The notes under the pieces are model-generated. The model was not told the origin of the DNA, made no database searches, and saw only the letters and a program-made list of their open reading frames with translations. From Mesorhizobium onobrychidis (GTDB lineage: Bacteria; Pseudomonadota; Alphaproteobacteria; Rhizobiales; Rhizobiaceae), in NCBI RefSeq assembly GCF_024707545.1, contig NZ_CP062229.1, positions 7,235,501 through 7,299,500 on the forward strand: a DNA stretch of 64,000 bases, written 5' to 3'. Shown one piece after another: positions 1 to 64,000 of the stretch (positions are counted from its first letter, which is position 1; the number at the start of each line of letters is the position of its first letter). Position numbers and translations under genes: made by a program.

Positions 1-216
1 CAGCTCGGGGATGCCTTTCTGCCAGGTATAGAAGGTCTCGCCACCGGCCAGCGCCCGGGCAGCGGCATCGGTGATAAAGGCGGGCGTCGGCAGGTCGCCC
101 TCGCCGGCCCAGAGCGGGATCATGCCGTCGCGGTCGCGGCCGCGGTTCATGACGGCGACAATGCCGCTTTCCGGCGCGGCCCGGGCCTCGGCGCGCAAAT
201 TCTCGATCAGGGTCAT
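1..216 (-). CDS. PLP-dependent aminotransferase, N-terminal part (cut by window edge)
   Basis: Only the first 72 codons are present; the gene runs off the left edge. The reading frame starts at the ATG at 216 and contains the stretch VMNRGRDRDGMIPLWAGEGD followed by LPTPAFITDAAARAL and ETFYTWQKGIPEL. This is the N-terminal arm and substrate-side region typical of class I/II (aspartate-aminotransferase fold) pyridoxal-phosphate enzymes. The active-site lysine lies outside the window, so substrate and product cannot be named. It is transcribed leftward, in the same direction as mscL but separated from it by a terminator. Confidence 0.75.
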   Translation of the reverse strand, partial: MTLIENLRAEARAAPESGIVAVMNRGRDRDGMIPLWAGEGDLPTPAFITDAAARALAGGETFYTWQKGIPEL

Positions 217-274
217 GGATAAATCCGTGTTCGTCTTCTGGACAGCTAGCGTGTTTTACGACAGGCGAAAATAG

Positions 275-305
275 AAAACCCCGGCCGAAATCGACCGGGG
301 TTTTG
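275..305 (-). terminator. Intrinsic terminator downstream of mscL
   Basis: A CCCCGG/CCGGGG hairpin is flanked by AAAA on the left and TTTT on the right, so it can work in both directions. It sits 22 bases past the mscL stop codon and upstream of the aminotransferase start, so its main role is probably to end mscL transcription. Confidence 0.75.
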
Positions 306-327
306 GTCCAGAGATCTTACCCCTGCG

Positions 328-750
328 CTATTTCCTGGCGAGGAGATCGCGAATTTCGGTAAGCAGCGCAACATCGGCCGGCGGAGCGGCAGCAGGCGCA
401 GGGGGCTTCTCACGCTCCAGCCGCTTGCGCAGATTGTTCACGGCCTTGACCATCAGGAAGATAATGAAGGCGAGGATGATGAAATTCAGCGCGACGGTGA
501 TGAAACTGCCATAGGCGAAGACTGCGCCCTGCTTCTTGGCGTCCGCCAGCGATGTGGCGTTGACGGCTGAGGACAAGGGCAGGAAATAGTTGTTGAAGTC
601 GAGTCCGCCGAAAATCGCCCCGATTATCGGCATGATAATGTCATTGACCAGTGAATCGACGATCTTGCTGAAGGCAGCGCCGATAATGACGGCGACGGCC
701 AAGTCCATGACATTACCCCGGGAAATGAATTCCTGGAATTCTTTCAGCAT
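328..750 (-). CDS. mscL: Large-conductance mechanosensitive channel MscL
   Basis: A 140-residue protein of normal MscL length. It opens with [20 protein letters not shown] and then [21 protein letters not shown], the amphipathic N-terminal helix and first pore-lining membrane helix of the family. The second membrane helix ([20 protein letters not shown]) is followed by a charged cytoplasmic helix. MscL forms a homopentameric inner-membrane pore that opens under turgor to release solutes during hypo-osmotic shock. The frame is open farther upstream to 888, but the ATG at 750 has an AAGGAGGG ribosome site and matches the family start. It is transcribed alone and ends at a hairpin terminator. 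Confidence 0.95.
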
Positions 751-981
751 TCGACCCTCCTTGTTCTGACGGTCAGGCCGCCGCCCTCGCCCGCTCGTTG
801 GCTCCACTGGCACAATAGCAAAAACCTGCGGTTGCAGCATGGACAAAAGACCGTTTCCGCCGGCCAAAATTCCCGAAGCCGCAGCCATCCTGCGCCGAAA
901 GCCGCGATGGACTTGACCGCCAAGCTGTGATTGCGTCTCAGCGGGCCGGATGCAAAACCGGCAAGGGAGGATTATCGGGCC

Positions 982-3900
982 GTGCAGGGCTGGTTCATCG
1001 TCATCATCGCGATCGCCTATGTGACGTTGCTGTTCGTCATCGCCAGCCTCGGCGACCGGCGCTCAACGACATCCGGGCCTGACCGGGCCCGGCCCTTCAT
1101 CTATGCGCTCAGCCTGGCGATCTACTGCACCTCCTGGACGTTCTTCGGTTCGGTCGGCCTTTCCTCCGAGCGCGGCCTTGAATTCCTCGGCATCTATATC
1201 GGCCCGGTGCTGGTGTTCGTGTTCGGCTTTCCGCTGCTTCGGCGCATCGTCAGGCTGGCCAAGACAGAGAAAATCACTTCGATCGCCGATTTCCTCGGCG
1301 CCCGCTACGGCAAGAGTTTTGCCGTAGCAGCGATCGCCACGCTGATCGCGACGATCGGCGCGGTGCCTTACATGGCGCTGCAGTTGAAGGCGATTTCCGG
1401 CTCGGTCAGCCTGATGGTCGAGCATTATACCGGCTCGCCGCCCTCCTTCGATCCGTTCGTCAGCGACATCTCGCTGGTCGTCGCCATGCTGCTTGCGCTG
1501 TTTGCGGTGCTGTTCGGCACGCGCCATGCCGACGCCACCGAACACCAGGATGGGCTGGTGCTGGCGGTAGCCGTGGAAACCGTGGTCAAGCTCGCCGCCT
1601 TTCTGGCGATCGGCCTAATGGTCACCTTCCTGATCTTCGGCGGCCCAGGCGATATGGTCGACAAGCTCGCCCAGAATTCGCAAGTTCAGCAAGCAATGGG
1701 CTACCGCACGTCGCTCGCCACCTGGCTGGTGCTGACATGTTTGAGCGGTTTCGCCATCATCATGCTGCCGCGCCAGTTCTACGTCACCATCGTCGAGAAC
1801 CGCAGCGAGGCCGAGTTGCGTACTGCAACATGGGTATTTCCGCTCTATCTGGTGGCGATCAACCTTTTCGTGCTGCCGATCGCGCTCGCCGGCCTGGCGC
1901 TGGTCGGCACCAGAACCAGCAGCGATCTCTATGTCCTGTCGCTGCCGCTGCTCAGCGGTCACGATGTGTTGGCCATGGCCGCCTTCATCGGCGGGTTGTC
2001 GGCGGCGACCGCGATGGTGATCGTCGAAAGCGTCGCGCTGTCGATCATGATCTCCAACGACCTCGTCATTCCGCTGTTTGTTCGTCGCCTGCTCAAGACC
2101 ACGACATCCGAGAACGAGGACTGGTCAGCGCTCATCCTCAACGTGCGACGTGCGGCGATCTTCATCATGCTGTTCATCGCCTTCCTCTACTATCGCGAGA
2201 GCACCGACAGCGCGCGGCTCTCTTCTATCGGCCTGATGTCCTTCGCCGCGATCGCGCAGTTCGCGCCGGCCTTGATCGGCGGTCTGATCTGGCGCGGCGC
2301 CAACGGCAGGGGGGCGGCACTCGGCATGGTCGCCGGCATCGTCGTCTGGAGTTACACGCTGCTGCTTCCTTCTCTCGCCGCGTCCGATACCGGCATCGTC
2401 GTCCACGGCCTGTTCGGTTTCGAAGCATTGCGGCCGCAAGCGCTGTTCGGCACCGTCGCCGAGCCGCTGAACCACGGCGTCCTGTGGAGCCTGTCAGTCA
2501 ACACGCTGTTCTTCGTGCTCGGCTCGCTGTCGCGCGCGTCGGTGCCGCTGGAACGCATCCAGGCGTCGATTTTCGTGCCGCGCGAGGCGAGCCCGATGCC
2601 GAGCCTGCGCCGCTTCCGCACCACCGTCACCGTCAACGACCTCAAGGACACCATCGCGCGCTACCTTGGCGTCGAACGCACTGAACGGTCCTTTCAATCG
2701 TTCGAAAAGAGCAACGGCGCTTCGCTGCACGGCAACGAGCAGGCCAGCATGGACGTCATCCGCTTCTCCGAGCAGCTTCTGGCAAGTGCCGTCGGCTCCT
2801 CCTCGGCGCGGCTGATCCTATCGCTGCTGCTACGCCGCAACGATCGCGAATCCAAGGACGCGTTCCGCCTGCTCGACGACGCAACCGAGGCGCTGCAGCA
2901 CAACCGCGACCTGCTGCAGATCGCGCTCGACCAGATGGAACAAGGCATCACCGTCTTCGACAGGGATTTCCGGCTGATCTGCTGGAATCGCCAGTATCGG
3001 GCGCTGTTCGACCTGCCCGACGAGATGGGCCAGGTCGGCGTCTCGCTTGACCGCATCCTGCGCCACCTGGCCGAGCGCGGCGACATTCCGGCCGACCAGC
3101 GGGTGACGATGCTCAACCGCCTCACCAGTTTCGTCAGCCCCTGGCAGATGGAGCTGAAGACCAGCGGCCGCATCCTGGAGTTGCGCTCCAACCCAATGCC
3201 TGATGGCGGCATCGTCGCCACCTATGCCGACATCTCAGGACGCGTCGAGCAGGATCTGGCGCTCAAGCGCGCCAATGAATCGCTGGAACAACGCGTCAAG
3301 GACCGCACCGTCGAACTGACCCGCGTCAACGAGGAACTGGCACAGGCGCAGATGCTGGCCGAGGAGGCCAATCTCGGCAAGACGCGGTTCCTTGCCGCCG
3401 CCGGCCACGATATCCTGCAGCCCCTGAACGCCGCCCGCCTCTATTGCTCGTCGCTGATCGAAAAGGCCGGCAAGGGGCCGACCGGCAAGGCCGCAAACAA
3501 CATCGAATCTTCGCTGGAATCGGTCGAGACAATTCTCGGCGCGGTGCTCGACATCTCCCGCCTCGATGCCGGCGCGATGAAACCGGACGACACCGTCTTC
3601 AGCCTGGACGAGCTGCTGCGGCAGATCGGCAACGACTTCCAGCCGCTTGCCGCCGAGAGGAAGCTCGGCCTGACGATCATGCCCTCGTCACTCAGCGTGA
3701 TGACGGATCGCAATCTGCTACGCCGCCTGATCCAGAACCTGGTGTCCAACGCCATCAAATACACGCGCCGGGGCCGCGTCCTGGTCGGTGTGCGGCGGCG
3801 CGGCGAACTGGCCGAGATCGAGGTAATCGATACCGGCATCGGCATTGCCGCCGACAAGCTGAACACGGTCTTTCACGAATTCACCCGGCTCGACGAGGGT

Positions 3901-4470
3901 GCGCGCGAAGCTGACGGCCTCGGCCTCGGCCTTTCCATCGTCGACCGCATCGCTCGCGTCTTGCGCCTCGAACTCCAGATCTTTTCAAACCCGGGCAGGG
4001 GCACGCGCTTTTCCGTCATCCTGCCGGTCGCGGCAGCGCAGGAGCCACGGCGCGTGGTCACGGCGAAAGCGCCGGTCCGCACTGGTGCTTCGCTTGCCGG
4101 GCTTCGCGTGCTCTGCATCGACAATGATGCCCGTATCCTCGACGGCATGCGACTGCTGCTCGAAGGCTGGGGCTGCAGCGTCGAGACGCTTGCCGGCTCG
4201 GGGGATCTCGAGCGATCCGGCATGCGTCGACCCGACATCGTGCTTGCCGATTATCATCTCGACGGCGAGACCGGTCTCGAAATGATCGCCAAATTGCGCG
4301 CCATCCACGGCCAGGACATGCCGGCCGTGCTGGTCACCGCCGACCGCTCCAGCGAGGTGCGCGCCAGCGCCGGCAGGCTCGACGTGCCGGTGATCAACAA
4401 GCCGCTGAAGCCGGCGGTGCTGCGCTCGATGATGGCCAGGGTCAGGCCGCTGGCGTCGGCGGCAGAGTAG
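982..4470 (+). CDS. Hybrid sensor histidine kinase with sodium:solute symporter domain (CrbS/NahK-like)
   Basis: About 1162 residues. The N-terminal half is a multi-helix membrane region of the sodium:solute symporter family, starting [18 protein letters not shown]. It is followed by a PAS domain (about residues 640-760), a coiled coil, a HisKA domain with the phospho-acceptor in [16 protein letters not shown] (His809), an HATPase domain with [11 protein letters not shown] and [11 protein letters not shown], and a C-terminal receiver domain whose acceptor is probably Asp1090 in LADYHLD. This architecture matches CrbS, which with CrbR controls acetyl-CoA synthetase and acetate use in gammaproteobacteria. 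The convergent NarL-type regulator is the likely partner. A TTG at 931 is in frame, but the GTG at 982 has an AGGGAGG site 11 bases upstream. The physiological signal is inferred. Confidence 0.88.
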
Positions 4471-4481
4471 AGCCGGAAGGG

Positions 4482-5162
4482 TCAACCCGTGGCCTGCAGC
4501 GGATCGCTGCCGATCTTCGACAGCAGGATCACCGCCTGGGTGCGGCTGTCGACGCCAAGCTTCTGCAGGATGGCCGAGACATGCGCCTTGATCGTCGCCT
4601 CGGAGACGCCGAGTTCGTAGGCGATCTGCTTGTTGAGCAGCCCTTCCGCCAACATGCCGAGCACGCGCGTCTGCTGCGGCGTCAGCGCCCGCAGCCGCTT
4701 GATCAGATCGGAGATCTCGGGATCGCGCTCGACGCCGAGATCGATGCCCGCGGGCGCGGCGATGTCACCGGCAAGCACCGACTGCACGGCGCTGCGGATC
4801 TCCTCCATGCTGGCCGATTTGGAGATGAAACCCGAAGCGCCGAGATCGAGCGCGCGCCGGATGGTCACCGGATCGTCATGCGCCGACACCACCACCAGCG
4901 GCACCGTCGGATGGATGCCGCGCAGCGAGATCAGGCCGGAAAGGCCGCTAGCGCCCGGCATCGACAGGTCGAGCAGCACCAGATCGACGTCCTCATTGGC
5001 CACGACCAGCGCCTTGGCGCTTTCGAAATCGCCGGCCTCGTGAATGCCGGCGACGTTGCCGATGCCGGCAAGCGCCTCTCTCAGCGCACCGCGAAAAAGC
5101 GGATGATCGTCAGCGATGACGAAAGTGTAGCCCGACGGCACAAGTCCCTCCCCGAATCCCAT
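4482..5162 (-). CDS. NarL/LuxR-family response regulator (CrbR-like)
   Basis: 226 residues: a receiver domain with the acidic pair ADDHPLF and phospho-acceptor Asp65 in VLLDLSMPG, then a LuxR-type helix-turn-helix with LTPQQTRVLGMLAEGLLNK and SEATIKAHVSAILQKLGV. Phosphorylation should promote DNA binding at target promoters. It faces the symporter-domain kinase with 11 bases between their stop codons, and the pairing resembles CrbS/CrbR (acetate) or ErcS'/ErdR (alcohol oxidation) of other proteobacteria. No acs or alcohol-oxidation gene is present in the window, so the target is unknown. Confidence 0.88.
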   Translation of the reverse strand: MGFGEGLVPSGYTFVIADDHPLFRGALREALAGIGNVAGIHEAGDFESAKALVVANEDVDLVLLDLSMPGASGLSGLISLRGIHPTVPLVVVSAHDDPVTIRRALDLGASGFISKSASMEEIRSAVQSVLAGDIAAPAGIDLGVERDPEISDLIKRLRALTPQQTRVLGMLAEGLLNKQIAYELGVSEATIKAHVSAILQKLGVDSRTQAVILLSKIGSDPLQATG

Positions 5163-5267
5163 TGATGATTGTCTGCTTCTTACGGGATCAGTCGAACGAT
5201 TATGCGGCGATATCAGCCGTTTTCAAGCGGCAAAGGCTATGTGCCGGGTTTCCCCGGTGAACGGTGC

Positions 5268-5705
5268 TCAGGTTTTTTGCGGATTGGGCTTGGCGGCATC
5301 CTCGCCGCTATCCTTTTCCATGTCCTTGACGATGCCGATGAAGCTGCGCAGGAAGCGCTCCATATAGCTCATCGTCTTGTTGAAATCCTCCTCGCTTGGC
5401 AATGTCGACTCAAAGCGGGCGGCAAGCGAGTTCTCGAGCTTGACGACGCGCTGGTCGAGCGCCTTCACCGAATTTTGCAGCCGGTCGATCTCGTCCTGGA
5501 AGGCGGCGCGTTCATCGGCCGCCATCTTGCAGACGAGCTGACCGGAACGCTCCTCGCAGATCGACATCGCACCGGTCTGCGTGTCCATGCGGACATAGCC
5601 GGTGGCCGACTTTTCCAGCCGGTAGCGGTCGGCTTCCTCGGAAAAGGCCGATGCCGCGACGAGCGAGACGAGCGCTGCGGGTATCAAGACGTGCTGCGGA
5701 CGCAT
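5268..5705 (-). CDS. Hypothetical periplasmic coiled-coil protein
   Basis: 145 residues, no named family recognised. The N-terminus (MRPQHVLIPAALVSLVAASA then FSEEADRY) is a signal peptide with a likely cleavage after the SAF/SEE region. The mature part carries a CEERSGQLVCKM cysteine pair, which could form a disulfide, and then a heptad-rich coiled coil (DEIDRLQNSVKALDQRVVKLENSL). The C-terminal end is charged and hydrophilic. The start at 5705 follows a GGAGG site. It is divergent from the DUF952-pyrD pair and convergent with nothing close; function unknown. Confidence 0.75.
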   Translation of the reverse strand: MRPQHVLIPAALVSLVAASAFSEEADRYRLEKSATGYVRMDTQTGAMSICEERSGQLVCKMAADERAAFQDEIDRLQNSVKALDQRVVKLENSLAARFESTLPSEEDFNKTMSYMERFLRSFIGIVKDMEKDSGEDAAKPNPQKT

Positions 5706-5815
5706 ATTGTCCTCCATAGGCCAGTAAGTGCAATTTATCGCATGTTTGCGCCGGAAATGGGGAAGAACCCTGGCCCGCTCTTTCCCGTATGGCTGGTTCG
5801 GACTATAGCGCAACC

Positions 5816-6166
5816 ATGTCTCAGATTATCTACAAGATAGTGCCTGAACCGCTGTGGCGCGAGGCCGAAAGAGATGGCAGCTTCGCCGGCGCGCCGATCG
5901 ATGTCGCCGACGGATTCATTCATTTTTCCACCGCCGGCCAGGCCAGGGAAACGGCGGCCAAACACTTTGCCGGCCAGACCGGGCTGCTGCTGGTCGCCGT
6001 CGATGGCGCCAGACTCGGTGATGCGCTGAAATACGAGGTCTCGCGCGGCGGCGCGCTGTTCCCGCATCTTTACGGCCCGCTCGACCTCAACGCCGTCGTC
6101 TGGGTGCAACCATTGCCGCTCGGCACCGATGGCCTGCACCAATTCCCGACGCTGGAGGCCGAATGA
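5816..6166 (+). CDS. DUF952 family protein
   Basis: 116 residues beginning MSQIIYKIVPEPLWREAERD, with the family features GFIHFSTAGQARETAAKHFAG, LLLVAVD, LYGPLDLNAVV near the C-terminus. DUF952 proteins are small, cytoplasmic and uncharacterised, with a fold related to ADP-ribosyl-transfer-like enzymes according to family descriptions; no catalytic claim is made here. Its stop codon overlaps the pyrD start in ATGA, so the two are translationally coupled. An in-frame ATG at 5789 is less likely because it lacks a ribosome site. Confidence 0.85.
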   Translation: MSQIIYKIVPEPLWREAERDGSFAGAPIDVADGFIHFSTAGQARETAAKHFAGQTGLLLVAVDGARLGDALKYEVSRGGALFPHLYGPLDLNAVVWVQPLPLGTDGLHQFPTLEAE

Positions 6167-7239
6167 GCGTGCTCGATCGGCTCGGCCAGAGGTTCCTGTT
6201 TGCATTCGATCCGGAGGCCGCCCACGGCCTGTCGATCGCCGCGCTGAAATGCGGGCTGCCGGTCGCCCGGCGCCCTGTGCGCGACGAAAGGCTGAAAGTC
6301 AGCGTCTGCGGCATCGATTTCCCCAATCCGCTCGGCATGGCTGCCGGCTACGACAAAAACGCCGAGGTTCCCGATGCGCTGCTTGGCCTCGGCTTTGGCT
6401 TTGCCGAGGTCGGCACGATCACGCCGCTGCCGCAGGCCGGCAACCCGAAGCCGCGCATCTTCCGGCTGACATCGGACGAAGCGGTGATCAACCGGCTGGG
6501 CTTCAACAATGAGGGTCACGAGGCCGCCGAACAACGGCTTGCCGCCCGCAAGGGCCGCGCCGGCATCATCGGCGTCAATATCGGCGCCAACAAGGACAGC
6601 ACCGACCGCGTCAGTGACTATGAACGAGGCGTTGTCAGGTTTGCGCCATACGCCAGCTATCTGACGGTCAACATCTCCTCGCCGAACACGCCGGGTCTGC
6701 GCAACATGCAGGCGCGTGAACAGCTTGGCGAGCTCCTGTCGCGCGTCATTGCCGCACGTACGGCGGCTGCAGTGCAGCCACCCGTCTTCCTCAAGATCGC
6801 GCCGGACCTGGTCGAGGCCGAGTTGGAGGATATCGCCGCCGAGGTCACCGAGAAGGCAATAGACGGTGTCATCGTCTCCAACACCACCATCGCGCGGCCG
6901 GGGCTGCGCAGCGCCGATCTTGCCGGCGAGACAGGCGGGCTTTCGGGAAAACCGTTGTTCGAGCGCTCGACCATCGTGCTGGCCAAGATACGCAAACTGC
7001 TTGGCCCGGACCGCGCCATCATCGGCGTCGGCGGCGTCGATTCCGCTGAGACGGCACTTGAAAAGATCCGCGCCGGCGCCGATCTCGTCCAGCTCTACAC
7101 CGGCATGATCTATGCCGGGCCGGCACTGCCGGGCCGCATTCTTGCGGGGATGGCGCGTTTTGCGGATATGCAACGGCTCAAGTCGCTGCGCGAGTTGCGC
7201 GATAGCAGCCTCGATCAATGGTCGGCCAAGCCGCTCTGA
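6163..7239 (+). CDS. pyrD: Dihydroorotate dehydrogenase (quinone), class 2
   Basis: 358 residues. It oxidises dihydroorotate to orotate in pyrimidine synthesis, passing electrons through FMN to membrane quinone. The N-terminal helix region and GIDFPNPLGMAAGYDKNAEV, GVNIGANKDS, the catalytic-serine motif TVNISSPNTPGLR, LKIAPDL, VSNTTIARP and the FMN phosphate motif IIGVGGVDS are all present. Class 2 enzymes have Ser at the catalytic base position, as here. It overlaps the DUF952 gene by four bases and is convergent with the MATE exporter. Confidence 0.96.
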   Translation: MSVLDRLGQRFLFAFDPEAAHGLSIAALKCGLPVARRPVRDERLKVSVCGIDFPNPLGMAAGYDKNAEVPDALLGLGFGFAEVGTITPLPQAGNPKPRIFRLTSDEAVINRLGFNNEGHEAAEQRLAARKGRAGIIGVNIGANKDSTDRVSDYERGVVRFAPYASYLTVNISSPNTPGLRNMQAREQLGELLSRVIAARTAAAVQPPVFLKIAPDLVEAELEDIAAEVTEKAIDGVIVSNTTIARPGLRSADLAGETGGLSGKPLFERSTIVLAKIRKLLGPDRAIIGVGGVDSAETALEKIRAGADLVQLYTGMIYAGPALPGRILAGMARFADMQRLKSLRELRDSSLDQWSAKPL

Positions 7240-7251
7240 CCCGAAGTCGCT

Positions 7252-8604
7252 CTAAAACGCCGTCCGCATCCGCACACGCAAAATGGTAAGCAGGCTGAAG
7301 CCGCGCACCAGCAGGAAGACGTGCAGCGCCGCCCACAGGCCGTGATTGCCGAAGGCCGGCGCCAGGATGAGCAAGGCCGCGCTGAAGACAAGGAACGACA
7401 AAAGCATCATGTTGCGCATGTCGCGCGACCAGGTCGCGCCGATGAAGACACCATCCATCTGAAACGCCAGCACGCCGCTGAGCGCGGTGAACGCCGCCCA
7501 GGGCAGATAGATGTCAGCAACGGCGCGAACATCTTGTGACGTCGTGATCAGGGCGACCAGATCAGTTCCGCCCAGCAAAAGGACAAGCGTCGCCGTGGCC
7601 GCCAGCCCTAAGCCCCAGAACAGGGTCAGTCGCACCGCCTGCCGGAATTGCATCGCGGCACGCGCGCCCACGGCACGCCCGGCGAGCTGTTCGGCTGCCG
7701 TGGCGAAACCGTCGAGGAAATAGCCGGCGATGAGGAAGAAATTCATCAGCACCGCGTTGGCGGCCAGCGTCACCGTGCCGAATTGTGCGCCCTGGCGGGT
7801 GAACAGCGCGAAGGCGGCGAGCAGCGAAAACGACCGGATCATGATGTCACGGTTGAGCGACATCATGCGCAGGAATGCCGACAGGTCGAGGATGCGATGG
7901 CGCGGCAGCCGGGGCGCTGCCCAGAAGCGCCGGCCGATAATCGCCAGACCAAGCAGCATGGCGACGAATTCACCGGTGACGGTTGCCCAGGCGACGCCGG
8001 CGACGCCCCAGCCGAGCTCCAGCCCCAGCAGGATGCAGAGCGCGATGTTGATGCCGTTCAGCACCAATTGCAGCATCAGCCCAAGCACTCCCTCGCCACG
8101 CCCCAGCACATAGCCGAGGATGGCGTAGTTGATCAGCGAGAACGGTGCTGCAAGCAGCCTGATGCGGATGTAGACGGCCATCGCTTCGCTGACGCGCGGC
8201 TCGGCGCTCATGAACCATTGTCCGGCGATGGCGACCAGTGGCGCAAGTGCGGCAAGCACGATGCCAGCGACGACCGCGATCAGCACGGCGCGCCAGAAAA
8301 CCGCCTGTTCCTCGAGTTCGTCGCCGCGTCCGAGAGCCTGGGCGACGAGACCGGTGGTGCCGGAGCGCAGGAAATTGAAGGAAGTGAAGACGACGTCGAA
8401 GACCAGGGCGCCCGCCGCCAGGCCGCCGAGAAGGGCAGCGTCGCCCAACTGCCCCACCACGGCCGTGTCGACGACGCCGAGCAGCGGCGTCGTCAGATAG
8501 GCAAGCGTCATCGGCACCGCGATGGCGAGCACCGAGCGGTTGGTGACGACGAAAGACCGGCCGTTGGCCGCTGCTGACACCTGATCCAGGACCGGCTTCC
8601 CCAT
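7252..8604 (-). CDS. MATE family efflux transporter (DinF-like)
   Basis: About 450 residues of twelve predicted membrane helices, with the duplicated MATE arrangement. It begins near MGKPVLDQVSAAANGRSF followed by IAVPMTLAYLTTPLLGVVDT, the family's first helix and the conserved VDTAVVGQLGD turn. A second repeat begins around MIRSFSLLAAFALFTRQG. MATE proteins exchange cations for organic cations or drugs across the inner membrane; the substrate cannot be told from sequence. The frame is open to a GTG at 8658, so the exact start is uncertain. It is divergent from the deacetylase-like gene. Confidence 0.9.
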   Translation of the reverse strand: MGKPVLDQVSAAANGRSFVVTNRSVLAIAVPMTLAYLTTPLLGVVDTAVVGQLGDAALLGGLAAGALVFDVVFTSFNFLRSGTTGLVAQALGRGDELEEQAVFWRAVLIAVVAGIVLAALAPLVAIAGQWFMSAEPRVSEAMAVYIRIRLLAAPFSLINYAILGYVLGRGEGVLGLMLQLVLNGINIALCILLGLELGWGVAGVAWATVTGEFVAMLLGLAIIGRRFWAAPRLPRHRILDLSAFLRMMSLNRDIMIRSFSLLAAFALFTRQGAQFGTVTLAANAVLMNFFLIAGYFLDGFATAAEQLAGRAVGARAAMQFRQAVRLTLFWGLGLAATATLVLLLGGTDLVALITTSQDVRAVADIYLPWAAFTALSGVLAFQMDGVFIGATWSRDMRNMMLLSFLVFSAALLILAPAFGNHGLWAALHVFLLVRGFSLLTILRVRMRTAF

Positions 8605-8716
8605 CGTGGCTTGATCGAACAGCCGATGTGGCCCAGTTTCCGGACGCCGCGCAACCACTCATCCCGCCACGGCCAACCGAAACCCGCCTCTGGCGCACCC
8701 GCCGTAAACCACTCAA

Positions 8717-9619
8717 ATGTCCCTGCAGATCGTTCATCATCCCGACTACGACGCCGGCTTCGCAGTCAACCATCGCTTCCCCATGAGCAAATACAAGCTG
8801 CTGATGGAAGCCTTGGGCGCGCGCGGACTGACCGGCCCCGCCGCTCTCAACGTGCCCGAACCGGCGCCGGCATCATGGCTGAAGCTTGCCCATGACGCCG
8901 GCTATGTCGACCAGGTGCTGGCCTGCGAAGTGCCTGAAAAAATCGAACGCGAGATCGGCTTCCCGGTGGGCCCGCGCGTCTCGCTCAGGGCGCAGCTTGC
9001 AACGGGCGGCACCGTGCTGGCCGCGCGGCTGGCGTTGCTGAACGGCATCGCCTGCAATACCGCCGGCGGCAGCCATCATGCGCGGCGCGCGCAAGGCGCC
9101 GGCTTCTGCACCTTCAACGATGTTGCCGTGGCTTCACTGGTGCTGCTTGCCGAAGCTGCCGCCGGCAACATCCTGATCGTCGATCTCGACGTGCATCAGG
9201 GCGACGGCACGGCGGACATTGTTGGCGAGCAGCGGCGCGTGTTCACCTTTTCCATGCATGGCGACCGCAACTATCCGACGCGAAAGATCGCTTCCGACCT
9301 CGACATCGCTCTGCCCGATGGCACCGGCGATGCGGCCTATCTCGAAAGGTTGGGCGGCGTCCTGCAGGAACTCACCGCCAAGGCGCGCTGGGACATCGTT
9401 TTCTACAATGCCGGGGTCGACGTTCATGCCGAGGACCGGCTTGGCAGGTTGTCGCTGTCGAACGAGGGGCTGCGCGCCCGCGACGACATGGTGATCCGCC
9501 ATTTCCGCGCGCTCGGCATCCCGGTCTGCGGCGTTATCGGCGGCGGCTATTCGACTGATGTGGCGGCCCTCGCCGCGCGCCATTCCATCCTGTTCGAAGT
9601 GGCCTCAGGCTTCGCCTGA
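8717..9619 (+). CDS. Histone deacetylase family protein (zinc amidohydrolase)
   Basis: 300 residues. Family motifs are intact: GGSHHARRAQGAGFC with the tandem active-site histidines, the metal ligands in VDLDVHQGDGT, FYNAGVDVHAED with the third ligand Asp, and GGGYS with the catalytic tyrosine. Bacterial relatives hydrolyse acetyl groups from small amines such as acetylpolyamines or from acetoin-pathway substrates; the true substrate here is unknown. It stands alone, divergent from the MATE gene, and is followed by a palindromic repeat. Confidence 0.9.
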   Translation: MSLQIVHHPDYDAGFAVNHRFPMSKYKLLMEALGARGLTGPAALNVPEPAPASWLKLAHDAGYVDQVLACEVPEKIEREIGFPVGPRVSLRAQLATGGTVLAARLALLNGIACNTAGGSHHARRAQGAGFCTFNDVAVASLVLLAEAAAGNILIVDLDVHQGDGTADIVGEQRRVFTFSMHGDRNYPTRKIASDLDIALPDGTGDAAYLERLGGVLQELTAKARWDIVFYNAGVDVHAEDRLGRLSLSNEGLRARDDMVIRHFRALGIPVCGVIGGGYSTDVAALAARHSILFEVASGFA

Positions 9620-9634
9620 GCGCCTATCGTTTGG

Positions 9635-9679
9635 GCATGATCCTTTCCGAAAACCGGTTTCCCCTTTTCGGGATCATGC
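9635..9679. repeat. Dispersed palindromic repeat, copy A
   Basis: A 45-base nested inverted repeat: outer arms GCATGATCC and GGATCATGC, inner arms CCGAAAA and TTTTCGG. The inner core is shared with the repeats at 31.8 and 33.3 kb, so all three appear related. Elements of this kind are common between genes in Mesorhizobium and relatives. It lies between two convergent genes and could also end transcription. Confidence 0.75.
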
Positions 9680-9680
9680 T

Positions 9681-9944
9681 CTATTTCCGATAATTGGTGA
9701 TCCTGAGCAGGATGAAGGCCGGAATGACGATCGCCGCGCCCAGCAGGATATAGCCAAGGAAACGCTCAATGGCGCGGAAGCCCAGATTCCAGAGATCGAC
9801 GAAGAAATTCCGGATGCCGTAGAGCACATCCATCGGCGACCAGCCGAATGCGTTCATGACAAGGCCGACGAGGAACGACACCACCAACAGCTTCAGGAGC
9901 ACCCGGAGCGGCGTATCGCCGAGAAAGCGCGTTAGTGCGGACAA
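9681..9944 (-). CDS. DUF6460-type small membrane protein
   Basis: 87 residues from a TTG start preceded by GGAGA. The sequence has two hydrophobic segments: VLLKLLVVSFLVGLVMNAFG and GYILLGAAIVIPAFILLRIT, with WSPMDVLYGIRNFFVDLWNL between them. This matches the small two-helix membrane family conserved in rhizobia and annotated DUF6460. No function is known. The upstream in-frame extension to 10286 reads as low-complexity non-coding sequence and was not used. Confidence 0.75.
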   Translation of the reverse strand: MSALTRFLGDTPLRVLLKLLVVSFLVGLVMNAFGWSPMDVLYGIRNFFVDLWNLGFRAIERFLGYILLGAAIVIPAFILLRITNYRK

Positions 9945-10136
9945 GGCGTGTCTCCAGATTCGGTTACAGGTCCAGAAATACGCACTTGCCGCGCTGGCAT
10001 CAAGGCGGTCACCAACTCCAGTTGCCCCGGACAACGGGTTGGCCGGATTGTCTGCTCGCCAGTCTTGACACCGATGCTGCAGTGCAGCAAAATTAGGCGA
10101 CAGAGGGTGACCCGTTGATATCGATCTGCCAGACCC

Positions 10137-10180
10137 ACTCGTATCGCCCGGTGATGGACGGACTGCGCTGTCTCGCCGTG
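10137..10180 (+). pseudogene. Possible remnant of an acyltransferase N-terminus
   Basis: Translation of this stretch gives SYRPVMDGLRCLAVT before the frame loses similarity. The start of OafA-type acyltransferases reads YRxDIDGLRAVAVL, as in the intact gene starting 25 bases downstream. The match is at protein level only, over about 14 residues, and no open frame follows. It may be the 5' scar of an older acyltransferase replaced by the present one, or a coincidence. Confidence 0.4.
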
Positions 10181-10204
10181 ACCTGCGAACACAGGACTTC
10201 TTGA

Positions 10205-12076
10205 ATGAAGTACAGGCGCGATATCGATGGTCTTCGGGCCGTTGCGGTCCTGCCGGTTGTACTCTTCCATTTCGGAATCTCGGCAATTCCAGGCGGTTTT
10301 ACCGGCGTCGATATCTTCTTCGTCATATCCGGCTATCTGATCACCGGAAGCCTTCTGGACGACCTTGAACGCGGCCAGTTTTCGATCATCAGCTTCTATT
10401 GGCGCCGTGCCCGGCGCATCCTGCCGGCTCTGATCTTTGTCACGCTTCTCAGCTGCATTGCGGCATTGTTCATTCTTCTGCCGTCAGATCTCCACGAATT
10501 CAGTCTCAGCGTCATAGCGGCCTCGACTTTCTGGTCGAACATCTATTTTTGGAAGACGTCAAATTACTTCTCCATCGATGCCGAGCTCCGACCGCTGTTG
10601 CACACCTGGTCGCTTTCGGTCGAGGAGCAGTACTATATCTTTGCCCCAATCCTGATGTTCCTGATCTATCGCTATTTTGCCAAGCGCTGGCTGACGATAC
10701 TCCTGCCGATCATTCTCGGCAGCTTCGTGCTGGCGGTCATGGCGACATGGCTGGCGCCAAACGCGGGATTCTACCTGCTGCCGACACGAGTCTGGGAACT
10801 CATGCTGGGCGCGGTGCTCATGCTGAAACGGCCCCCGCCCTTGAGCAACCGGTTCCTTATGGAACTGGTCGGGCTGGCCGGATTTGGCCTTCTCGCCATC
10901 GGGTTCTTCACGATTTCAGAGAGCGACCCGTTCCCGGGCTACAACGCTTTGTATCCGTGCCTCGGAACGGCCCTCCTTATCTATGTCGGCCAAAATAGCC
11001 CCTCGACGATCGCCAGCCGCATACTCGAAGTCCGGCCGCTGGTCTGGATCGGCCTCATCTCCTATTCGCTGTATCTTGTTCACTGGCCGATCAATGCGTT
11101 CGCACACTATCTTTCGTTACAAAAACTCGACCCTTCGATGACCGTTGCGATGACGGTTGCAAGCTTCGCATTGGCTGCATTTTCCTGGAAGTATATCGAG
11201 CAGCCGTTTCGGCAGAAAAGGAGCTTCACCGCCCCGGTGCCCATCTTCGCCTTTTCAGCGGGCGCGATCGCTCTTCTTTGCGCTGGCGGGGCGGCGGGGG
11301 CGCTCGGCAACGGCTTTCCGCAAAGGTTTCCGGACTATGCCCAACAGCGGATTCCTGTCGGGGACTGGGGCAATGGCACCTGTTTCAACGAGGGCTCCAG
11401 CCGGATCGAAAACTGGAATATCGAGGATTGCACGCGCACTCGCGGCTTCCCAACAACCGTTTTGTTGTGGGGCGACTCGTTCGCCGCCCACTATGTTTCA
11501 GGCCTGGACGCCAACATAAATCAGCTTCAAGCCAACATCGTGGAATACACTTACGCAGGCTGCCCACCGATTCTCTCCTACTTCTCCTATGCACGCCCGG
11601 ATTGCGTGCGGTTCAATCAGCAAGCCCTGAAGATCGTCCAGGACGCCGGCATCAAGACGGTTGTACTCAGCGGTCGGTGGACCGACTACGAGGCCAGAAG
11701 TTTCGACGGTCTCCAGCAAACGATCGATACGCTTCGTGGCATGGGTGTGCGTGTGTTTGTCATCGGCCAGTCTCCACAGTTCATAACCGACGTTCGGAAA
11801 ATCGCGTTCTTCGCAAAGCGCGAAAATCTCGATGATACATCGTGGCCAATGGCCATGGATCCCGACATCAACAACCGTGTGCGCACATTTACCAAAGGCG
11901 CCACCTTTATCGATCCGCTGAATTTCCTCTGTAGTGCAGGACGCTGCTCCTACGCCGACGCAGGCCAGTTTCTTTATTTCGACTATGGCCATTTCTCTTC
12001 AATCGGGGCCACGCTGGCAATTTCGAAATACTGGCCGGCCTTTGCCGCAGACGATGCCCTTGCCACGACGGAATAA
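10205..12076 (+). CDS. Acyltransferase family 3 protein with C-terminal SGNH domain (OafA-like)
   Basis: 623 residues. The N-terminal 360 residues form ten or so membrane helices with family hallmarks: MKYRRDIDGLRAVAVLPVV, FHFGISAIPGGFTGVDIFFV, ISGYLIT, RRARRILPAL and HTWSLSVEEQYY. The C-terminal part is a periplasmic SGNH-type domain with LLWGDSFAAHYVSG (Ser block) and YFDYGHFSSIGA (His block). Such two-domain proteins transfer acetyl groups onto O-antigen or other surface polysaccharide. Third-position GC is somewhat lower than in neighbours, and the gene sits between a partial copy and a tRNA, suggesting local exchange of a surface-modification gene. Confidence 0.9.
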   Translation: MKYRRDIDGLRAVAVLPVVLFHFGISAIPGGFTGVDIFFVISGYLITGSLLDDLERGQFSIISFYWRRARRILPALIFVTLLSCIAALFILLPSDLHEFSLSVIAASTFWSNIYFWKTSNYFSIDAELRPLLHTWSLSVEEQYYIFAPILMFLIYRYFAKRWLTILLPIILGSFVLAVMATWLAPNAGFYLLPTRVWELMLGAVLMLKRPPPLSNRFLMELVGLAGFGLLAIGFFTISESDPFPGYNALYPCLGTALLIYVGQNSPSTIASRILEVRPLVWIGLISYSLYLVHWPINAFAHYLSLQKLDPSMTVAMTVASFALAAFSWKYIEQPFRQKRSFTAPVPIFAFSAGAIALLCAGGAAGALGNGFPQRFPDYAQQRIPVGDWGNGTCFNEGSSRIENWNIEDCTRTRGFPTTVLLWGDSFAAHYVSGLDANINQLQANIVEYTYAGCPPILSYFSYARPDCVRFNQQALKIVQDAGIKTVVLSGRWTDYEARSFDGLQQTIDTLRGMGVRVFVIGQSPQFITDVRKIAFFAKRENLDDTSWPMAMDPDINNRVRTFTKGATFIDPLNFLCSAGRCSYADAGQFLYFDYGHFSSIGATLAISKYWPAFAADDALATTE

Positions 12077-12155
12077 CAGTCGGGCGGCTGGCAAGGCACG
12101 AGTGCACGCTTAACCATTGCCCGAACGCCGGCTTGCGTGGTAACGAGGCTGCTGC

Positions 12156-12229
12156 GCGGGTATGATGTAATGGTAGCTTGTCAGCTTCCCAAGCTGAACG
12201 CGCGGGTTCGATTCCCGCTACCCGCTCCA
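12156..12229 (+). tRNA. tRNA-Gly (anticodon CCC)
   Basis: Acceptor arms GCGGGTA and TACCCGC pair perfectly and the CCA end is encoded. The anticodon stem TCAGC/GCTGA encloses the loop TTCCCAA, giving anticodon CCC, which reads GGG glycine codons. The T arm contains GGTTCGATTCC. The 3' end is not followed by any integrase or visible duplicated attachment site. Confidence 0.95.
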
Positions 12230-12363
12230 CCTTGCTCGCAAAGGGTTTGTGCTGGAACTCCCGACCCGTCCCTTTCGACTTGGGATCTCGAAGGTTCACA
12301 AATTATCTGCGATTTTCCTCAGGAATAGCCTGCGAGAGCAGGTCTGCTGGCCAATCCATTTTG

Positions 12364-13368
12364 CTACGGAGCGAGCTCGTCGACGGCATGGGCGATCTCG
12401 TTCTTGAACTCGACTTTCGTGCCCGGCTGCACGATAGAGCCAAGGTCTTCGGCATCCCAATTGGTCAGTCGGATGCAGCCATGCGAGAAGGTCGTGCCGA
12501 TCTTGCCCGGTTCGGGCGTACCGTGGATGCCGTAGCTTTCGATGGAGAGATCGATCCAGACCGATCCCACGGGATTGTTCGGCCCGGCAGCGATGGTGAA
12601 GGGCCGCTTGGTCCGGACTCCCTTGAAAGCGAAGTCCGGATCGTAGTGATAGGTGGGGTTGCGCACCACGCGCTTGACCTCCGCCATGCCGCTTGGCGCC
12701 GGGTTTTCATCACTCCCAATCGAGGCGGGGTAGACTGAGAGCCATTTGCCGGAAGGATCGAGCACGCGCACCAGGCGAGCGCCTTTGTCGACCTCGATGC
12801 GGGCTACGCCAGCGGGAGGATCGCCCCGGCCAATATCAGGCACCACCAAGGTCGTGCCGGCCTTCCTGAAGCCGATGCCCGGATTGAGCATCCTGAGCAA
12901 CTGTTCGCTGATATGGAAGCGCTCCGCCAGCTTCTCCGCCGCGGTGCGATAGCCGAGCCGCCGCAGACGGGCCATCCACTCCATGCGAGCCGGAATACGC
13001 CTGGTGAAGGGTCCGCGCACATCCTTGCGCGTTACCTCATAGGTGACCAGCACCGGGTCGGTGGAGGTTGCCATGAGCTTGCTCCAGGTCTGCGGAGTGA
13101 GCTTGCCATCGGGTGCGAGTCCGTTCGCCGCCTGAAAGGCGCCGACTGCCTTGGCGAAGTTCGCTGAAAGGCGACCGTCAATCAGCCCAGGCGAGAAGCG
13201 GGCGCGATCCAAGAGAATCTGCGCCTTCAGCACGGTCGGATCGACACCCTTCGGTTCGCCGGCGGCGAACTGGGCCTGATTGACGGTGGTTAGGTCCAGC
13301 TTGGCCGCCCCCGTCCCGCCGCATGCGAAGGCAAGCGTCGCGGCGAAGACGAGGAGAAATCTTATCAT
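12364..13368 (-). CDS. L,D-transpeptidase (YkuD family) with peptidoglycan-binding domain
   Basis: 334 residues. A signal peptide ([20 protein letters not shown]) is followed by a peptidoglycan-binding-like segment ([34 protein letters not shown]), a LysM-like stretch ([19 protein letters not shown]) and the YkuD catalytic domain. The active-site motif HG-x(14)-SHGCIRL contains the nucleophilic cysteine. The enzyme makes 3-3 cross-links in peptidoglycan or anchors proteins to it in the periplasm. The gene stands alone; a cysteine at the signal peptide end (AFACGG) could also make it a lipoprotein. Confidence 0.93.
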
Positions 13369-13536
13369 CGATAGCCTCGCTGGGACTGCAACAAGAGCCC
13401 GCCTCTATGACGCGGCACGGCCCTGTGTGGTTCCTTCGCTCGAGCGATATTCTGAATTGACGCGACATGACCGAAGAGCCGTGCAGCTGCGATAGCTGCC
13501 CAACGGATTGGCAATGGATTGCTTGATTTAACGCCG

Positions 13537-14550
13537 TCAGCCTACCTCTCTCAAAATGAAGTCGTGCAGCATCTTGGCCGCCGGCGACAGCACGCGATTT
13601 TTTACGGTGATCAGGCTGTAAGGCCTGACCTCGATGTCGAACTCGGTCTGGACGACGTCGATGGCGCCGGCCAGGCCCTCGGGGTTCTGGATGAACTTCG
13701 CCACCTGGATCGACACCGGCGCGATGGCGTCCGACTGCGCGACCATGACCAGGGTCAGGAGCAGCGAGCTGGTGTTGAGGATGCGGTCCGGCAGCGCGAT
13801 GTTGCGGTTCAGGAAATTGCTTTCCATCGCCTGGCGCAACGGCGAGCCGCCCGACTGGAAAACCCAGTCGTAGGCGGCGGTCTCCTCCAGCCGCACCGCC
13901 TTGCCCTTAGCCAGCGGGTGGCCGCGGCGCACGATCAGGCAGGCTTTTTCGACGCCGATGACGCGGGCCTCGAACAGCCGTGGATTAAGATCGTCGGGGA
14001 TGCGCGCGATGATGAAATCATGACGTGTGGCGATTAGCTCGCGCGCCAGCACATTGGAGGTCTCGACCTGCATGGTGATCTCGATACGCGGATAGATGCG
14101 CCGGATTTCGCGGATCGCCGGCACGGCGAGCTCGATCGCAGGGGCCGTCACCGCGCCCAGGAACACCGAGCCGCCCTTGCCCGCCTTGAGCTCGGATATC
14201 TCGCGGTCGACTTCACGCATCTCGAGCAGGATCGAACGCGCGCGCCTCGCCAATGCCTTGCCATAGGGCGTCAGCGTGATGCCGCGCGGCAGCCTTTCGC
14301 ACAGCTTGACATCGAGCACCGCCTCCATCTCGGCGATCATGCGCGAGGCGGCGGGCTGCGAAATGTTCATGACCTGGGCTGCCGCGCTGACCCGGCCATG
14401 GTCATCGAGGGCTGCGATCATACGCATATGGCGCAGACTGAGGCCGCTGCGCAGCAAGGTCTCTCCGTCGCCGGGGGGTTCTTCGTAACTGGCTGAAAGT
14501 CCACCAGGATTCCGCAGCGCTGCCATGATCTTTGTTTGCTCCCCACTCAT
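13537..14550 (-). CDS. gbpR: LysR family regulator, GbpR-like (sugar-responsive)
   Basis: 337 residues with an N-terminal winged helix-turn-helix (LRHMRMIAALDDHGRVSAAA, SQPAASRMIAEMEAVL, GITLTPYGKALARRARSILL) and a periplasmic-binding-like effector domain. It is divergent from chvE, the arrangement of gbpR and chvE in Agrobacterium, where GbpR activates chvE in the presence of arabinose, galactose or fucose. The gene symbol rests on this synteny plus the family. The roughly 290-base region between the two start codons should carry its operator. An internal ATG at 14526 is possible. Confidence 0.82.
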   Translation of the reverse strand: MSGEQTKIMAALRNPGGLSASYEEPPGDGETLLRSGLSLRHMRMIAALDDHGRVSAAAQVMNISQPAASRMIAEMEAVLDVKLCERLPRGITLTPYGKALARRARSILLEMREVDREISELKAGKGGSVFLGAVTAPAIELAVPAIREIRRIYPRIEITMQVETSNVLARELIATRHDFIIARIPDDLNPRLFEARVIGVEKACLIVRRGHPLAKGKAVRLEETAAYDWVFQSGGSPLRQAMESNFLNRNIALPDRILNTSSLLLTLVMVAQSDAIAPVSIQVAKFIQNPEGLAGAIDVVQTEFDIEVRPYSLITVKNRVLSPAAKMLHDFILREVG

Positions 14551-14840
14551 CGCCGGCCGGCAATCCGGCCAGGTCTTCGTCGGCTCTCAATATATCAGTT
14601 TCGGTATAGCAACCATCAAAGATCGCATTTGACAGTTATGGCAAAGAGCCACACCCTTGGCGCGTCCTGAGGCTTGACCGTCGCCAGCGAGAAAAATCGC
14701 ATCGACCGGAACCAGAGTCTCAGGGCCGATTGGGAGGATACCGGAGATCGATATGGCGGCAGCGGCGCGTTTTGGCGCTCCTGCACGATCGCGCGGCCCA
14801 CGAAACCCAGGGTGCGCGTCCATCAACCAGGGAGAGTTAT

Positions 14841-15905
14841 GTGAAGATCATCAAGACACTGGCCGCCGTCGCGGCCCTTAGCATCGCGGCCATGACGGTC
14901 CCGGCGCAGGCAGGCGAAGGCCTCATCGGCGTGCTGATGCCGACCAAGACCTCGCAGCGCTGGATCAACGACGGCGACGCCGTCAAGTCCCAGCTCGAGG
15001 CTCTGGGCTACACTGTCGACCTGCAATATGCGCAGGACGATATCCCCAATCAGCTCAGCCAGCTGGAAAACGAAATCACCAAGGGCCCGAAGGCACTGAT
15101 CATCGCCTCGATCGACGGCACCACGATGTCGGACGCACTGCAGAAGGCGGCTGACGCCGGCGTCGTCGTCGTCGCCTATGACCGGCTGATCAAGAAGACC
15201 CCGAATGTCGACTACTACACCACGTTCGACAATTTCGGCGTCGGCGTCATCCAGGCCAAATCGCTGCTCAAGGGCCTCGGCTATCCGGAAAACAAGGGTC
15301 CGTTCAACATCGAGCTGTTCGGCGGTTCGCCGGACGACAACAACGCCTTCTTCTTCTACGACGGCGCGATGTCCGTTCTGCAGCCGCTGATCGACGACAA
15401 GACCCTCGTGGTGAAGTCCGGCCAGATGGGCATGGACAAGGTCGGCACGCTCCGCTGGCTGGCGGCGACCGCCCAAGCCCGCATGGACAATCTGCTGTCC
15501 GCCAACTACTCGGATGGCAGCCGCGTCGATGGCGTGCTCTCGCCGTATGACGGTCTGTCGCGCGGCATCATCGCCTCGTTGCGCGCCGTCGGTTACGGCA
15601 CGGCCGATCAGCCCTGGCCAATCGTCACCGGCCAGGACGCCGAAACCGCTTCGGTCAAGGCGATCATCGCCGGCGAGCAGTACTCGACGGTGTTCAAGGA
15701 CACCCGCGAACTCGCCAAGGCGACGGTCGAGCTCGTCGACAAGGTGCTCTCGGGCGGCAAGCCGGAAGGCCTCGACACCACGACCTACAACAACGACGTC
15801 AAGGTCGTCCCCTCGATCCTGCTGACGCCGCATGAGGTCGACAAGTCGAACTACCAGGCGCTGGTGGTCGATTCCGGCTACATCAAGGCCGAAGAGCTGA
15901 AGTAA
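14841..15905 (+). CDS. chvE: Multiple monosaccharide-binding periplasmic protein ChvE
   Basis: 354 residues from a GTG start with a GGGAGAG ribosome site. Signal peptide [19 protein letters not shown] ends in AQAG; the mature protein follows with [40 protein letters not shown] and [20 protein letters not shown], typical of ChvE/MmsB-type sugar binders. ChvE binds aldoses such as arabinose, galactose and glucose for import, and in Agrobacterium also presents sugar to the VirA kinase; no virA is seen here. The adjacent gguA and gguB supply ATPase and permease. Expression is probably controlled by the divergent GbpR. Confidence 0.95.
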
Positions 15906-15922
15906 CCGCAGTTGTAAAAACC

Positions 15923-15951
15923 GGGGTCCTGCGTAGCGCAGGACCCCTTTT
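15923..15951 (+). terminator. Strong hairpin terminator between chvE and gguA
   Basis: Perfect 11-base-pair stem GGGGTCCTGCG/CGCAGGACCCC with a TAG loop, then TTTT. It lies 17 bases after the chvE stop and 55 bases before gguA, so it probably reduces read-through and protects the chvE mRNA end, giving more binding protein than transporter. Confidence 0.88.
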
Positions 15952-16005
15952 GGTTAGCGAGCGACCCCGGTATTGTTTCCGGACCTCGGAGGAGTGGTAT
16001 TCCTG

Positions 16006-17538
16006 ATGGCCTCGACGATTTTGGAGATGCGTGACATCACCAAGACGTTTCCCGGCGTCAAGGCGCTGTCGAATGTCAACCTCAGCGTCGAGGAAGGCGA
16101 GATTCACGCCGTTGTCGGCGAGAACGGCGCCGGCAAGTCGACGCTGATGAAGGTGCTGTCGGGCGTGTATCCATCCGGCACTTATGACGGCGAAATCATC
16201 TATCGCGGCGATGAGTGCCATTTTAAGGGCATCCACGACAGCGAGCGCCGCGGCATCGTCATCATCCACCAGGAACTCGCGCTGGTTCCGATGCTGTCGA
16301 TCGCCGAAAACATCTTTCTTGGCAACGAGCATGCCAGATACGGCGTCATCGACTGGAACGCCAACGAGACGCGCACCAGCGCTCTGCTCAAGAAGGTGGG
16401 CCTTAAGGAAGACCCCAAGACGTTGATTACCAATATCGGTGTCGGCAAGCAGCAATTGGTCGAGATCGCCAAGGCGCTCAGCAAGGAAGTGCAGCTGCTG
16501 ATCCTCGACGAACCGACGGCGAGCCTGTCCGAAAAGGACAGCCAAGCGCTGCTCGACCTGCTGCTCGAATTCAAGCGGCAGGGCATCACCTCGATCCTGA
16601 TCTCGCACAAGCTCAACGAGATCAACCGGGTCGCCGACAAGGTCACGATCATCCGCGACGGGCGGACCATCGAGACGCTGCCTAAGAAAGACATTTCGGA
16701 AGACCGCATCATCACCTCGATGGTCGGCCGCTCGCTAGACGACCGTTATCCGTCGCGCGAGCCCGAGATCGGTGAGATCGTGCTCCAGGTGAGGAACTGG
16801 TCGGTCTATCACCCGATCCATGCCGAGCGGCAAGTGATCAAGGGCATCGACATCGACGTCCGCAAGGGCGAGGTGGTGGGTATCGCCGGGCTGATGGGCG
16901 CTGGACGCACCGAATTCGCGATGAGCCTGTTCGGCCGCTCCTATGGCCGCCGCATCACCGGCGAGGTGCTGCTCAAGGGCAAGCCCATCGATGTCTCCTC
17001 TGTCAGCAAGGCAGTGGAACACGGCATCGCTTACGTCACCGAGGACCGCAAGACCTACGGTCTCAACCTGATCGATCACATCAAGCACAACATCACGCTG
17101 GCCAATCTTCCCGGCGTGTCGCGCCATAGCGTGATCGACGACATGCGCGAGCTCGCCGTCGCCAACGACTACAAGGCCAAGACCAACATCCGCTCGTCCA
17201 GCGTTTATCAGATGACCGGCAATCTATCGGGCGGCAATCAACAGAAGGTGGTGCTGTCGAAGTGGCTGTTCGCCAATCCGGAGGTGCTGATCCTCGACGA
17301 GCCGACGCGCGGCATCGACGTTGGCGCCAAGTATGAAATCTACACGATCATCGCGCGTCTCGCCTCGGAGGGTAAGGCGATCATCGTCATCTCGTCGGAG
17401 ATGCCCGAACTGCTCGGCATCACCGACCGCATCTATGTCATGAACGAAGGACGTATCGTCGGCGAAATGGCGGCGAGCGATGCCAGCCAGGAAAAGATTA
17501 TGCGCGCCATCGTTCGCGGAGAAGGAAAAGCATCATGA
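16006..17538 (+). CDS. gguA: Sugar ABC transporter ATP-binding protein GguA
   Basis: 510 residues with two ABC cassettes in tandem, as in all sugar importers of the CUT2 type. The first has Walker [18 protein letters not shown] and [15 protein letters not shown]; the second has the degenerate P-loop [16 protein letters not shown], the signature [15 protein letters not shown] and [17 protein letters not shown]. It energises uptake of sugars delivered by ChvE. The ATG at 16006 follows a GGAGGAG site; a TTG at 15973 would add 11 residues. Its stop overlaps gguB in ATGA. Confidence 0.95.
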
Positions 17539-18827
17539 GCACCGAAAGCGCTCCCGTCCCGAAAAGCGGCGTCGCCGAAGATGTGCAGCAGGGGCCGCGC
17601 GTTGCCGTCTCGGCGCTGGTCACCAACCTGCGCGAATACGGCCTGATCCTGGCGCTTATCGCCATCATGGTATTCTTCCAGTACACGACGTCCGGAACGC
17701 TGTTCAAGCCGGTGAATTTGAGTAACCTGGTGCAGCAGAACAGCTTCATCATCGTGATGGCGCTGGGCATGCTGCTGGTGATCGTCTCCGGCCATATCGA
17801 TCTCAGCGTCGGGTCCGTCGCCGGTTTCATCGGCGCGCTGGCGGCGATGATGATGGTCATCTGGCCTCTCGGCCCTTTCAGCAATCCGCTGGTGGTGTCG
17901 ATCATCTGCCTGATCATCGGCGGCGCGATCGGCGCGGGACAAGGCTACTGGATCGCCTATCACCGAATACCTAGCTTCATCGTCACGCTGGCGGGGATGC
18001 TGATCTTCCGCGGCATCTGCCAGGCGCTGCTGGGTGGCGGGTCTTCCGTGGGGCCGCTTCCAGCCGGCTTCAAGGCGCTCAGTTCCGGCTTCATTCCGGA
18101 CGTGATCGGCTCGTTGACGCTGATCCCGCCGGTCGTGAACGCCGCCGGCAAGACCATCGTCGGCAGCGGGCTGACGCTGCACATGACGACGATCGTGATC
18201 GGCCTCGTTGCCGTGCTCGCCTATGCCTATTTCGGACTCAGGGCACGGCGCAGCCGCGAGCGGCATGGCTACAAAGCCGAACCCTTCACGCTGTTCGTCG
18301 TCAAGACCCTGGTGACCAGCGCTCTGGCGCTGTTTCTGGTCTACCAATTCGCCACCTACAGAGGTCTGCCAATCGTTCTCGTGGTGATGGGCGTGCTGAT
18401 CGCGCTGTTCGTCTTCGTCACCAAACGCATGACAGTCGGCCGCCGTATCTACGCAATGGGCGGCAATGCCAAGGCGGCGCAGCTATCGGGTATCAAGACC
18501 GAGCGGCTGACCCTGATGGTGTTCATCAATATGGGCGTGCTCTCGGCGCTCGGCGGGCTGATCATTGCGGCGCGCCTTGGCCAGGCGGTGCCGGCGGCCG
18601 GCCTCGGCAGCGAGCTCGACGTCATCGCCGCCGTGTTCATCGGCGGCGCTTCGGCGATGGGCGGCGTCGGTCAGGTTATTGGCGCGGTGGTCGGCGGTTT
18701 CATCATGGGCGTCATGAACAACGGCATGTCGATCATGGGCGTCAATGTCGATTGGCAACAGGTGGTCAAAGGCCTGGTGCTGCTCGGCGCCGTGGTCTTC
18801 GACGTCTACAACAAGAACAAGGCTTGA
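17535..18827 (+). CDS. gguB: Sugar ABC transporter permease GguB
   Basis: 430 residues, about ten to twelve membrane helices, member of the CUT2 permease family. The conserved loop [20 protein letters not shown] and the segment [20 protein letters not shown] with [10 protein letters not shown] near the C-terminus are diagnostic. An unusual central loop rich in Arg ([15 protein letters not shown]) is present in MmsB/GguB relatives. It forms the inner-membrane channel with GguA and shares a four-base start-stop overlap with it. Confidence 0.95.
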
Positions 18828-19114
18828 GGGCGAGGGAACACATGCATGTCGCCAAACGTGTGCAGCGTGTTGGGACAACAACATGCATAAAAACAAGGAT
18901 TAAAGCGGGCCCCCTTTCAAACGCGGCGCGCTTTTAGGAGGCACGGGTCACATCGCGGCGCTGCCGGGCGGCGCAAAGAAGTCCCCCAGGGACCGGGCCC
19001 GCGAGCGCAATCCGGACGAAGAGTTCACCAGTGGCGCGGATACCATCCAAGCCGCGCTGGTCAAGGTTTGCCAACCCGGCAGCCAGGCCAAAGGCAATTG
19101 AGAGAGGGTACATC

Positions 19115-20107
19115 ATGCTGATCTCCCAGATCCTCGACGACGCAGAGACCATCCGCGTCGTTGCCCGCAACGGCGGCAAGACCCGGATCATCAACGGCGC
19201 CCGCAGCGTCTATTCGCTGGCGATGGAGGCCGCGCGCACAGGCACCGGACTTGTCGCCCTCATCGAGCGCAAGGGCTTCGGTGAAGCGGTCGACCTCGAT
19301 GCCGCCTACAAGAAGGGGCGGCTGTTGTCGCCAATCAACCATCCCGACCCGGCGCATCTCCACCTCACCGGCACCGGACTGACACATCTCGGCTCCGCCG
19401 CGACCCGCGATTCCATGCACAAGAAGCTCAGCACCGACGGCGAGGAGCAACTCACCGATTCCATGAAGATGTTCCGCATGGGGCTGGAGGGCGGCAAGCC
19501 GGCCAAGGGCCAGACGGGCGTGCAGCCGGAATGGTTCTACAAGGGCAACGGCACCATGGCGGTGGCGCCCGGTGCGGCACTTCTGTCGCCCGCCTTCGCC
19601 GAGGATGCCGGCGAGGAGCCGGAAGTCGCCGGCATCTATGTTATCGGCGACGACGGCGCCCCTTTCCGCGTCGGCTTCACGCTGTCAAACGAGTTTTCCG
19701 ACCATGTCACCGAGCGCGTGAACTATCTTTTCCTCGCGCATTCCAAGCTGCGCAACGCTTCGTTCGGGCCGGAGATCCTGATTGGCGAACTGCCGTCGGA
19801 CGTCCGGGGCTCCTCGCGCATCGTCCGCGACGGCAAGCTGCTGTGGGAAAAGCCGTTCCTGTCGGGCGAGGCGAACATGTCGCATACCATTGCCAATCTC
19901 GAACATCACCACTTCAAATATTCGGCCTTCCGCCAGCCGGGCGACGTGCATGTGCACATGTTCGGCACGGCAACGCTGTCCTTCGCCGACGGCGTCAGGA
20001 CCGAGGCCGGCGACGTGTTCGAGATCGAGGCCAGGGATTTCGGCCTGCCGCTGCGCAACCCGCTTGAAATCGAGCAGCCGGTGAAGGTGGCGGTGAAGGC
20101 GCTGTAA
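19115..20107 (+). CDS. gguC: GguC / AraD1 family protein
   Basis: 330 residues starting MLISQILDDAETIRVVARNG after an AGAGAGGG site. The C-terminal half resembles the fumarylacetoacetate-hydrolase fold: GFTLSNEFSDHVTERVNYLF, LAHSKLRNASFGPEILIG and HHFKYSAFRQPGDVHVHMFG. GguC always sits beside gguAB in rhizobia and Agrobacterium and is probably an enzyme of sugar-acid breakdown, though its exact reaction is not settled. A 287-base gap from gguB shows only a short ACATGCATGT palindrome at 18839-18848 and no ORF; co-transcription is likely but not certain. Confidence 0.88.
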   Translation: MLISQILDDAETIRVVARNGGKTRIINGARSVYSLAMEAARTGTGLVALIERKGFGEAVDLDAAYKKGRLLSPINHPDPAHLHLTGTGLTHLGSAATRDSMHKKLSTDGEEQLTDSMKMFRMGLEGGKPAKGQTGVQPEWFYKGNGTMAVAPGAALLSPAFAEDAGEEPEVAGIYVIGDDGAPFRVGFTLSNEFSDHVTERVNYLFLAHSKLRNASFGPEILIGELPSDVRGSSRIVRDGKLLWEKPFLSGEANMSHTIANLEHHHFKYSAFRQPGDVHVHMFGTATLSFADGVRTEAGDVFEIEARDFGLPLRNPLEIEQPVKVAVKAL

Positions 20108-20118
20108 AGTGGCACCTC

Positions 20119-20267
20119 TCCTTCTCCCCTTGTGGGAGAAGGTGGCCGAGCGAAGCTCGGTCGGATGAGGGGTGTTCCAGGGAACGCCAACCCCTCACTC
20201 CGTCCAGCACCCCTCAACCGTCTTGGCGCTGCGCGCCAATCCACCTTCTCCCACAAGGGGAGAAGGA
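20119..20267. repeat. RIME-like intergenic palindromic element
   Basis: The outer arms CCTTCTCCCCTTGTGGGAGA and its reverse complement (20241-20266) flank a 95-base centre that includes CGAGCGAAGCTCGG and GGCGCTGCGCGCC hairpins. This composition, two large palindromes rich in CTTCTCCC, is that of the Rhizobium-specific intergenic mosaic elements. It lies between the convergent gguC and solute-binding-protein genes. Confidence 0.85.
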
Positions 20268-20281
20268 AAGGACGCCTGACC

Positions 20282-21055
20282 TCAATAAATATCGAAATCG
20301 AAATATTTGGCCTGGATCTTCTTGTAGGTGCCGTCTGCGACGATCGCATCGATCGCCGCGTTGAGTTTTTCGCGCAGCGCATTGTCTTCCTTGCGCACGG
20401 CGATACCGGCTTCGGTCTCAGTGCCCTTGACGTCGCCGACCATCTTGCAGCAGCCGTCGCTCGACTTCTTCATCCAGTCCATCAGCACGAATTTGTCTGA
20501 GAGGACGGCATCGAGACGGCCGTTCATCAGGTCGGCGACCGCCTCCTCCTGGGTCGGGTAGAGCTTCGCCTCGGCGCCGGCCTTGATATAGACATCCTGG
20601 GCATAGTCGGCCTGGGTGGTCGAAGCCTGCGCGCCGACTGTCTTGCCGGCGAGTGCTGCGGGTTCGGTCGAGGCAATATCGCTGTCCTTCAAGGCCACCA
20701 GCGAAAGCGGCGTCGTATAGTATTTGTTGGTGAAGGAGACCTGCTTCTTGCGCTCCTCGGTGATGCTCATGGACGCGATGATGGCATCGAATTTTCTGGC
20801 CTGAAGCGCTGGGATCATGCCGTCCCAGTCCTGCGTGACAAGTTCGCATTCGACCTTCATCTGAGCGCAAAGCGCATTGGCAATGTCGATGTCGAAGCCG
20901 ACGAGCTTGCCATCCGCGGTGATGGTGTTGAACGGCGGATAAGCGCCTTCGGTGGCGATCTTCAACTTTTCCTGTGCTTGCGCCGACAAGGACCCGGCAG
21001 CCATCACCAGCATGGCAGCGGCTGCTGTCGATGCGATCCATCTTGAAATCTGCAT
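20282..21055 (-). CDS. Amino-acid-type ABC transporter substrate-binding protein (orphan)
   Basis: 257 residues. Signal peptide MQISRWIASTAAAAMLVMAA with cleavage near SAQAQE, then the family-3 solute-binding fold: KIATEGAYPPFNTITADGKL, GFDIDIANALCAQM, WDGMIPALQARKFDAIIASM and SFTNKYYTTPLSLV. These are the histidine/lysine/arginine/ornithine-type binders. The pair of adjacent cysteines in DGCCKMVGDV is seen in rhizobial relatives. No permease or ATPase gene is next to it, so it probably serves a transporter encoded elsewhere. The start at 21055 has an AAGGGAAC site. Confidence 0.9.
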   Translation of the reverse strand: MQISRWIASTAAAAMLVMAAGSLSAQAQEKLKIATEGAYPPFNTITADGKLVGFDIDIANALCAQMKVECELVTQDWDGMIPALQARKFDAIIASMSITEERKKQVSFTNKYYTTPLSLVALKDSDIASTEPAALAGKTVGAQASTTQADYAQDVYIKAGAEAKLYPTQEEAVADLMNGRLDAVLSDKFVLMDWMKKSSDGCCKMVGDVKGTETEAGIAVRKEDNALREKLNAAIDAIVADGTYKKIQAKYFDFDIY

Positions 21056-21148
21056 TTCTTGTTCCCTTGGTTCCAACCACCTTAACGGTTGGGCACAACC
21101 AAGCACGGCCCACAAGGTCAGGCAAGCACAGTCTGATTTAATCGGCGA

Positions 21149-22243
21149 TCAGCGCGCGGCGCGGAAATGCTTGGACAGTTTCAGGCCCTGTGCCTGGTAG
21201 TTCGAGCCGAGATCAGTGCCGTAGAGCGCCTGCGGCCGCTTCAGCATGTGCTCGTAGACCAGCCGCCCGACGATCTGGCCGTGGTCGAGGATGAACGGCA
21301 CTTCGTGGCTGCGCACTTCGAGCACCGCCCTGCTGCCGGTGCCGCCGGCCGCCGAATGACCGAAGCCCGGATCGAAAAAACCGGCATAATGGACACGGAA
21401 TTCGCCGACCAGCGGATCGAATGGCGTCATCTCGGCGGCATAGAGCGGCGGCACATGCACCGCTTCCTGGCTGACGAGGATATAAAATTCGTCCGGATCG
21501 AGCACCAGTTCGCCGGCGCCGCTCTTGTAAAGCGGCTCCCAGAAATCGACGACATCCTGTGCCGCGCGCTTGTCGACATCGACCAGGCCGGTGTGGTGCT
21601 TGCCGCGGTAGCCGACCAGCCCGTCCTTGTCGCCATCGAGGTCGATCGACAGCGCGATGCCGCCACCGGAAATGTTCGGTGGCTCGGTGGCGACGAGCGT
21701 CTCGGCACGGTGCAATTCGTGCAGCTCGCTTTCCGACAAAAGTGCATTGCCGGTGCGGAACCTGATCTGAGACAGCCGCGAGCCGGCGCGGACAACGATC
21801 GGAAAGGTGCGCGGGCTGACTTCCAGATAGAGCGGGCCGTTGTAGCCGGCAGCGATCTTGTCGAACTCGTGGCCACGATCGGTCATCACGCGGGTGAAGA
21901 TGTCGAGCCGTCCGGTCGAGCTCTTCGGGTTGGCGGAGGCGGAGATGTTTGCCGGAAGCGCCAGGCTCTCGAGCAGCGGCACGATATAGACGCAGCCCGT
22001 CTCCAGCACCGCACCGTCCGCGAGATTGATTTCGTGCAGCTTCAGACGGTCGAGTTTTTCAGCAACCCTGTGGTTGGGGCCGGGAAGGAAGGAGGCGCGC
22101 ACCCGCCAGGCCTTGTCGCCAAGCCTGAGGTCGAGGCTGGCCGGCTGGACCTGGTCGGCATCAAGCGCGCGCGGCGACTTCAGCGCGCCCGACTGAAACA
22201 GCGCGGAAATGTCCTGATCGGGAAGAATGCCTGTCTGCCGCAA
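21149..22243 (-). CDS. dcd: 2'-deoxycytidine 5'-triphosphate deaminase, long two-domain form
   Basis: About 364 residues, nearly twice the usual Dcd. It appears to contain two dUTPase/Dcd-like folds: one with QPASLDLRLGDKAWRVRASF and SANPKSSTGRLDIFTRVMTD, the other with FDPLVGEFRVHYAGFFDPGF and LEVRSHEVPFILDHGQIVGR. The family converts dCTP to dUTP for thymidylate synthesis. The long form is typical of alphaproteobacteria. A TTG at 22243 after GGAGCC fits the conserved start RQTGILPDQDIS; an ATG at 22330 would add 29 basic residues without family support. Divergent from the metZ riboswitch leader. Confidence 0.85.
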   Translation of the reverse strand: MRQTGILPDQDISALFQSGALKSPRALDADQVQPASLDLRLGDKAWRVRASFLPGPNHRVAEKLDRLKLHEINLADGAVLETGCVYIVPLLESLALPANISASANPKSSTGRLDIFTRVMTDRGHEFDKIAAGYNGPLYLEVSPRTFPIVVRAGSRLSQIRFRTGNALLSESELHELHRAETLVATEPPNISGGGIALSIDLDGDKDGLVGYRGKHHTGLVDVDKRAAQDVVDFWEPLYKSGAGELVLDPDEFYILVSQEAVHVPPLYAAEMTPFDPLVGEFRVHYAGFFDPGFGHSAAGGTGSRAVLEVRSHEVPFILDHGQIVGRLVYEHMLKRPQALYGTDLGSNYQAQGLKLSKHFRAAR

Positions 22244-22338
22244 AGTCTGGCTCCGCTCGAAGGCCGGGCGAGGTCTCGTTTTTTTGCAGGTCCTTGCCAC
22301 GGAACCTACTGGTACAAACCTCTTAATCATGCCGGCAA

Positions 22339-22369
22339 TTGACGCAAGCGCGGTGCAGGTCTAAAGGGT
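22339..22369 (+). promoter_or_regulatory. Candidate promoter of the metZ leader
   Basis: TTGACG at 22339-22344 and TCTAAA about 15 bases downstream could be -35 and -10 boxes. Transcription would then start just before the SAM-II aptamer. The spacing is short of the ideal 17, so this is tentative. Confidence 0.4.
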
Positions 22370-22375
22370 CGTTAT

Positions 22376-22430
22376 CCCGTGGTGATTTGGCCGGTCGGCT
22401 TGCAGCCACGTTAAACAAGTCGCTAAAGGA
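22376..22430 (+). ncRNA. SAM-II riboswitch aptamer upstream of metZ
   Basis: The highly conserved pieces of the SAM-II (metA) motif occur in order: CGTGGTGATTTGG, a GGCTTGCAGCCACG segment whose GCCACG-type bases pair back to the first CGTGG, then GTTAAACAAGTCGCTAAAG, which makes the pseudoknot with the loop. SAM-II riboswitches bind S-adenosylmethionine and switch off methionine genes in alphaproteobacteria. The aptamer is followed by a terminator and metZ. Confidence 0.95.
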
Positions 22431-22454
22431 CCGTCGGGCCGAAAGGCCGTATGG

Positions 22455-22485
22455 ACCGGTTGCGACTTTCGCGGCCGGTTTTTTT
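22455..22485 (+). terminator. Intrinsic terminator of the SAM-II leader
   Basis: An 11-pair stem (ACCGGTTGCGA with TCGCGGCCGGT, two G-T pairs) and a CTT loop are followed by seven T. It stands 25 bases after the aptamer and 35 bases before metZ. A second hairpin with GGCC-GAAA-GGCC lies between aptamer and terminator (22431-22454). This suggests control of transcription termination by S-adenosylmethionine. Confidence 0.88.
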
Positions 22486-22520
22486 GTGTTTGGACCATTT
22501 TTGGTGTTTGGAACAAGGTG

Positions 22521-23711
22521 ATGACGAGCAACAAGCGCAACTGGAAGCCTCAGACCGCCCTCGTGCATGCGGGAACGCTACGTTCCGGCTTCGGCGAAAC
22601 CTCCGAGGCGATGTATCTCACGCAAGGCTATGTCTACGACACGGCGCAGGCGGCGGAAGCCCGCTTCAAGGGCGAGGAACCGGGCTTCATCTATTCGCGC
22701 TATGCCAATCCGACTGTCGACATGTTCGAGAAGCGCATGTGTGCGCTGGAAGGTGCCGAAGATGCCCGCGCCACCGCATCCGGCATGGCGGCGGTCACAG
22801 CGGCGTTGCTGTGCAGCGCCAAGGCCGGCGACCACATAGTGGCGGCGCGCGCGCTGTTCGGCTCCTGCCGCTGGGTGGTCGAAACGCTGGCGCCGAAATA
22901 CGGCATCGAGGCGACGCTGGTCGATGGCACCGAAATCGCCAATTGGGAAAAGGCGGTCAGGCCCAACACAAAGCTGTTCTTCCTTGAAAGCCCGACCAAT
23001 CCGACGCTGGAAGTCGTCGACATCGCAGCCGTCGCCTCGCTTGCCAATTCGATCGGCGCGCGGCTGATCGTCGACAACGTCTTTGCCACGCCCTTACAGC
23101 AGAAGCCGTTGCAACTCGGCGCCCACATCGTCGTCTATTCGGCGACCAAGCACATCGACGGCCAGGGGCGCTGCCTCGGCGGCGTCATCCTGTCGGACAA
23201 GAAGTGGATCGACGAGAACCTGCACGACTATTTCCGCCACACCGGTCCCAGCCTGTCGCCGTTCAATGCCTGGACGCTGCTGAAGGGCCTGGAAACGCTG
23301 CCGCTGCGCGTGCGCCAGCAGACGGAAAGTGCCGGCCGGATCGCGGACTTCCTCGCCGAGCAGCCGGAGATCGCCCGCGTCATCTATCCCGGCCGCGCCG
23401 ATCACCCGCAAGCGGCGGTCGTCAAGAAGCAGATGTCGGGCGGCTCGACGCTGATCTGCCTCGACGTCAAGGGCGGCAAACAGGCGGCTTTCGCCTTCCA
23501 GAACACGCTCGATATCGTGCTGATCTCTAACAATCTCGGCGATGCAAAGAGCCTGATCACCCACCCGGCGACGACGACGCACAAGAATCTGAGCGATGAG
23601 GCGCGTGCCGAACTCGGCATCGGGCCAGGCACGCTCAGGCTGTCCGTCGGCCTGGAGGACACAGACGACCTGCTCGAAGACATCGAGCAGGCACTGAAAG
23701 CCGCCAGATAG
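22521..23711 (+). CDS. metZ: O-succinylhomoserine sulfhydrylase MetZ
   Basis: 396 residues, Cys/Met metabolism PLP family. It joins sulfide to O-succinylhomoserine to form homocysteine for methionine synthesis. The motifs YSRYANPTVDMFEKRMCALE, ATASGMAAVTAALLC, the PLP lysine in YSATKHIDGQGR and SLGLEDxxDLxxD-type ending SVGLEDTDDLLEDIEQAL are present. The sequence GQGRCLGG following the lysine is characteristic of MetZ rather than MetB. The SAM-II riboswitch and terminator before it give feedback control by S-adenosylmethionine. An in-frame GTG lies at 22518. Confidence 0.95.
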   Translation: MTSNKRNWKPQTALVHAGTLRSGFGETSEAMYLTQGYVYDTAQAAEARFKGEEPGFIYSRYANPTVDMFEKRMCALEGAEDARATASGMAAVTAALLCSAKAGDHIVAARALFGSCRWVVETLAPKYGIEATLVDGTEIANWEKAVRPNTKLFFLESPTNPTLEVVDIAAVASLANSIGARLIVDNVFATPLQQKPLQLGAHIVVYSATKHIDGQGRCLGGVILSDKKWIDENLHDYFRHTGPSLSPFNAWTLLKGLETLPLRVRQQTESAGRIADFLAEQPEIARVIYPGRADHPQAAVVKKQMSGGSTLICLDVKGGKQAAFAFQNTLDIVLISNNLGDAKSLITHPATTTHKNLSDEARAELGIGPGTLRLSVGLEDTDDLLEDIEQALKAAR

Positions 23712-23758
23712 GGATACGCGCCGAACGGCTTCGCTCGAATTGTCAAAAGCAGGCGCGG

Positions 23759-24913
23759 TCAGGCGCCCGACGGGGTCTCTTCCAATTCCGCAACGGCGCT
23801 GGTGTGGATGGTCATCGTGTTGCCGCGCCAGTCGACGGCACCGCTGAGCCAGCCGCGCACCCAGATGGCGGGAAGCATCACGTCCCGCGCAACCATCGCC
23901 GGGATCATGCGCAGCGACAGGTGCCAGCCCTTGGCCGAGGCGAGAGCGCATTCCGGGAGATAGGCGACTACCAGCACGGCGACGGCGGTTGCCGACAGGC
24001 TGAAGCCGGCGCCGGCCGCAGCAATCAGCGCAAGCGCCAGCGGAACCGCCGCGCCGACCAATATTTCTGGCGCGAAGAACAGGGGGAAGGTGACCCGGCG
24101 CAGGCGTGCCCAGCGGGCCTGGCGCGACCAGATTTCGCCAAACGTGCGCAAACCGAGCGGCTGCTCGAAGGGCGAGGCGACGAGATTGACGCGCAGTCCA
24201 AGCCCGTTGACCAGCTTGGTCGCGGCGGCATCCTCGGCGATCTCAGCGGCAAGCGCACGGATGCCGCCATTGGCGTCGAGCATGAGCTTGTTCCACAACA
24301 TGCTCTTGCCCTGGGCGAAACCGAGGCCGAGCGCCTCGCCGGTATATTGCCAGCGCGCCTGCAGCGTGTTGAGGAAAGCGCATTCGACCTCCGCCCAGAA
24401 CCCGTCCGGCCGCGAGCCGATCGGCGTCGAGCAGACAAGGCCAGTGTCCGGCCGCCATGCCGCCATCAGATGCTGGACATAGTCCCTCGACATCAGGACG
24501 TTGGAATCGGCAAGGATGACCCAGCGGTGTCGCGCTGCCTCCCAGCCCTTCACGCAATTGTTGAGTTTCGGATTGCCGCTGATGCGGTCGTCGCCGACGA
24601 GCAGCCGGGCCGGCACGGCCGGAAAGCGGGCGATCGCGTCGGTGATCGGCCCGACCACCGGGTCGTCGGCATGGGCGACGCAGAAGATGAGTTCATAGCG
24701 CGGCCAGTCGAGAGAGAAGGCGCGCTCGAGCGTTTCCTCGGCAAACGGTTCGACGCCGCGCGACGGCACGACGATCGACACCGGCTGCGCCTTGCCCGCT
24801 GGCGGTGTGATCCTGCCAGGCCGCTTCAGCTTCAACGAAGCGAGCAGGATGCTGGCGAGATTGACAAGAAGCAGAGCTGTGGAAAGCAAGGCGGCGGTGA
24901 CTGTCAATTCCAT
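23759..24913 (-). CDS. GT21 family glycolipid glycosyltransferase (ceramide-glucosyltransferase-like, Pgt type)
   Basis: 384 residues. One N-terminal membrane helix (LLSTALLLVNLASILLASLK) precedes a GT-A domain with VSIVVPSRGVEPFAEETLER, the D1 aspartate in FCVAHADDP, the metal site LADSN, the third region STPIGSRPDGFWAEVECAF, and the processive-type QARWARLRR box. Hydrophobic helices follow at the C-terminus. In Mesorhizobium and Agrobacterium GT21 enzymes of this kind make glycosyl-diacylglycerols that replace phospholipids in phosphate shortage. A Pho-box-like site about 100 bases upstream fits that role. Convergent with metZ. Confidence 0.85.
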   Translation of the reverse strand: MELTVTAALLSTALLLVNLASILLASLKLKRPGRITPPAGKAQPVSIVVPSRGVEPFAEETLERAFSLDWPRYELIFCVAHADDPVVGPITDAIARFPAVPARLLVGDDRISGNPKLNNCVKGWEAARHRWVILADSNVLMSRDYVQHLMAAWRPDTGLVCSTPIGSRPDGFWAEVECAFLNTLQARWQYTGEALGLGFAQGKSMLWNKLMLDANGGIRALAAEIAEDAAATKLVNGLGLRVNLVASPFEQPLGLRTFGEIWSRQARWARLRRVTFPLFFAPEILVGAAVPLALALIAAAGAGFSLSATAVAVLVVAYLPECALASAKGWHLSLRMIPAMVARDVMLPAIWVRGWLSGAVDWRGNTMTIHTSAVAELEETPSGA

Positions 24914-25012
24914 CGATATCTGGTCACTCCAGAAAAAACCGCCCGCATGAAAGCCGTTTCAACAGTTCGACAGAATGCTGAGTCGCCCGGCCCTGCACAC
25001 CATCATTGTCAT

Positions 25013-25030
25013 GTGTCACTTAAATGACAT
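25013..25030 (-). promoter_or_regulatory. Pho-box-like sequence / 16-base inverted repeat
   Basis: On the minus strand the site reads ATGTCATTTAAGTGACAC, about 12 of 18 matches to the PhoB box consensus of two CTGTCAT-like repeats. It contains a perfect TGTCA-N6-TGACA inverted repeat. It lies about 100 bases before the glycosyltransferase start and about 110 before apaG, so it could serve either. Confidence 0.45.
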
Positions 25031-25138
25031 TGTTCTTCGGCACCTGCGCGCAAAGGAGGCGGGCAGCGACGGGAAGCACCCCGTTGACCAAGCTGCGGAG
25101 AGCGTCGAAAGTTCCGTCTACATATTGTGGAGTAGTCT

Positions 25139-25531
25139 ATGTACAGCGCCGTCACGCGCAACATCGAAGTACAGGTCAGGCCGTTCTATCTGGAAGATCG
25201 CTCCGACCCGTCGGAGAACCGCTATGTCTGGGGCTACCAGGTGACCATCGACAACCAGTCGGATGAATTCGTGCAGCTTCTGTCACGCTATTGGCACATC
25301 ACCGACGGCACCGGCCGGGTTGAGGAAGTGCGCGGCGCCGGCGTTGTCGGCGACCAGCCCGAACTCAACCCCGGCGACAGTTATCAATACACGTCTGGGT
25401 GCCCGCTCTCAACGCCATCCGGCATCATGGTCGGCCACTACACGATGCGCAACAAGCGGGGCGAGACGTTCGATGTCGCCATCCCCGCCTTTTCGCTCGA
25501 CCTGCCGGGCACGCGGCGCACCGTCAATTGA
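25139..25531 (+). CDS. apaG: ApaG protein
   Basis: 130 residues, the full length of the family, composed of a single fibronectin-III-like domain. Typical motifs are [80 protein letters not shown] and [20 protein letters not shown]. ApaG affects Co2+ resistance and Mg2+ homeostasis in enterobacteria, with no enzymatic activity established. It has a GGAG site and is convergent with hslO. Confidence 0.96.
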
Positions 25532-25545
25532 CGCTCACTTGAGTT

Positions 25546-25602
25546 CCTCGCCCTCGCGAAGCGGGGGAGAGGTGGCCCCACTCCGTCGGGCGAGGAACCC
25601 AA
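25546..25602. repeat. Half-length RIME-like repeat
   Basis: The arms CCTCGCCCTCGCGAAGCGGG and CGTCGGGCGAGG form an imperfect palindrome between the convergent apaG and hslO. The GAGAGGTGGCCCCACTCCGTC centre resembles the larger elements at 20.1 and 46.2 kb but only one unit is present. Confidence 0.5.
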
Positions 25603-25690
25603 GTTCTGCGAAGGCACCGCACTCGGTATTTGGCGATTCCTACTTCCATTGGAAGAATGCCAGCGGGCAGATAGGCAGCACTGACGCTCG

Positions 25691-26701
25691 TTATTGCGCG
25701 GCGGCAAACTCCGCCGGGTCGAAGTCATATTGTTTCGAGCAGAATTCGCAGGCGACGTGAATGCCGCCATCCTCGGTGCTGTCCCTGATCTCGTCGGCGG
25801 AGAAGCCTCCGAGAATGCCGCGGATCTTCTCCCTGGAGCATGAGCACTGGTCGGCAACCGGTACGCCGCCGAAGACGCGCACGCCGTGCTCGTGGAACAG
25901 CCGGTAAAGCAGCCGCTCGGCGCCGATCGTCGGGTCGATCAGTTCCGTCGGCTCAATGGTGCCAAGCAACGCCAGCAGTTCCTGCCAGGAATTGTCGGCC
26001 GGATCGTGGATCTCCTGGCGCGGATCGCCGTCGCCGCCCGGAAGATCGGGCACGCGCATGCGGTCCGGCGATTGAGGCAGGAACTGCGCCAGGATGCCAC
26101 CGGCACGCCATTGCTCGCGGGCGCCGCCGACGCCGGGCGTCAACAGCTTGGCCACCGTGAGCCTGAGATCGGTCGGGATCTGTTCCGACTGCCGAAAATA
26201 GGTGCGCGCGGCCTGCTCCAGCGTCTCGCCTTCGAGCTGGACGATGCCCTGATAGCGCTGCGTGTGGGCGCCCTGGTCGATCGTCAGCGCCAGGACACCG
26301 CTGCCGAGCAGCGTCTGCTGCGAAGTCTCACCGGCAGACGTCAGAGCCTCCAGCCGGTCGGCGTCGAAGCGCGCGTAGGCGCGTAGCGCATGCGGCGTGG
26401 AAAAATCCGCCACCAGCATATCGACCGGTCCGTCCGTGCGGGTCTGCAGGATGAACTTGCCTTCGAACTTGAGCGAGGTGCCGAGCAGCACCGTCAGCAC
26501 GCAGGCTTCCGCCAGCAGGCGAGCGACCGGCTCGGGATAGTCATGACGGCTGAGGATCGCGTCGAGCATCAGCCCGAGCTGGACGGTGCGGCCACGCACG
26601 TCGAGCGGGCCGACCTCGAAGGGCACGACATGATCGTCGCCAGCGTAGCCGAATTCGCCGAGTTTGGGTTGTTGTTCAGCCAATTGATGAGTTTCCAACA
26701 T
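25691..26701 (-). CDS. hslO: Redox-regulated molecular chaperone Hsp33
   Basis: 336 residues. N-terminal Hsp33 domain with PFEVGPLDVRGRTVQLG and LLAEACVLTVLLGTSLKFEG; linker with LFHEHGVRVFGGVPV; C-terminal zinc switch DQCSCSREKI and CEFCSKQYDF, giving the CxC and CxxC pairs. Oxidation releases zinc and activates holdase activity against oxidative unfolding in the cytoplasm. It is last in argD-argF-hslO, 117 bases after argF; the same order is common in rhizobia. Confidence 0.96.
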   Translation of the reverse strand: MLETHQLAEQQPKLGEFGYAGDDHVVPFEVGPLDVRGRTVQLGLMLDAILSRHDYPEPVARLLAEACVLTVLLGTSLKFEGKFILQTRTDGPVDMLVADFSTPHALRAYARFDADRLEALTSAGETSQQTLLGSGVLALTIDQGAHTQRYQGIVQLEGETLEQAARTYFRQSEQIPTDLRLTVAKLLTPGVGGAREQWRAGGILAQFLPQSPDRMRVPDLPGGDGDPRQEIHDPADNSWQELLALLGTIEPTELIDPTIGAERLLYRLFHEHGVRVFGGVPVADQCSCSREKIRGILGGFSADEIRDSTEDGGIHVACEFCSKQYDFDPAEFAAAQ

Positions 26702-26818
26702 GACAAAGCTCCAGGGCGCGGCCATGCCGCCCTCCGGGGCGCATGCGTCGAAACGCGCTCGATTTGCGTGATGCGCCTGAGATAGGCACCACGCAGTGCC
26801 GGATCAAGGTGGCCCGGA

Positions 26819-27730
26819 TCAAGCGCCCAGACACCAGGCCAAAACCGCCTTCTGGGCGTGGAGCCGGTTCTCGGCCTCGTCGAACACTACCGAATGCGGC
26901 CCGTCGATGACTTCGTCGGTGACCTCCTCGCCGCGATGCGCCGGCAGGCAGTGCATGAACAATGCGTCCGGCTTTGCCTTCGCCATCAGCGCCGCATTGA
27001 CCTGGTAGGGGGAGAAGACATTGTGGCCGCGAGCACGGTGCTCCTGGCCCATCGACACCCAGCAGTCGGTGACGACGCAGTCGGCCTCGTGGACCGCCTC
27101 CTCGGGCGAGCGGGTGAAGTGCAACTTGCCGCCATGCGCCGTCGACCAATCGACATGCTTCTGCGCCGGCTCGCTGCCTTCCGGCACGGCGACGTTGAGG
27201 TTGAAGCGGAACCGCGCCGAGGCCTCCAGCAGGGAATGCAGCACGTTGTTGCCGTCGCCAGTCCAGGCGATTGTCTTGCCGGCGACCGGACCGCGATGCT
27301 CCTCGAAGGTCATGATGTCGGCCATCAGTTGGCAGGGGTGGGTATCGTCGGTCAGCCCGTTGATGACGGGAACGGTGGCGTTCTCGGTCAGCTCCAGCAG
27401 CCGGTCATGCGATGTGGTTCGGATCATGATCGCATCGACATAGCGTGACAGCACCTTGGCCGTGTCGGCGATGGTTTCGGAGCGGCCGAGCTGCATCTCG
27501 GTGCCGGTCAGCATGATGGTCTCGCCGCCGAGCTGGCGCATGCCGACGTCGAAGGACACGCGCGTGCGCGTCGACGGTTTGTCGAAGATCATCGCCAGCA
27601 CTTTGCCTTCGAGCGGTTTTGTCCGCTCGCCAGCCTTGAGCCTTGCCTTTCGCACCACGGCATCGTCCAGCATGAAGCGCAGATCGCCCTCGGAAACGGC
27701 GGAAAGATCAGTGAAATGGCGAAGGCTCAT
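26819..27730 (-). CDS. argF: Ornithine carbamoyltransferase
   Basis: 303 residues. Makes citrulline from ornithine and carbamoyl phosphate in arginine synthesis. The carbamoyl-phosphate motif [20 protein letters not shown], the [11 protein letters not shown] motif, ornithine-binding DCWVSMGQE and [11 protein letters not shown] are all intact. The start codon is 17 bases downstream of the argD stop, so the two are co-transcribed. Confidence 0.97.
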
Positions 27731-27747
27731 TTGGGGTCTTTCGACTG

Positions 27748-28947
27748 TTACTTCGCGGCAGCCGCGGCGATGGCATCGGCCAGGCCCCGGGCGCCGGCAC
27801 GGATGCGGTCGAGCGCCTCATGGATCTCGGCGTCGGTGACGGTGAGCGGCGGCAGCAGGCGAAGAACGTTGTCGCCGGCCGGAACCGCAAGCAGATGCTG
27901 GTCGCGCAACGCCATGTTCACCTTGGTGTTGGGTGCGGCGCATTTCAGGCCGAGCATCAGGCCTGTGCCCCTGATGTCTTCGATGATGTCAGGAAACTCG
28001 TCGGCGACGCCCGCCAGCCCCTGCTTCAGCAGCAACGCCTTGCGCTGGACATCCTCCAGGAAGCCGTCTTCCAGCACCACGTCGAGCACGGCGTTGCCGA
28101 CCGCCATCGCCAGCGGATTGCCGCCGAAAGTCGTGCCGTGCACGCCGGCGGTCATGCCGACGGCCGCCTCGTCGGTGGCGAGACAGGCGCCCATCGGGAA
28201 GCCGCCGCCGATGCCCTTGGCAACCGCCATTATGTCGGGCGTGACGCCAGCCCATTCATGCGCGAACAGTTTTCCGGTGCGGCCGATGCCGCACTGGACC
28301 TCATCGAAGATCAGGAGCAGGCCATGCTGTTCGCAGAGCTGCCTCAGCCGCTTCAGCGACTGCGTCGGCACCGGGCGGATGCCACCCTCGCCCTGCACCG
28401 GCTCGATCAGTATCGCGGCGGTCTCGGGCGTGATCGCCTTTTCGGCGGCGTCGATGTCGTCGAAGCCGACCTGGTCGAAACCTTCGACCTTGGGTCCGAA
28501 GCCTTCCAGGTATTTATACTGGCCGCCGGCGGCGATGGTCGCCAGCGTGCGGCCATGAAAGGCGCCTTCGAAGCTGATAATGCGAAAGCGCTCGGGATGG
28601 CCCTTGACGAAGTGGTAGCGCCGCGCCGTCTTGATGGCGCATTCCAGCGCCTCGGCGCCGGAATTGGTGAAGAACACCTTGTCGGCGAAGGTGGCGTCGA
28701 CCAGCCGCTCGCCCAGACGGCTCTGCCCCGGAATCTCGTAGAGGTTCGAGACATGCCAGACCTTGGCCGCCTGCTCGGTGAGTGCCGAGACCAGATGCGG
28801 ATGGCTATGGCCCAGCGAATTCACGGCGACGCCGCCGCCAAAATCGAGATATCGCTCGCCCTTGTCGGTGACCAGCCAAGTGCCTTCCCCATGGTCGAAG
28901 GCCAGGGGTGCGCGGGTAAAGGTCTCGAAAAGCGCCGAACCGCTCAT
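27748..28947 (-). CDS. argD: Acetylornithine aminotransferase
   Basis: 399 residues, class III PLP aminotransferase. It converts N-acetylglutamate semialdehyde to N-acetylornithine. Landmarks: [50 protein letters not shown], the cofactor Asp in [15 protein letters not shown] and the Schiff-base lysine in [14 protein letters not shown]. The ATG at 28947 has a GGAGAC site. The frame is open for 34 more codons, including an ATG at 29025 without a ribosome site, and a terminator hairpin lies in that leader. Confidence 0.95.
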
Positions 28948-28974
28948 TATATGCGTCTCCGGAACCGGAAAATC

Positions 28975-29007
28975 AAAAAGCCGCCAAAGCGGCGGCCTTT
29001 GCGGCTT
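28975..29007 (-). terminator. Terminator hairpin in the argD leader (attenuator candidate)
   Basis: On the minus strand GCCGCC-GCTTT-GGCGGC is followed by TTTTT, a textbook intrinsic terminator 28 bases before the argD start codon. The preceding AAGCCGCAAAG can pair with the 3' arm (CTTTGGCGGCTT) instead, so two exclusive structures are possible. Nothing is transcribed into it from farther upstream except the argD promoter itself. Confidence 0.7.
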
Positions 29008-29123
29008 ATCGTGTTTTTCGGCCATGAAGTCAACGAAAACGTCGCGCAAGGACGCGCGGCAAGCTCTCCAGCGAGACGCCGGCTCATCAGCGACCGGGCA
29101 AGTTGGGGAAAACCGAAAAAACC

Positions 29124-29159
29124 GATTCGTGTTGGCCCTCAGACTCTTGTCACCGAGTC
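29124..29159. promoter_or_regulatory. Cluster of three GANTC (CcrM) sites upstream of gcrA
   Basis: GATTC at 29124, GACTC at 29142 and GAGTC at 29155 lie within 36 bases, 143-178 bases before the gcrA start. GANTC is the target of the cell-cycle DNA methylase CcrM, and GcrA acts at promoters with methylated GANTC. The 354-base gap between argD and gcrA holds only these and the argD leader. Confidence 0.6.
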
Positions 29160-29301
29160 AGCGCATAAGGTAATTGTAGTCGAGAAATAACTAGATTTCG
29201 TGCGGCGGACCTAATCACCCGATATATGTGGTGTCTGCCCGGCGGAAGCCGGATCGTGGAAGGATTCCGATCGCCGCACATTTCAGCAGGAGCGCGGTCT
29301 C

Positions 29302-29820
29302 ATGAATTGGACTGACGAGCGGGTCGAACTTCTTAGAAAATTGTGGTCGGAGGGACTGAGCGCCAGCCAGATCGCCGCACAGCTCGGGGGCGTCAGCCGC
29401 AATGCCGTCATCGGCAAGGTGCATCGGCTGAAACTGTCGGGCCGCGGACGCTCGACCGCCACGCCGGCACGCCAGAAGAAGAGCGTGCAAGGATCGAGCG
29501 TCCAGAAATCGGTGTCGCGGGCGGCAAGCACCGCGCGGCATATCACCACGTCGATCGGCGCGACCGCGCTGCAGGCGCAATTCGACACCGTACCGGTGGC
29601 GCGTCATTACGTCCGTCCGGTCGAGAACGTCGTCGTGCCGATCTCGCGGCATCTGCAACTCGTCGAGTTGACCGAGCGGACATGCAAATGGCCGAATGGC
29701 GATCCGCTTTCGGAAGAGTTCCATTTCTGCGGCAACGACGCGGCCGAAACCGGACCCTATTGCAAGTACCACGCTCGCATTGCGTTTCAGCCCGCTTCGG
29801 AGCGGCGGCGCAGTCGCTGA
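29302..29820 (+). CDS. gcrA: Cell-cycle regulator GcrA
   Basis: 172 residues. N-terminal helix-turn-helix MNWTDERVELLRKLWSEGLS, ASQIAAQLGGVSRNAVIGKV, HRLKLSGRGR, then a basic linker and the C-terminal zinc-binding-like part with RTCKWPNGDP, FCGNDAAETGPYCKYHARIA, which contacts RNA polymerase sigma factor in Caulobacter. GcrA directs transcription of cell-cycle genes from methylated GANTC promoters. The C-terminal cysteines are conserved. It is convergent with corA, with a GCGAATAG/CTATTCGC hairpin between them at 29824-29871. Confidence 0.94.
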   Translation: MNWTDERVELLRKLWSEGLSASQIAAQLGGVSRNAVIGKVHRLKLSGRGRSTATPARQKKSVQGSSVQKSVSRAASTARHITTSIGATALQAQFDTVPVARHYVRPVENVVVPISRHLQLVELTERTCKWPNGDPLSEEFHFCGNDAAETGPYCKYHARIAFQPASERRRSR

Positions 29821-29823
29821 ATA

Positions 29824-29871
29824 GCGAATAGCCTTTGCGAAAGGCGCAAGGTCGTTTCTTGCCCTATTCGC
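29824..29871. terminator. Bidirectional hairpin between gcrA and corA
   Basis: Eight-base arms GCGAATAG and CTATTCGC enclose a second short hairpin (CCTTTGCGAAAGG). No long T run is visible, so the terminating strength is uncertain. Confidence 0.45.
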
Positions 29872-29883
29872 CATTCGCTTCCT

Positions 29884-30891
29884 TCACAGCCAGCCGCTCT
29901 TGCGGAAGCGCCAGTAGAGAACCGAGCAGACCAAAATAATCGCTCCCAGAACGACCGGGTAGCCATATTCCATCCTAAGTTCCGGCATGTCGTTGAAGTT
30001 CATGCCGTAGATGCCTGCGAGCGCTGTCGGCACCGCCAGGATTGCAGCCCATGAGGCGAGCTTCTTGGTGATCGCCGTTTCCTGGCTCTGGCCAACCAGG
30101 AGGCTCGCCTCGAAGGCAAATGCGAGCACCTCCCGCAAGCTGTCGATCTTCTCCTGGACGGTGCGGATGTGGTCGGTGACGTCGCGGAACAGCGGGTGCA
30201 TGGCCGCATGGATCTGCGGCAGGTCGGCGCTGGTCAGCCGGCGGCAGACTTCCACCAGCGGCAGCGCGGCGTTGCGCAGGCGCAAGAGATCGCGGCGCAG
30301 CATGTAGAGCCGCTCTATGTCGGAGCCGGTCATCGGCTTCAGCAGAACCCTGTCCTCGATCGCCTCGACCTCGTCCTCGATCTGCTCGAGCACCGGCATG
30401 TAGTTGTCGACGATGAAATCGAGAATGGCATAGAGGACGAAATCCTCGCCCTTGGCTAGCGAATGCGGGCAGCTTTCCCAATGCTGGCGAACGACGGCAT
30501 AAGAAGTCGACGGACCGTGCCTGACGCTGACGATGTAGCCGGCGCCGACGAACAGATGCGTCTCGCCGAAGGTGACGCGCCTGTCGATCAGTTGAGCCGT
30601 GCGGGCAACGATGAACAACGCATCGCCATATTGCTCGATCTTCGGCCGCTGATGCGGATGCTCGGCGTCCTCGATCGCCAGATCGTGCAGGTGGAATTGC
30701 GCCTGGACGCGAAGCAACAGGTTGCGGTCCGGCTCCAGCAGGCCGATCCAGACGACATGACCTGGCTTCTTGGCCCATTCGCCAGCTTCCTCGATCGGAA
30801 TGTCGGCGACACGCCGGCCGGCGGTATAGACGCTGGAAGCGACGATGGCCGATGTCGGCGGGGCCGGCGTCAGGTTCCGAACGGTTTCCAT
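29884..30891 (-). CDS. corA: Magnesium/cobalt transporter CorA family
   Basis: 335 residues. A long soluble N-terminal domain is followed by helical LYMLRRDLLRLRNAALPLVE and LREVLAFAFEASLLVGQSQE, then two membrane helices at the very end: WAAILAVPTALAGIYGMNF with the GMN signature at the pore mouth and YPVVLGAIILVCSVLYWRF. CorA makes a pentameric Mg2+ channel. An AGGAGG site precedes the ATG. It follows phoU by 91 bases on the same strand. Confidence 0.93.
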   Translation of the reverse strand: METVRNLTPAPPTSAIVASSVYTAGRRVADIPIEEAGEWAKKPGHVVWIGLLEPDRNLLLRVQAQFHLHDLAIEDAEHPHQRPKIEQYGDALFIVARTAQLIDRRVTFGETHLFVGAGYIVSVRHGPSTSYAVVRQHWESCPHSLAKGEDFVLYAILDFIVDNYMPVLEQIEDEVEAIEDRVLLKPMTGSDIERLYMLRRDLLRLRNAALPLVEVCRRLTSADLPQIHAAMHPLFRDVTDHIRTVQEKIDSLREVLAFAFEASLLVGQSQETAITKKLASWAAILAVPTALAGIYGMNFNDMPELRMEYGYPVVLGAIILVCSVLYWRFRKSGWL

Positions 30892-30982
30892 CGCTACCTC
30901 CTGGAGGCATGGCCTCGGGTCAGGATCAGGAACGTTCGGTAAAGCTTAGCCTAAATCAGCAATGGGTTCGAGAGGCAGCCGT

Positions 30983-31708
30983 TCACTTCGCCGGTAGCGT
31001 TGCGGGAAGCACAATCTTGTCTGTCTTGTCGCCCTTCGGCCGCTCGGCCGGCATCTGGTCGCCGGTGACGATGTAGTAGATCGTCTCGGCGATATTGGTG
31101 GCGTGATCGCCGATCCGCTCGATATTCTTGGCGCAAAACAGCAGGTGCGTGCAAGGCGTGATGTTGCGCGGATCTTCCATCATGTATGTCAGCAACTCGC
31201 GAAACAGCGAGGTGTACACGGCGTCGATCTGATCATCGCGATCACGCACGAAGCCGATCTTTTCCACCGAGCGCGACGCGTAGACGTCGAGCACTTCCTT
31301 GAGCTGCGTCAACGCCAGGTCGGCCAAGGCCTCAATGCCACGGAACAGGCTGGTCGGCTGGCGCCCTTCTATGACGGCAACCACGCGCTTGGCGACATTC
31401 TTGCCGAGGTCGCCGACCCGTTCGAGGTCCGCCGAGATGCGGATCGCGCCGACGATCTCGCGCAAATCCGTCGCCATCGGCTGGCGCTTGGCGATGATGA
31501 TGATCGCCTTGTCGTCGATCTCGCGCTGCCCTTCGTCCAGAACGGCATCGTCACGGATGACTTTCTGGGCAAGGCCGGGGTCGGCGTTGACCAGGGCCGC
31601 GATCGCCTGTTCGACCATGCGTTCGGCATGCCCGCCCATCGCGGCGATGCGCTTCGACAGATATTTCAGCTCCTCGTCATAGGCGCTGACGATGTGCACG
31701 GACTGCAT
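30983..31708 (-). CDS. phoU: Phosphate signalling complex protein PhoU
   Basis: 241 residues, two copies of a three-helix bundle with the PhoU metal motifs (AERMVEQAIAALVN, DLERVGDLGKNVAKRVVAV and NIERIGDHATNIAETIYYIV). It links the Pst transporter to the PhoR kinase and helps keep PhoB off when phosphate is plentiful. It lies downstream of phoR and upstream of corA; the pst genes and phoB are not in the window. Confidence 0.95.
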   Translation of the reverse strand: MQSVHIVSAYDEELKYLSKRIAAMGGHAERMVEQAIAALVNADPGLAQKVIRDDAVLDEGQREIDDKAIIIIAKRQPMATDLREIVGAIRISADLERVGDLGKNVAKRVVAVIEGRQPTSLFRGIEALADLALTQLKEVLDVYASRSVEKIGFVRDRDDQIDAVYTSLFRELLTYMMEDPRNITPCTHLLFCAKNIERIGDHATNIAETIYYIVTGDQMPAERPKGDKTDKIVLPATLPAK

Positions 31709-31796
31709 GGAGATGCCTTCCCGGGGTCTTCTGGTCCGAGTCGTTTCCTCGAATCCCCGCTGATACGCTAGCCGGATGACAGAAAAAAGAAACCGT

Positions 31797-31899
31797 TAGA
31801 GCGACGTGCGTCCACTTGGACACAGAGTACGCTCTAAGTCCCTTATCCACGCATCCGGCTGTCCTAAAATCTTCCGGTTTTCGGGCCGACGCGTTCTTA
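31797..31899. repeat. Dispersed palindromic repeat, copy B
   Basis: Starts TTAGAGCGACGTGCGTCCA, continues with TTGGACACAGA and TACGCTCTAA and ends with CTTCCGGTTTTCGGGCCGA. The arrangement is the same as copy C at 33.25 kb: a GAGCG/CGCTC palindrome, then a CCGAAAA-type palindrome. Copy B is more diverged. It lies between phoR and phoU and overlaps the phoR stop region by a few bases. Confidence 0.75.
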
Positions 31900-33183
31900 G
31901 GTAGTGAGGCGTCCGTGCGCTGGCAAATGCACCGTGAAAGCTGCGCCCTTGCCGACCTCCGACTTGATTGAGAGCCTGGCGTTGTGGCGCGTCAGGATAT
32001 GCTTGACGATGGACAGGCCAAGCCCGGTGCCTTTCTGGGTCCGGCTGTTTTCGACATCGACGCGGTAGAAGCGTTCGGTGATGCGCGGGATGTGCTCCTC
32101 GGGAATGCCGGGACCGAAGTCCCGGATGGTGACGTCAATGCCCGGTTCGGGACCGTCATCGCTATGAGCAATCGTCACCACGACACGTCCACCCGACTGT
32201 CCGTATTTGCAGGCGTTTTCCAGCAGATTCTCGAAAACCTGGAAAAGTTCATCGCGGTCCCCCGGCACATTGAGCGGCCCTTCCGCGAAATCCCGCTCGA
32301 TGGCAACGCCGTTTTCCCTGGCAAGCGGCCCCAGCGAGTCGATGACGCTGTCGAGGGTCTGGCGGAGATCGACCTCGGTTCCCGGCTTCAGATAAGGTTT
32401 CATTTCCAGTCGCGACAGCGACAGCAGGTCGTCGATCAGGCGCGCCATGCGGCCGGTCTGGTTCTGCATGATCTGCAGGAACTGCTCGCGCGCCGCCGGG
32501 TCGTTGCGGGCCGGGCCGCGCAGCGTCTCGATGAAACCGGAGATCGAGGCGAGCGGGGTGCGCAGTTCATGGCTGGCATTGGCGATGAAGTCGGCCCGCA
32601 TCCGGTCGATGCGTCGCGCCTCGCTCTGGTCCTTGAAGACCAGCACATAGAGGTCGGTGCCGTGACCGACCGAAGACGCACTCACCCGATAGGCCCGTTC
32701 GACCGGCAGCTTTTCGGTATAGTCAACGACATCCGAAGCGGCGGCGCCCGATAAAATACTGTCCAGCAAGGCCTGCATCTCGGGCGCCCGGAATTTCAGC
32801 GACAGCAACATGCCCGGTGCGATGCCGCCGAAGGCGGCGAAGGCGGCGGCGTTGGCATGGACGATCGTGGCGGTGCGATCGAAGATGATCAGCGGATCGG
32901 CAACGGCGGCCGCCAGATATTCTCCCGACAGCTGTTGTAGCCCGCCCGCCTCGATCGCCGCGGCATCCTCAGCGGACTGGCGCGCAACGCCGGCCGGCAG
33001 CATCGCGGCGGCAAGCAGCAGCACGGCACATGCCAGCAGCACCACATAGCCGGTCACGTCTGCGAAACCATAGACCGTCAGGACCGCGACGATGCCGGCC
33101 GCCAGCAGCAAGCGGCTGTTCCACAACCGGGTGGCGACCAGTTGCGCTGTGCTTCGCTGTTCTGTGCCGCCCATGTCAGCCAT
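31897..33183 (-). CDS. phoR: Phosphate regulon sensor histidine kinase PhoR
   Basis: 428 residues. Two N-terminal membrane helices (LLLAAGIVAVLTVYGFADV and GYVVLLACAVLLLAAAML) are followed by a PAS domain (AAAVADPLIIFDRTATIVHA), the HisKA motif IANASHELRTPLASISGFIE with His205, and the ATPase domain with ENACKYG, DFGPGIPEEHIPRITERF and TGLGLSIVKHIL. It senses phosphate status through PhoU/Pst and phosphorylates PhoB. The start region carries a tandem 10-base duplication (ATGGCTGACA twice) that moves the reading-frame ATG 19 bases from the ribosome site. The name rests on the adjacent phoU. Confidence 0.9.
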   Translation of the reverse strand: MADMGGTEQRSTAQLVATRLWNSRLLLAAGIVAVLTVYGFADVTGYVVLLACAVLLLAAAMLPAGVARQSAEDAAAIEAGGLQQLSGEYLAAAVADPLIIFDRTATIVHANAAAFAAFGGIAPGMLLSLKFRAPEMQALLDSILSGAAASDVVDYTEKLPVERAYRVSASSVGHGTDLYVLVFKDQSEARRIDRMRADFIANASHELRTPLASISGFIETLRGPARNDPAAREQFLQIMQNQTGRMARLIDDLLSLSRLEMKPYLKPGTEVDLRQTLDSVIDSLGPLARENGVAIERDFAEGPLNVPGDRDELFQVFENLLENACKYGQSGGRVVVTIAHSDDGPEPGIDVTIRDFGPGIPEEHIPRITERFYRVDVENSRTQKGTGLGLSIVKHILTRHNARLSIKSEVGKGAAFTVHLPAHGRLTT

Positions 33184-33202
33184 TGTCAGCCATTCGCGCG
33201 CA

Positions 33203-33209
33203 CTCCTCC
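33203..33209 (-). promoter_or_regulatory. Ribosome site of phoR, unusual spacing
   Basis: On the minus strand GGAGGAG lies 9 bases before an ATG at 33193, which opens only a five-codon frame (M-A-D-N-G-stop). The in-frame ATG at 33183 is 19 bases from the site. The stop of the short frame overlaps the phoR start region, so phoR could depend on re-initiation. Confidence 0.5.
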
Positions 33210-33250
33210 ACCCGGTCCGGCCGGGTGCAAACTTCCCGCTGGACCGGCGC

Positions 33251-33357
33251 TAGAGCGCCGTGCGTCCAATTGGACGCACAGAGGACGCTCTACCACTGTT
33301 AATCTGCTGCATCGTTCTTTCCGAAAACGATTCCGATTTTCGGGCCGATGCAGTAAG
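33251..33357. repeat. Dispersed palindromic repeat, copy C
   Basis: TAGAGCGCCGTGCGTCCAAT TGGACGCACAGAGGACGCTC forms the first palindrome (GTGCGTCCA/TGGACGCAC). After a GTTAATCTGCTGCATCG spacer comes TTTCCGAAAACGATTCCGAT with its partner TTTTCGGGCCGATGCAG. It is clearly the same element as copy B and shares its second half with copy A. It lies between divergent phoR and ppk2. Confidence 0.85.
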
Positions 33358-33400
33358 GCTCCCAATAGCATGAGTCCGGAAACTGGAAAGGTTCGTCTCG

Positions 33401-34309
33401 ATGAAAAACCCCAAGGAAGATGCCGCCGCGCCCGTTCCAGGTCCGCTGAAGATCCGCATCGACGGCAAGGAGCGCGAGTTCGACATCGAGGATCCAAAGC
33501 TTCCGGACTGGGTCGAAGACAACAAGCTGAGCGCCGGCGGCTACCCCTACGACAAGAAAATGAAAAGCGACGAGTATGACGAGACGCTCGAGCGGCTGCA
33601 GATCGAGCTGGTCAAGGCGCAGGCATGGCTGCAATCGACGGGCAAGCGGGTGATGTCGCTGTTCGAAGGACGCGATGCCGCAGGCAAGGGCGGCACGATC
33701 TTCGCGCTGCGCCAGTACATGAACCCCAGGACAGCGCGCAACGTAGCGCTGACCAAGCCTAGCCCAACCGAACTCGGGCAATGGTATTTTCAGCGCTATG
33801 TCGCGCACTTCCCGACATCCGGCGAGTTCGTCACCTTCGACCGCTCCTGGTATAATCGCGCCGGCGTCGAGCCGGTCATGAGCTTCTGCACGCCGGAGCA
33901 GCACCAGAAATTCCTGGACGAGACGCCGTATTTTGAACGGATGATCTGCAACGAGGGCATCCATTTCTTCAAGTTCTGGCTAAACATCGGTCGGGAAACA
34001 CAGCTTGAGCGATTTCACGATCGCCGCTGGAGTCCTTTGAAGAGCTGGAAATTCTCGCCGATCGACATTGCCGGCATCACCAAATGGGACGACTACACCA
34101 AGGCGCGCGATCTCATGTTCGCACGCACGCACGAGGAATTCGCGCCCTGGATCATCGTGCGTGCCAACGACAAGCAGCGCGCGCGACTTGCCATCATCCG
34201 GCGCATCCTGTTGTCGCTTCCCTATGACGGCCGCGATCTCGACGCCATCGGCAAGGAAGACAAGAAGATCATCGGGGAAGGGCCTTCGTTCCTGGGAATA
34301 CAGGCCTGA
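33401..34309 (+). CDS. ppk2: Polyphosphate kinase 2 family protein
   Basis: 302 residues, one PPK2 domain. Walker A is [18 protein letters not shown], the lid module begins [14 protein letters not shown] and Walker B is [15 protein letters not shown]. The family uses polyphosphate to phosphorylate nucleoside diphosphates or the reverse. A single-domain protein of this length is class I. The charged N-terminal 70 residues are typical. It is divergent from phoR, suggesting phosphate storage controlled with phosphate sensing. An inverted GTGCCGCGC/GCGCGGCAC hairpin follows. Confidence 0.93.
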
Positions 34310-34312
34310 AGA

Positions 34313-34342
34313 GTGCCGCGCGCCCCCAAGGACGCGCGGCAC
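34313..34342. terminator. Hairpin between convergent ppk2 and crotonase genes
   Basis: Nine-base-pair stem GTGCCGCGC/GCGCGGCAC just after the ppk2 stop. No T run on either side, so it may act as a bidirectional weak terminator. Confidence 0.5.
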
Positions 34343-34379
34343 GATTCCAGATGTTCCTGTCATTCTGCCGAATGACTTC

Positions 34380-35126
34380 TCATGCCGCCAGCCGAGCAAT
34401 CCGCTGCAGCCGCCGCAGCGTGGTATCGTCCTGTAAAGCCTGCTGAAACAGCGAAATCTCCTGGTCAATGCGATCGCAGAGCGCGCCTGTGTCGCCCTTG
34501 AGCAGGTCGCGCGTCTGCAGCAGTGCGGCGACCGGCTTCTTGGCGAGTTGCCTGGCTCTGCCAAGTGCGGCTTCCTCGACATCGCCCACCACGATCTCCG
34601 TGACCAGGCCAAGCAACCTGGCGTCCTCGGCACTGAGCGTGTCGCCCAGGCAGAAGAAGCGGAAAGCGCCGGCATAACCGAGTTTCTGCGGCGCCAGGAT
34701 GCTGGTCGCCGCGTCCGGCACGAGGCCGAAATCGACGAACGGCACCCGGAACGTGCTTTCATCAGATGCGATCACCATGTCGCAATGGAACAGGATGGTG
34801 CAGCCGACGCCGACGGCGTCGCCATCGACACAGGCAAGGACCGGTTTCGGGAACGTCGCCAATGTGCGGAACATGTCGGTGACGGCGGCGATCAATCGTT
34901 GATGCTTGGTGGCGTCGAGGAATTCGGAAAAATCGCCGCCGAGGCAGAAGCAGCCGGCGAGGCCGCGCAGCACCACGACGCGCACATCATCGTCGATTGC
35001 GGCTTCGTGGAAGATCTTGGCCAGGCTTTCATAAGCTCGCCCGTCCAGCACGGGTCGGCCGTCTTCCGACGACACCGTGACAATCAGGGTATGATTCCGA
35101 AACTCTGTTTGCGGGTGGATGTTCAT
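34380..35126 (-). CDS. Crotonase family protein, enoyl-CoA isomerase type, in the luxI operon
   Basis: 248 residues of crotonase fold. The oxyanion-hole regions GLAGCFCLGGDFSEFLDA and DGDAVGVGCTILFHCD are recognisable. Aligned by eye with enoyl-CoA hydratase, the first catalytic Glu (GGGCEL) is Thr here (GVGCTI) and the second (PEILLG) is Phe (PFVDFG). The Asp in GLVPDAATS lies where PaaG-type enoyl-CoA isomerases have theirs. So it more likely shifts a double bond than adds water. Its ATG is 16 bases after the luxI stop with a GGAG site inside that gap, so it is translated from the luxI mRNA. It may supply or edit the acyl chain of the signal. Confidence 0.85.
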   Translation of the reverse strand: MNIHPQTEFRNHTLIVTVSSEDGRPVLDGRAYESLAKIFHEAAIDDDVRVVVLRGLAGCFCLGGDFSEFLDATKHQRLIAAVTDMFRTLATFPKPVLACVDGDAVGVGCTILFHCDMVIASDESTFRVPFVDFGLVPDAATSILAPQKLGYAGAFRFFCLGDTLSAEDARLLGLVTEIVVGDVEEAALGRARQLAKKPVAALLQTRDLLKGDTGALCDRIDQEISLFQQALQDDTTLRRLQRIARLAA

Positions 35127-35141
35127 GGCTGTCTCCAATTC

Positions 35142-35780
35142 TCACGAGGCCTGCCTCATTCCGAGCCTGTCGGGATATCCCCTGGCCAGCACCGGCGCGA
35201 AATGACTGCGACGCGAACGCACCACCTCAAGCGTATGCTCGTTGAAGGTGAGCAGTGTGGCGACGACCTGCTGGTTGCCATAGGTGCGCTGGTAGCCAAG
35301 CGGCTTCGCCAGGAAGTGCAACTGCAGCGCCCGCAGGACCCACATCGGCTCGAACTCGATGATCACCTGGTTGACGTTCCGCTTCAGCCCCCACTCGACG
35401 AAGCCGGCAATGAGCTCGGTGCCGACCGTCGAGACGCCGCGCTTGCCGTCACGAAATCCCGGCGCCACCGCGTAGCGGGTCAGTTCCCAAACGTTCGGGC
35501 CGGACGGTGGCGTCCCTTCATAGAGGTCCGCCAGCACCTCGGTCAGAAGATGCGCCCGCGTTGTCGGCAACATCCGCTGATAACCGGCGAGCTCGCCATT
35601 GCGGACGACGAGCTGATGCACCGCCTCGTCATGGTCGAACTGATCGATCTCAAGGCCATCGGGGCGCTGCAGGTCGGTCCACCCCATCTCCTCGACGAAA
35701 ATCTTGTAGCGCAATCGATGGACGGCCTCCCAAAGGTCGGGACGTTCCATAAGTTCCTGTGTGGTAAGGGAAAAAAGCAT
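35142..35780 (-). CDS. Acyl-homoserine-lactone synthase (LuxI family)
   Basis: 212 residues. The invariant residues of the family appear in order: Arg, Phe and Trp in RYKIFVEEMGW, the acidic pair in IDQFDHDEA, Arg in GYQRMLPT, and Glu and Arg in WELTRYAV. The C-terminal acyl-chain pocket includes FVEWGLKRNVNQVIIEFEP. It makes an acyl-homoserine lactone from S-adenosylmethionine and an acyl-carrier substrate; chain type cannot be told. It lies between luxR and the crotonase gene on the same strand. AGGAGACGGCAG precedes the ATG. A lux-box-like palindrome lies 54 bases upstream. Confidence 0.95.
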   Translation of the reverse strand: MLFSLTTQELMERPDLWEAVHRLRYKIFVEEMGWTDLQRPDGLEIDQFDHDEAVHQLVVRNGELAGYQRMLPTTRAHLLTEVLADLYEGTPPSGPNVWELTRYAVAPGFRDGKRGVSTVGTELIAGFVEWGLKRNVNQVIIEFEPMWVLRALQLHFLAKPLGYQRTYGNQQVVATLLTFNEHTLEVVRSRRSHFAPVLARGYPDRLGMRQAS

Positions 35781-35833
35781 CTGCCGTCTCCTAGGTTCAA
35801 TAGGAAGATACGGCCGGGCTGTCCCGAGAAAAT

Positions 35834-35847
35834 TACGCGATCACGTA
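35834..35847. promoter_or_regulatory. Candidate lux box upstream of luxI
   Basis: TACGCGATCACGTA is an inverted repeat with one mismatched pair, centred 60 bases before the luxI start codon. LuxR-type regulators bind such elements of about 18-20 bases overlapping the -35 region. The flanks are not symmetrical, so the assignment is tentative. Confidence 0.5.
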
Positions 35848-35877
35848 GGCAAGAATTTCTAGGCCGGCACGGCCGAG

Positions 35878-36609
35878 CTAGCTAATATAGCCGCGCCTTA
35901 TCGCTTCCGCGACCGCCTGCACCCGGTTGACGGCACCGAGTTTGCTTTTGGCGTTAAGAAGGTGTTTCTCTGACGTGTGTTCCGAAATGCCGAGAATCTG
36001 TGAAATCTCCCATTCGGACTTGCCGACGGCGGCCCATTGCATGCATTCGCGCTCACGCGGCGTCAGTTCGACGTGGTCGATGGTCTGGGCCGCCATCGTG
36101 TGGAGTTGCATGGCACGGCCGATCGCATAGGTCGCGGCCAGCGACACCAGTCCGAAATCGGCGCCAGACAATTCGACGGCTTCGCCGCCGAGCGACACCA
36201 TGACGATCTGGCCATCGAGCGTGACCAGCGGGAAGGCCAAACCGTCGCGCAGCTTGAATTCGCCGGCGTCGCCCATCACTTCGCCGCTGCTCTTGTCGAT
36301 GCGGATGCTCTGGGACGCCTCCCGCCACTGGAACGGCGCCTGAAGCTGCTTCATGTGGCTGACGACGGGGTCGTGGTCGACATAGTTGCGCGCCACATAG
36401 CGCTCCAGCCATTCTCCCGGCCACTCGCAAAGCAGCACATGGTCCTTTTGCTGGCCTCTTGGCGTGCCCGGTTGCGGAACCGTTCCGGCCATCAGCGCAG
36501 TCAGGCCGAACTCCGAGGTTATGCCAAGCAGCTTTTCGCAGACTGCGGCCGCCGTATTGGCGTGCTGCAGCTGATCTATGAATTCCAGTGTACGATCGAA
36601 GTGGCCCAT
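35878..36609 (-). CDS. LuxR family quorum-sensing regulator
   Basis: 243 residues. The autoinducer domain carries the family residues Trp and Tyr (WLERYVARNY), Asp and Pro (VDHDPVV), and Trp (PFQWREA). The C-terminal helix-turn-helix reads LTPRERECMQWAAVGKSEWE, ISQILGISEHTSEKHLLNAK. It should bind the signal made by the downstream synthase and activate its gene. It lies 97 bases upstream of luxI, both reading leftward. The intergenic region upstream (36610-36867) shows no other ORF. Confidence 0.94.
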   Translation of the reverse strand: MGHFDRTLEFIDQLQHANTAAAVCEKLLGITSEFGLTALMAGTVPQPGTPRGQQKDHVLLCEWPGEWLERYVARNYVDHDPVVSHMKQLQAPFQWREASQSIRIDKSSGEVMGDAGEFKLRDGLAFPLVTLDGQIVMVSLGGEAVELSGADFGLVSLAATYAIGRAMQLHTMAAQTIDHVELTPRERECMQWAAVGKSEWEISQILGISEHTSEKHLLNAKSKLGAVNRVQAVAEAIRRGYIS

Positions 36610-36867
36610 CGCAACATCTACCCCATGTTGCCTTCCGCGTTGAGATCAACGGTCCAGTGCTGACCTGCACTTTGGCATCGACCCCGGATTACAAACCTGC
36701 TCCTCTCTGTTTGCAGCGCCTTGCAGCTACCCTCCAGCCGACGCCACACATGTTTGCAAGCTCGCTGAAGCATAACCCTAAATCGGCGTGATGAAATCAA
36801 AAACCGTTGTGCCTGTGTCATTTTCGTACCAAAAGCCACATTGGACAGGACAGGGCGGAGCTCGATC

Positions 36868-37716
36868 GTGGCAATTCGGTGGATATCCGTCGTCTTGATG
36901 CTGTCAATGACGGGGGCACAGTGGCTCACGGCAGCGCGTGCCGCGGAGCCGCAAGTGCCGGTGCTGTGGGATGCAAAGGAGCGGCTGCCGAAGCCTGACC
37001 TTTCCGCGCTGCCGCGTCTGAGATTCCTGACCACCACTGATTTCCCGCCGTTCAACTTCCTCGACGGGGCAGGCCGCTTGTCCGGCTTCCACGTCGATCT
37101 GGCGCGCGCCATCTGCGACGAACTCGGCGTCGCGGAAAAATGCCAGATCCAGGCGCTGCCCTGGGCCGAGCTCGAAGGAGCGCTGCAGAAGGGCGAGGGC
37201 GAAGCAATCATTGCCGGCATCGCCGCCACGCCGGAGTCGCGGTCGAAGTACGCCTTCTCCCGTTCCTACCTGCAGTTTCCTGCGCGCTTCATCATGCCGA
37301 AGACAAAGGCGCTCGCGGAACCGATCTTCGACAGACTGCGCGGCAGGCGCGTCGGCGTGATCGCCGGCTCCGCGCATGAGCGGATGCTGCGCGAATATTT
37401 CGGCACCGTTCAGGTCGTCCCCTTCGACCGGCCGGAAGAACTCTATGATGATCTCAAGGCCGGCAAGGTCGACGCCGCCTTCGGCGACGGCATGCGCTTC
37501 GCCTTCTGGCTGGGCGGTTCGGATGCCGCAGCATGCTGCCGCTTTGCCGGCGGACCGTATCTGGCGCCAGAATATCTGGGCTCGGGCATGGCCATCGCCA
37601 CCAGGGCCAACGATCCGGCGCTGGCCGCAGCGTTCGACTACGCACTGCAGGAGATTTCGGTGAAAGGCGTCTTCGCCGAATTCTATCTGCGCTATTTCCC
37701 GGTCAGTTTTTTCTGA
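36868..37716 (+). CDS. Transporter substrate-binding domain protein (orphan)
   Basis: 282 residues from a GTG preceded by GGCGGAG. Signal peptide WISVVLMLSMTGAQWLTAAR ends near ARAAEP. The solute-binding fold is seen in LRFLTTTDFPPFNFLDGAGR, LSGFHVDLARAICDELGV, WAELEGALQKGEGEAIIAGI and DDLKAGKVDAAFGDGMRFAF. The cysteine pair AACC in the hinge is unusual. No permease or ATPase lies near, so the ligand is unknown and it may serve another system. It is divergent from luxR. Confidence 0.85.
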   Translation: MAIRWISVVLMLSMTGAQWLTAARAAEPQVPVLWDAKERLPKPDLSALPRLRFLTTTDFPPFNFLDGAGRLSGFHVDLARAICDELGVAEKCQIQALPWAELEGALQKGEGEAIIAGIAATPESRSKYAFSRSYLQFPARFIMPKTKALAEPIFDRLRGRRVGVIAGSAHERMLREYFGTVQVVPFDRPEELYDDLKAGKVDAAFGDGMRFAFWLGGSDAAACCRFAGGPYLAPEYLGSGMAIATRANDPALAAAFDYALQEISVKGVFAEFYLRYFPVSFF

Positions 37717-37756
37717 TCCGGTCCGGTCAGCTTCTTCTGACCCTTCAGGGCGCCGA

Positions 37757-38167
37757 TCAAGTCAGCGTGCGAAGGCGGGCCTTGGCGGCGCGGGCGATGG
37801 CGGCCACGGTGAGCGTGTCGAGATCGAGTTGGCGACGGATAAGCTGCAGCACCCTCACCTCCTCCAAGCGCATTTCGAGGTCGACGGCGGCAACCTCGAA
37901 GGCTGCGGCATAGGCGGTATCAAGCAGGCGTTCGGGCAGTGCGTCAGCGACCCGCGCCAAAACACCTTCCAGCCCGTCCTTTTCGTGCAGCATCTTTTGG
38001 CAGTCCTGGGCGACGCCGACCAGCCGGTCATGGTCGAAGTCCTCGAACACCGGCCATGAGCGGACGACGTCGCCGATCCGCGCCAGTTCGACATCGGTCA
38101 TGTCGCGATCGGACGCGGAGGTGATGACCATCAGATAGATCAGGGCTTCATGCGGCGGCAACGACAT
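37757..38167 (-). CDS. TerB family tellurite-resistance-like protein
   Basis: 136 residues, all-helical. It begins MSLPPHEALIYLMVITSASD and continues RDMTDVELARIGDVVRSWPV, with the acidic positions (D21, E27) of the TerB metal-binding fold. The second half contains AAFEVAAVDLEMRLEEVRVL and a C-terminal basic tail. TerB-like domains bind calcium and are linked to stress responses, but a direct role in tellurite resistance is not implied. It is monocistronic and convergent with the preceding binding protein. Confidence 0.8.
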   Translation of the reverse strand: MSLPPHEALIYLMVITSASDRDMTDVELARIGDVVRSWPVFEDFDHDRLVGVAQDCQKMLHEKDGLEGVLARVADALPERLLDTAYAAAFEVAAVDLEMRLEEVRVLQLIRRQLDLDTLTVAAIARAAKARLRTLT

Positions 38168-38337
38168 TAAAAACTCCTCAAACGGGCTCCGAAGTTAGGA
38201 ACGCGGCACCGACGCCGCAAGGAAAAAGAGCCGCGATCGTTGACGCCCACGGCAGGCACGCCTAGAGACCGGTTGAAAAAGCCTCTTCCGGCCCCCTTTT
38301 TGCGGCGATGCCGGCGAACAGTTTGGAAAACAGTGAC

Positions 38338-39987
38338 ATGGCGGGATCAAACATCATCGATCTCAATCCCGAGGTGCTTGCGGCAGCGGCCGAAAGCAAG
38401 GCGTGGCCGTTCGAGGAAGCCAGGAAGATCGTCGAGCGCTACAAAGGCACTGACTTTCCCGAGACCGTACTGTTTGAGACCGGCTACGGTCCGTCGGGGC
38501 TGCCGCACATCGGTACTTTCGGCGAGGTCGCACGCACCTCGATGGTGCGCCACGCCTTCCGCGTCCTCACCCGGGACACGGTCAAGACCAAGATATTGTG
38601 CTTTTCCGACGACATGGACGGCATGCGCAAGATTCCGGACAGCGTCCCCGATCGCGCCGCACTCGAGCCGCACCTGCACAAGCCGCTCTCGTCCGTCCCC
38701 AATCCTTTCGGCGGCGACTATACGAGCTTCGCAGACCACAACAACGCAATGCTTTGCCGTTTCCTGGACACGTTCGGCTTCGACTACGAGTTCGCCAGCG
38801 CGACGGAATACTACAAGGCTGGCCGTTTCGACGACGTTCTGCTGCGCGCTGCCGAACGTTTCGATAAGATTATGGACGTGATGCTGCCGACGCTCGGAGA
38901 GGAGCGTCAGACGACCTACAGTCCGTTCTTGCCGATTTCCCCCAAAAGTGGCCGCGTGCTTTACGTCCCCATGAAGCATGTCGACGCCAAGGCCGGCACT
39001 ATCACCTTCGATGATGACGGCACCGAAACCACGCTGCCCATAACCGGCGGCAGGGTGAAGCTGCAGTGGAAGCCGGATTTCGGCATGCGCTGGGCGGCGC
39101 TCGGCGTCGATTTCGAAATGTTCGGCAAAGATCACCAGACGAATGCGGTGATCTACGACCGTATCTGCAATATCCTGGGCGGGCGCGCGCCCGAGCATTT
39201 CGTCTATGAGCTGTTCCTGGACGAGAACGGCCAGAAGATTTCGAAGTCGAAGGGCAACGGACTGACCATAGACGAGTGGCTGACCTACGCGCCGACCGAA
39301 AGCCTCGAGCTCTACATGTACCAGCGGCCGCGGCAGGCCAAGAAGCTCTATTTCGACGTCATTCCGAAGGCGGTGGACGAGTATTACGCCTTTCTGTCCG
39401 CCTATCGCCGGCAGGAGTGGAAGGAGCGGCTGGGAAATCCCGTCTGGCACATGCATGACGGTAACCCGCCTGTCGTCGACCTGCCGGTGTCGTTCGCGCT
39501 GCTGCTCAATTTGGTCAGTGCCTCGAACGCCCAGAACAAGGACGTGCTGTGGGGGTTCATTTCGCGCCACACATCAGGCGTGACGCCGAAGACCCATCCC
39601 GAGCTCGACCGGCTGGCCGAGTATGCAATCCGCTATTTCGACGATTTCGTGAAGCCGGCTAAGGTGTACCGGGCCGCCGACGCGGTCGAGCGCGAGGCGC
39701 TGACGAAACTCTCCGAGGCGCTCGCCGCGTTGCCGCCAGATGCCGATGGCGAGGTGATCCAGAATGCCGCCCTCAACGTTGCGCGCAAGATCGAACGCTA
39801 TCAGGACCGTTCGAAGCAGAGCCCGGAAGGCGGACCGGGCGTCTCCGTCGCCTTTTTCCAGATGATCTACCAGGTGCTGATCGGACAGGAGCGCGGCCCG
39901 CGCTTCGGTTCCTTCGCCGCGCTCTACGGCATCGCAGAAACGCGCACGCTCATTCAGAAGGCGCTGGCTGGTCAGCTGGCGGCGTAG
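38338..39987 (+). CDS. lysS: Lysyl-tRNA synthetase, class I
   Basis: 549 residues of the archaeal-type class I enzyme, which is standard in alphaproteobacteria. HIGH-type motif [19 protein letters not shown] and KMSKS-type motif [18 protein letters not shown] are present. It charges tRNA-Lys. The ATG at 38338 gives the conserved start [20 protein letters not shown]; an ATG at 38308 is in frame. The last 38 bases overlap the end of the convergent nuclease-like gene. Confidence 0.95.
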
Positions 39988-40798
39988 CCGTCGTCTCGGT
40001 TGGCGGTGTAGCCGTCGCCGACGGATCGAGAATCGGCTGCGTCGGCTGCGCTGCCGCGACAGGGGCTGGTGCCGGAGGCAGGCCGGAGAGACTGGGCGCC
40101 GGCCCGAAAATGCCCTTCCTCGCCGTACGCGCCTTCTCGCCGGCCTCGACGTAAGGGCCACCCTTGGCTGCGCGCGCCCAGCCGTTTTCGATCAACCACT
40201 GACCGACATCCTGGTTGCCAACGCGGCATTCAGCGGCGATCAGGTCGCGGCCGCCTTCGGGCGGCACCGCGCAAACCACCGCCCGGCCGCGCAGGAAAGC
40301 ACGGAACGCCGTTCGCGCCCGGCTGCCGCACGTCCAGGATTTGCCGCCGTCGGCGCAAGTCTCGTCCTGCCTGACGATGTCGATACCCGAAATCGCGACC
40401 GAGTAGCCCTTGGCCTGGATCACACCGGCGGCAGTTGCAATCGGCTGGAACAGTTTTGTCCCGTTCCAGTCGTCGGGCATTTTCGATTTGGGCGGTCTGG
40501 CCAGCGCCAGATCACTCAGCGGCGCGCGCGGCTCGACCCGTTCAAGCTCTTCGGGTTGAAGCTGCGGCGGCGCGACGACCTCGGGATCGATGGCTGTGGA
40601 ATGCGCCTCCGGCCTCGCCGCCTTGGGTCGCGGGATCGCTGATGTGGCAGGCGCTTCGGATTGCGCCGCCATGCCGGCCTGCGCTCGAGCTGCGACACGG
40701 CCGTTTTCGTCGTGCAGCACGGCGCGGCCGCCGGCGGTGATCGCGGCCCCCATCACCAGGATCGTCAACACCGCAGCGGCTGCATGAAACGGGCGCAC
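39950..40798 (-). CDS. Thermonuclease-like (SNase fold) membrane-anchored protein
   Basis: 282 residues from a GTG start. A single N-terminal hydrophobic segment ([20 protein letters not shown]) is followed by a 70-residue proline- and alanine-rich linker and then an SNase-like domain with [36 protein letters not shown] and [20 protein letters not shown]. The positions of the SNase catalytic Arg and Glu appear changed, so nuclease activity is doubtful. A 40-residue Pro-Thr-rich tail overlaps the lysS end. It begins 9 bases after the S24 repressor stop, so it shares its mRNA. Confidence 0.8.
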
Positions 40799-40807
40799 CG
40801 GCGGCCC

Positions 40808-41458
40808 TTACTGGCTTGCCCAGACAATCCGCGCCACCCATTCGACATCGCGCATGGGGATGTCGCGGTCCGGGTGATCGGGATTGAGCGAGACCAGCAT
40901 GATCGACTTCGCCGTCTGACGGTCCAGCACCTTGGCCATGACCTCGCCGGCATTGGTCTTGACGACGACCCGGTCGCCCTTGCGGGTGGCAGCGCCCGGC
41001 TCGACGATCAGCACGTCGCCGTTGCGATAGAGCGGCAGCATGGAATCGCCCTGGACCTGCAGCGCATAGGAGGTTCCGGTCGCCTGTGCCGGAAGCTCGA
41101 TCAGGTCCCAGCCCTGCCCCGCCGGAAAGCCGGCATCATCGAAGAAACCGCCGGCGCCGGCCTGGGCGAAGCCGAGCAGCGGCACCGAAGACCTCTGTGC
41201 GGGCAGGGGTCCTGGGCCGGGCTTGCCGCGGCCTTCGACGAGTCCCGTGAATTCGTCGAGCGAGGCGCCCGTCGCCTCGATGATCTTGGCCAGCGATTCG
41301 GTCGACGGCCAGCGCGGCCGCCCGTCCGAGGACAACCGCTTCGACTTGTTGAAGGCGGTCGAATCGAGGCCCGCACGCTTCGCCAGCCCCGAGGCCGAGA
41401 GCGAATAACGCTCGGCGAGAGCATCGATTGCGGCCCATACGCGGTCATGCGAGAGCAC
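40808..41458 (-). CDS. S24 family peptidase / LexA-like transcriptional repressor
   Basis: 216 residues from a GTG start with GGAG. An N-terminal helix-turn-helix (SLSASGLAKRAGLDSTAFNK) is joined to an S24 self-cleaving domain. The cleavage-site-like sequence is GFAQAGAGGFFDDA, the nucleophile lies in QVQGDSMLPLYRNGD and the lysine in VVVKTNAGEVMAKVL. Such proteins cleave themselves, usually when stimulated by RecA or stress, and derepress their target. An inverted repeat AGAACAG-N15-CTGTTCT directly upstream is its likely own operator. No phage genes are nearby. Confidence 0.88.
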   Translation of the reverse strand: MLSHDRVWAAIDALAERYSLSASGLAKRAGLDSTAFNKSKRLSSDGRPRWPSTESLAKIIEATGASLDEFTGLVEGRGKPGPGPLPAQRSSVPLLGFAQAGAGGFFDDAGFPAGQGWDLIELPAQATGTSYALQVQGDSMLPLYRNGDVLIVEPGAATRKGDRVVVKTNAGEVMAKVLDRQTAKSIMLVSLNPDHPDRDIPMRDVEWVARIVWASQ

Positions 41459-41472
41459 TTTTGCTCTCCTTC

Positions 41473-41501
41473 AGAACAGGAAAAAATACCTTCTCTGTTC
41501 T
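41473..41501. promoter_or_regulatory. Candidate operator of the S24 repressor
   Basis: Perfect seven-base inverted repeat AGAACAG and CTGTTCT with 15 bases between, directly before the repressor's ribosome site. It is related to, but longer-spaced than, alphaproteobacterial LexA boxes (GTTC-N7-GTTC or GAAC-N7-GTTC). Confidence 0.55.
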
Positions 41502-41539
41502 AACCGGTGGCCGCGATCTTGTCCACCAAGAAGGCGGCG

Positions 41540-43759
41540 TCACGCCGCCTTCTTGGCCTCGCTCCTGGCATAGGGATCGAAGCGTTCGTAGAAAGTCTCG
41601 CCCTTTTCCGCCATGTCGAGCAGGAGCTTCGGCGCCTTGAACTCGGCGCCGTACTTCTTCTGCAGACCCTTGGCGATCTTGACGAATTTCTTTGCGCCGA
41701 TGCCGTCGATGTAGGACAGCACGCCGCCGGTAAAGGGCGCGAAGCCGAAAGCGAGGATCGAGCCGACATCGGCTTCGCGCGGATCGGTGACGATGCCCTC
41801 CTGCATCACCCGGGCCGCCTCCAATGCAATGGTGACCAGGAGCCGCTGCTTCAGTTCCTCATAGTCGACCTTTTCAGGCGCCAACTGCGGATAGAGATCC
41901 TTCAGACCCGGCCACAACTTCTTCTTGGCAGGCTTTTGCGGATAGTCGTAAAAACCCTTGCCGTTCTTGCGGCCAAAGCGGCCATGACTATCGACCAGCG
42001 TGTTGATCAGCGCCATCTGCTTCGGGTCGACCGCGTTTTCGCCGAGATCGCGCATGGTCTGCTTCATGATCTTCTGCGCGAGGTCGATCGCCGTTTCGTC
42101 CGTGAGCGCCAGAGGACCGACCGGCATGCCGGCGGCCTTCGCCGCATTCTCGATCATCGGCGCCGGAACGCCCTCGATGAGCATCTTGTAGGCTTCCGAC
42201 ATATAGCGCAGCACGCAGCGGTTGACGTAGAAGCCTCGCGTGTCGTTGACGACGATCGGCGTCTTCTTGATGGCGCGGACGAAGTCGATCGCGGTGGCCA
42301 GCGCCTTGTCGCCCGTCTTCTTGCCCAAAATGATCTCGACCAGCATCATCTTGTCGACCGGCGAGAAGAAATGGATGCCGATGAAATTCTTCGGCCGCGC
42401 TGAATTCTTCGCCAGCGACGTGATCGGGATGGTAGACGTATTCGAGGCGAAGACCGCCGCCGGCTTCAGCATGGCCTCCGCCTTTTCGGTGGCGTCCTTC
42501 TTGACGCCCGAATCCTCGAACACCGCCTCGATCACCAGGTCGCAGCCTGCGAGGTCGGCATAGTCGGCCGTCGGCGTGATCAGCGACAGCAGCCTGTCCT
42601 TGTCCTCCGGCTTGGCGCGGCCCTTCCTGACCTGATCCGAGATCAGGCTGTCCGAATGCGCCTTGCCCTTGGCGGCAGCTTCCATGTCGCGGTCGAGCAG
42701 CGCCACCGGAATGCCGGCCCTGGCCGTAACATAGGCGATGCCGGCGCCCATGAAACCGGCGCCGAGCACGCCGATCTTCTTGAACTTGGTTTCCGGCGCG
42801 CCGGCCGGGCGGCGAGCACCCTTGTTCAGTTCCTGCAGCGACACGAACAGCGAGCGGATCATCGCCGCCGCTTCTCTTGTCTGCATGATCTCGGTGAAAT
42901 AGCGCTGCTCGATGCGCAAAGCGGTGTCGAACGGCACCAGCAGGCCTTCATAGACGCATTTCAGGATGGCGGCGGCGGCAGGATAGTTGCCATAGGTCTC
43001 GCGACGCAGGATGGCGATTGCCGGTGGCCACAGATTGGCGCCGGCCACCGAATAGATCGGGCCGCCGGGCAGCTTGAAGCCCTTCTCGTCCCACGGCGCC
43101 ACCGGCTTCAAGCCATTTTTGATCATGGCTTTGGCGGTTTCGACCAGCTTTTGCGGCTCGGCGATCTCGTGGATCAGGCCCATCGACTTGGCCTTCTGCG
43201 GCGACAGCGTCTGGCCGGAGGTCAGCATCTGCAGCGCCTGCTGCTGGTCGGTTAGCCGCGGCACGCGCTGGGTGCCGCCGGCGCCTGGGAAAATGCCGAT
43301 CTTCACTTCGGGGAGCGCCATCCTGACCTTGTCGGAATCGGCCGCGACACGACCATGGCAAGCGAGCGACAGCTCGAACGCGCCGCCCATGCAGGTGCCG
43401 TTGATCGCCGACACCCATGGCTTGCCTGAGGTTTCCAGCTTGCGGAACAGGCCGGTCATATAGCCGGCGTTGTCGAACAGCGCCTTGGTCGCCTTGTCCA
43501 GGTCCTTGGCTTTGTCAGCGGCGAAGGTCGCCAACATCTTTTGCAGCATGGTGATGTCGGCGCCGCCCGAGAAACTATCCTTGCCGGAGGTGATCACCGC
43601 CCCCTTTATCGCCGCGTCGCTCGCCACCTTGTCGACAATGGAGTTCAGTTCCAGCATCGCTTCTTCGGTGAAGACGTTCATCGACCGGCCAGGCATGTCC
43701 CAGGTGACCAGCGCGATGCCGTCGGCGTCGATGTCGAGGGTGAAATTGGTATAGCTCAT
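41540..43759 (-). CDS. fadB: Fatty-acid oxidation complex FadB: enoyl-CoA hydratase and 3-hydroxyacyl-CoA dehydrogenase
   Basis: 739 residues. N-terminal hydratase domain has both catalytic glutamates ([11 protein letters not shown] and [18 protein letters not shown]). The dehydrogenase domain begins with the NAD motif [20 protein letters not shown] and has the catalytic His in [18 protein letters not shown]. It performs hydration and oxidation in beta-oxidation. Its start is 14 bases downstream of the fadA stop, so it is the last gene of the operon. Faces the repressor gene. Confidence 0.96.
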
Positions 43760-43773
43760 CGGTCTCTCTCCCG

Positions 43774-44982
43774 TCAGACGCGTTCGATGATCGTTGCGGT
43801 GCCCATGCCGGCGCCGATGCAGAGCGTCACCAGCGCGGTATCGAGGTCGCGACGCTCAAGTTCGTCCAGCACCGTTCCGAAGATCATCGCACCCGTGGCG
43901 CCGAGCGGATGGCCCATGGCGATGGCGCCGCCATTGACGTTGATCCTGTCGTGCGAAATATCGAAAGCCTGCATGTAGCGCAGCACCACCGAGGCGAAAG
44001 CCTCGTTGAGCTCGAACAGATCGATGTCCGACAGCTTCATCCTGGCGCGCTTCAGCAGCTTCTCGGTCACGTCTACCGGACCGGTCAGCATCAGAACCGG
44101 TTCCGAACCGATATTGGCGAATGCACGGATGCGCGCGCGCGGCTTCAGGCCGATCGTCTTTCCAGCCTTCTTCGAGCCGAGCAGAACGGCCGCCGCGCCG
44201 TCGACGATACCGGACGAATTGCCGGCGTGGTGGACGTGGTTGACCTCTTCCACCTCGGGATGCTTCTGCACCGCGACGGCATCGAAGCCGCCCATTTCGC
44301 CGGGCATGACGAAAGACGGGTTGAGTGCCGCCAGCGACTGCATATCGGTCGCAGGCCGCATGTGCTCATCGTGGTCGAGGATGGTCAGGCCGTTCTGGTC
44401 CTTGATCGAGATCACCGATTTCTTGAAGCGGCCCTCGCCCCAGGCTTTGGCAGCACGCTTCTGGCTCTCGACCGCATAGGCGTCGACGTCGTCGCGCGAA
44501 AAGCCGTATTTCGTGGCGATCAGGTCGGCCGAGATGCCTTGCGGCACGAACCAGCCCGGCAGGCCAACCGAGGGGTCCATGAACCAGGCGCCACCGGATG
44601 CGCCCATGCCGACGCGCGACATCGATTCGACGCCGCCGGCGATGACAATCTCGTCGGCGCCTTGCGCAATTTTGGCTGCGCCGAAATTGATGGCGTCCAG
44701 GCCAGAGGCGCAGAAGCGCGAGATCTGCATGCCGGGCGCTTTCGTGTCGTAGCCCGCCTCGAAGGCGGCGGCGCGCGGAATAACAGACCCCGCCTCGCCC
44801 ACCGGGTCGACGCAACCGAAGATGATGTCGTCGACGGTGCCGGTATCCAGCCCATTGCGGTCGCGGATCGCCTCGAGCACTTTGGCGCCGAGCCGCACCG
44901 CCGGCACCTCGTGCAGCGAGCCATCCTTCTTGCCCCTGCCGCGCGGCGTGCGCACGGCGTCATAGACATAAGCTTCGGCCAT
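43774..44982 (-). CDS. fadA: Acetyl-CoA C-acyltransferase (thiolase) FadA
   Basis: 402 residues. Nucleophilic Cys in [20 protein letters not shown], conserved His in [17 protein letters not shown] and second Cys in [12 protein letters not shown]. It carries out the last, thiolytic step of beta-oxidation. The ATG at 44982 has an AGGAG site; an upstream start near 45030 would overlap the preceding gene. It is 31 bases after the acyl-CoA dehydrogenase stop. Confidence 0.96.
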
Positions 44983-45013
44983 TTTCCTGCTCCTTGGTTT
45001 GCCGAAAAGTCGC

Positions 45014-46183
45014 TCAGAGAGAGCGTCCAATCAGCAATTTCATGATCTCGTTGGTGCCGCCGTAGATACGCTGGACGCGGGCGTCGCGGAACATGCGGGC
45101 GATCGGATACTCATTCATGTAGCCATAGCCGCCATGCAATTGAAGGCATTCGTCGACGACTTTTCCCTGCAGGTCGGACAGCCAGTATTTGGCCATCGAG
45201 GCCGTCACCGGGTCGAGGCCTCCATTGATATGGCGGGCGACGCAGTCATTGTAGAAGACGCGGCCGATGGTCGCTTCGGTCTTCAGTTCGGCCAGCTTGA
45301 ACTGGGTATTCTGGAATTCGATAATCGCTTTGCCGAAGGCTTTGCGCTCCTTGACGTAGTCGATGGTCTGCGCCAGCGCCCGCTCGATCATGGCGATGGC
45401 GCCGGTGCCGATCTGCAGCCGCTCCTGCGGCAATTGTTGCATCAGTTGGACGAAGCCCTGGCCTTCCTCGTGACCGAGCAGATTGGAGGTCGGCACGCGC
45501 ATATCGTTGAAGAACAGTTCCGACGTGTCGTTGGCCTTGAGCCCGATCTTGTCGAGGTTGCGGCCGCGCTCGAACCCTTCCACCTCGTCGGTCTCGACGA
45601 CGATCAGCGAAGTGCCCTTGGCGCCTTTCTCCGGATCGGTCTTGGTGACGATTATGATGAAGTTGGCGAGCTGGCCGTTGGTGATGAAGGTCTTCGAGCC
45701 GTTGACCTTGTATTGGTTGCCATCCTTCTCGGCTCGCGTCTTGACGCCCTGCAGGTCGGAGCCGGCGCCGGGCTCGGTCATGGCGATGGCGCCGATCAAC
45801 TCGCCGGTCGCCAGTTTCGGCAGCCATTTCTTCTTCTGCTCCTCCGAGCCGTAGTGGAGGATGTAAGGGGCGACGATCGAACTATGCAGGCCGATGCCGA
45901 AACCGTCGACGCCGACATGGCCGATCGCCTCGATGATGGCGCTCTCATGCGCGAATGTCCCGCCCGAACCGCCATATTCCTCCGGCATCGAGGCACAGAG
46001 CAGACCGGCCGCACCTGCCTTCAGCCAGCTCTCGCGGTCGACCATCTCGTTCTTCTCGAACTCGTCATAGCGCGGCGCGATCTCTTCCGACATGAAGCGG
46101 TGCGCCATGTCGTAGAGCATGCCCACCTCGTCCGCCGCCCAGGCGGGTTTCGGGAGGCCGAGGATTTCGGCGGGGTTGGTCAT
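45014..46183 (-). CDS. Acyl-CoA dehydrogenase
   Basis: 389 residues, acyl-CoA dehydrogenase fold. FAD and substrate motifs AIAMTEPGAGSDLQGVKTRA, KVNGSKTFITNGQLANFIII and the C-terminal QLHGGYGYMNEYPIARMFRD with the catalytic Glu in IYGGTNEIMKLLIGRSL are clear. It begins with DMAHRFMSEEIAPRYDEFEK. It introduces the first double bond into acyl-CoA. It lies between a RIME-like repeat and fadA, in the same direction. Confidence 0.95.
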   Translation of the reverse strand: MTNPAEILGLPKPAWAADEVGMLYDMAHRFMSEEIAPRYDEFEKNEMVDRESWLKAGAAGLLCASMPEEYGGSGGTFAHESAIIEAIGHVGVDGFGIGLHSSIVAPYILHYGSEEQKKKWLPKLATGELIGAIAMTEPGAGSDLQGVKTRAEKDGNQYKVNGSKTFITNGQLANFIIIVTKTDPEKGAKGTSLIVVETDEVEGFERGRNLDKIGLKANDTSELFFNDMRVPTSNLLGHEEGQGFVQLMQQLPQERLQIGTGAIAMIERALAQTIDYVKERKAFGKAIIEFQNTQFKLAELKTEATIGRVFYNDCVARHINGGLDPVTASMAKYWLSDLQGKVVDECLQLHGGYGYMNEYPIARMFRDARVQRIYGGTNEIMKLLIGRSL

Positions 46184-46203
46184 GCTATTTCTCCCGCGCC
46201 AAC

Positions 46204-46408
46204 GCTCCCCTCCCCCTCGAGGGGAGGGTGGCCGCGAAGCGACCGGGTGGGGTCGCCGGTGGCGTGCTCGATCTTATCTTTTACAACCTGCGCCATATGC
46301 CACGGCATTGCGATTATTCTCCTCCCAAGGCATGTCACCAGTCGGCGCGCTGCACGCAGGACCCCTCCCGGCCCTTCGGGCCAACCTCCCCTCGAGGGGG
46401 AGGGGAAC
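46204..46408. repeat. RIME-like intergenic palindromic element inside the fad cluster
   Basis: Outer arms TCCCCTCCCCCTCGAGGGGA and its reverse complement at 46383-46407 enclose a 150-base centre. The internal parts GCGAAGCGACCGGGTGGGGT and CTCCCGGCCCTTCGGGCCAA form further hairpins. It resembles the element at 20.1 kb in design but with different bases in the arms. It separates the two acyl-CoA dehydrogenase genes. Confidence 0.8.
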
Positions 46409-46415
46409 GTCGAGC

Positions 46416-48212
46416 TTAGAACGCTTCCGCCGGCAGCGCCATTAGCGTGTCCGCGCCGCTGGAGATGCGGGCGAGGTGCGCCGACGTCTCCGGCATGATC
46501 CGCTCCATGAAGAAGCGCGCCGTCACCAGCTTGCTGTCGTAGAAGGCAGAAGAACCATTGGCGTCATTCGCCAATTTCGCCCCGGCTGCCTTGGCCATCT
46601 GCGCCCACATATAGCCCAGTGCCACCAGGCCGAAGAGATGCATGTAGTCGGTCGAGGCGGCACCGGCGTTGTCGGGCTTGGTCATGCCGTTCTGCATCAG
46701 CCACATCGTCGCCGCCTGCAGATCGTTGAGGCCCTTCTTCAGCGCCTTGGTAAAGGGCGCCATCTTCTCGTCAGTGCGGTTCTCTTCGCAGAACTCGCCG
46801 ACCTCCTTGAAGAAGGCCTGCACGGCGCGGCCGCCATTCAAGGCCAGTTTGCGGCCGACGAGGTCGAGCGCCTGGATGCCGTTGGCGCCCTCGTATATCA
46901 TGGCGATGCGGGCATCGCGCACGAACTGGCTCATGCCGTGCTCTTCGATATAGCCGTGGCCGCCGAACACTTGCTGCGCCATCACCGCGTGGTCGAAGCC
47001 CTTGTCGGTGAGCACGCCCTTGACCACCGGCGTCATCAGGCCGGTGTAGTCGTCGGCGGCCTGGCGGTCCTTGTCGTCACTGGCACGGTGCGCGATGTCC
47101 GACTTGATCGCCGTCCACAGCGCCAGCGCGCGGCCGGCCTCGTTGAAGGCCTTCATAGTCATCAGGCTGCGGCGGATGTCGGGATGGACGATGATCGGAT
47201 CGGCCTTCTTGTCCGGCGCCTTCGGCCCGGACAGCGAGCGGCCCTGCAGGCGATCCTTGGCATAGGACACAGCGTTCTGGTAGGCGACCTCCGACAGAGA
47301 GAGCCCTTGCAGGCCGACGCCGAGCCGGGCCTCGTTCATCATCGTGAACATGGCCTTCAGCCCGCCATTGGCGTCGCCGAGCAGCATGCCTTGCGCCTCG
47401 TCATAGTTCATGACGCAGGTCGAATTGCCATGGATGCCCATCTTCTCCTCGATCGAGCCGCAGGAGACGGTGTTCTTCTCGCCCGGATTGCCGGATGCAT
47501 CGAGCTTGAGCTTCGGCACGATGAACAGAGAAATACCCTTCACGCCTTCCGGTGCGCCCTCGATGCGGGCCAGCACGAGGTGGACGATGTTGTCCGACAT
47601 GTCGTGCTCGCCGGCCGAGATGAATATCTTCTGGCCTGAAATCCTGTAGGTGCCGTCTCCATTGGGAACCGCCTTGGTGCGCAGCAGGCCGAGATCGGTG
47701 CCGCAATGCGGCTCGGTCAGGTTCATGGTGCCGGTCCAGATGCCCTCGACCAGCTTCGGCAGCCATGTCGCCTTCTGCTCGTCGGTGCCATGGGTAATGA
47801 TCGCCGCGATCGCGCCCTGCGTCAGGCCGGGATACATCATCAGCGACATGTTGGCCGAAACCATATACTCGGAAACAGCGGTATGCACCGCGTAAGGCAG
47901 ACCCTGGCCGCCAAATTCGATGGGTGCGGCCAGCCCCATCCAGCCGCCGTCGCGATACTGGTCGAAGGCCTCCTTGAAGCCTTTCGGCGTCGTCACCGAA
48001 CCGTCGTCATGGCGCACGCAGCCTTGCATATCGCCGACGCGGTTCAGCGGCTGCATGACGTTTTCGGCGAGCTTGGCGCCTTCGGCGAGGATGGCCTCGA
48101 CCACATCCGGCGTCGCGTCGGAAAATCCGGGAAGATTGGAATAGCGCTGGTAGCGCAGTACCTCGTTCAGCACGAACAGCGTGTCCTGAACCGGCGCCCT
48201 GTAGATCGGCAT
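46416..48212 (-). CDS. Acyl-CoA dehydrogenase with C-terminal domain (AcdA/FadE type)
   Basis: 598 residues. Begins [20 protein letters not shown], with acyl-CoA dehydrogenase motifs [20 protein letters not shown] and FISAGEHD, and the catalytic Glu in [20 protein letters not shown]. The extra C-terminal domain (about 120 residues) is the DUF1974-like part typical of the long bacterial enzymes. The ATG at 48212 has a GGAGG site. It is the first gene after a MerR-type operator and promoter, and probably is transcribed with the downstream dehydrogenase, fadA and fadB. Confidence 0.94.
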
Positions 48213-48300
48213 GCGTTTCCTCCACCATGCGGCCTTGGCTCCGAAATCAAGCCCCAGAAAATGGATCAGGGACAGCATGCGGACCAATGTTCAGGTCGGG

Positions 48301-48332
48301 ATAGCAAAAGTTGACGTTTGCGTAAACGTCAA
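48301..48332 (-). promoter_or_regulatory. MerR-type promoter and palindromic operator of the beta-oxidation cluster
   Basis: A 22-base palindrome (arms TTGACGTTT and AAACGTCAA, four-base centre) covers 48311-48332. Read on the minus strand its first six bases are the -35 box TTGACG, and a -10 box TGCTAT (complement of 48301-48306) lies after a 20-base spacer. A spacer of 19-20 bases with the operator inside it is the mark of MerR-regulated promoters. A related half-site with TTTACGTTTACGTCAA lies at 49108-49123, before the regulator gene. Confidence 0.75.
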
Positions 48333-48449
48333 TTTTTTGATGTGGCAAATTTTTCCGGGGCCTCACCCGCGAGCGTAGCGGCGCTACACCATTGAAACCA
48401 GTGCGGAACGATTGAAATGTATTCATCCCGACGCAGCCGGAAGGCAGAA

Positions 48450-48480
48450 AGAGCCGCGCGGCCAGCGCCACGCGGCTCTC
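48450..48480 (-). terminator. Terminator of the MerR gene
   Basis: Nine-pair stem AGAGCCGCG/CGCGGCTCT followed on the minus strand by TTTCTG. It stands 42 bases after the stop codon of the regulator, and separates it from the operator of the next operon. Confidence 0.6.
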
Positions 48481-48521
48481 GTTCGTCAGAAGGCCGTTCA
48501 CCGGAAGCCGGCGAGGCCGAA

Positions 48522-48983
48522 TTATCCGGCGGCGCTGGCCTGCGGCGCCGAACGTTCGATCAACATCTGACGCACCGCCGCCATCGAGTTGCTCAACTCG
48601 TTGATGGCATCGTCGATCAGCGCCCGCTGCTTCTGCAGACGGGCAAGCTGCTTCTCCGACTTGTCGAGCGCCAGTCGCAACTGCTTGGTGTTGGAGCCAG
48701 TCGGGTCATACAGATCCATCATCTGCTTGACATCGCGCAGCGAGAATCCGACCTTGCGGCCGAGCAGGATCAGCTTCAGCCGCGCCTTGTCGCGTCGCGT
48801 ATAGAGACGGGTCGAGCCGTCGCGCTGCGGAGTGAGAAGACCCTTGTCCTCGTAGAAACGCAGCGTGCGCAGCGTTACTCCGTACTTCTTGGCCATCTCG
48901 CCGATGCGGACAAGATCCTCGCCGGCTTTGTTAGACATATCATTGGTATTGGCCGCGGCTTCGCCGGGCGAAACAAGTTTCAT
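48522..48983 (-). CDS. MerR family transcriptional regulator of the fad cluster
   Basis: 153 residues. N-terminal winged helix with VRIGEMAKKYGVTLRTLRFY, EDKGLLTPQRDGSTRLYTRR, DKARLKLILLGRKVGFSLRD, then a long coiled dimer helix. The effector part is short, with no metal-binding cysteines, typical of LiuR/acyl-CoA-linked MerR proteins. Location just upstream of beta-oxidation genes with two matching palindromes suggests it controls them. The ATG at 48983 is favoured; the frame is open to 49082. The 477 bases between this and podJ hold its own operator and the podJ promoter. Confidence 0.85.
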   Translation of the reverse strand: MKLVSPGEAAANTNDMSNKAGEDLVRIGEMAKKYGVTLRTLRFYEDKGLLTPQRDGSTRLYTRRDKARLKLILLGRKVGFSLRDVKQMMDLYDPTGSNTKQLRLALDKSEKQLARLQKQRALIDDAINELSNSMAAVRQMLIERSAPQASAAG

Positions 48984-49107
48984 GGTCACTGGCTTTCCCC
49001 ATCTGGTGGCGCCGCGGTCCCGGACCTTGCGTCGCCTGAGCGGAAGCGGGGGCGTGCTTCCACTCGTGGTTTCAACAAACAAACCGCAAACGGCACAGTC
49101 TGTGCAC

Positions 49108-49123
49108 CTTTACGTTTACGTCA
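49108..49123 (-). promoter_or_regulatory. Second operator-like site, upstream of the MerR gene
   Basis: TTTACGTTTACGTCAA reads on the minus strand as TTGACGTAAACGTAAA, matching the arms of the operator at 48.3 kb. It could be the autoregulatory site and -35 region of the regulator. Confidence 0.55.
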
Positions 49124-49238
49124 ATTCTATACCGATAGCCGCCTCACGAAGCAAGGGCGTTGTGGGGAAGGAACTTTTTGCCGCATCCGCCAGCGCATGG
49201 CCCGGCCGCGCTTAGGCGGCCCGCCAACAACGTTGTAA

Positions 49239-49260
49239 CTTCTTAAGCTTAGTTAACGCG
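49239..49260. promoter_or_regulatory. CtrA-like motif upstream of podJ
   Basis: TTAAGCTTAGTTAAC resembles the CtrA full site TTAA-N7-TTAA but with a six-base spacer. It lies 200 bases before the podJ-like gene. Tentative because of the spacing. The rest of 49124-49460 shows no ORF or strong hairpin. Confidence 0.35.
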
Positions 49261-49460
49261 TTGTTTACCACGTTGGGCGAAATGTGCGCATGTCGGTTAC
49301 CCGTGTTTATCCTGTAGCGAATTTTTCACGGTTTTTCGGAGCGCGGGTGAACCCCGGGAAGTTGGTCTTCCACCGCAGCAAAGCGCGCGGCCGCATTCGT
49401 TTCCGGCAGGACTTTGGGAAACTGGTCATAAGCCAGCAGTAATTCTGAACGGGCGCATCG

Positions 49461-52400
49461 ATGAACAGCAAGCGGTCCTATCTCGATACACTCAACGCCG
49501 GCAGGCAGCGCAGGCCGTACACCACGCTTGAACAGCTCAACCGTTCCCTGGAAACGCTGGAGCAGCGGCTGGAGCGGACGCGCGAGGACCTGAGCGAGCG
49601 TCCCGATCCGCGCCGGCCGAGCGCCGAGCCGCGCTATGCCAGCGCCCGGCCCTATGAGGATCCGCGCCCCGCGCAGCCGCCGAAAAGCCCGGAGCCGGCT
49701 GCCTTTGACCAGAGTTACCAGGCGATCGCCCGCGATATCGACCGTGTGCGCGGCCAAGAAGACGGTGTCGCCGTGGTCGGCAAGATCGCCGGCGAATTGC
49801 GTGGCCTGCGCGAGGAACTGCGCCACCAGATGACCGCCGGCCTGCAGCGCGAATTCGAAGCGCTGCGCAAGGACATCGAGCGGGCTTTCCAGGCAAGCGC
49901 CCAGCCGGGTGGTCAATCGGGAGGCGGCAAAGGCAGCGCCGAACTCGGCGTCGAGTTCGAGCGGCTTTCCGGCGCCATCCAGACTCTGGCCGAAAAGAGC
50001 GACGACAGAAGCGTCAACATGCTCCGGCTCGATCTGGAGCAGGTCAAGGCCGCACTCGACACGTTGGCGCGCGAGGAGAGCGTGCAGGCAGTTGGCCGCC
50101 GCTGGGACGAGTTCGACCGCCGCTGGACCGCGTTCGAGGATCGTGTCGATGCCGATCAGCGACAGCGGTCGGACGCACCCGGTCTTTCGATGCTGACCGA
50201 ACGGCTCGAACAGATCAGCAATGCCGTCAACAATCTGCCGGAATCGCTGTCGCTGCGTTCGCTCGAAGAGAAGGTCCGCACGCTTGCCGGCGCCGTCGAT
50301 CATTTCGCCCGCCAGCAGGACAATCTCGGCAGCAGCACATTCGCAATGATCGACGAGCGGCTGGACGAGATTTCCCGCGCCATCGTCGCCTCGACCGTCG
50401 CCGCGCAGGCCAATTCATTCGACCCCGAAGCATTCGAGCGTATCGAGAAGCGGATCGCCTCGCTTGCCGAACAGATCGAGGAAGTGACGCAAGTCCACCC
50501 CAGCGGCGAGGTCATCGACCGCCTCAACATGCTGTCGAGCCGGGTCGACGATCTTGCCAACCGGGCCAATTTGCCTGAGCAGGCGATGGAGCGTCTCGAC
50601 AAGCAGATCGCGCTTATTGCCGACAAGATCGACCGGGCGCCTGCCATGCCGGACGCCGACTATATCTTCCAGGGGCTGGAACAGCGTTTCGACGTGCTGT
50701 CCGGCATGATGGAGCGACGCCAGGGCGACGCGATCGAACAGGGCAACATGCTGTTTCGCGATCTCGAGCGCCGGCTGGACGAAGTTGCCGACAGGCTGGA
50801 CCAGCGCATGCCGCAGATCGACGGGGCCGGCATCATGGACGCCCTAGACGCCCGCTTCAGCGCGCTGGCCAAGCGCTTGGAGACGCGCGTTCCCGATTCC
50901 GCAAGCGAAGCGGCGATCCGTGGCCTGGAAAGCCGGCTCGAAGACATTTCAATCCGGCTGGATTCATCTGCGGCACAAGTCGCCGGCATCGACCCGGCCC
51001 TGATCCGCAGCCTGGAAGCGCAGGTCGCGGGCCTGTCGGCGCACCTTTCGAAACCCGGCGCGCCACTGCCGGAATTGGAGGATATCAGCCCTCGTCTCAA
51101 CGAAATCGAGAAGTCGCTGGCTGGCACCCGCGATTCCATCCTCAGCGCGGCGCGCGAGGCAGCCGAGAGCGCCGTCCGTTCGTTGGCGGGCTCCAGTGCC
51201 AACACGGCGGCCGTCTCTGGCCTCGCCCAGGATCTGAAGACACTCGAAGCACTGACGCGCCGTTCCGATGAGCGCAATTCGAGGACCTTCGAAGCCATCC
51301 ACGACACGCTGCTCAAGATCGTCGACCGGCTGGGCTCGCTGGAAACCGGCGAACCGACCGACGCTGTGAGCGAACTTCTGAATACGCAACCGGCCGAGCC
51401 GGACAGCTGGCGCGGCGTGCGACCGTCAAAGATGGCCGTGCGTGACGCGCCGTCCATGGACATCGACCAGCCATTGCCGCTGACGGAAGAGATGGCCGAG
51501 CTCGACAGCCATGTCTCTGCCATCATCAGCAATGAATCAGGTTCGCGTAGCGAACCGGGCACGCGTACGCCGGCCGAAGCCGCCGCCGCCGCGGCCATGG
51601 CGGCGCTTGGCTCGGACACGGCGGAAAAAAGCCAGCCGACCGGCGGCCGGAAGTCGATGCTCGGCGGACTGGCGCGCGCCTTCAAGGCCAAGAAGGAGAC
51701 GATCGTTCCACCGCTTGCCGGCTCGGCGCCTGATGTCGAGATACCGAGCGCCGATCTCGACGAGCCGCTGGATCCGAAGGTTGCCAACCGCCCGCTGGAG
51801 CCCGGCTCCGGCCCACCCGACCTCAACGCCATCATGAAACGCGTGCGCGACGAACGCGGACCGCCGGTCAGGCCCGGCAGTGTCGATGCATCGAAAGCCG
51901 ACTTCATCGCCGCAGCCAGACGCGCGGCGCAAGCGGCGGCCGCCGAGGCCGACGCTCTCAAGCGGCAATCGAAGATGAGCGGCCCGGTGAAGGCGCTCAG
52001 GATCGGCGACCTGCTCAAGGCGCGGCGCAAGCCGATCCTGATGGCGGCCGCCGCAGTCATGCTGGCGCTCGCCGGCCTGCAACTGGGCACGGCCTTTTTC
52101 TCCGACCCCGTTGAAATAGCCAGCAACGATGCGGCGCCGATCGCGGCCGCGCAGCCAGCGAAAACCACGTCGGCCGGTACCGCCAGCGAGCCGAAGACGG
52201 ACGCGCAAACTGCAGCACAGGACAGCGCGCAAGCCCGCGCCGTCCGGCAGGCAGAGCCGTCCGAATCGGTAGCCGAGGACGACATGCCGGCACGGACCGC
52301 CCGCGCCGCGCTGGCGGACGCCGGAACGCCGATGGGCAACGCACCCGAGGCCGAACCCGTTCCTGCGCTCGTCACTCCAACGGCGCCGCCCGATCCGGCG

Positions 52401-53402
52401 GCGAATGTGACAGCCTCGGCACCTGCGGGCCCGACGGCTGCGGACATCGAGCCAATGGCCACAGCGCGGGCTGCCACGCCCGCGACCCAAGAGATGACCG
52501 GCACGGTCACGCCTGCGGATGCTTCGACGGCGGCGGCCACTGCCAAGATCGACATCCCAGCCGATGCCGGCCCAGCTGCCTTGCGTGACGCAGCGGCCGG
52601 CGGCGACGCCAAGGCGTTGTTCGAGATCGGCTCGCGCTACGCCGAATCGCGCGGCGTCAAGCAAGACATGGCAGCGGCCGCGAAATGGTACGAGAAATCA
52701 GCCGAACTCGGGTTCGCGCCGGCGGAATACCGCATCGGCAACTTCTATGAGAAGGGCACGGGCGTCGCGCGCGACGTCAAGAAGGCGAAGACCTGGTACC
52801 AGCTCGCCGCGGAGCAAGGCAACGCCAGCGCCATGCACAATCTCGCCGTGCTCTTTGCCATGGCTGCGGACGGCGTGACCGACAATGAATCGGCCGCGCA
52901 CTGGTTCCAGGCGGCTGCCGATCTCGGTGTCAAGGACAGCCAGTTCAATCTCGGCATCCTGGCGGCGAAGGGCGTCGGCATGAAGCAGAATCTCGAAGAA
53001 TCCTACAAATGGTTCGCGCTCGTTGCCAAGACCGGCGACAAGGATGCGGCGGCAAAGCGCGACGAGATCGCCAAGGCGCTCAGGCCCGAGCAGCTCGAAC
53101 GCGCACGCGCCGCCGCCGAACTGTGGAAGGCAAAGCCGCTCGATCCTGCGGCCAATTCGGCCGACATTCCCGAATCGTGGCAGGACGGCACGCCGCAGAC
53201 GACCGCCAGCGTCGACATGAAGAAGGTCGTTCAGAACATCCAGCGCATTCTCAACAAGAACGGCTATGAGGCCGGCAATGCCGACGGCGTGATGGGCCAG
53301 AAAACCGAGGATGCCATCATGGCTTTCCAGACCGACAACGACTTGAAGGCGACGGGCGCGGTCGACGAAAAACTGGTCAAGGCGCTGCTCGCGCGCAAAT
53401 AA
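49461..53402 (+). CDS. podJ: PodJ-like polarity protein (coiled coil, membrane helix, Sel1 repeats, peptidoglycan-binding domain)
   Basis: 1313 residues. The first 850 are cytoplasmic: a basic N-terminus (SYLDTLNAGRQRRPYTTLEQ), then many heptad coiled-coil repeats (LEQRLERTREDL, VVGKIAGELRGLREELRHQM, RLDEVADRLDQRM). One membrane helix is at about residues 857-877 (ILMAAAAVMLALAGLQL). A Pro-Ala-Thr-rich periplasmic linker leads to Sel1-type repeats (residues about 1044-1217: KALFEIGSRYAESRGVKQDM, AEYRIGNFYEKGTGVARDVK) and a C-terminal peptidoglycan-binding domain (IQRILNKNGYEAGNADGVMG). This order matches PodJ of rhizobia, which sits at the new cell pole. The name is by architecture. Confidence 0.85.
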   Translation: MNSKRSYLDTLNAGRQRRPYTTLEQLNRSLETLEQRLERTREDLSERPDPRRPSAEPRYASARPYEDPRPAQPPKSPEPAAFDQSYQAIARDIDRVRGQEDGVAVVGKIAGELRGLREELRHQMTAGLQREFEALRKDIERAFQASAQPGGQSGGGKGSAELGVEFERLSGAIQTLAEKSDDRSVNMLRLDLEQVKAALDTLAREESVQAVGRRWDEFDRRWTAFEDRVDADQRQRSDAPGLSMLTERLEQISNAVNNLPESLSLRSLEEKVRTLAGAVDHFARQQDNLGSSTFAMIDERLDEISRAIVASTVAAQANSFDPEAFERIEKRIASLAEQIEEVTQVHPSGEVIDRLNMLSSRVDDLANRANLPEQAMERLDKQIALIADKIDRAPAMPDADYIFQGLEQRFDVLSGMMERRQGDAIEQGNMLFRDLERRLDEVADRLDQRMPQIDGAGIMDALDARFSALAKRLETRVPDSASEAAIRGLESRLEDISIRLDSSAAQVAGIDPALIRSLEAQVAGLSAHLSKPGAPLPELEDISPRLNEIEKSLAGTRDSILSAAREAAESAVRSLAGSSANTAAVSGLAQDLKTLEALTRRSDERNSRTFEAIHDTLLKIVDRLGSLETGEPTDAVSELLNTQPAEPDSWRGVRPSKMAVRDAPSMDIDQPLPLTEEMAELDSHVSAIISNESGSRSEPGTRTPAEAAAAAAMAALGSDTAEKSQPTGGRKSMLGGLARAFKAKKETIVPPLAGSAPDVEIPSADLDEPLDPKVANRPLEPGSGPPDLNAIMKRVRDERGPPVRPGSVDASKADFIAAARRAAQAAAAEADALKRQSKMSGPVKALRIGDLLKARRKPILMAAAAVMLALAGLQLGTAFFSDPVEIASNDAAPIAAAQPAKTTSAGTASEPKTDAQTAAQDSAQARAVRQAEPSESVAEDDMPARTARAALADAGTPMGNAPEAEPVPALVTPTAPPDPAANVTASAPAGPTAADIEPMATARAATPATQEMTGTVTPADASTAAATAKIDIPADAGPAALRDAAAGGDAKALFEIGSRYAESRGVKQDMAAAAKWYEKSAELGFAPAEYRIGNFYEKGTGVARDVKKAKTWYQLAAEQGNASAMHNLAVLFAMAADGVTDNESAAHWFQAAADLGVKDSQFNLGILAAKGVGMKQNLEESYKWFALVAKTGDKDAAAKRDEIAKALRPEQLERARAAAELWKAKPLDPAANSADIPESWQDGTPQTTASVDMKKVVQNIQRILNKNGYEAGNADGVMGQKTEDAIMAFQTDNDLKATGAVDEKLVKALLARK

Positions 53403-53594
53403 CGTCAGATGCGTCGTTTCCGCGACGCCTTTGCCACACATTTGCCTGTTAACTGATTGAGTTGTTTTTTGTTTCGGCGGCGTGGCGAGGTTTGACTTCG
53501 CCGCCCGGCCGGCGCAAGAACGAGATAGGCTTTTTGGCGCGAAATGCCCGCAACGGTTGCATTCGTCGAGAGGCAAACTGATCGAGACTGACGG

Positions 53595-54518
53595 GTGGGC
53601 ATCTATCTCCCGATCGCGGAAATTTCCGTCAACATCTTCGTGCTGCTGGCCATGGGCGCGGCGGTGGGTTTCCTTTCGGGCATGTTCGGAGTGGGCGGCG
53701 GCTTCCTTATCACGCCGCTGCTGATCTTCTACAATATACCGCCGGCGATCGCGGTCGCCACCGGCGCCAACCAGGTTATCGCCTCCTCCTTCTCCGGCGC
53801 ATTGTCGCACGTGAAGCGCGGCACGCTCGACTTCAAACTCGGCGGTGTGCTTTTGGCAGGCGGCATCGTCGGCTCAACCGGCGGCATCTTTGTCTTTGGC
53901 TTCTTGCGCAGGCTCGGCCAGCTCGACCTGTTCATCTCGCTGCTCTATGTCGTGCTGCTTGGCACCGTCGGCGGGCTGATGCTGGTCGAGAGCGTCAATG
54001 CGCTACGCGCCACGCGCAGCGGCGCGGCACCGGTGCTGAAGAAATCCGGCCAGCACAATTGGATCCACCGCTTGCCGCTGAAGATGCGGTTCAGGGCCTC
54101 GAAGCTTTTCGTCAGCGTCATCCCGGTGCTCGGCCTCGGTGCCGGCATCGGTTTCCTATCGTCGATCATGGGCGTCGGCGGCGGCTTCATCATGGTACCG
54201 GCGCTGATCTATCTCTTGAAAGTGCCGACCAACGTCGTCATCGGCACCTCGCTATTCCAGATCATCTTCACCTCGGCCTACACCACGCTGGTCCATGCCA
54301 CCACCAATCAGACAGTCGACGTCATGCTCGCCTTCCTGTTGATGGCGGGCGGCGTCGCCGGCGCGCAATACGGCGCCAAGGCCGGCCAAAGGCTGCGTGG
54401 CGAGCAGCTCAGGGCGCTGCTGGCATTGCTGGTGCTGGCGGTTGCCATCCGGCTCGCCATCGATCTGTTCGTGACGCCGCCCAACCTCTATTCCCTATCC
54501 GGCGTGGATCCGACCTGA
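53595..54518 (+). CDS. Sulfite exporter TauE/SafE family protein
   Basis: 307 residues from a GTG start, about eight membrane helices in two halves. The two repeated signatures are SGMFGVGGGFLITPLL and SSIMGVGGGFIMVPALI, diagnostic of the family. Members export sulfite or related organic anions made in taurine and sulfonate breakdown. It ends one base into the start of the TIGR02186 gene (TGATG), so the two are coupled. The gap 53403-53594 shows nothing else. Confidence 0.93.
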   Translation: MGIYLPIAEISVNIFVLLAMGAAVGFLSGMFGVGGGFLITPLLIFYNIPPAIAVATGANQVIASSFSGALSHVKRGTLDFKLGGVLLAGGIVGSTGGIFVFGFLRRLGQLDLFISLLYVVLLGTVGGLMLVESVNALRATRSGAAPVLKKSGQHNWIHRLPLKMRFRASKLFVSVIPVLGLGAGIGFLSSIMGVGGGFIMVPALIYLLKVPTNVVIGTSLFQIIFTSAYTTLVHATTNQTVDVMLAFLLMAGGVAGAQYGAKAGQRLRGEQLRALLALLVLAVAIRLAIDLFVTPPNLYSLSGVDPT

Positions 54519-55309
54519 TGGCGGGCTTGAGGGCGTTCTTGGCCGTTGCCTCGCTGTCGCTGTTCGCCGCCTCGTCACCGGGAAAAGCGCAGACGCCGGT
54601 TACCGAAAACATCCAGATCGGCCTGTCCACCGACCATGTCTCAATCACCGCCGGGTTTTCAGGTGCCGACCTCACCATCTTCGGCTCATTGGAAAATGCC
54701 GACCCGCTTGTCGCGCGCCGAGGGCGCTACGACATCATCGTCGTGCTTGAGGGTCCGGCCCGGCCGGTCGTCGTGCGCCGCAAGGACCGGGTGCTCGGCC
54801 TCTGGATCAATCTGGAGTCCGAGACCTTCGAGAATGTGCCGGTGTCCTATTCGGTGGCGACGACGCGCCCGCTGCAGGACGTCACCGACCCCAACAGCTA
54901 CAAGCAATTGTCGCTCGGCGCCGCCAACATCTACATGCAGCCGGCCGACGACGGCGACAGTCCGGCGACAATCCAGGAATTCACCGCGGCGCTGCGCGAG
55001 CGCAAAACGGCGACCGGCCTCTACAGCGAGAATGTCGGCGGCGTGCAGTTCCTGTCGCAGAACCTGTTCCGCGCCACCGTCAGGCTCGCCCCCAACGTTC
55101 CAGTCGGTACCCACAAGGCCCGTGCGTTCCTGTTCAAGAGCGGCCTGTTCATCAAGGAAAGCTCCGCCCAACTCGAAATCCGCAAGTCCGGTTTCGAACA
55201 GTCGATCTTCCGCGTTGCCCACGATTATTCCTTTCTCTACGGCGTCTTCGCTGTATCGCTGGCCATGCTGACCGGCTGGCTCGGAAGACTGGTCTTCCGA
55301 AAGGACTAG
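54518..55309 (+). CDS. TIGR02186 family periplasmic protein
   Basis: 263 residues. Signal peptide MAGLRAFLAVASLSLFAASS with cleavage near GKAQTP, then a beta-rich periplasmic domain (ENIQIGLSTDHVSITAGFSG, LTIFGSLENADPLVARRGRY, PRPVVVRRKDRVLGLW-like segment) and one C-terminal membrane helix (FLYGVFAVSLAMLTGWLGRL). The family is nearly always found beside TauE/SafE exporters, so it is probably an accessory of the exporter on the outer face of the inner membrane. The function is unknown. Confidence 0.88.
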   Translation: MAGLRAFLAVASLSLFAASSPGKAQTPVTENIQIGLSTDHVSITAGFSGADLTIFGSLENADPLVARRGRYDIIVVLEGPARPVVVRRKDRVLGLWINLESETFENVPVSYSVATTRPLQDVTDPNSYKQLSLGAANIYMQPADDGDSPATIQEFTAALRERKTATGLYSENVGGVQFLSQNLFRATVRLAPNVPVGTHKARAFLFKSGLFIKESSAQLEIRKSGFEQSIFRVAHDYSFLYGVFAVSLAMLTGWLGRLVFRKD

Positions 55310-55418
55310 CCCCCTTGCGAAAGGTTGTTCCCCTTTTGGGGCTCATGGGTTAGACCGCGACCCCGGCCCGACCGGACACGAGCTGTCGCTCCCCCACAAT
55401 CAGAATACAGGCTTCACG

Positions 55419-56675
55419 ATGCGATCAGCATTCGGCGGTATCGACTTCGGCACTTCGAATTCCACCGTGGGCGTGGTCAGGAACGGGCAGCCACGGCTGG
55501 TGGCGCTGGAGGACGGCGAGGTCACACTGCCGAGCGCCGTGTTCTTCAATTTCGAGGACAACCGCACTTATTTTGGGCGCCGCGCCATCGCCAACTATAC
55601 CGACAGCATCGAAGGTCGCCTGATGCGCTCGCTGAAGAGCGTGCTCGGCAGTTCGCTTGTCCATGAAAAGACGCGCATCAAGTCCCGATCGATCGCCTTC
55701 ACCGAGATCATTGGTCTGTTCGTCGGCCATCTCAGGAAAAGGCTGGAAGAGGATGCGGACGACACGGTTGAAAGCGTGGTGCTCGGTCGTCCCGTGCAGT
55801 TCGTCGACGACGATGCCGAGGCCGATGCCAAGGCCGAAGGTGAACTCGAAAACACGGCCCGCACCCAGGGCTTCAAGCACATCGCCTTCCAGTTCGAGCC
55901 GATCGCGGCGGCGCTCGACTACGAGCAGAAGGTCACGCGGGAAGAACTGGCGCTGATCGTCGACATGGGCGGCGGCACGTCCGACTTCTCGATCGTGCGG
56001 GTCTCGCCGCAGCGCGCCCGCTCCCTCGATCGCAAGGACGACATCCTGGCGAGCCGAGGCATCCACATCGGCGGCACCGACTTCGATCGGCTGTTGAGCA
56101 TCACCCATGTGATGCCGCAACTCGGCTACCTCTCGCCGACCAAGGACGGCAAGCGCAACTTGCCGGCCAGCTACTTCATCGACTTGGCGACATGGCAACG
56201 CATCAATCTGGTCTACACCGCCAGGGCGATGACCCATCTGCGCCAGATCCGCTACGAAGCGGAACGCGCCGACCTGGTCGACCGCTTCATCCACATCGTC
56301 GAGCATCGTTACGGGCACGCGCTGGCCGCTTTGGTTGAAACGGCCAAGATCGAGCTGACGCAGCAACTTTCTGGTGATGTCGTAGTCGCGCTGCCCGGAG
56401 CGAGTTTCGCGGCAGTAATTTCGCGCGCCGGGCTTGAGGCCACGATCGCCAGGGAAATCGAACGGGTGGCCGCGACGGTTGGTGAGACCATCCGCGACGC
56501 GCAGGTGAAACCATCCGCCATCACCGCGGTGTTCTTGACCGGCGGATCGACCGCCATCCCGCTGGCAAGGCAGCAGATATTAGCCTTGGTGCCGCAGGCG
56601 TCCGTCATCGAAGGTGATATGTTCGGCTCGGTCGGGCTTGGGCTGGCGCTCGATGCGCAGCGGAAATTCGGCTGA
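55419..56675 (+). CDS. Hsp70 family protein (YegD-like)
   Basis: 418 residues: only the ATPase domain of an Hsp70, without a substrate-binding domain. Phosphate 1 GIDFGTSNSTVGVVRNG, phosphate 2 IVDMGGGTSDFSIVRVS and adenosine motif FLTGGSTAIPL are all present. YegD-type proteins have no known client or partner. It lies 109 bases after the TIGR02186 gene and ends 6 bases before the convergent LysR gene. Confidence 0.92.
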   Translation: MRSAFGGIDFGTSNSTVGVVRNGQPRLVALEDGEVTLPSAVFFNFEDNRTYFGRRAIANYTDSIEGRLMRSLKSVLGSSLVHEKTRIKSRSIAFTEIIGLFVGHLRKRLEEDADDTVESVVLGRPVQFVDDDAEADAKAEGELENTARTQGFKHIAFQFEPIAAALDYEQKVTREELALIVDMGGGTSDFSIVRVSPQRARSLDRKDDILASRGIHIGGTDFDRLLSITHVMPQLGYLSPTKDGKRNLPASYFIDLATWQRINLVYTARAMTHLRQIRYEAERADLVDRFIHIVEHRYGHALAALVETAKIELTQQLSGDVVVALPGASFAAVISRAGLEATIAREIERVAATVGETIRDAQVKPSAITAVFLTGGSTAIPLARQQILALVPQASVIEGDMFGSVGLGLALDAQRKFG

Positions 56676-56681
56676 CTCGGC

Positions 56682-57584
56682 TTACCCGCGGACGGTCTCG
56701 CCGGCCTTCGCGCCCAGATGCGCCTTGAGCGCCATCTGGGCCAGACTTGCCTGCCGGTCACGATGCGTGATCATGGCGAAATCACGTTTCGGCAGATCGA
56801 TCGGCACGGAACGCAAGCTGCCTTCGGCAACGGCGCGTTCGACAACGAGTTCCGAAATGATGGTGGCGCCGGCGCCAGCCTCGACCGCCTGACGGACCGC
56901 CTCGTTGCTCGGCAGCACCAGGAATATTCGCAGGTCCGCGAACGAGATCCCTTCGCGGCGGGCAAGATCTTCCAGCACCTCGCGGGTGCCCGACCCGCCC
57001 TCCCTGATGATCCAGCGGATCTCGCTGATGTCGGGATGCCCGCGCGAGACTTCAGCGATCTCGGGATGCGAATGCGCCACGACCAGCATCAGGCGATCCA
57101 CATCGACCTTGGCGCGCCGCAATATGTCTGAATCAGTGCGCCCCTCGACCAGGCCAAAATCCGCCGTGCCGTCCAGGACATTGGTCTCGACCTGTCTGGT
57201 GTTGCCGATGGTCACGCTCAGCCTGACGGCGGGATAGGCCTCGTGGAAGGAGGCCAGCCGGCGCGGCAGCCAGTAGCTGGCGATGGTCTGGCTGGCGGCG
57301 ATTGAAAGGCTGCCGGTGATCGTCTGCGAGACGTGCTCCAGCACATTGTGAGCGGCAGCCGCCCGTTCGAGCACGGCCTTGGCCTCAGGCAGGAACCGGC
57401 GGCCGGTCTGCGCCAGCTCGATGTTGCGGCCGACCCGGTTGAACAGCTGGACGCCGTGCTGCTGTTCGAGCGAGCGGATGGCGGCCGACGCCGCCGATTG
57501 GGAAATACCCAGCAGCTCGGCTGCCTTAGTCATGTGTCCTCGTTCGGCGACAGCAACGAAGATCCGCAATTGGTCCAGGGTCAT
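56682..57584 (-). CDS. LysR family transcriptional regulator (divergent from soeABC)
   Basis: 300 residues. Helix-turn-helix with MTLDQLRIFVAVAERGHMTK, AAELLGISQSAASAAIRSLE and a periplasmic-binding effector domain with GSLSIAASQTIASYWLPRRL, FGLVEGRTDSDILRRAKVDV. It is divergent from the sulfite dehydrogenase genes and probably controls them with a sulfur compound as signal. The 270-base gap contains an ATTCGATTGGAAT palindrome at about 57606 that could be its binding site. Confidence 0.88.
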   Translation of the reverse strand: MTLDQLRIFVAVAERGHMTKAAELLGISQSAASAAIRSLEQQHGVQLFNRVGRNIELAQTGRRFLPEAKAVLERAAAAHNVLEHVSQTITGSLSIAASQTIASYWLPRRLASFHEAYPAVRLSVTIGNTRQVETNVLDGTADFGLVEGRTDSDILRRAKVDVDRLMLVVAHSHPEIAEVSRGHPDISEIRWIIREGGSGTREVLEDLARREGISFADLRIFLVLPSNEAVRQAVEAGAGATIISELVVERAVAEGSLRSVPIDLPKRDFAMITHRDRQASLAQMALKAHLGAKAGETVRG

Positions 57585-57708
57585 GAGAGAATTAAGAAAG
57601 AAATTCGATTGGAATTACAAGAGCAACTTGTTAGACGGATCGATCGTTTTGTTCTAAGTTTTGCAGGAAATTGGAAAAATATCGCGGCCAGTCCGCAAAA
57701 GGCAGAAA

Positions 57709-57858
57709 GTGATCGGGCGGTTCAAATCCCTGTTTGCCCATTGGACGCGCAGCTTGCGGCGGCGGCTCACCGGCGACGGCTATCATCCGGAAGAGCATTA
57801 CATGCGCGGCCCCGGGCCAAAAACGCGAGCCAAATACTCGGACCACAGCAGATCATGA
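57709..57858 (+). CDS. Small basic ORF coupled to soeA
   Basis: A 49-codon frame from GTG (AAGG six bases upstream) encodes a basic peptide with RFKSLFAHWTRSLRRR and GYHPEEHYMRGPGPKTRAK. Its TGA overlaps the ATG of the molybdoprotein gene in ATGA. That gene lacks its own ribosome site, which fits translational coupling. The third-position GC is high, as in real genes. No family is recognised; it could be chance. Confidence 0.45.
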   Translation: MIGRFKSLFAHWTRSLRRRLTGDGYHPEEHYMRGPGPKTRAKYSDHSRS

Positions 57859-60785
57859 GCCACGGACCGCTGCGCGGCGCCAATTCCGCACCGTCCCAAC
57901 GGTCGCTTGCCGACACGCGCGCGCCCGACGAGGGCGATGGCGTCGATACTTCGCCCGATATCTCCGACAGCATCGCCAAGACAACCTGCTACATGTGCGC
58001 CTGTCGCTGCGGCATCGACGTCCACATCAAAGACGGCAAGGTCCGCTACATCAACGGCAACAAGGACCATCCGATCAATCGCGGCGTGCTGTGCGGCAAG
58101 GGCAGTGCCGGCATCATGCAGCACTACAGTCCGGCCCGGTTGAAGAAACCATTGCTGCGCACAGGTCCGCGCGGCTCGGGAGAATTTCGTGAGATCGAGT
58201 GGGAGGAGGCTTTCTCAATCGCGACGGAACGACTTTCGAAAATCCGCCGGACCGATCCGAAGAAACTCGCCTTCTTCACCGGGCGCGATCAGTCGCAATC
58301 GTTGACCGGCTGGTGGGCGAGCCAGTTCGGCACGCCGAATTTCGCCGCCCATGGCGGCTTCTGCTCGGTCAACATGGCGGCCGGCGGGCTCTATACGATC
58401 GGCGGCTCGTTCTGGGAGTTCGGCGAACCCGACTGGGACAACACGAGATACTTCATGCTGTTCGGCGTTGCCGAGGACCATGATTCCAATCCGATCAAGA
58501 TCGGTCTCGGCAAGCTCAAGGCGCGCGGGGCCAAGGTGGTTTCGATCAATCCGTGCCGCACCGGCTACAACGCCATTGCTGATGACTGGATCGGCATCCG
58601 GCCCGGCACCGACGGCCTGTTCGTGTTAGCCCTCATCCATGAACTGCTGAAGGCCGGCCGTGTCGATCTCGATTATTTGCTGCGCTACACCAACGCCCAT
58701 GTCCTCGTCATCCAGGAGCCGAATGCGGCCGACGATGGGCTGTTCGCACGCGACGGTAACGGCAATCCGCTGGCCTGGGACAGGGTAGCGAAAGTGTCCG
58801 TCAGCGCCACCGATAATGGTGCAAAACCGGCGCTGACCGGCAACTTCCAGGTCGATGGCCGCCGCTGCGTTCCGGTCTTCCAGCTCGTCGCCGACCGCTA
58901 TCTGCAGGAGAGCTATTCTCCCGACGCGGTCGCCGGATGCTGTGGCGTTCCCGCCGACACCATCCGCCGGATCGCCGCCGAACTGGCGCATGTCGCTTTC
59001 GAGCAAGCAATCGAACTGCCGATAGCGTGGACCGACTGGGCCGGTCGCCGGCACGAGACGATGAAGGGCCGGCCGGTGTCGATGCATGCGATGCGGGGCA
59101 TCTCGGCCCATTCGAACGGGTTTCACACCTGCCGCGCCATCCACCTCCTCCAGGTGCTTCTCGGCACGGTGGACGTGCCGGGCGGGTTTCGCTTCAAGCC
59201 GCCTTATCCCCGGTCGGTGCCGCCGGGGCCGAAGCCGGCGGGCAAGGACGTCAGGCCGATGACGCCGCTCGAAGGCATGCCGCTCGGTTTCGTCTGCGGA
59301 CCGGACGATCTGCTCCTCGATGACGCCGGCACGGCTGTTCGCATCGATAAGGCCTATTCCTGGGATGCACCGCTTGCCGCGCACGGCCTCATGCACACGG
59401 TCATCCGCAATGCCTGGGCCGGCGATCCCTATCCGATCGACACGCTGATGATGTACATGTCCAACATGGCCTGGAACTCGTCGATGAACACCGTCGAGAC
59501 GATGGCGATGCTGACCGACAGCGACGAGGCCGGAAATTACAAAATCCCCTTCATCATTTATTCCGACGCCTATTATTCCGAGACCGTGCCGTTCGCCGAT
59601 CTCGTGCTTCCCGACACCACCTATCTCGAAAGGCATGACTGCATCAGCCTGCTCGATCGGCCGATCAGCCATGCCGACGGCCCGGGCGACGCCATCCGCC
59701 ATCCCGTCGTCGAGCCGGATCGTGATGTCAGGCCGTTCCAGACGGTGTTGATCGAGCTCGGCGCGCGCCTCGGCCTGCCCGGCTTCGTCGACGACGACGG
59801 CTCGGCCAAATACCGCGACTATGCCGATTACATCGTCAATCATGAGCGCACGCCGGGCATCGGCCCGCTCGCCGGCTGGCGCGGCAAGGACGGAACCTCG
59901 ATCGGCAAAGGCGAGGCCAATCCTGATCAGCTTCAGCGCTACATCGACAATGGCGGCTTTTGGCACCATGATTTTGCGGACGACCAGCGCTACTACAAGA
60001 TGGCCAACCGCTCCTATCTCGACTTCGCCGAGAACATGGGATTCATCCCGAAAGCCGAGCCGATCGTCTTCCAGCTCTATTCGGAACCGATTCAGCGGTT
60101 TCGCCTCGCCGCGCGCGGCCATGGGCGGGTGCTGCCGCCGGAGGCGGAGCGCAGCCGCATCGAGACCTATATGGACCCGCTGCCGTTCTGGTACACGCCC
60201 TTCGAGGAGGCGGCTGTCGACCTCGAGAAATACCCGCTGCACGCGCTGACGCAGCGGCCGATGCACATGTATCATTCCTGGGGCTCGCAGAACGCCTGGC
60301 TCAGGCAGATCACCAGCCAGAACCGGCTGTTCGTGCACAACCGGACCGCCGCCGGCCTCGGCCTTGTCGACGATGACTGGGTGTGGATCGAGAGCATCAA
60401 CGGCAAGGTCAAGGGACAGATCAAGCTGGTCGACGGCGTCAACGCGGACACGGTGTGGACCTGGAACGCCATCGGCAAGCGGCGCGGCAGCTGGGGGCTG
60501 AAGGATGACGCCGCCGAATCCAACCGTGGCTTCCTGCTCAATCACATCATCGGCGACCAGACCTCTGCCGATGCCAATGGTAAACGCTACTCGAATTCCG
60601 ACCCGGTGACCGGCCAGGCGGCATGGTTCGACCTGCGTGTCCGCATCGTCAAATGCGCGGCTGAAGAAGCCGGCTTCACCGAGCCGCAGTTCGAGCGGTT
60701 CCGACAGCCGCCGCACTCTGAGCCCTCGCCCGACAAACTCAGTTTCGGCGCGGAATTCCGCCGGGAGAGAGAGGCTGCCGAATGA
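57855..60785 (+). CDS. soeA: Molybdopterin oxidoreductase, sulfite dehydrogenase SoeA type
   Basis: 976 residues of the DMSO reductase family. The N-terminal iron-sulfur motif is intact: Cys45, Cys48, Cys52 (CYMCACRC) and Cys80 (RGVLCGKG). Mo-bis-MGD regions include FFTGRDQSQSLTGWWASQFG, VSINPCRTGYNAIADDWIGI and the C-terminal MHMYHSWGSQNAWLRQITSQ. No twin-arginine signal is present, so the enzyme is cytoplasmic, as known for SoeABC. Electrons would pass to SoeB and then through SoeC to quinone. The name is by gene order and the nearby sulfite exporter. Its stop overlaps soeB (ATGA). Confidence 0.85.
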   Translation: MSHGPLRGANSAPSQRSLADTRAPDEGDGVDTSPDISDSIAKTTCYMCACRCGIDVHIKDGKVRYINGNKDHPINRGVLCGKGSAGIMQHYSPARLKKPLLRTGPRGSGEFREIEWEEAFSIATERLSKIRRTDPKKLAFFTGRDQSQSLTGWWASQFGTPNFAAHGGFCSVNMAAGGLYTIGGSFWEFGEPDWDNTRYFMLFGVAEDHDSNPIKIGLGKLKARGAKVVSINPCRTGYNAIADDWIGIRPGTDGLFVLALIHELLKAGRVDLDYLLRYTNAHVLVIQEPNAADDGLFARDGNGNPLAWDRVAKVSVSATDNGAKPALTGNFQVDGRRCVPVFQLVADRYLQESYSPDAVAGCCGVPADTIRRIAAELAHVAFEQAIELPIAWTDWAGRRHETMKGRPVSMHAMRGISAHSNGFHTCRAIHLLQVLLGTVDVPGGFRFKPPYPRSVPPGPKPAGKDVRPMTPLEGMPLGFVCGPDDLLLDDAGTAVRIDKAYSWDAPLAAHGLMHTVIRNAWAGDPYPIDTLMMYMSNMAWNSSMNTVETMAMLTDSDEAGNYKIPFIIYSDAYYSETVPFADLVLPDTTYLERHDCISLLDRPISHADGPGDAIRHPVVEPDRDVRPFQTVLIELGARLGLPGFVDDDGSAKYRDYADYIVNHERTPGIGPLAGWRGKDGTSIGKGEANPDQLQRYIDNGGFWHHDFADDQRYYKMANRSYLDFAENMGFIPKAEPIVFQLYSEPIQRFRLAARGHGRVLPPEAERSRIETYMDPLPFWYTPFEEAAVDLEKYPLHALTQRPMHMYHSWGSQNAWLRQITSQNRLFVHNRTAAGLGLVDDDWVWIESINGKVKGQIKLVDGVNADTVWTWNAIGKRRGSWGLKDDAAESNRGFLLNHIIGDQTSADANGKRYSNSDPVTGQAAWFDLRVRIVKCAAEEAGFTEPQFERFRQPPHSEPSPDKLSFGAEFRREREAAE

Positions 60786-61516
60786 CTTGCCTTCCCGCCC
60801 AAACCGACAAGAAGCTCGGACTCGTCATCGATCTCGACACCTGCGTCGGCTGCCAGGCCTGCGTTACCGCCTGCAAGGAATGGAACACCGGCGGCCATAT
60901 GGCGCCGCTAACCGACATCGACCCCTATGGCGGCAATGTCGACGGCGTCTGGTTCAACCGCGTGCACAGCTATGAGCACATGACCGAGATGGGTGGGCGC
61001 ACGGTCAATTTCCCACGCTCCTGCCTGCACTGCGAGACACCGGCGTGCGTCACGGTCTGCCCGACCGGCGCCTCCTACAAACGGGCGTCGGATGGCATCG
61101 TGCTGGTCGACGAGGACAAATGCATCGGCTGCAAACTGTGCAGCTGGGCCTGTCCCTACGGAGCGCGCGAATTCGACACCGATGTCGGCGTGATGAAGAA
61201 ATGCACGTTGTGCGTCGACCGCATCTACAACGACAATCTGGCGGAAGAAGATCGCGTGCCGGCCTGCGTCGCTGCTTGCCCGACCAGCGCGCGGCATTTC
61301 GGCGATCTGGGCGATCCGGCATCGGCTATCTCGCAACTGGTGGCCGAGCGCGGCGGTGTCGATCTGATGCCGGAAATGGGCTATAAGCCGACCAACAAAT
61401 ATCTGCCGCCACGTGCCCACACCACCCGCGCCGCATCGGTGCCGGCGCCGGCGCTTGAAGCGGTGCGGGCCGAAGGCGGCTTCCTCGGCTGGGTCGACCG
61501 CATGCTTTCGAACTGA
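60782..61516 (+). CDS. soeB: 4Fe-4S ferredoxin subunit, SoeB type
   Basis: 244 residues with four ferredoxin-type clusters: CVGCQACVTACKEW, CLHCETPACVTVCPTG, CIGCKLCSWACPYG and CTLC-x(15)-CVAACPTSARHF. The layout is that of DmsB/PhsB-like electron-transfer subunits. It carries electrons from SoeA to the membrane subunit. It overlaps soeA by four bases and precedes soeC by 11. Confidence 0.92.
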   Translation: MTCLPAQTDKKLGLVIDLDTCVGCQACVTACKEWNTGGHMAPLTDIDPYGGNVDGVWFNRVHSYEHMTEMGGRTVNFPRSCLHCETPACVTVCPTGASYKRASDGIVLVDEDKCIGCKLCSWACPYGAREFDTDVGVMKKCTLCVDRIYNDNLAEEDRVPACVAACPTSARHFGDLGDPASAISQLVAERGGVDLMPEMGYKPTNKYLPPRAHTTRAASVPAPALEAVRAEGGFLGWVDRMLSN

Positions 61517-61527
61517 CCAGCGCCTTC

Positions 61528-62463
61528 ATGCATCCAGCATTCTCGGTCGTCTTTTTCACCACCGCCACGGGCGCCGGTTACGGCCTGCTCGCGCTGCTTG
61601 GCGTGCTCGCCGGACAGGGCTTTATCCCGCCCGATTTCTGGCTTGGCCTTACCGGCATGGGGCTGGCGCTTGGCCTGATCTCGGCAGGCCTGCTGTCGTC
61701 GGCCGGCCATCTCGGCCGGCCCGAACGCGCCTGGCGTGCCTTCTCGCAATGGCGTAGCTCATGGCTGTCGCGCGAAGGTGTTGCCTCGGTCGCCACCTTC
61801 GTGCCGGCGGGACTGTTCGGTATTGGCTGGGTGGTCCTCGGCCGTACGAGCGGCTGGGTGGCTGTCGCCGGGCTGCTCGCTGCCATCGGCGCGGTCGCAA
61901 CCGTCTGCACCACCGGCATGATCTACGCGTCGTTGAAGCCGATCGCCCAATGGCACAGCCGCTTCACTCTGCCCGGCTATCTGATCTTTTCGGCGATGAG
62001 CGGCAGCGTGCTGCTCAACGCGCTGCTGCAGGGTTTCGCCTTCGGCTCGACTATCGTTCTGGCGGGTTGCGTGCTGCTGACCTTGCTCGGCTGGGGCTGG
62101 AAGCTGGCAACCTGGCGACACAATGACAGGCTGGAAATCCCGACCAACGCCAACACCGCGACCGGACTTGCCGGCGGTACTGTGCGGTCGCTGGAATGGC
62201 CGCACACCGAGGAAAACTACCTGCTCAAGGAGATGGGCTTTCGCGTCGCGCGCAAGCACAAGGCGCGGCTGCGTCAAATCACGCAAGCGCTGGCCTTCGC
62301 GCTGCCCGCCCTGCTGCTGGTTGCCGCCTTCGCCTTGCCATGGCCTTATGCGGCGGTGCTCTCGACATTCGCCGCAATCGTCCAATTCGCCGGCATGCTG
62401 GTCGAACGCTGGCTGTTCTTCGCCGAGGCGAAGCACACCGTCACCCTGTACTACGGCCGGTAG
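61528..62463 (+). CDS. soeC: DmsC-type membrane anchor, SoeC type
   Basis: 311 residues, about eight membrane helices of the DMSO reductase anchor family. Starts MHPAFSVVFFTTATGAGYGL, with the segment GLLSSAGHLGRPERAWRAFS and the C-terminal AGMLVERWLFFAEAKHTVTL, both conserved in DmsC. It anchors the complex and transfers electrons to quinone. It is last in the operon and convergent with pdeM, only 5 bases apart. Confidence 0.92.
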   Translation: MHPAFSVVFFTTATGAGYGLLALLGVLAGQGFIPPDFWLGLTGMGLALGLISAGLLSSAGHLGRPERAWRAFSQWRSSWLSREGVASVATFVPAGLFGIGWVVLGRTSGWVAVAGLLAAIGAVATVCTTGMIYASLKPIAQWHSRFTLPGYLIFSAMSGSVLLNALLQGFAFGSTIVLAGCVLLTLLGWGWKLATWRHNDRLEIPTNANTATGLAGGTVRSLEWPHTEENYLLKEMGFRVARKHKARLRQITQALAFALPALLLVAAFALPWPYAAVLSTFAAIVQFAGMLVERWLFFAEAKHTVTLYYGR

Positions 62464-62468
62464 CGGTA

Positions 62469-63185
62469 TCAGCCTGGTCTCAACATCGAGCGAGAAATGG
62501 CGAAGATGCGCTCCGTGCCGAGCATATAGGCCATCAGCGTTTCGCGGCGGAACAGCCCGGCATAGGCGCGATCGAGCACATTGAGCGAGCCGGTATAGGC
62601 GCCGAAGGCCGGCATGATCATGCGGCCGCCGTCGCCGGCAAAGCAGCGCCGCCGCACCGAGCGGCCGCGCTGCACGATGCGGGCGCAGGGATGCAGATGG
62701 CCTGATATCTCGCCTTCCACTCTCACCGCCGAAGGCTCGTGCCGGAATACAAGAGAGCCTATGGCCAGCTCGCGCACCGTCTCGCCCGGCAGGTCGGCCG
62801 GCGCGTCCGGATCATGGTTGCCGGCAACCCAGAACCAGTCGCGGCCGGCCATCAGTCCTTCCAGGCGTTCGCGAAAGCTTGAGTGCATGCGCGCCGCGCC
62901 GCCACCATCATGAAAGCTGTCGCCCAGGCTGATGACGATCGCCGGCTGATAATCGGCAATCACCGCCTGCAGCCGGAGCAATGTCGCACCGGTGTCATAG
63001 GGCGGGATCAACGTGCCGCGCCGTGCCAGCGACGAACCCTTTTCCAGATGCAGGTCGGAGACAGTCAGCAGCCGAAGCTCGGGAAAATAAAGCACGCCGC
63101 GCCGATCGCAGATCGCGCGCTCGCCGGCGATGCCGATAGAGTCGGCGCCTGCCAGGGGCAAAGTCGTGGCCAGCACGCGCGTCAT
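62469..63185 (-). CDS. pdeM: Ligase-associated DNA-damage-response metallophosphoesterase PdeM
   Basis: 238 residues, calcineurin-like phosphoesterase. Metal ligands are seen in LLTVSDLHLEKGSSLARRG, SLGDSFHDGG, WVAGNHDPDAP and EISGHLHPCARI. It belongs to the DNA repair cluster with an Lhr-type helicase, a cisplatin-type DNA ligase and an exonuclease. Its ATG overlaps the end of the helicase gene by four bases. The ligase and exonuclease would lie beyond the right edge if present. Confidence 0.93.
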   Translation of the reverse strand: MTRVLATTLPLAGADSIGIAGERAICDRRGVLYFPELRLLTVSDLHLEKGSSLARRGTLIPPYDTGATLLRLQAVIADYQPAIVISLGDSFHDGGGAARMHSSFRERLEGLMAGRDWFWVAGNHDPDAPADLPGETVRELAIGSLVFRHEPSAVRVEGEISGHLHPCARIVQRGRSVRRRCFAGDGGRMIMPAFGAYTGSLNVLDRAYAGLFRRETLMAYMLGTERIFAISRSMLRPG

Positions 63186-64000
63186 TTCGTCCCCATGGCC
63201 TCCTCGACCAGCGTCGCCGCATCCATCAGCAGCGTATCATCGGCCTCGCCATGCACCGGCATCTTGCCGATCTCAAGCATGATCGGCACGGCGAGCGGCG
63301 AAATCTGTTCGAGGTTCTTATGCACGATTCGTCCTTGGATGCGCGAGAGCATCTCGGCAAGTCTACTGACATCCAGCAGGCCCGTGGCCGCATCGGCACG
63401 CGTCGCCTGCAGCAGGATATGGTCGGGCTCATGGCTGCGCAGAACGTCGTAAATGAGGTCGGTCGACACGGTGACCTGACGGCCGCTCTTCTCCTGGCCC
63501 GGATGACGTCTTTCGATCAGTCCCGAGATAAGCGCGCAATTGCGGAAAGTGCGCTTCAAGAGCCAGCTGCCGGCCAGCCAGGCTTCGAGATCGTCGCCCA
63601 GCATATCCTGGTCGAAAAGCGCGGCCAGCGACGGTTTCTTCGCCCTGAACATCCTGCCCATATCGGCCAGCGACCATATGGCAAGTGCATAGTCGGTGGC
63701 GACGAAGCCGAGCGGCCTGGCCCCCGTCCTGTCGAGCCGGCGGGTCAGCAGCATGCCAAGCGTCTGGTGCGCCAGCCTGCCCTCGAACGGATAGGCCACC
63801 AGATAGTGCCGGTTGCCACGCGGAAAGGTCTCGATCAGCAGGTCGTCGCGTTTCGGCAGTACCGACTTGTCGGCCTGGAAGCGTAGCCAGTCGGCGACCT
63901 GCTCCGGCAGCTTCTTCCATCGCTGGGGGTCGTCCAGCATGATGCGGACCTGCTCGGCGAGGTAGGTCGAAAGCGGGAATTTGCCGCCGCCATAATAAGG
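63182..64000 (-). CDS. Ligase-associated DEXH-box helicase (Lhr type), C-terminal part
   Basis: About 272 residues to the window edge; the frame stays open at 64000. It reads YYGGGKFPLSTYLAEQVRIM, then LLIETFPRGNRHYLVAYPFE, GRLAHQTLGMLLTRRLDRTG and the end LISGLIERRHPGQEKSGRQV, all typical of the C-terminal domain of Lhr helicases of the ligase-associated damage response. The helicase core lies outside. The internal ATG at 63940 is not the real start. Coupled to pdeM. Confidence 0.88.
   Translation of the reverse strand, partial: PYYGGGKFPLSTYLAEQVRIMLDDPQRWKKLPEQVADWLRFQADKSVLPKRDDLLIETFPRGNRHYLVAYPFEGRLAHQTLGMLLTRRLDRTGARPLGFVATDYALAIWSLADMGRMFRAKKPSLAALFDQDMLGDDLEAWLAGSWLLKRTFRNCALISGLIERRHPGQEKSGRQVTVSTDLIYDVLRSHEPDHILLQATRADAATGLLDVSRLAEMLSRIQGRIVHKNLEQISPLAVPIMLEIGKMPVHGEADDTLLMDAATLVEEAMGTK

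Follow-up and report, generated by a model that had tools for sequence, protein, structure and literature searches.

Which step in the making of a quorum-sensing signal would need a crotonase-superfamily enzyme encoded directly behind the signal synthase? This question is raised by a luxR-luxI locus of Mesorhizobium onobrychidis (genome of 7.55 Mb in two contigs), which we analyzed within a stretch of 64,000 nucleotides, referred to as the window. The order luxR, luxI, crotonase runs on one strand, the minus strand. The luxR-type receptor gene (35878..36609, 243 aa; Pfam PF03472, E=7.2e-23, and PF00196, E=2.8e-16) was assigned from its open reading frame, domains and relatives as an orthologue of M. 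japonicum R1. The luxI-type AHL synthase gene (35142..35780, 212 aa; PF00765, E=1.3e-16), assigned from reading frame and domain, is an orthologue of I1. The third gene (34380..35126, 248 aa from its ATG; PF00378, E=6.4e-35) was identified by Pfam, alignment and an AlphaFold model as an orthologue of M. japonicum mlr5639.

The locus corresponds to a known Mesorhizobium circuit

The gap between the luxI stop and the crotonase ATG comprises 15 nt of sequence (35127..35141, minus strand), with the A of the ATG as the 16th base and a GGAG at 35136-35133. The original prediction had placed both the start and the ribosome site there, and its operon link agrees with this gap and with the adjacency of the genes in other genomes (see below). 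An alternative TTG start at 35138, the choice of the open reading frame list, would add four residues. Upstream of luxI, an inverted repeat at 35833..35848 (a consensus match with no strand assigned) differs by two mismatches from TTACGTGATCACGTAA and no other site in the window has four mismatches or fewer. Its center lies about 60 bp before luxI, fitting the published distance of about 61.5 bp. A box with at most four mismatches within 160 nt before luxI was present in 89 of 105 loci, compared to 5 of 2100 shuffles, while 13 of the 105 had poor boxes (6 or 7 mismatches) next to a crotonase, L108 among them; these box and spacing counts leave out L083 and keep L108.

Gene order, direction, lux-box position and a crotonase directly after luxI are all described for R1-I1-mlr5639 of M. 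japonicum MAFF 303099 (PMC10470506), where the luxI-crotonase gap is 8 bp as against 15 nt in the window. We are nearly certain that the locus is this Mesorhizobium R1-I1-crotonase circuit. According to the passages of PMC10470506 (2023) on this system, it produces N-[(2E,4E)-2,4-dodecadienoyl]-homoserine lactone (2E,4E-C12:2-HSL), which was purified, R1 responds to it very selectively, and I1 falls into the acyl-CoA-using LuxI group. Deletion of mlr5639 left little signal and a plasmid copy restored it, in M. japonicum only; that the unsaturated signal requires the crotonase had thus already been published in 2023 for this orthologue. The circuit, its signal and the need for the crotonase gene are known from relatives, hence the system is not new. 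New here are the linkage of the genes in the same 24 family genomes, the conservation of Thr/Phe/Asp in the crotonase and the natural loss of the crotonase in one Mesorhizobium.

The genes of the window are 89-91% identical to those of M. loti DSM 2626 (L058). This strain is probably NZP 2213 of the M. japonicum circuit paper. There, besides the signal of MAFF 303099, activity in a specific bioassay at the elution position of 2E,4E-C12:2-HSL is reported for NZP 2213 and a labelled peak at that position for strain AP09 (PMC10470506). We infer that the window strain makes the same signal as M. japonicum. By orthology, it would be 2E,4E-C12:2-HSL; that the orthologous genes yield a different signal is, in view of the three strains and the identity to L058, highly improbable.

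The original prediction had also suggested a signal that related bacteria would neither make nor read, which is not supported. R1-I1 is reported for about 90% of nearly 500 Mesorhizobium genomes, with homologues in two other genera (PMC10470506), and 52 of the 61 Mesorhizobium genomes that we sampled carry both luxI and the crotonase. Among the related loci compared, the nearest by these genes is that of Mesorhizobium temperatum (L003; receptor and synthase 100%, crotonase 99.6% identical). In the best 80 of 142 related loci, the three genes occur in the same order in all 80, with only a partial receptor match in L068; 78 are named as Mesorhizobium, and the other two only as members of Rhizobiales and of Alphaproteobacteria. 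The flanks in this set are conserved as well (PPK2 and a solute-binding protein in 79/80 each, LysS in 77/80), which indicates a stable chromosomal locus.

luxI and the crotonase gene occur together

We used two genome collections, and genomes common to both are counted in each. Across 394 sampled genomes of the family, this luxI type was found in 24 at 71% identity or more (next matches 49% and lower). The crotonase, scored on mostly six first-look candidates per genome, was found in 24 at 55% or more (next matches 43% and lower). These are the identical 24 genomes, from nine genera, and the two genes are adjacent in every one. Adjacency by coordinates was likewise seen in all 52 Mesorhizobium genomes with both genes; eight of the remaining genomes had neither and one had luxI alone. 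Distance matrices of the three proteins correlate over 21 loci (synthase-crotonase r=0.82, receptor-crotonase 0.865, receptor-synthase 0.892), and dN/dS of the crotonase was 0.08-0.11 in all eight chosen pairs (receptor 0.08-0.11, synthase 0.02-0.14). Adjacency in 24/24 genomes together with this constraint on the crotonase argues that the pairing is more than chance.

A crotonase as a general luxI partner was rejected, as a match was found in only 1 of 16 loci (L108) of a LuxI group at 39-49% identity; in this group, the flank of L107-L112 spans only about 1.5 kb, and that of L119 and L120 reaches less than 2 kb past luxI on one side. A LuxI match at E<=1e-20 was obtained in 9 of 385 genomes of a class sample, the window's own included, and the other eight LuxI loci (2.5-3.6 kb each) contained no crotonase match at E<=1e-3. 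The L108 locus carries a second crotonase (L108:436-1257), 38-39% identical, beside a 47% identical LuxI. Its third active-site column holds Glu rather than Asp, and it branches as sister of the linked clade on a long branch; the tree carries warnings for long branches and for odd composition in L108 and PaaF.

The Mesorhizobium genome with luxI alone (G785, locus L217, G785:C7:52500-63500) is a natural deletion variant in which luxI is kept and most of the crotonase is gone. Receptor and synthase give full-length matches, with an open LuxI frame. Of the crotonase, only about 50 to 60 C-terminal codons remain recognizable behind luxI, and a TAA interrupts them. The best lux-box match there has 8 of 16 positions mismatched. 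Poor boxes also occur at loci that have the crotonase, so the tie between crotonase loss and box loss in this genome is weak.

Active-site residues suggest a crotonase of the enoyl-CoA-isomerase type

The crotonase was aligned with E. coli PaaF and PaaG, the FadB-type protein of the window, 26 unlinked homologues and the eight PF00378 proteins of its own genome. Thr110 (codon 34797..34799, minus strand) and Phe130 (34737..34739, minus strand) fall in the columns of the first and second hydratase glutamate, and Asp138 (GAC, 34713..34715, minus strand) falls in the column of the PaaG aspartate. The residues read by eye in the original prediction were therefore the right ones. The AlphaFold model (mean pLDDT 91.8) matched enoyl-CoA isomerases over nearly the full length, and this whole-fold comparison, as far as it tests the point, did not restore the glutamates. 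A CDY domain headed the structural matches with the isomerases within 1 Z of it, and the structural rank was therefore not used.

Thr/Phe/Asp is conserved in all 105 luxI-linked crotonase rows, a count that leaves out L108 and covers 104 distinct loci, since L002 and L083 represent one locus. The nearest unlinked homologues have Thr/Phe/Glu in 25 of 26 cases. The exception, L168, carries Asp in the third column and its sister L165 Glu, which indicates that the Glu/Asp swap happened more than once; Asp138 is therefore not diagnostic.

Several known enzymes could be compared with this pattern. An enoyl-CoA hydratase was rejected because both catalytic glutamates are absent. The residues agree with a delta3,delta2-enoyl-CoA isomerase (ECI), which has no hydratase glutamate and one acid in the third column, that acid being Glu in the nearest homologues. 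Glu is also found there in 5/5 chains of such isomerases (Bosea BoECI, 6lvo; human PECI/ECI2, 2f6q, belongs to this group but lies outside the count), whereas the window crotonase has Asp and shares an operon with luxI. Pseudomonas aeruginosa OdaA (7bor) differs in the same way, with Glu for the Asp of the window; no activity of OdaA was found in the papers searched. E. coli PaaG has the identical Thr/Phe/Asp pattern, yet it is not the closest relative, with about 25% identity and other substrates and context, and assignment as PaaG was rejected (TIGR02280, 94.8 bits against a curated cut-off of 345.15). In Thermus thermophilus PaaG (3hrx, 6sla), the corresponding Asp136 is described as a proton shuttle (PMC7497051). 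The nearest named model, NCBIfam NF004681 (PRK06023), was not reached (185.8 against 282 bits); a paralogue in the same genome, L136, has Thr/Phe/Glu and scores 434.8.

A delta3,5-delta2,4-dienoyl-CoA isomerase (DCI; 1dci, 2vre) makes a 2,4-dienoyl-CoA. Its triad is D/E/D, as in six bacterial DCI-like rows (one of which, L212, had DCI as its best matches in the PDB), against T/F/D in the crotonase, and this assignment was rejected; the last triad Asp of DCI-like proteins does share the column of Asp138. A paralogue with E/E/D, L133, was likewise rejected as a DCI. The model closest to L133 is crotonobetainyl-CoA hydratase (312.4 bits, short of the 500 required), and among solved chains EchA1_1 and carnitinyl-CoA dehydratases come closest.

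On sequence comparison, the pattern speaks for the enoyl-CoA-isomerase side of the superfamily and against the hydratases and the D/E/D dienoyl-CoA isomerases, which suggests an enzyme that shifts double bonds as the product of the third gene. We consider it likely that the crotonase is an acyl-CoA double-bond isomerase.

The enzyme might instead supply acyl-CoA in another way and move no double bond; it could, for instance, act on 3-hydroxy-4-enoyl-CoA as a hydratase/dehydratase, or be a hydrolase. The superfamily is catalytically diverse, the discussion in PMC10470506, in the passages concerned, commits only to the need for a CoA substrate, and the crotonases DspI (P. aeruginosa) and RpfF also take part in making other unsaturated quorum signals, DspI being proposed to dehydrate. 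DspI, however, depends on two glutamates, which the window crotonase does not have, and a DspI-type signal crotonase was rejected on this ground. The DspI paper cites these two residues as separating hydratases from monofunctional ECI or DCI, and both are absent in 105/105 linked rows. This makes supply by another reaction improbable. Far less probable still is a non-catalytic carrier or partner that feeds acyl-CoA to LuxI, given that every linked row has an acid in the catalytic column and that all eight pairs show purifying selection.

A possible route from membrane lipids to the signal

For the luxI-linked crotonase, we found neither a biochemical test nor a reaction assignment in the parts of the open-licence PMC literature consulted, and PMC10470506 asks how the I1-linked crotonase contributes to the signal. 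Our comparison leads to one proposed reaction, one residue and one precursor. The best explanation of the whole, to which we assign a probability of roughly 0.55, is a circuit with a dedicated crotonase isomerase that yields 2E,4E-C12:2-CoA, its likely precursor being 2E,5Z-dodecadienoyl-CoA.

In this circuit, the receptor with its signal would switch on luxI and the crotonase gene from the lux box. Three beta-oxidation cycles would convert 18:1 omega-7, the presumed main membrane fatty acid, into 5Z-C12:1-CoA, and an acyl-CoA dehydrogenase would turn this into 2E,5Z-dodecadienoyl-CoA, most likely the precursor for the crotonase. The crotonase, as an enoyl-CoA-isomerase-type enzyme dedicated to signal making, would use Asp138 as a single acid/base to take a proton from C4 and return one to C6, moving the 5,6 bond to 4,5. 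LuxI would then join the acyl group of the product, 2E,4E-dodecadienoyl-CoA, to homoserine lactone. The omega-7 route and the C4-to-C6 proton move would together account for the published signal's chain length of 12 and for the positions of its two double bonds.

Both the isomerase reaction and the omega-7-derived precursor are steps that we infer. In PaaG, the aspartate moves a proton between C2 and C4 (PMC7497051). Summed feature 8 makes up 49.2, 65.3 and 68.8% in three Mesorhizobium strains (PMC11473501), a value that does not separate omega-7 from omega-6. The authors describing 2E,5Z-C12:2-HSL in Roseobacter considered that the omega-7 bond might move into conjugation and give 2E,4E; the natural product there is the unshifted 2E,5Z form (PMC6356624), which speaks against a shifted product. 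For the specific 2,5-to-2,4 shift from omega-7 lipids, the odds come close to even, if not quite.

The shift could also be split between enzymes. In mammals, a 2,5-dienoyl-CoA from odd-position double bonds is passed by ECI to 3,5 and by dienoyl-CoA isomerase to 2,4-dienoyl-CoA (PMC2697383), so that the characterized route takes two isomerases, and the crotonase is without the DCI-like D/E/D triad; both points count against a one-step shift. The crotonase might then perform only the 3,5-to-2,4 shift, like DCI, or only the 2,5-to-3,5 step, the other half being left to FadB or to L136, the separate, housekeeping isomerase-like Thr/Phe/Glu paralogue. Two of the three DCI acidic residues are missing from the crotonase, though, no D/E/D member was found among the eight PF00378 proteins of the genome, and the DCI-like model NF004794, with a cut-off of 308 bits, scores no higher than 148.9 in the genome. 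With no such paralogue and so low a score, the one-step 2,5-to-2,4 shift needs fewer parts, and we regard the split as unlikely. E. coli is described as having no dienoyl-CoA isomerase (PMC9329746).

We tentatively propose, as a possibility somewhat short of the omega-7 shift itself, that the luxI-linked crotonase serves as a dedicated isomerase for the one-step conversion of 2,5- to 2,4-dienoyl-CoA. It would be an enoyl-CoA isomerase modified partly by the Glu-to-Asp change, delivering the proton to C6 instead of C2 and diverting an omega-7 beta-oxidation intermediate into the signal. If this is true, an enzyme of lipid breakdown has turned into one that shapes a signal, and the bacterium gets a private signal out of its own membrane lipids.

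Other genes and sites

Beta-oxidation genes for a FadB-type protein, a thiolase and an acyl-CoA dehydrogenase (by Pfam) lie at 41540-48287 of the window on the minus strand, about 6 kb from luxI. A second acyl-CoA dehydrogenase-like open reading frame in the same stretch (45014-46183) was assigned by eye only. Of the 80 related loci, whose flanks stop close to this position, 12 showed FadB. The genome-wide lux-box scan gave 12 sites with at most three mismatches compared to 6 for a reversed control pattern and is uninformative for further boxes; besides the box before luxI, a single site of the genome has at most two (L199, G000:C1:3267011-3267026), and it may be a target or a chance match. 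The genome also encodes a second LuxI (L001, G000:C1:6629833-6630345; PF00765, E=9.7e-49), and a LuxR-like gene, 30% identical, is found in that locus.
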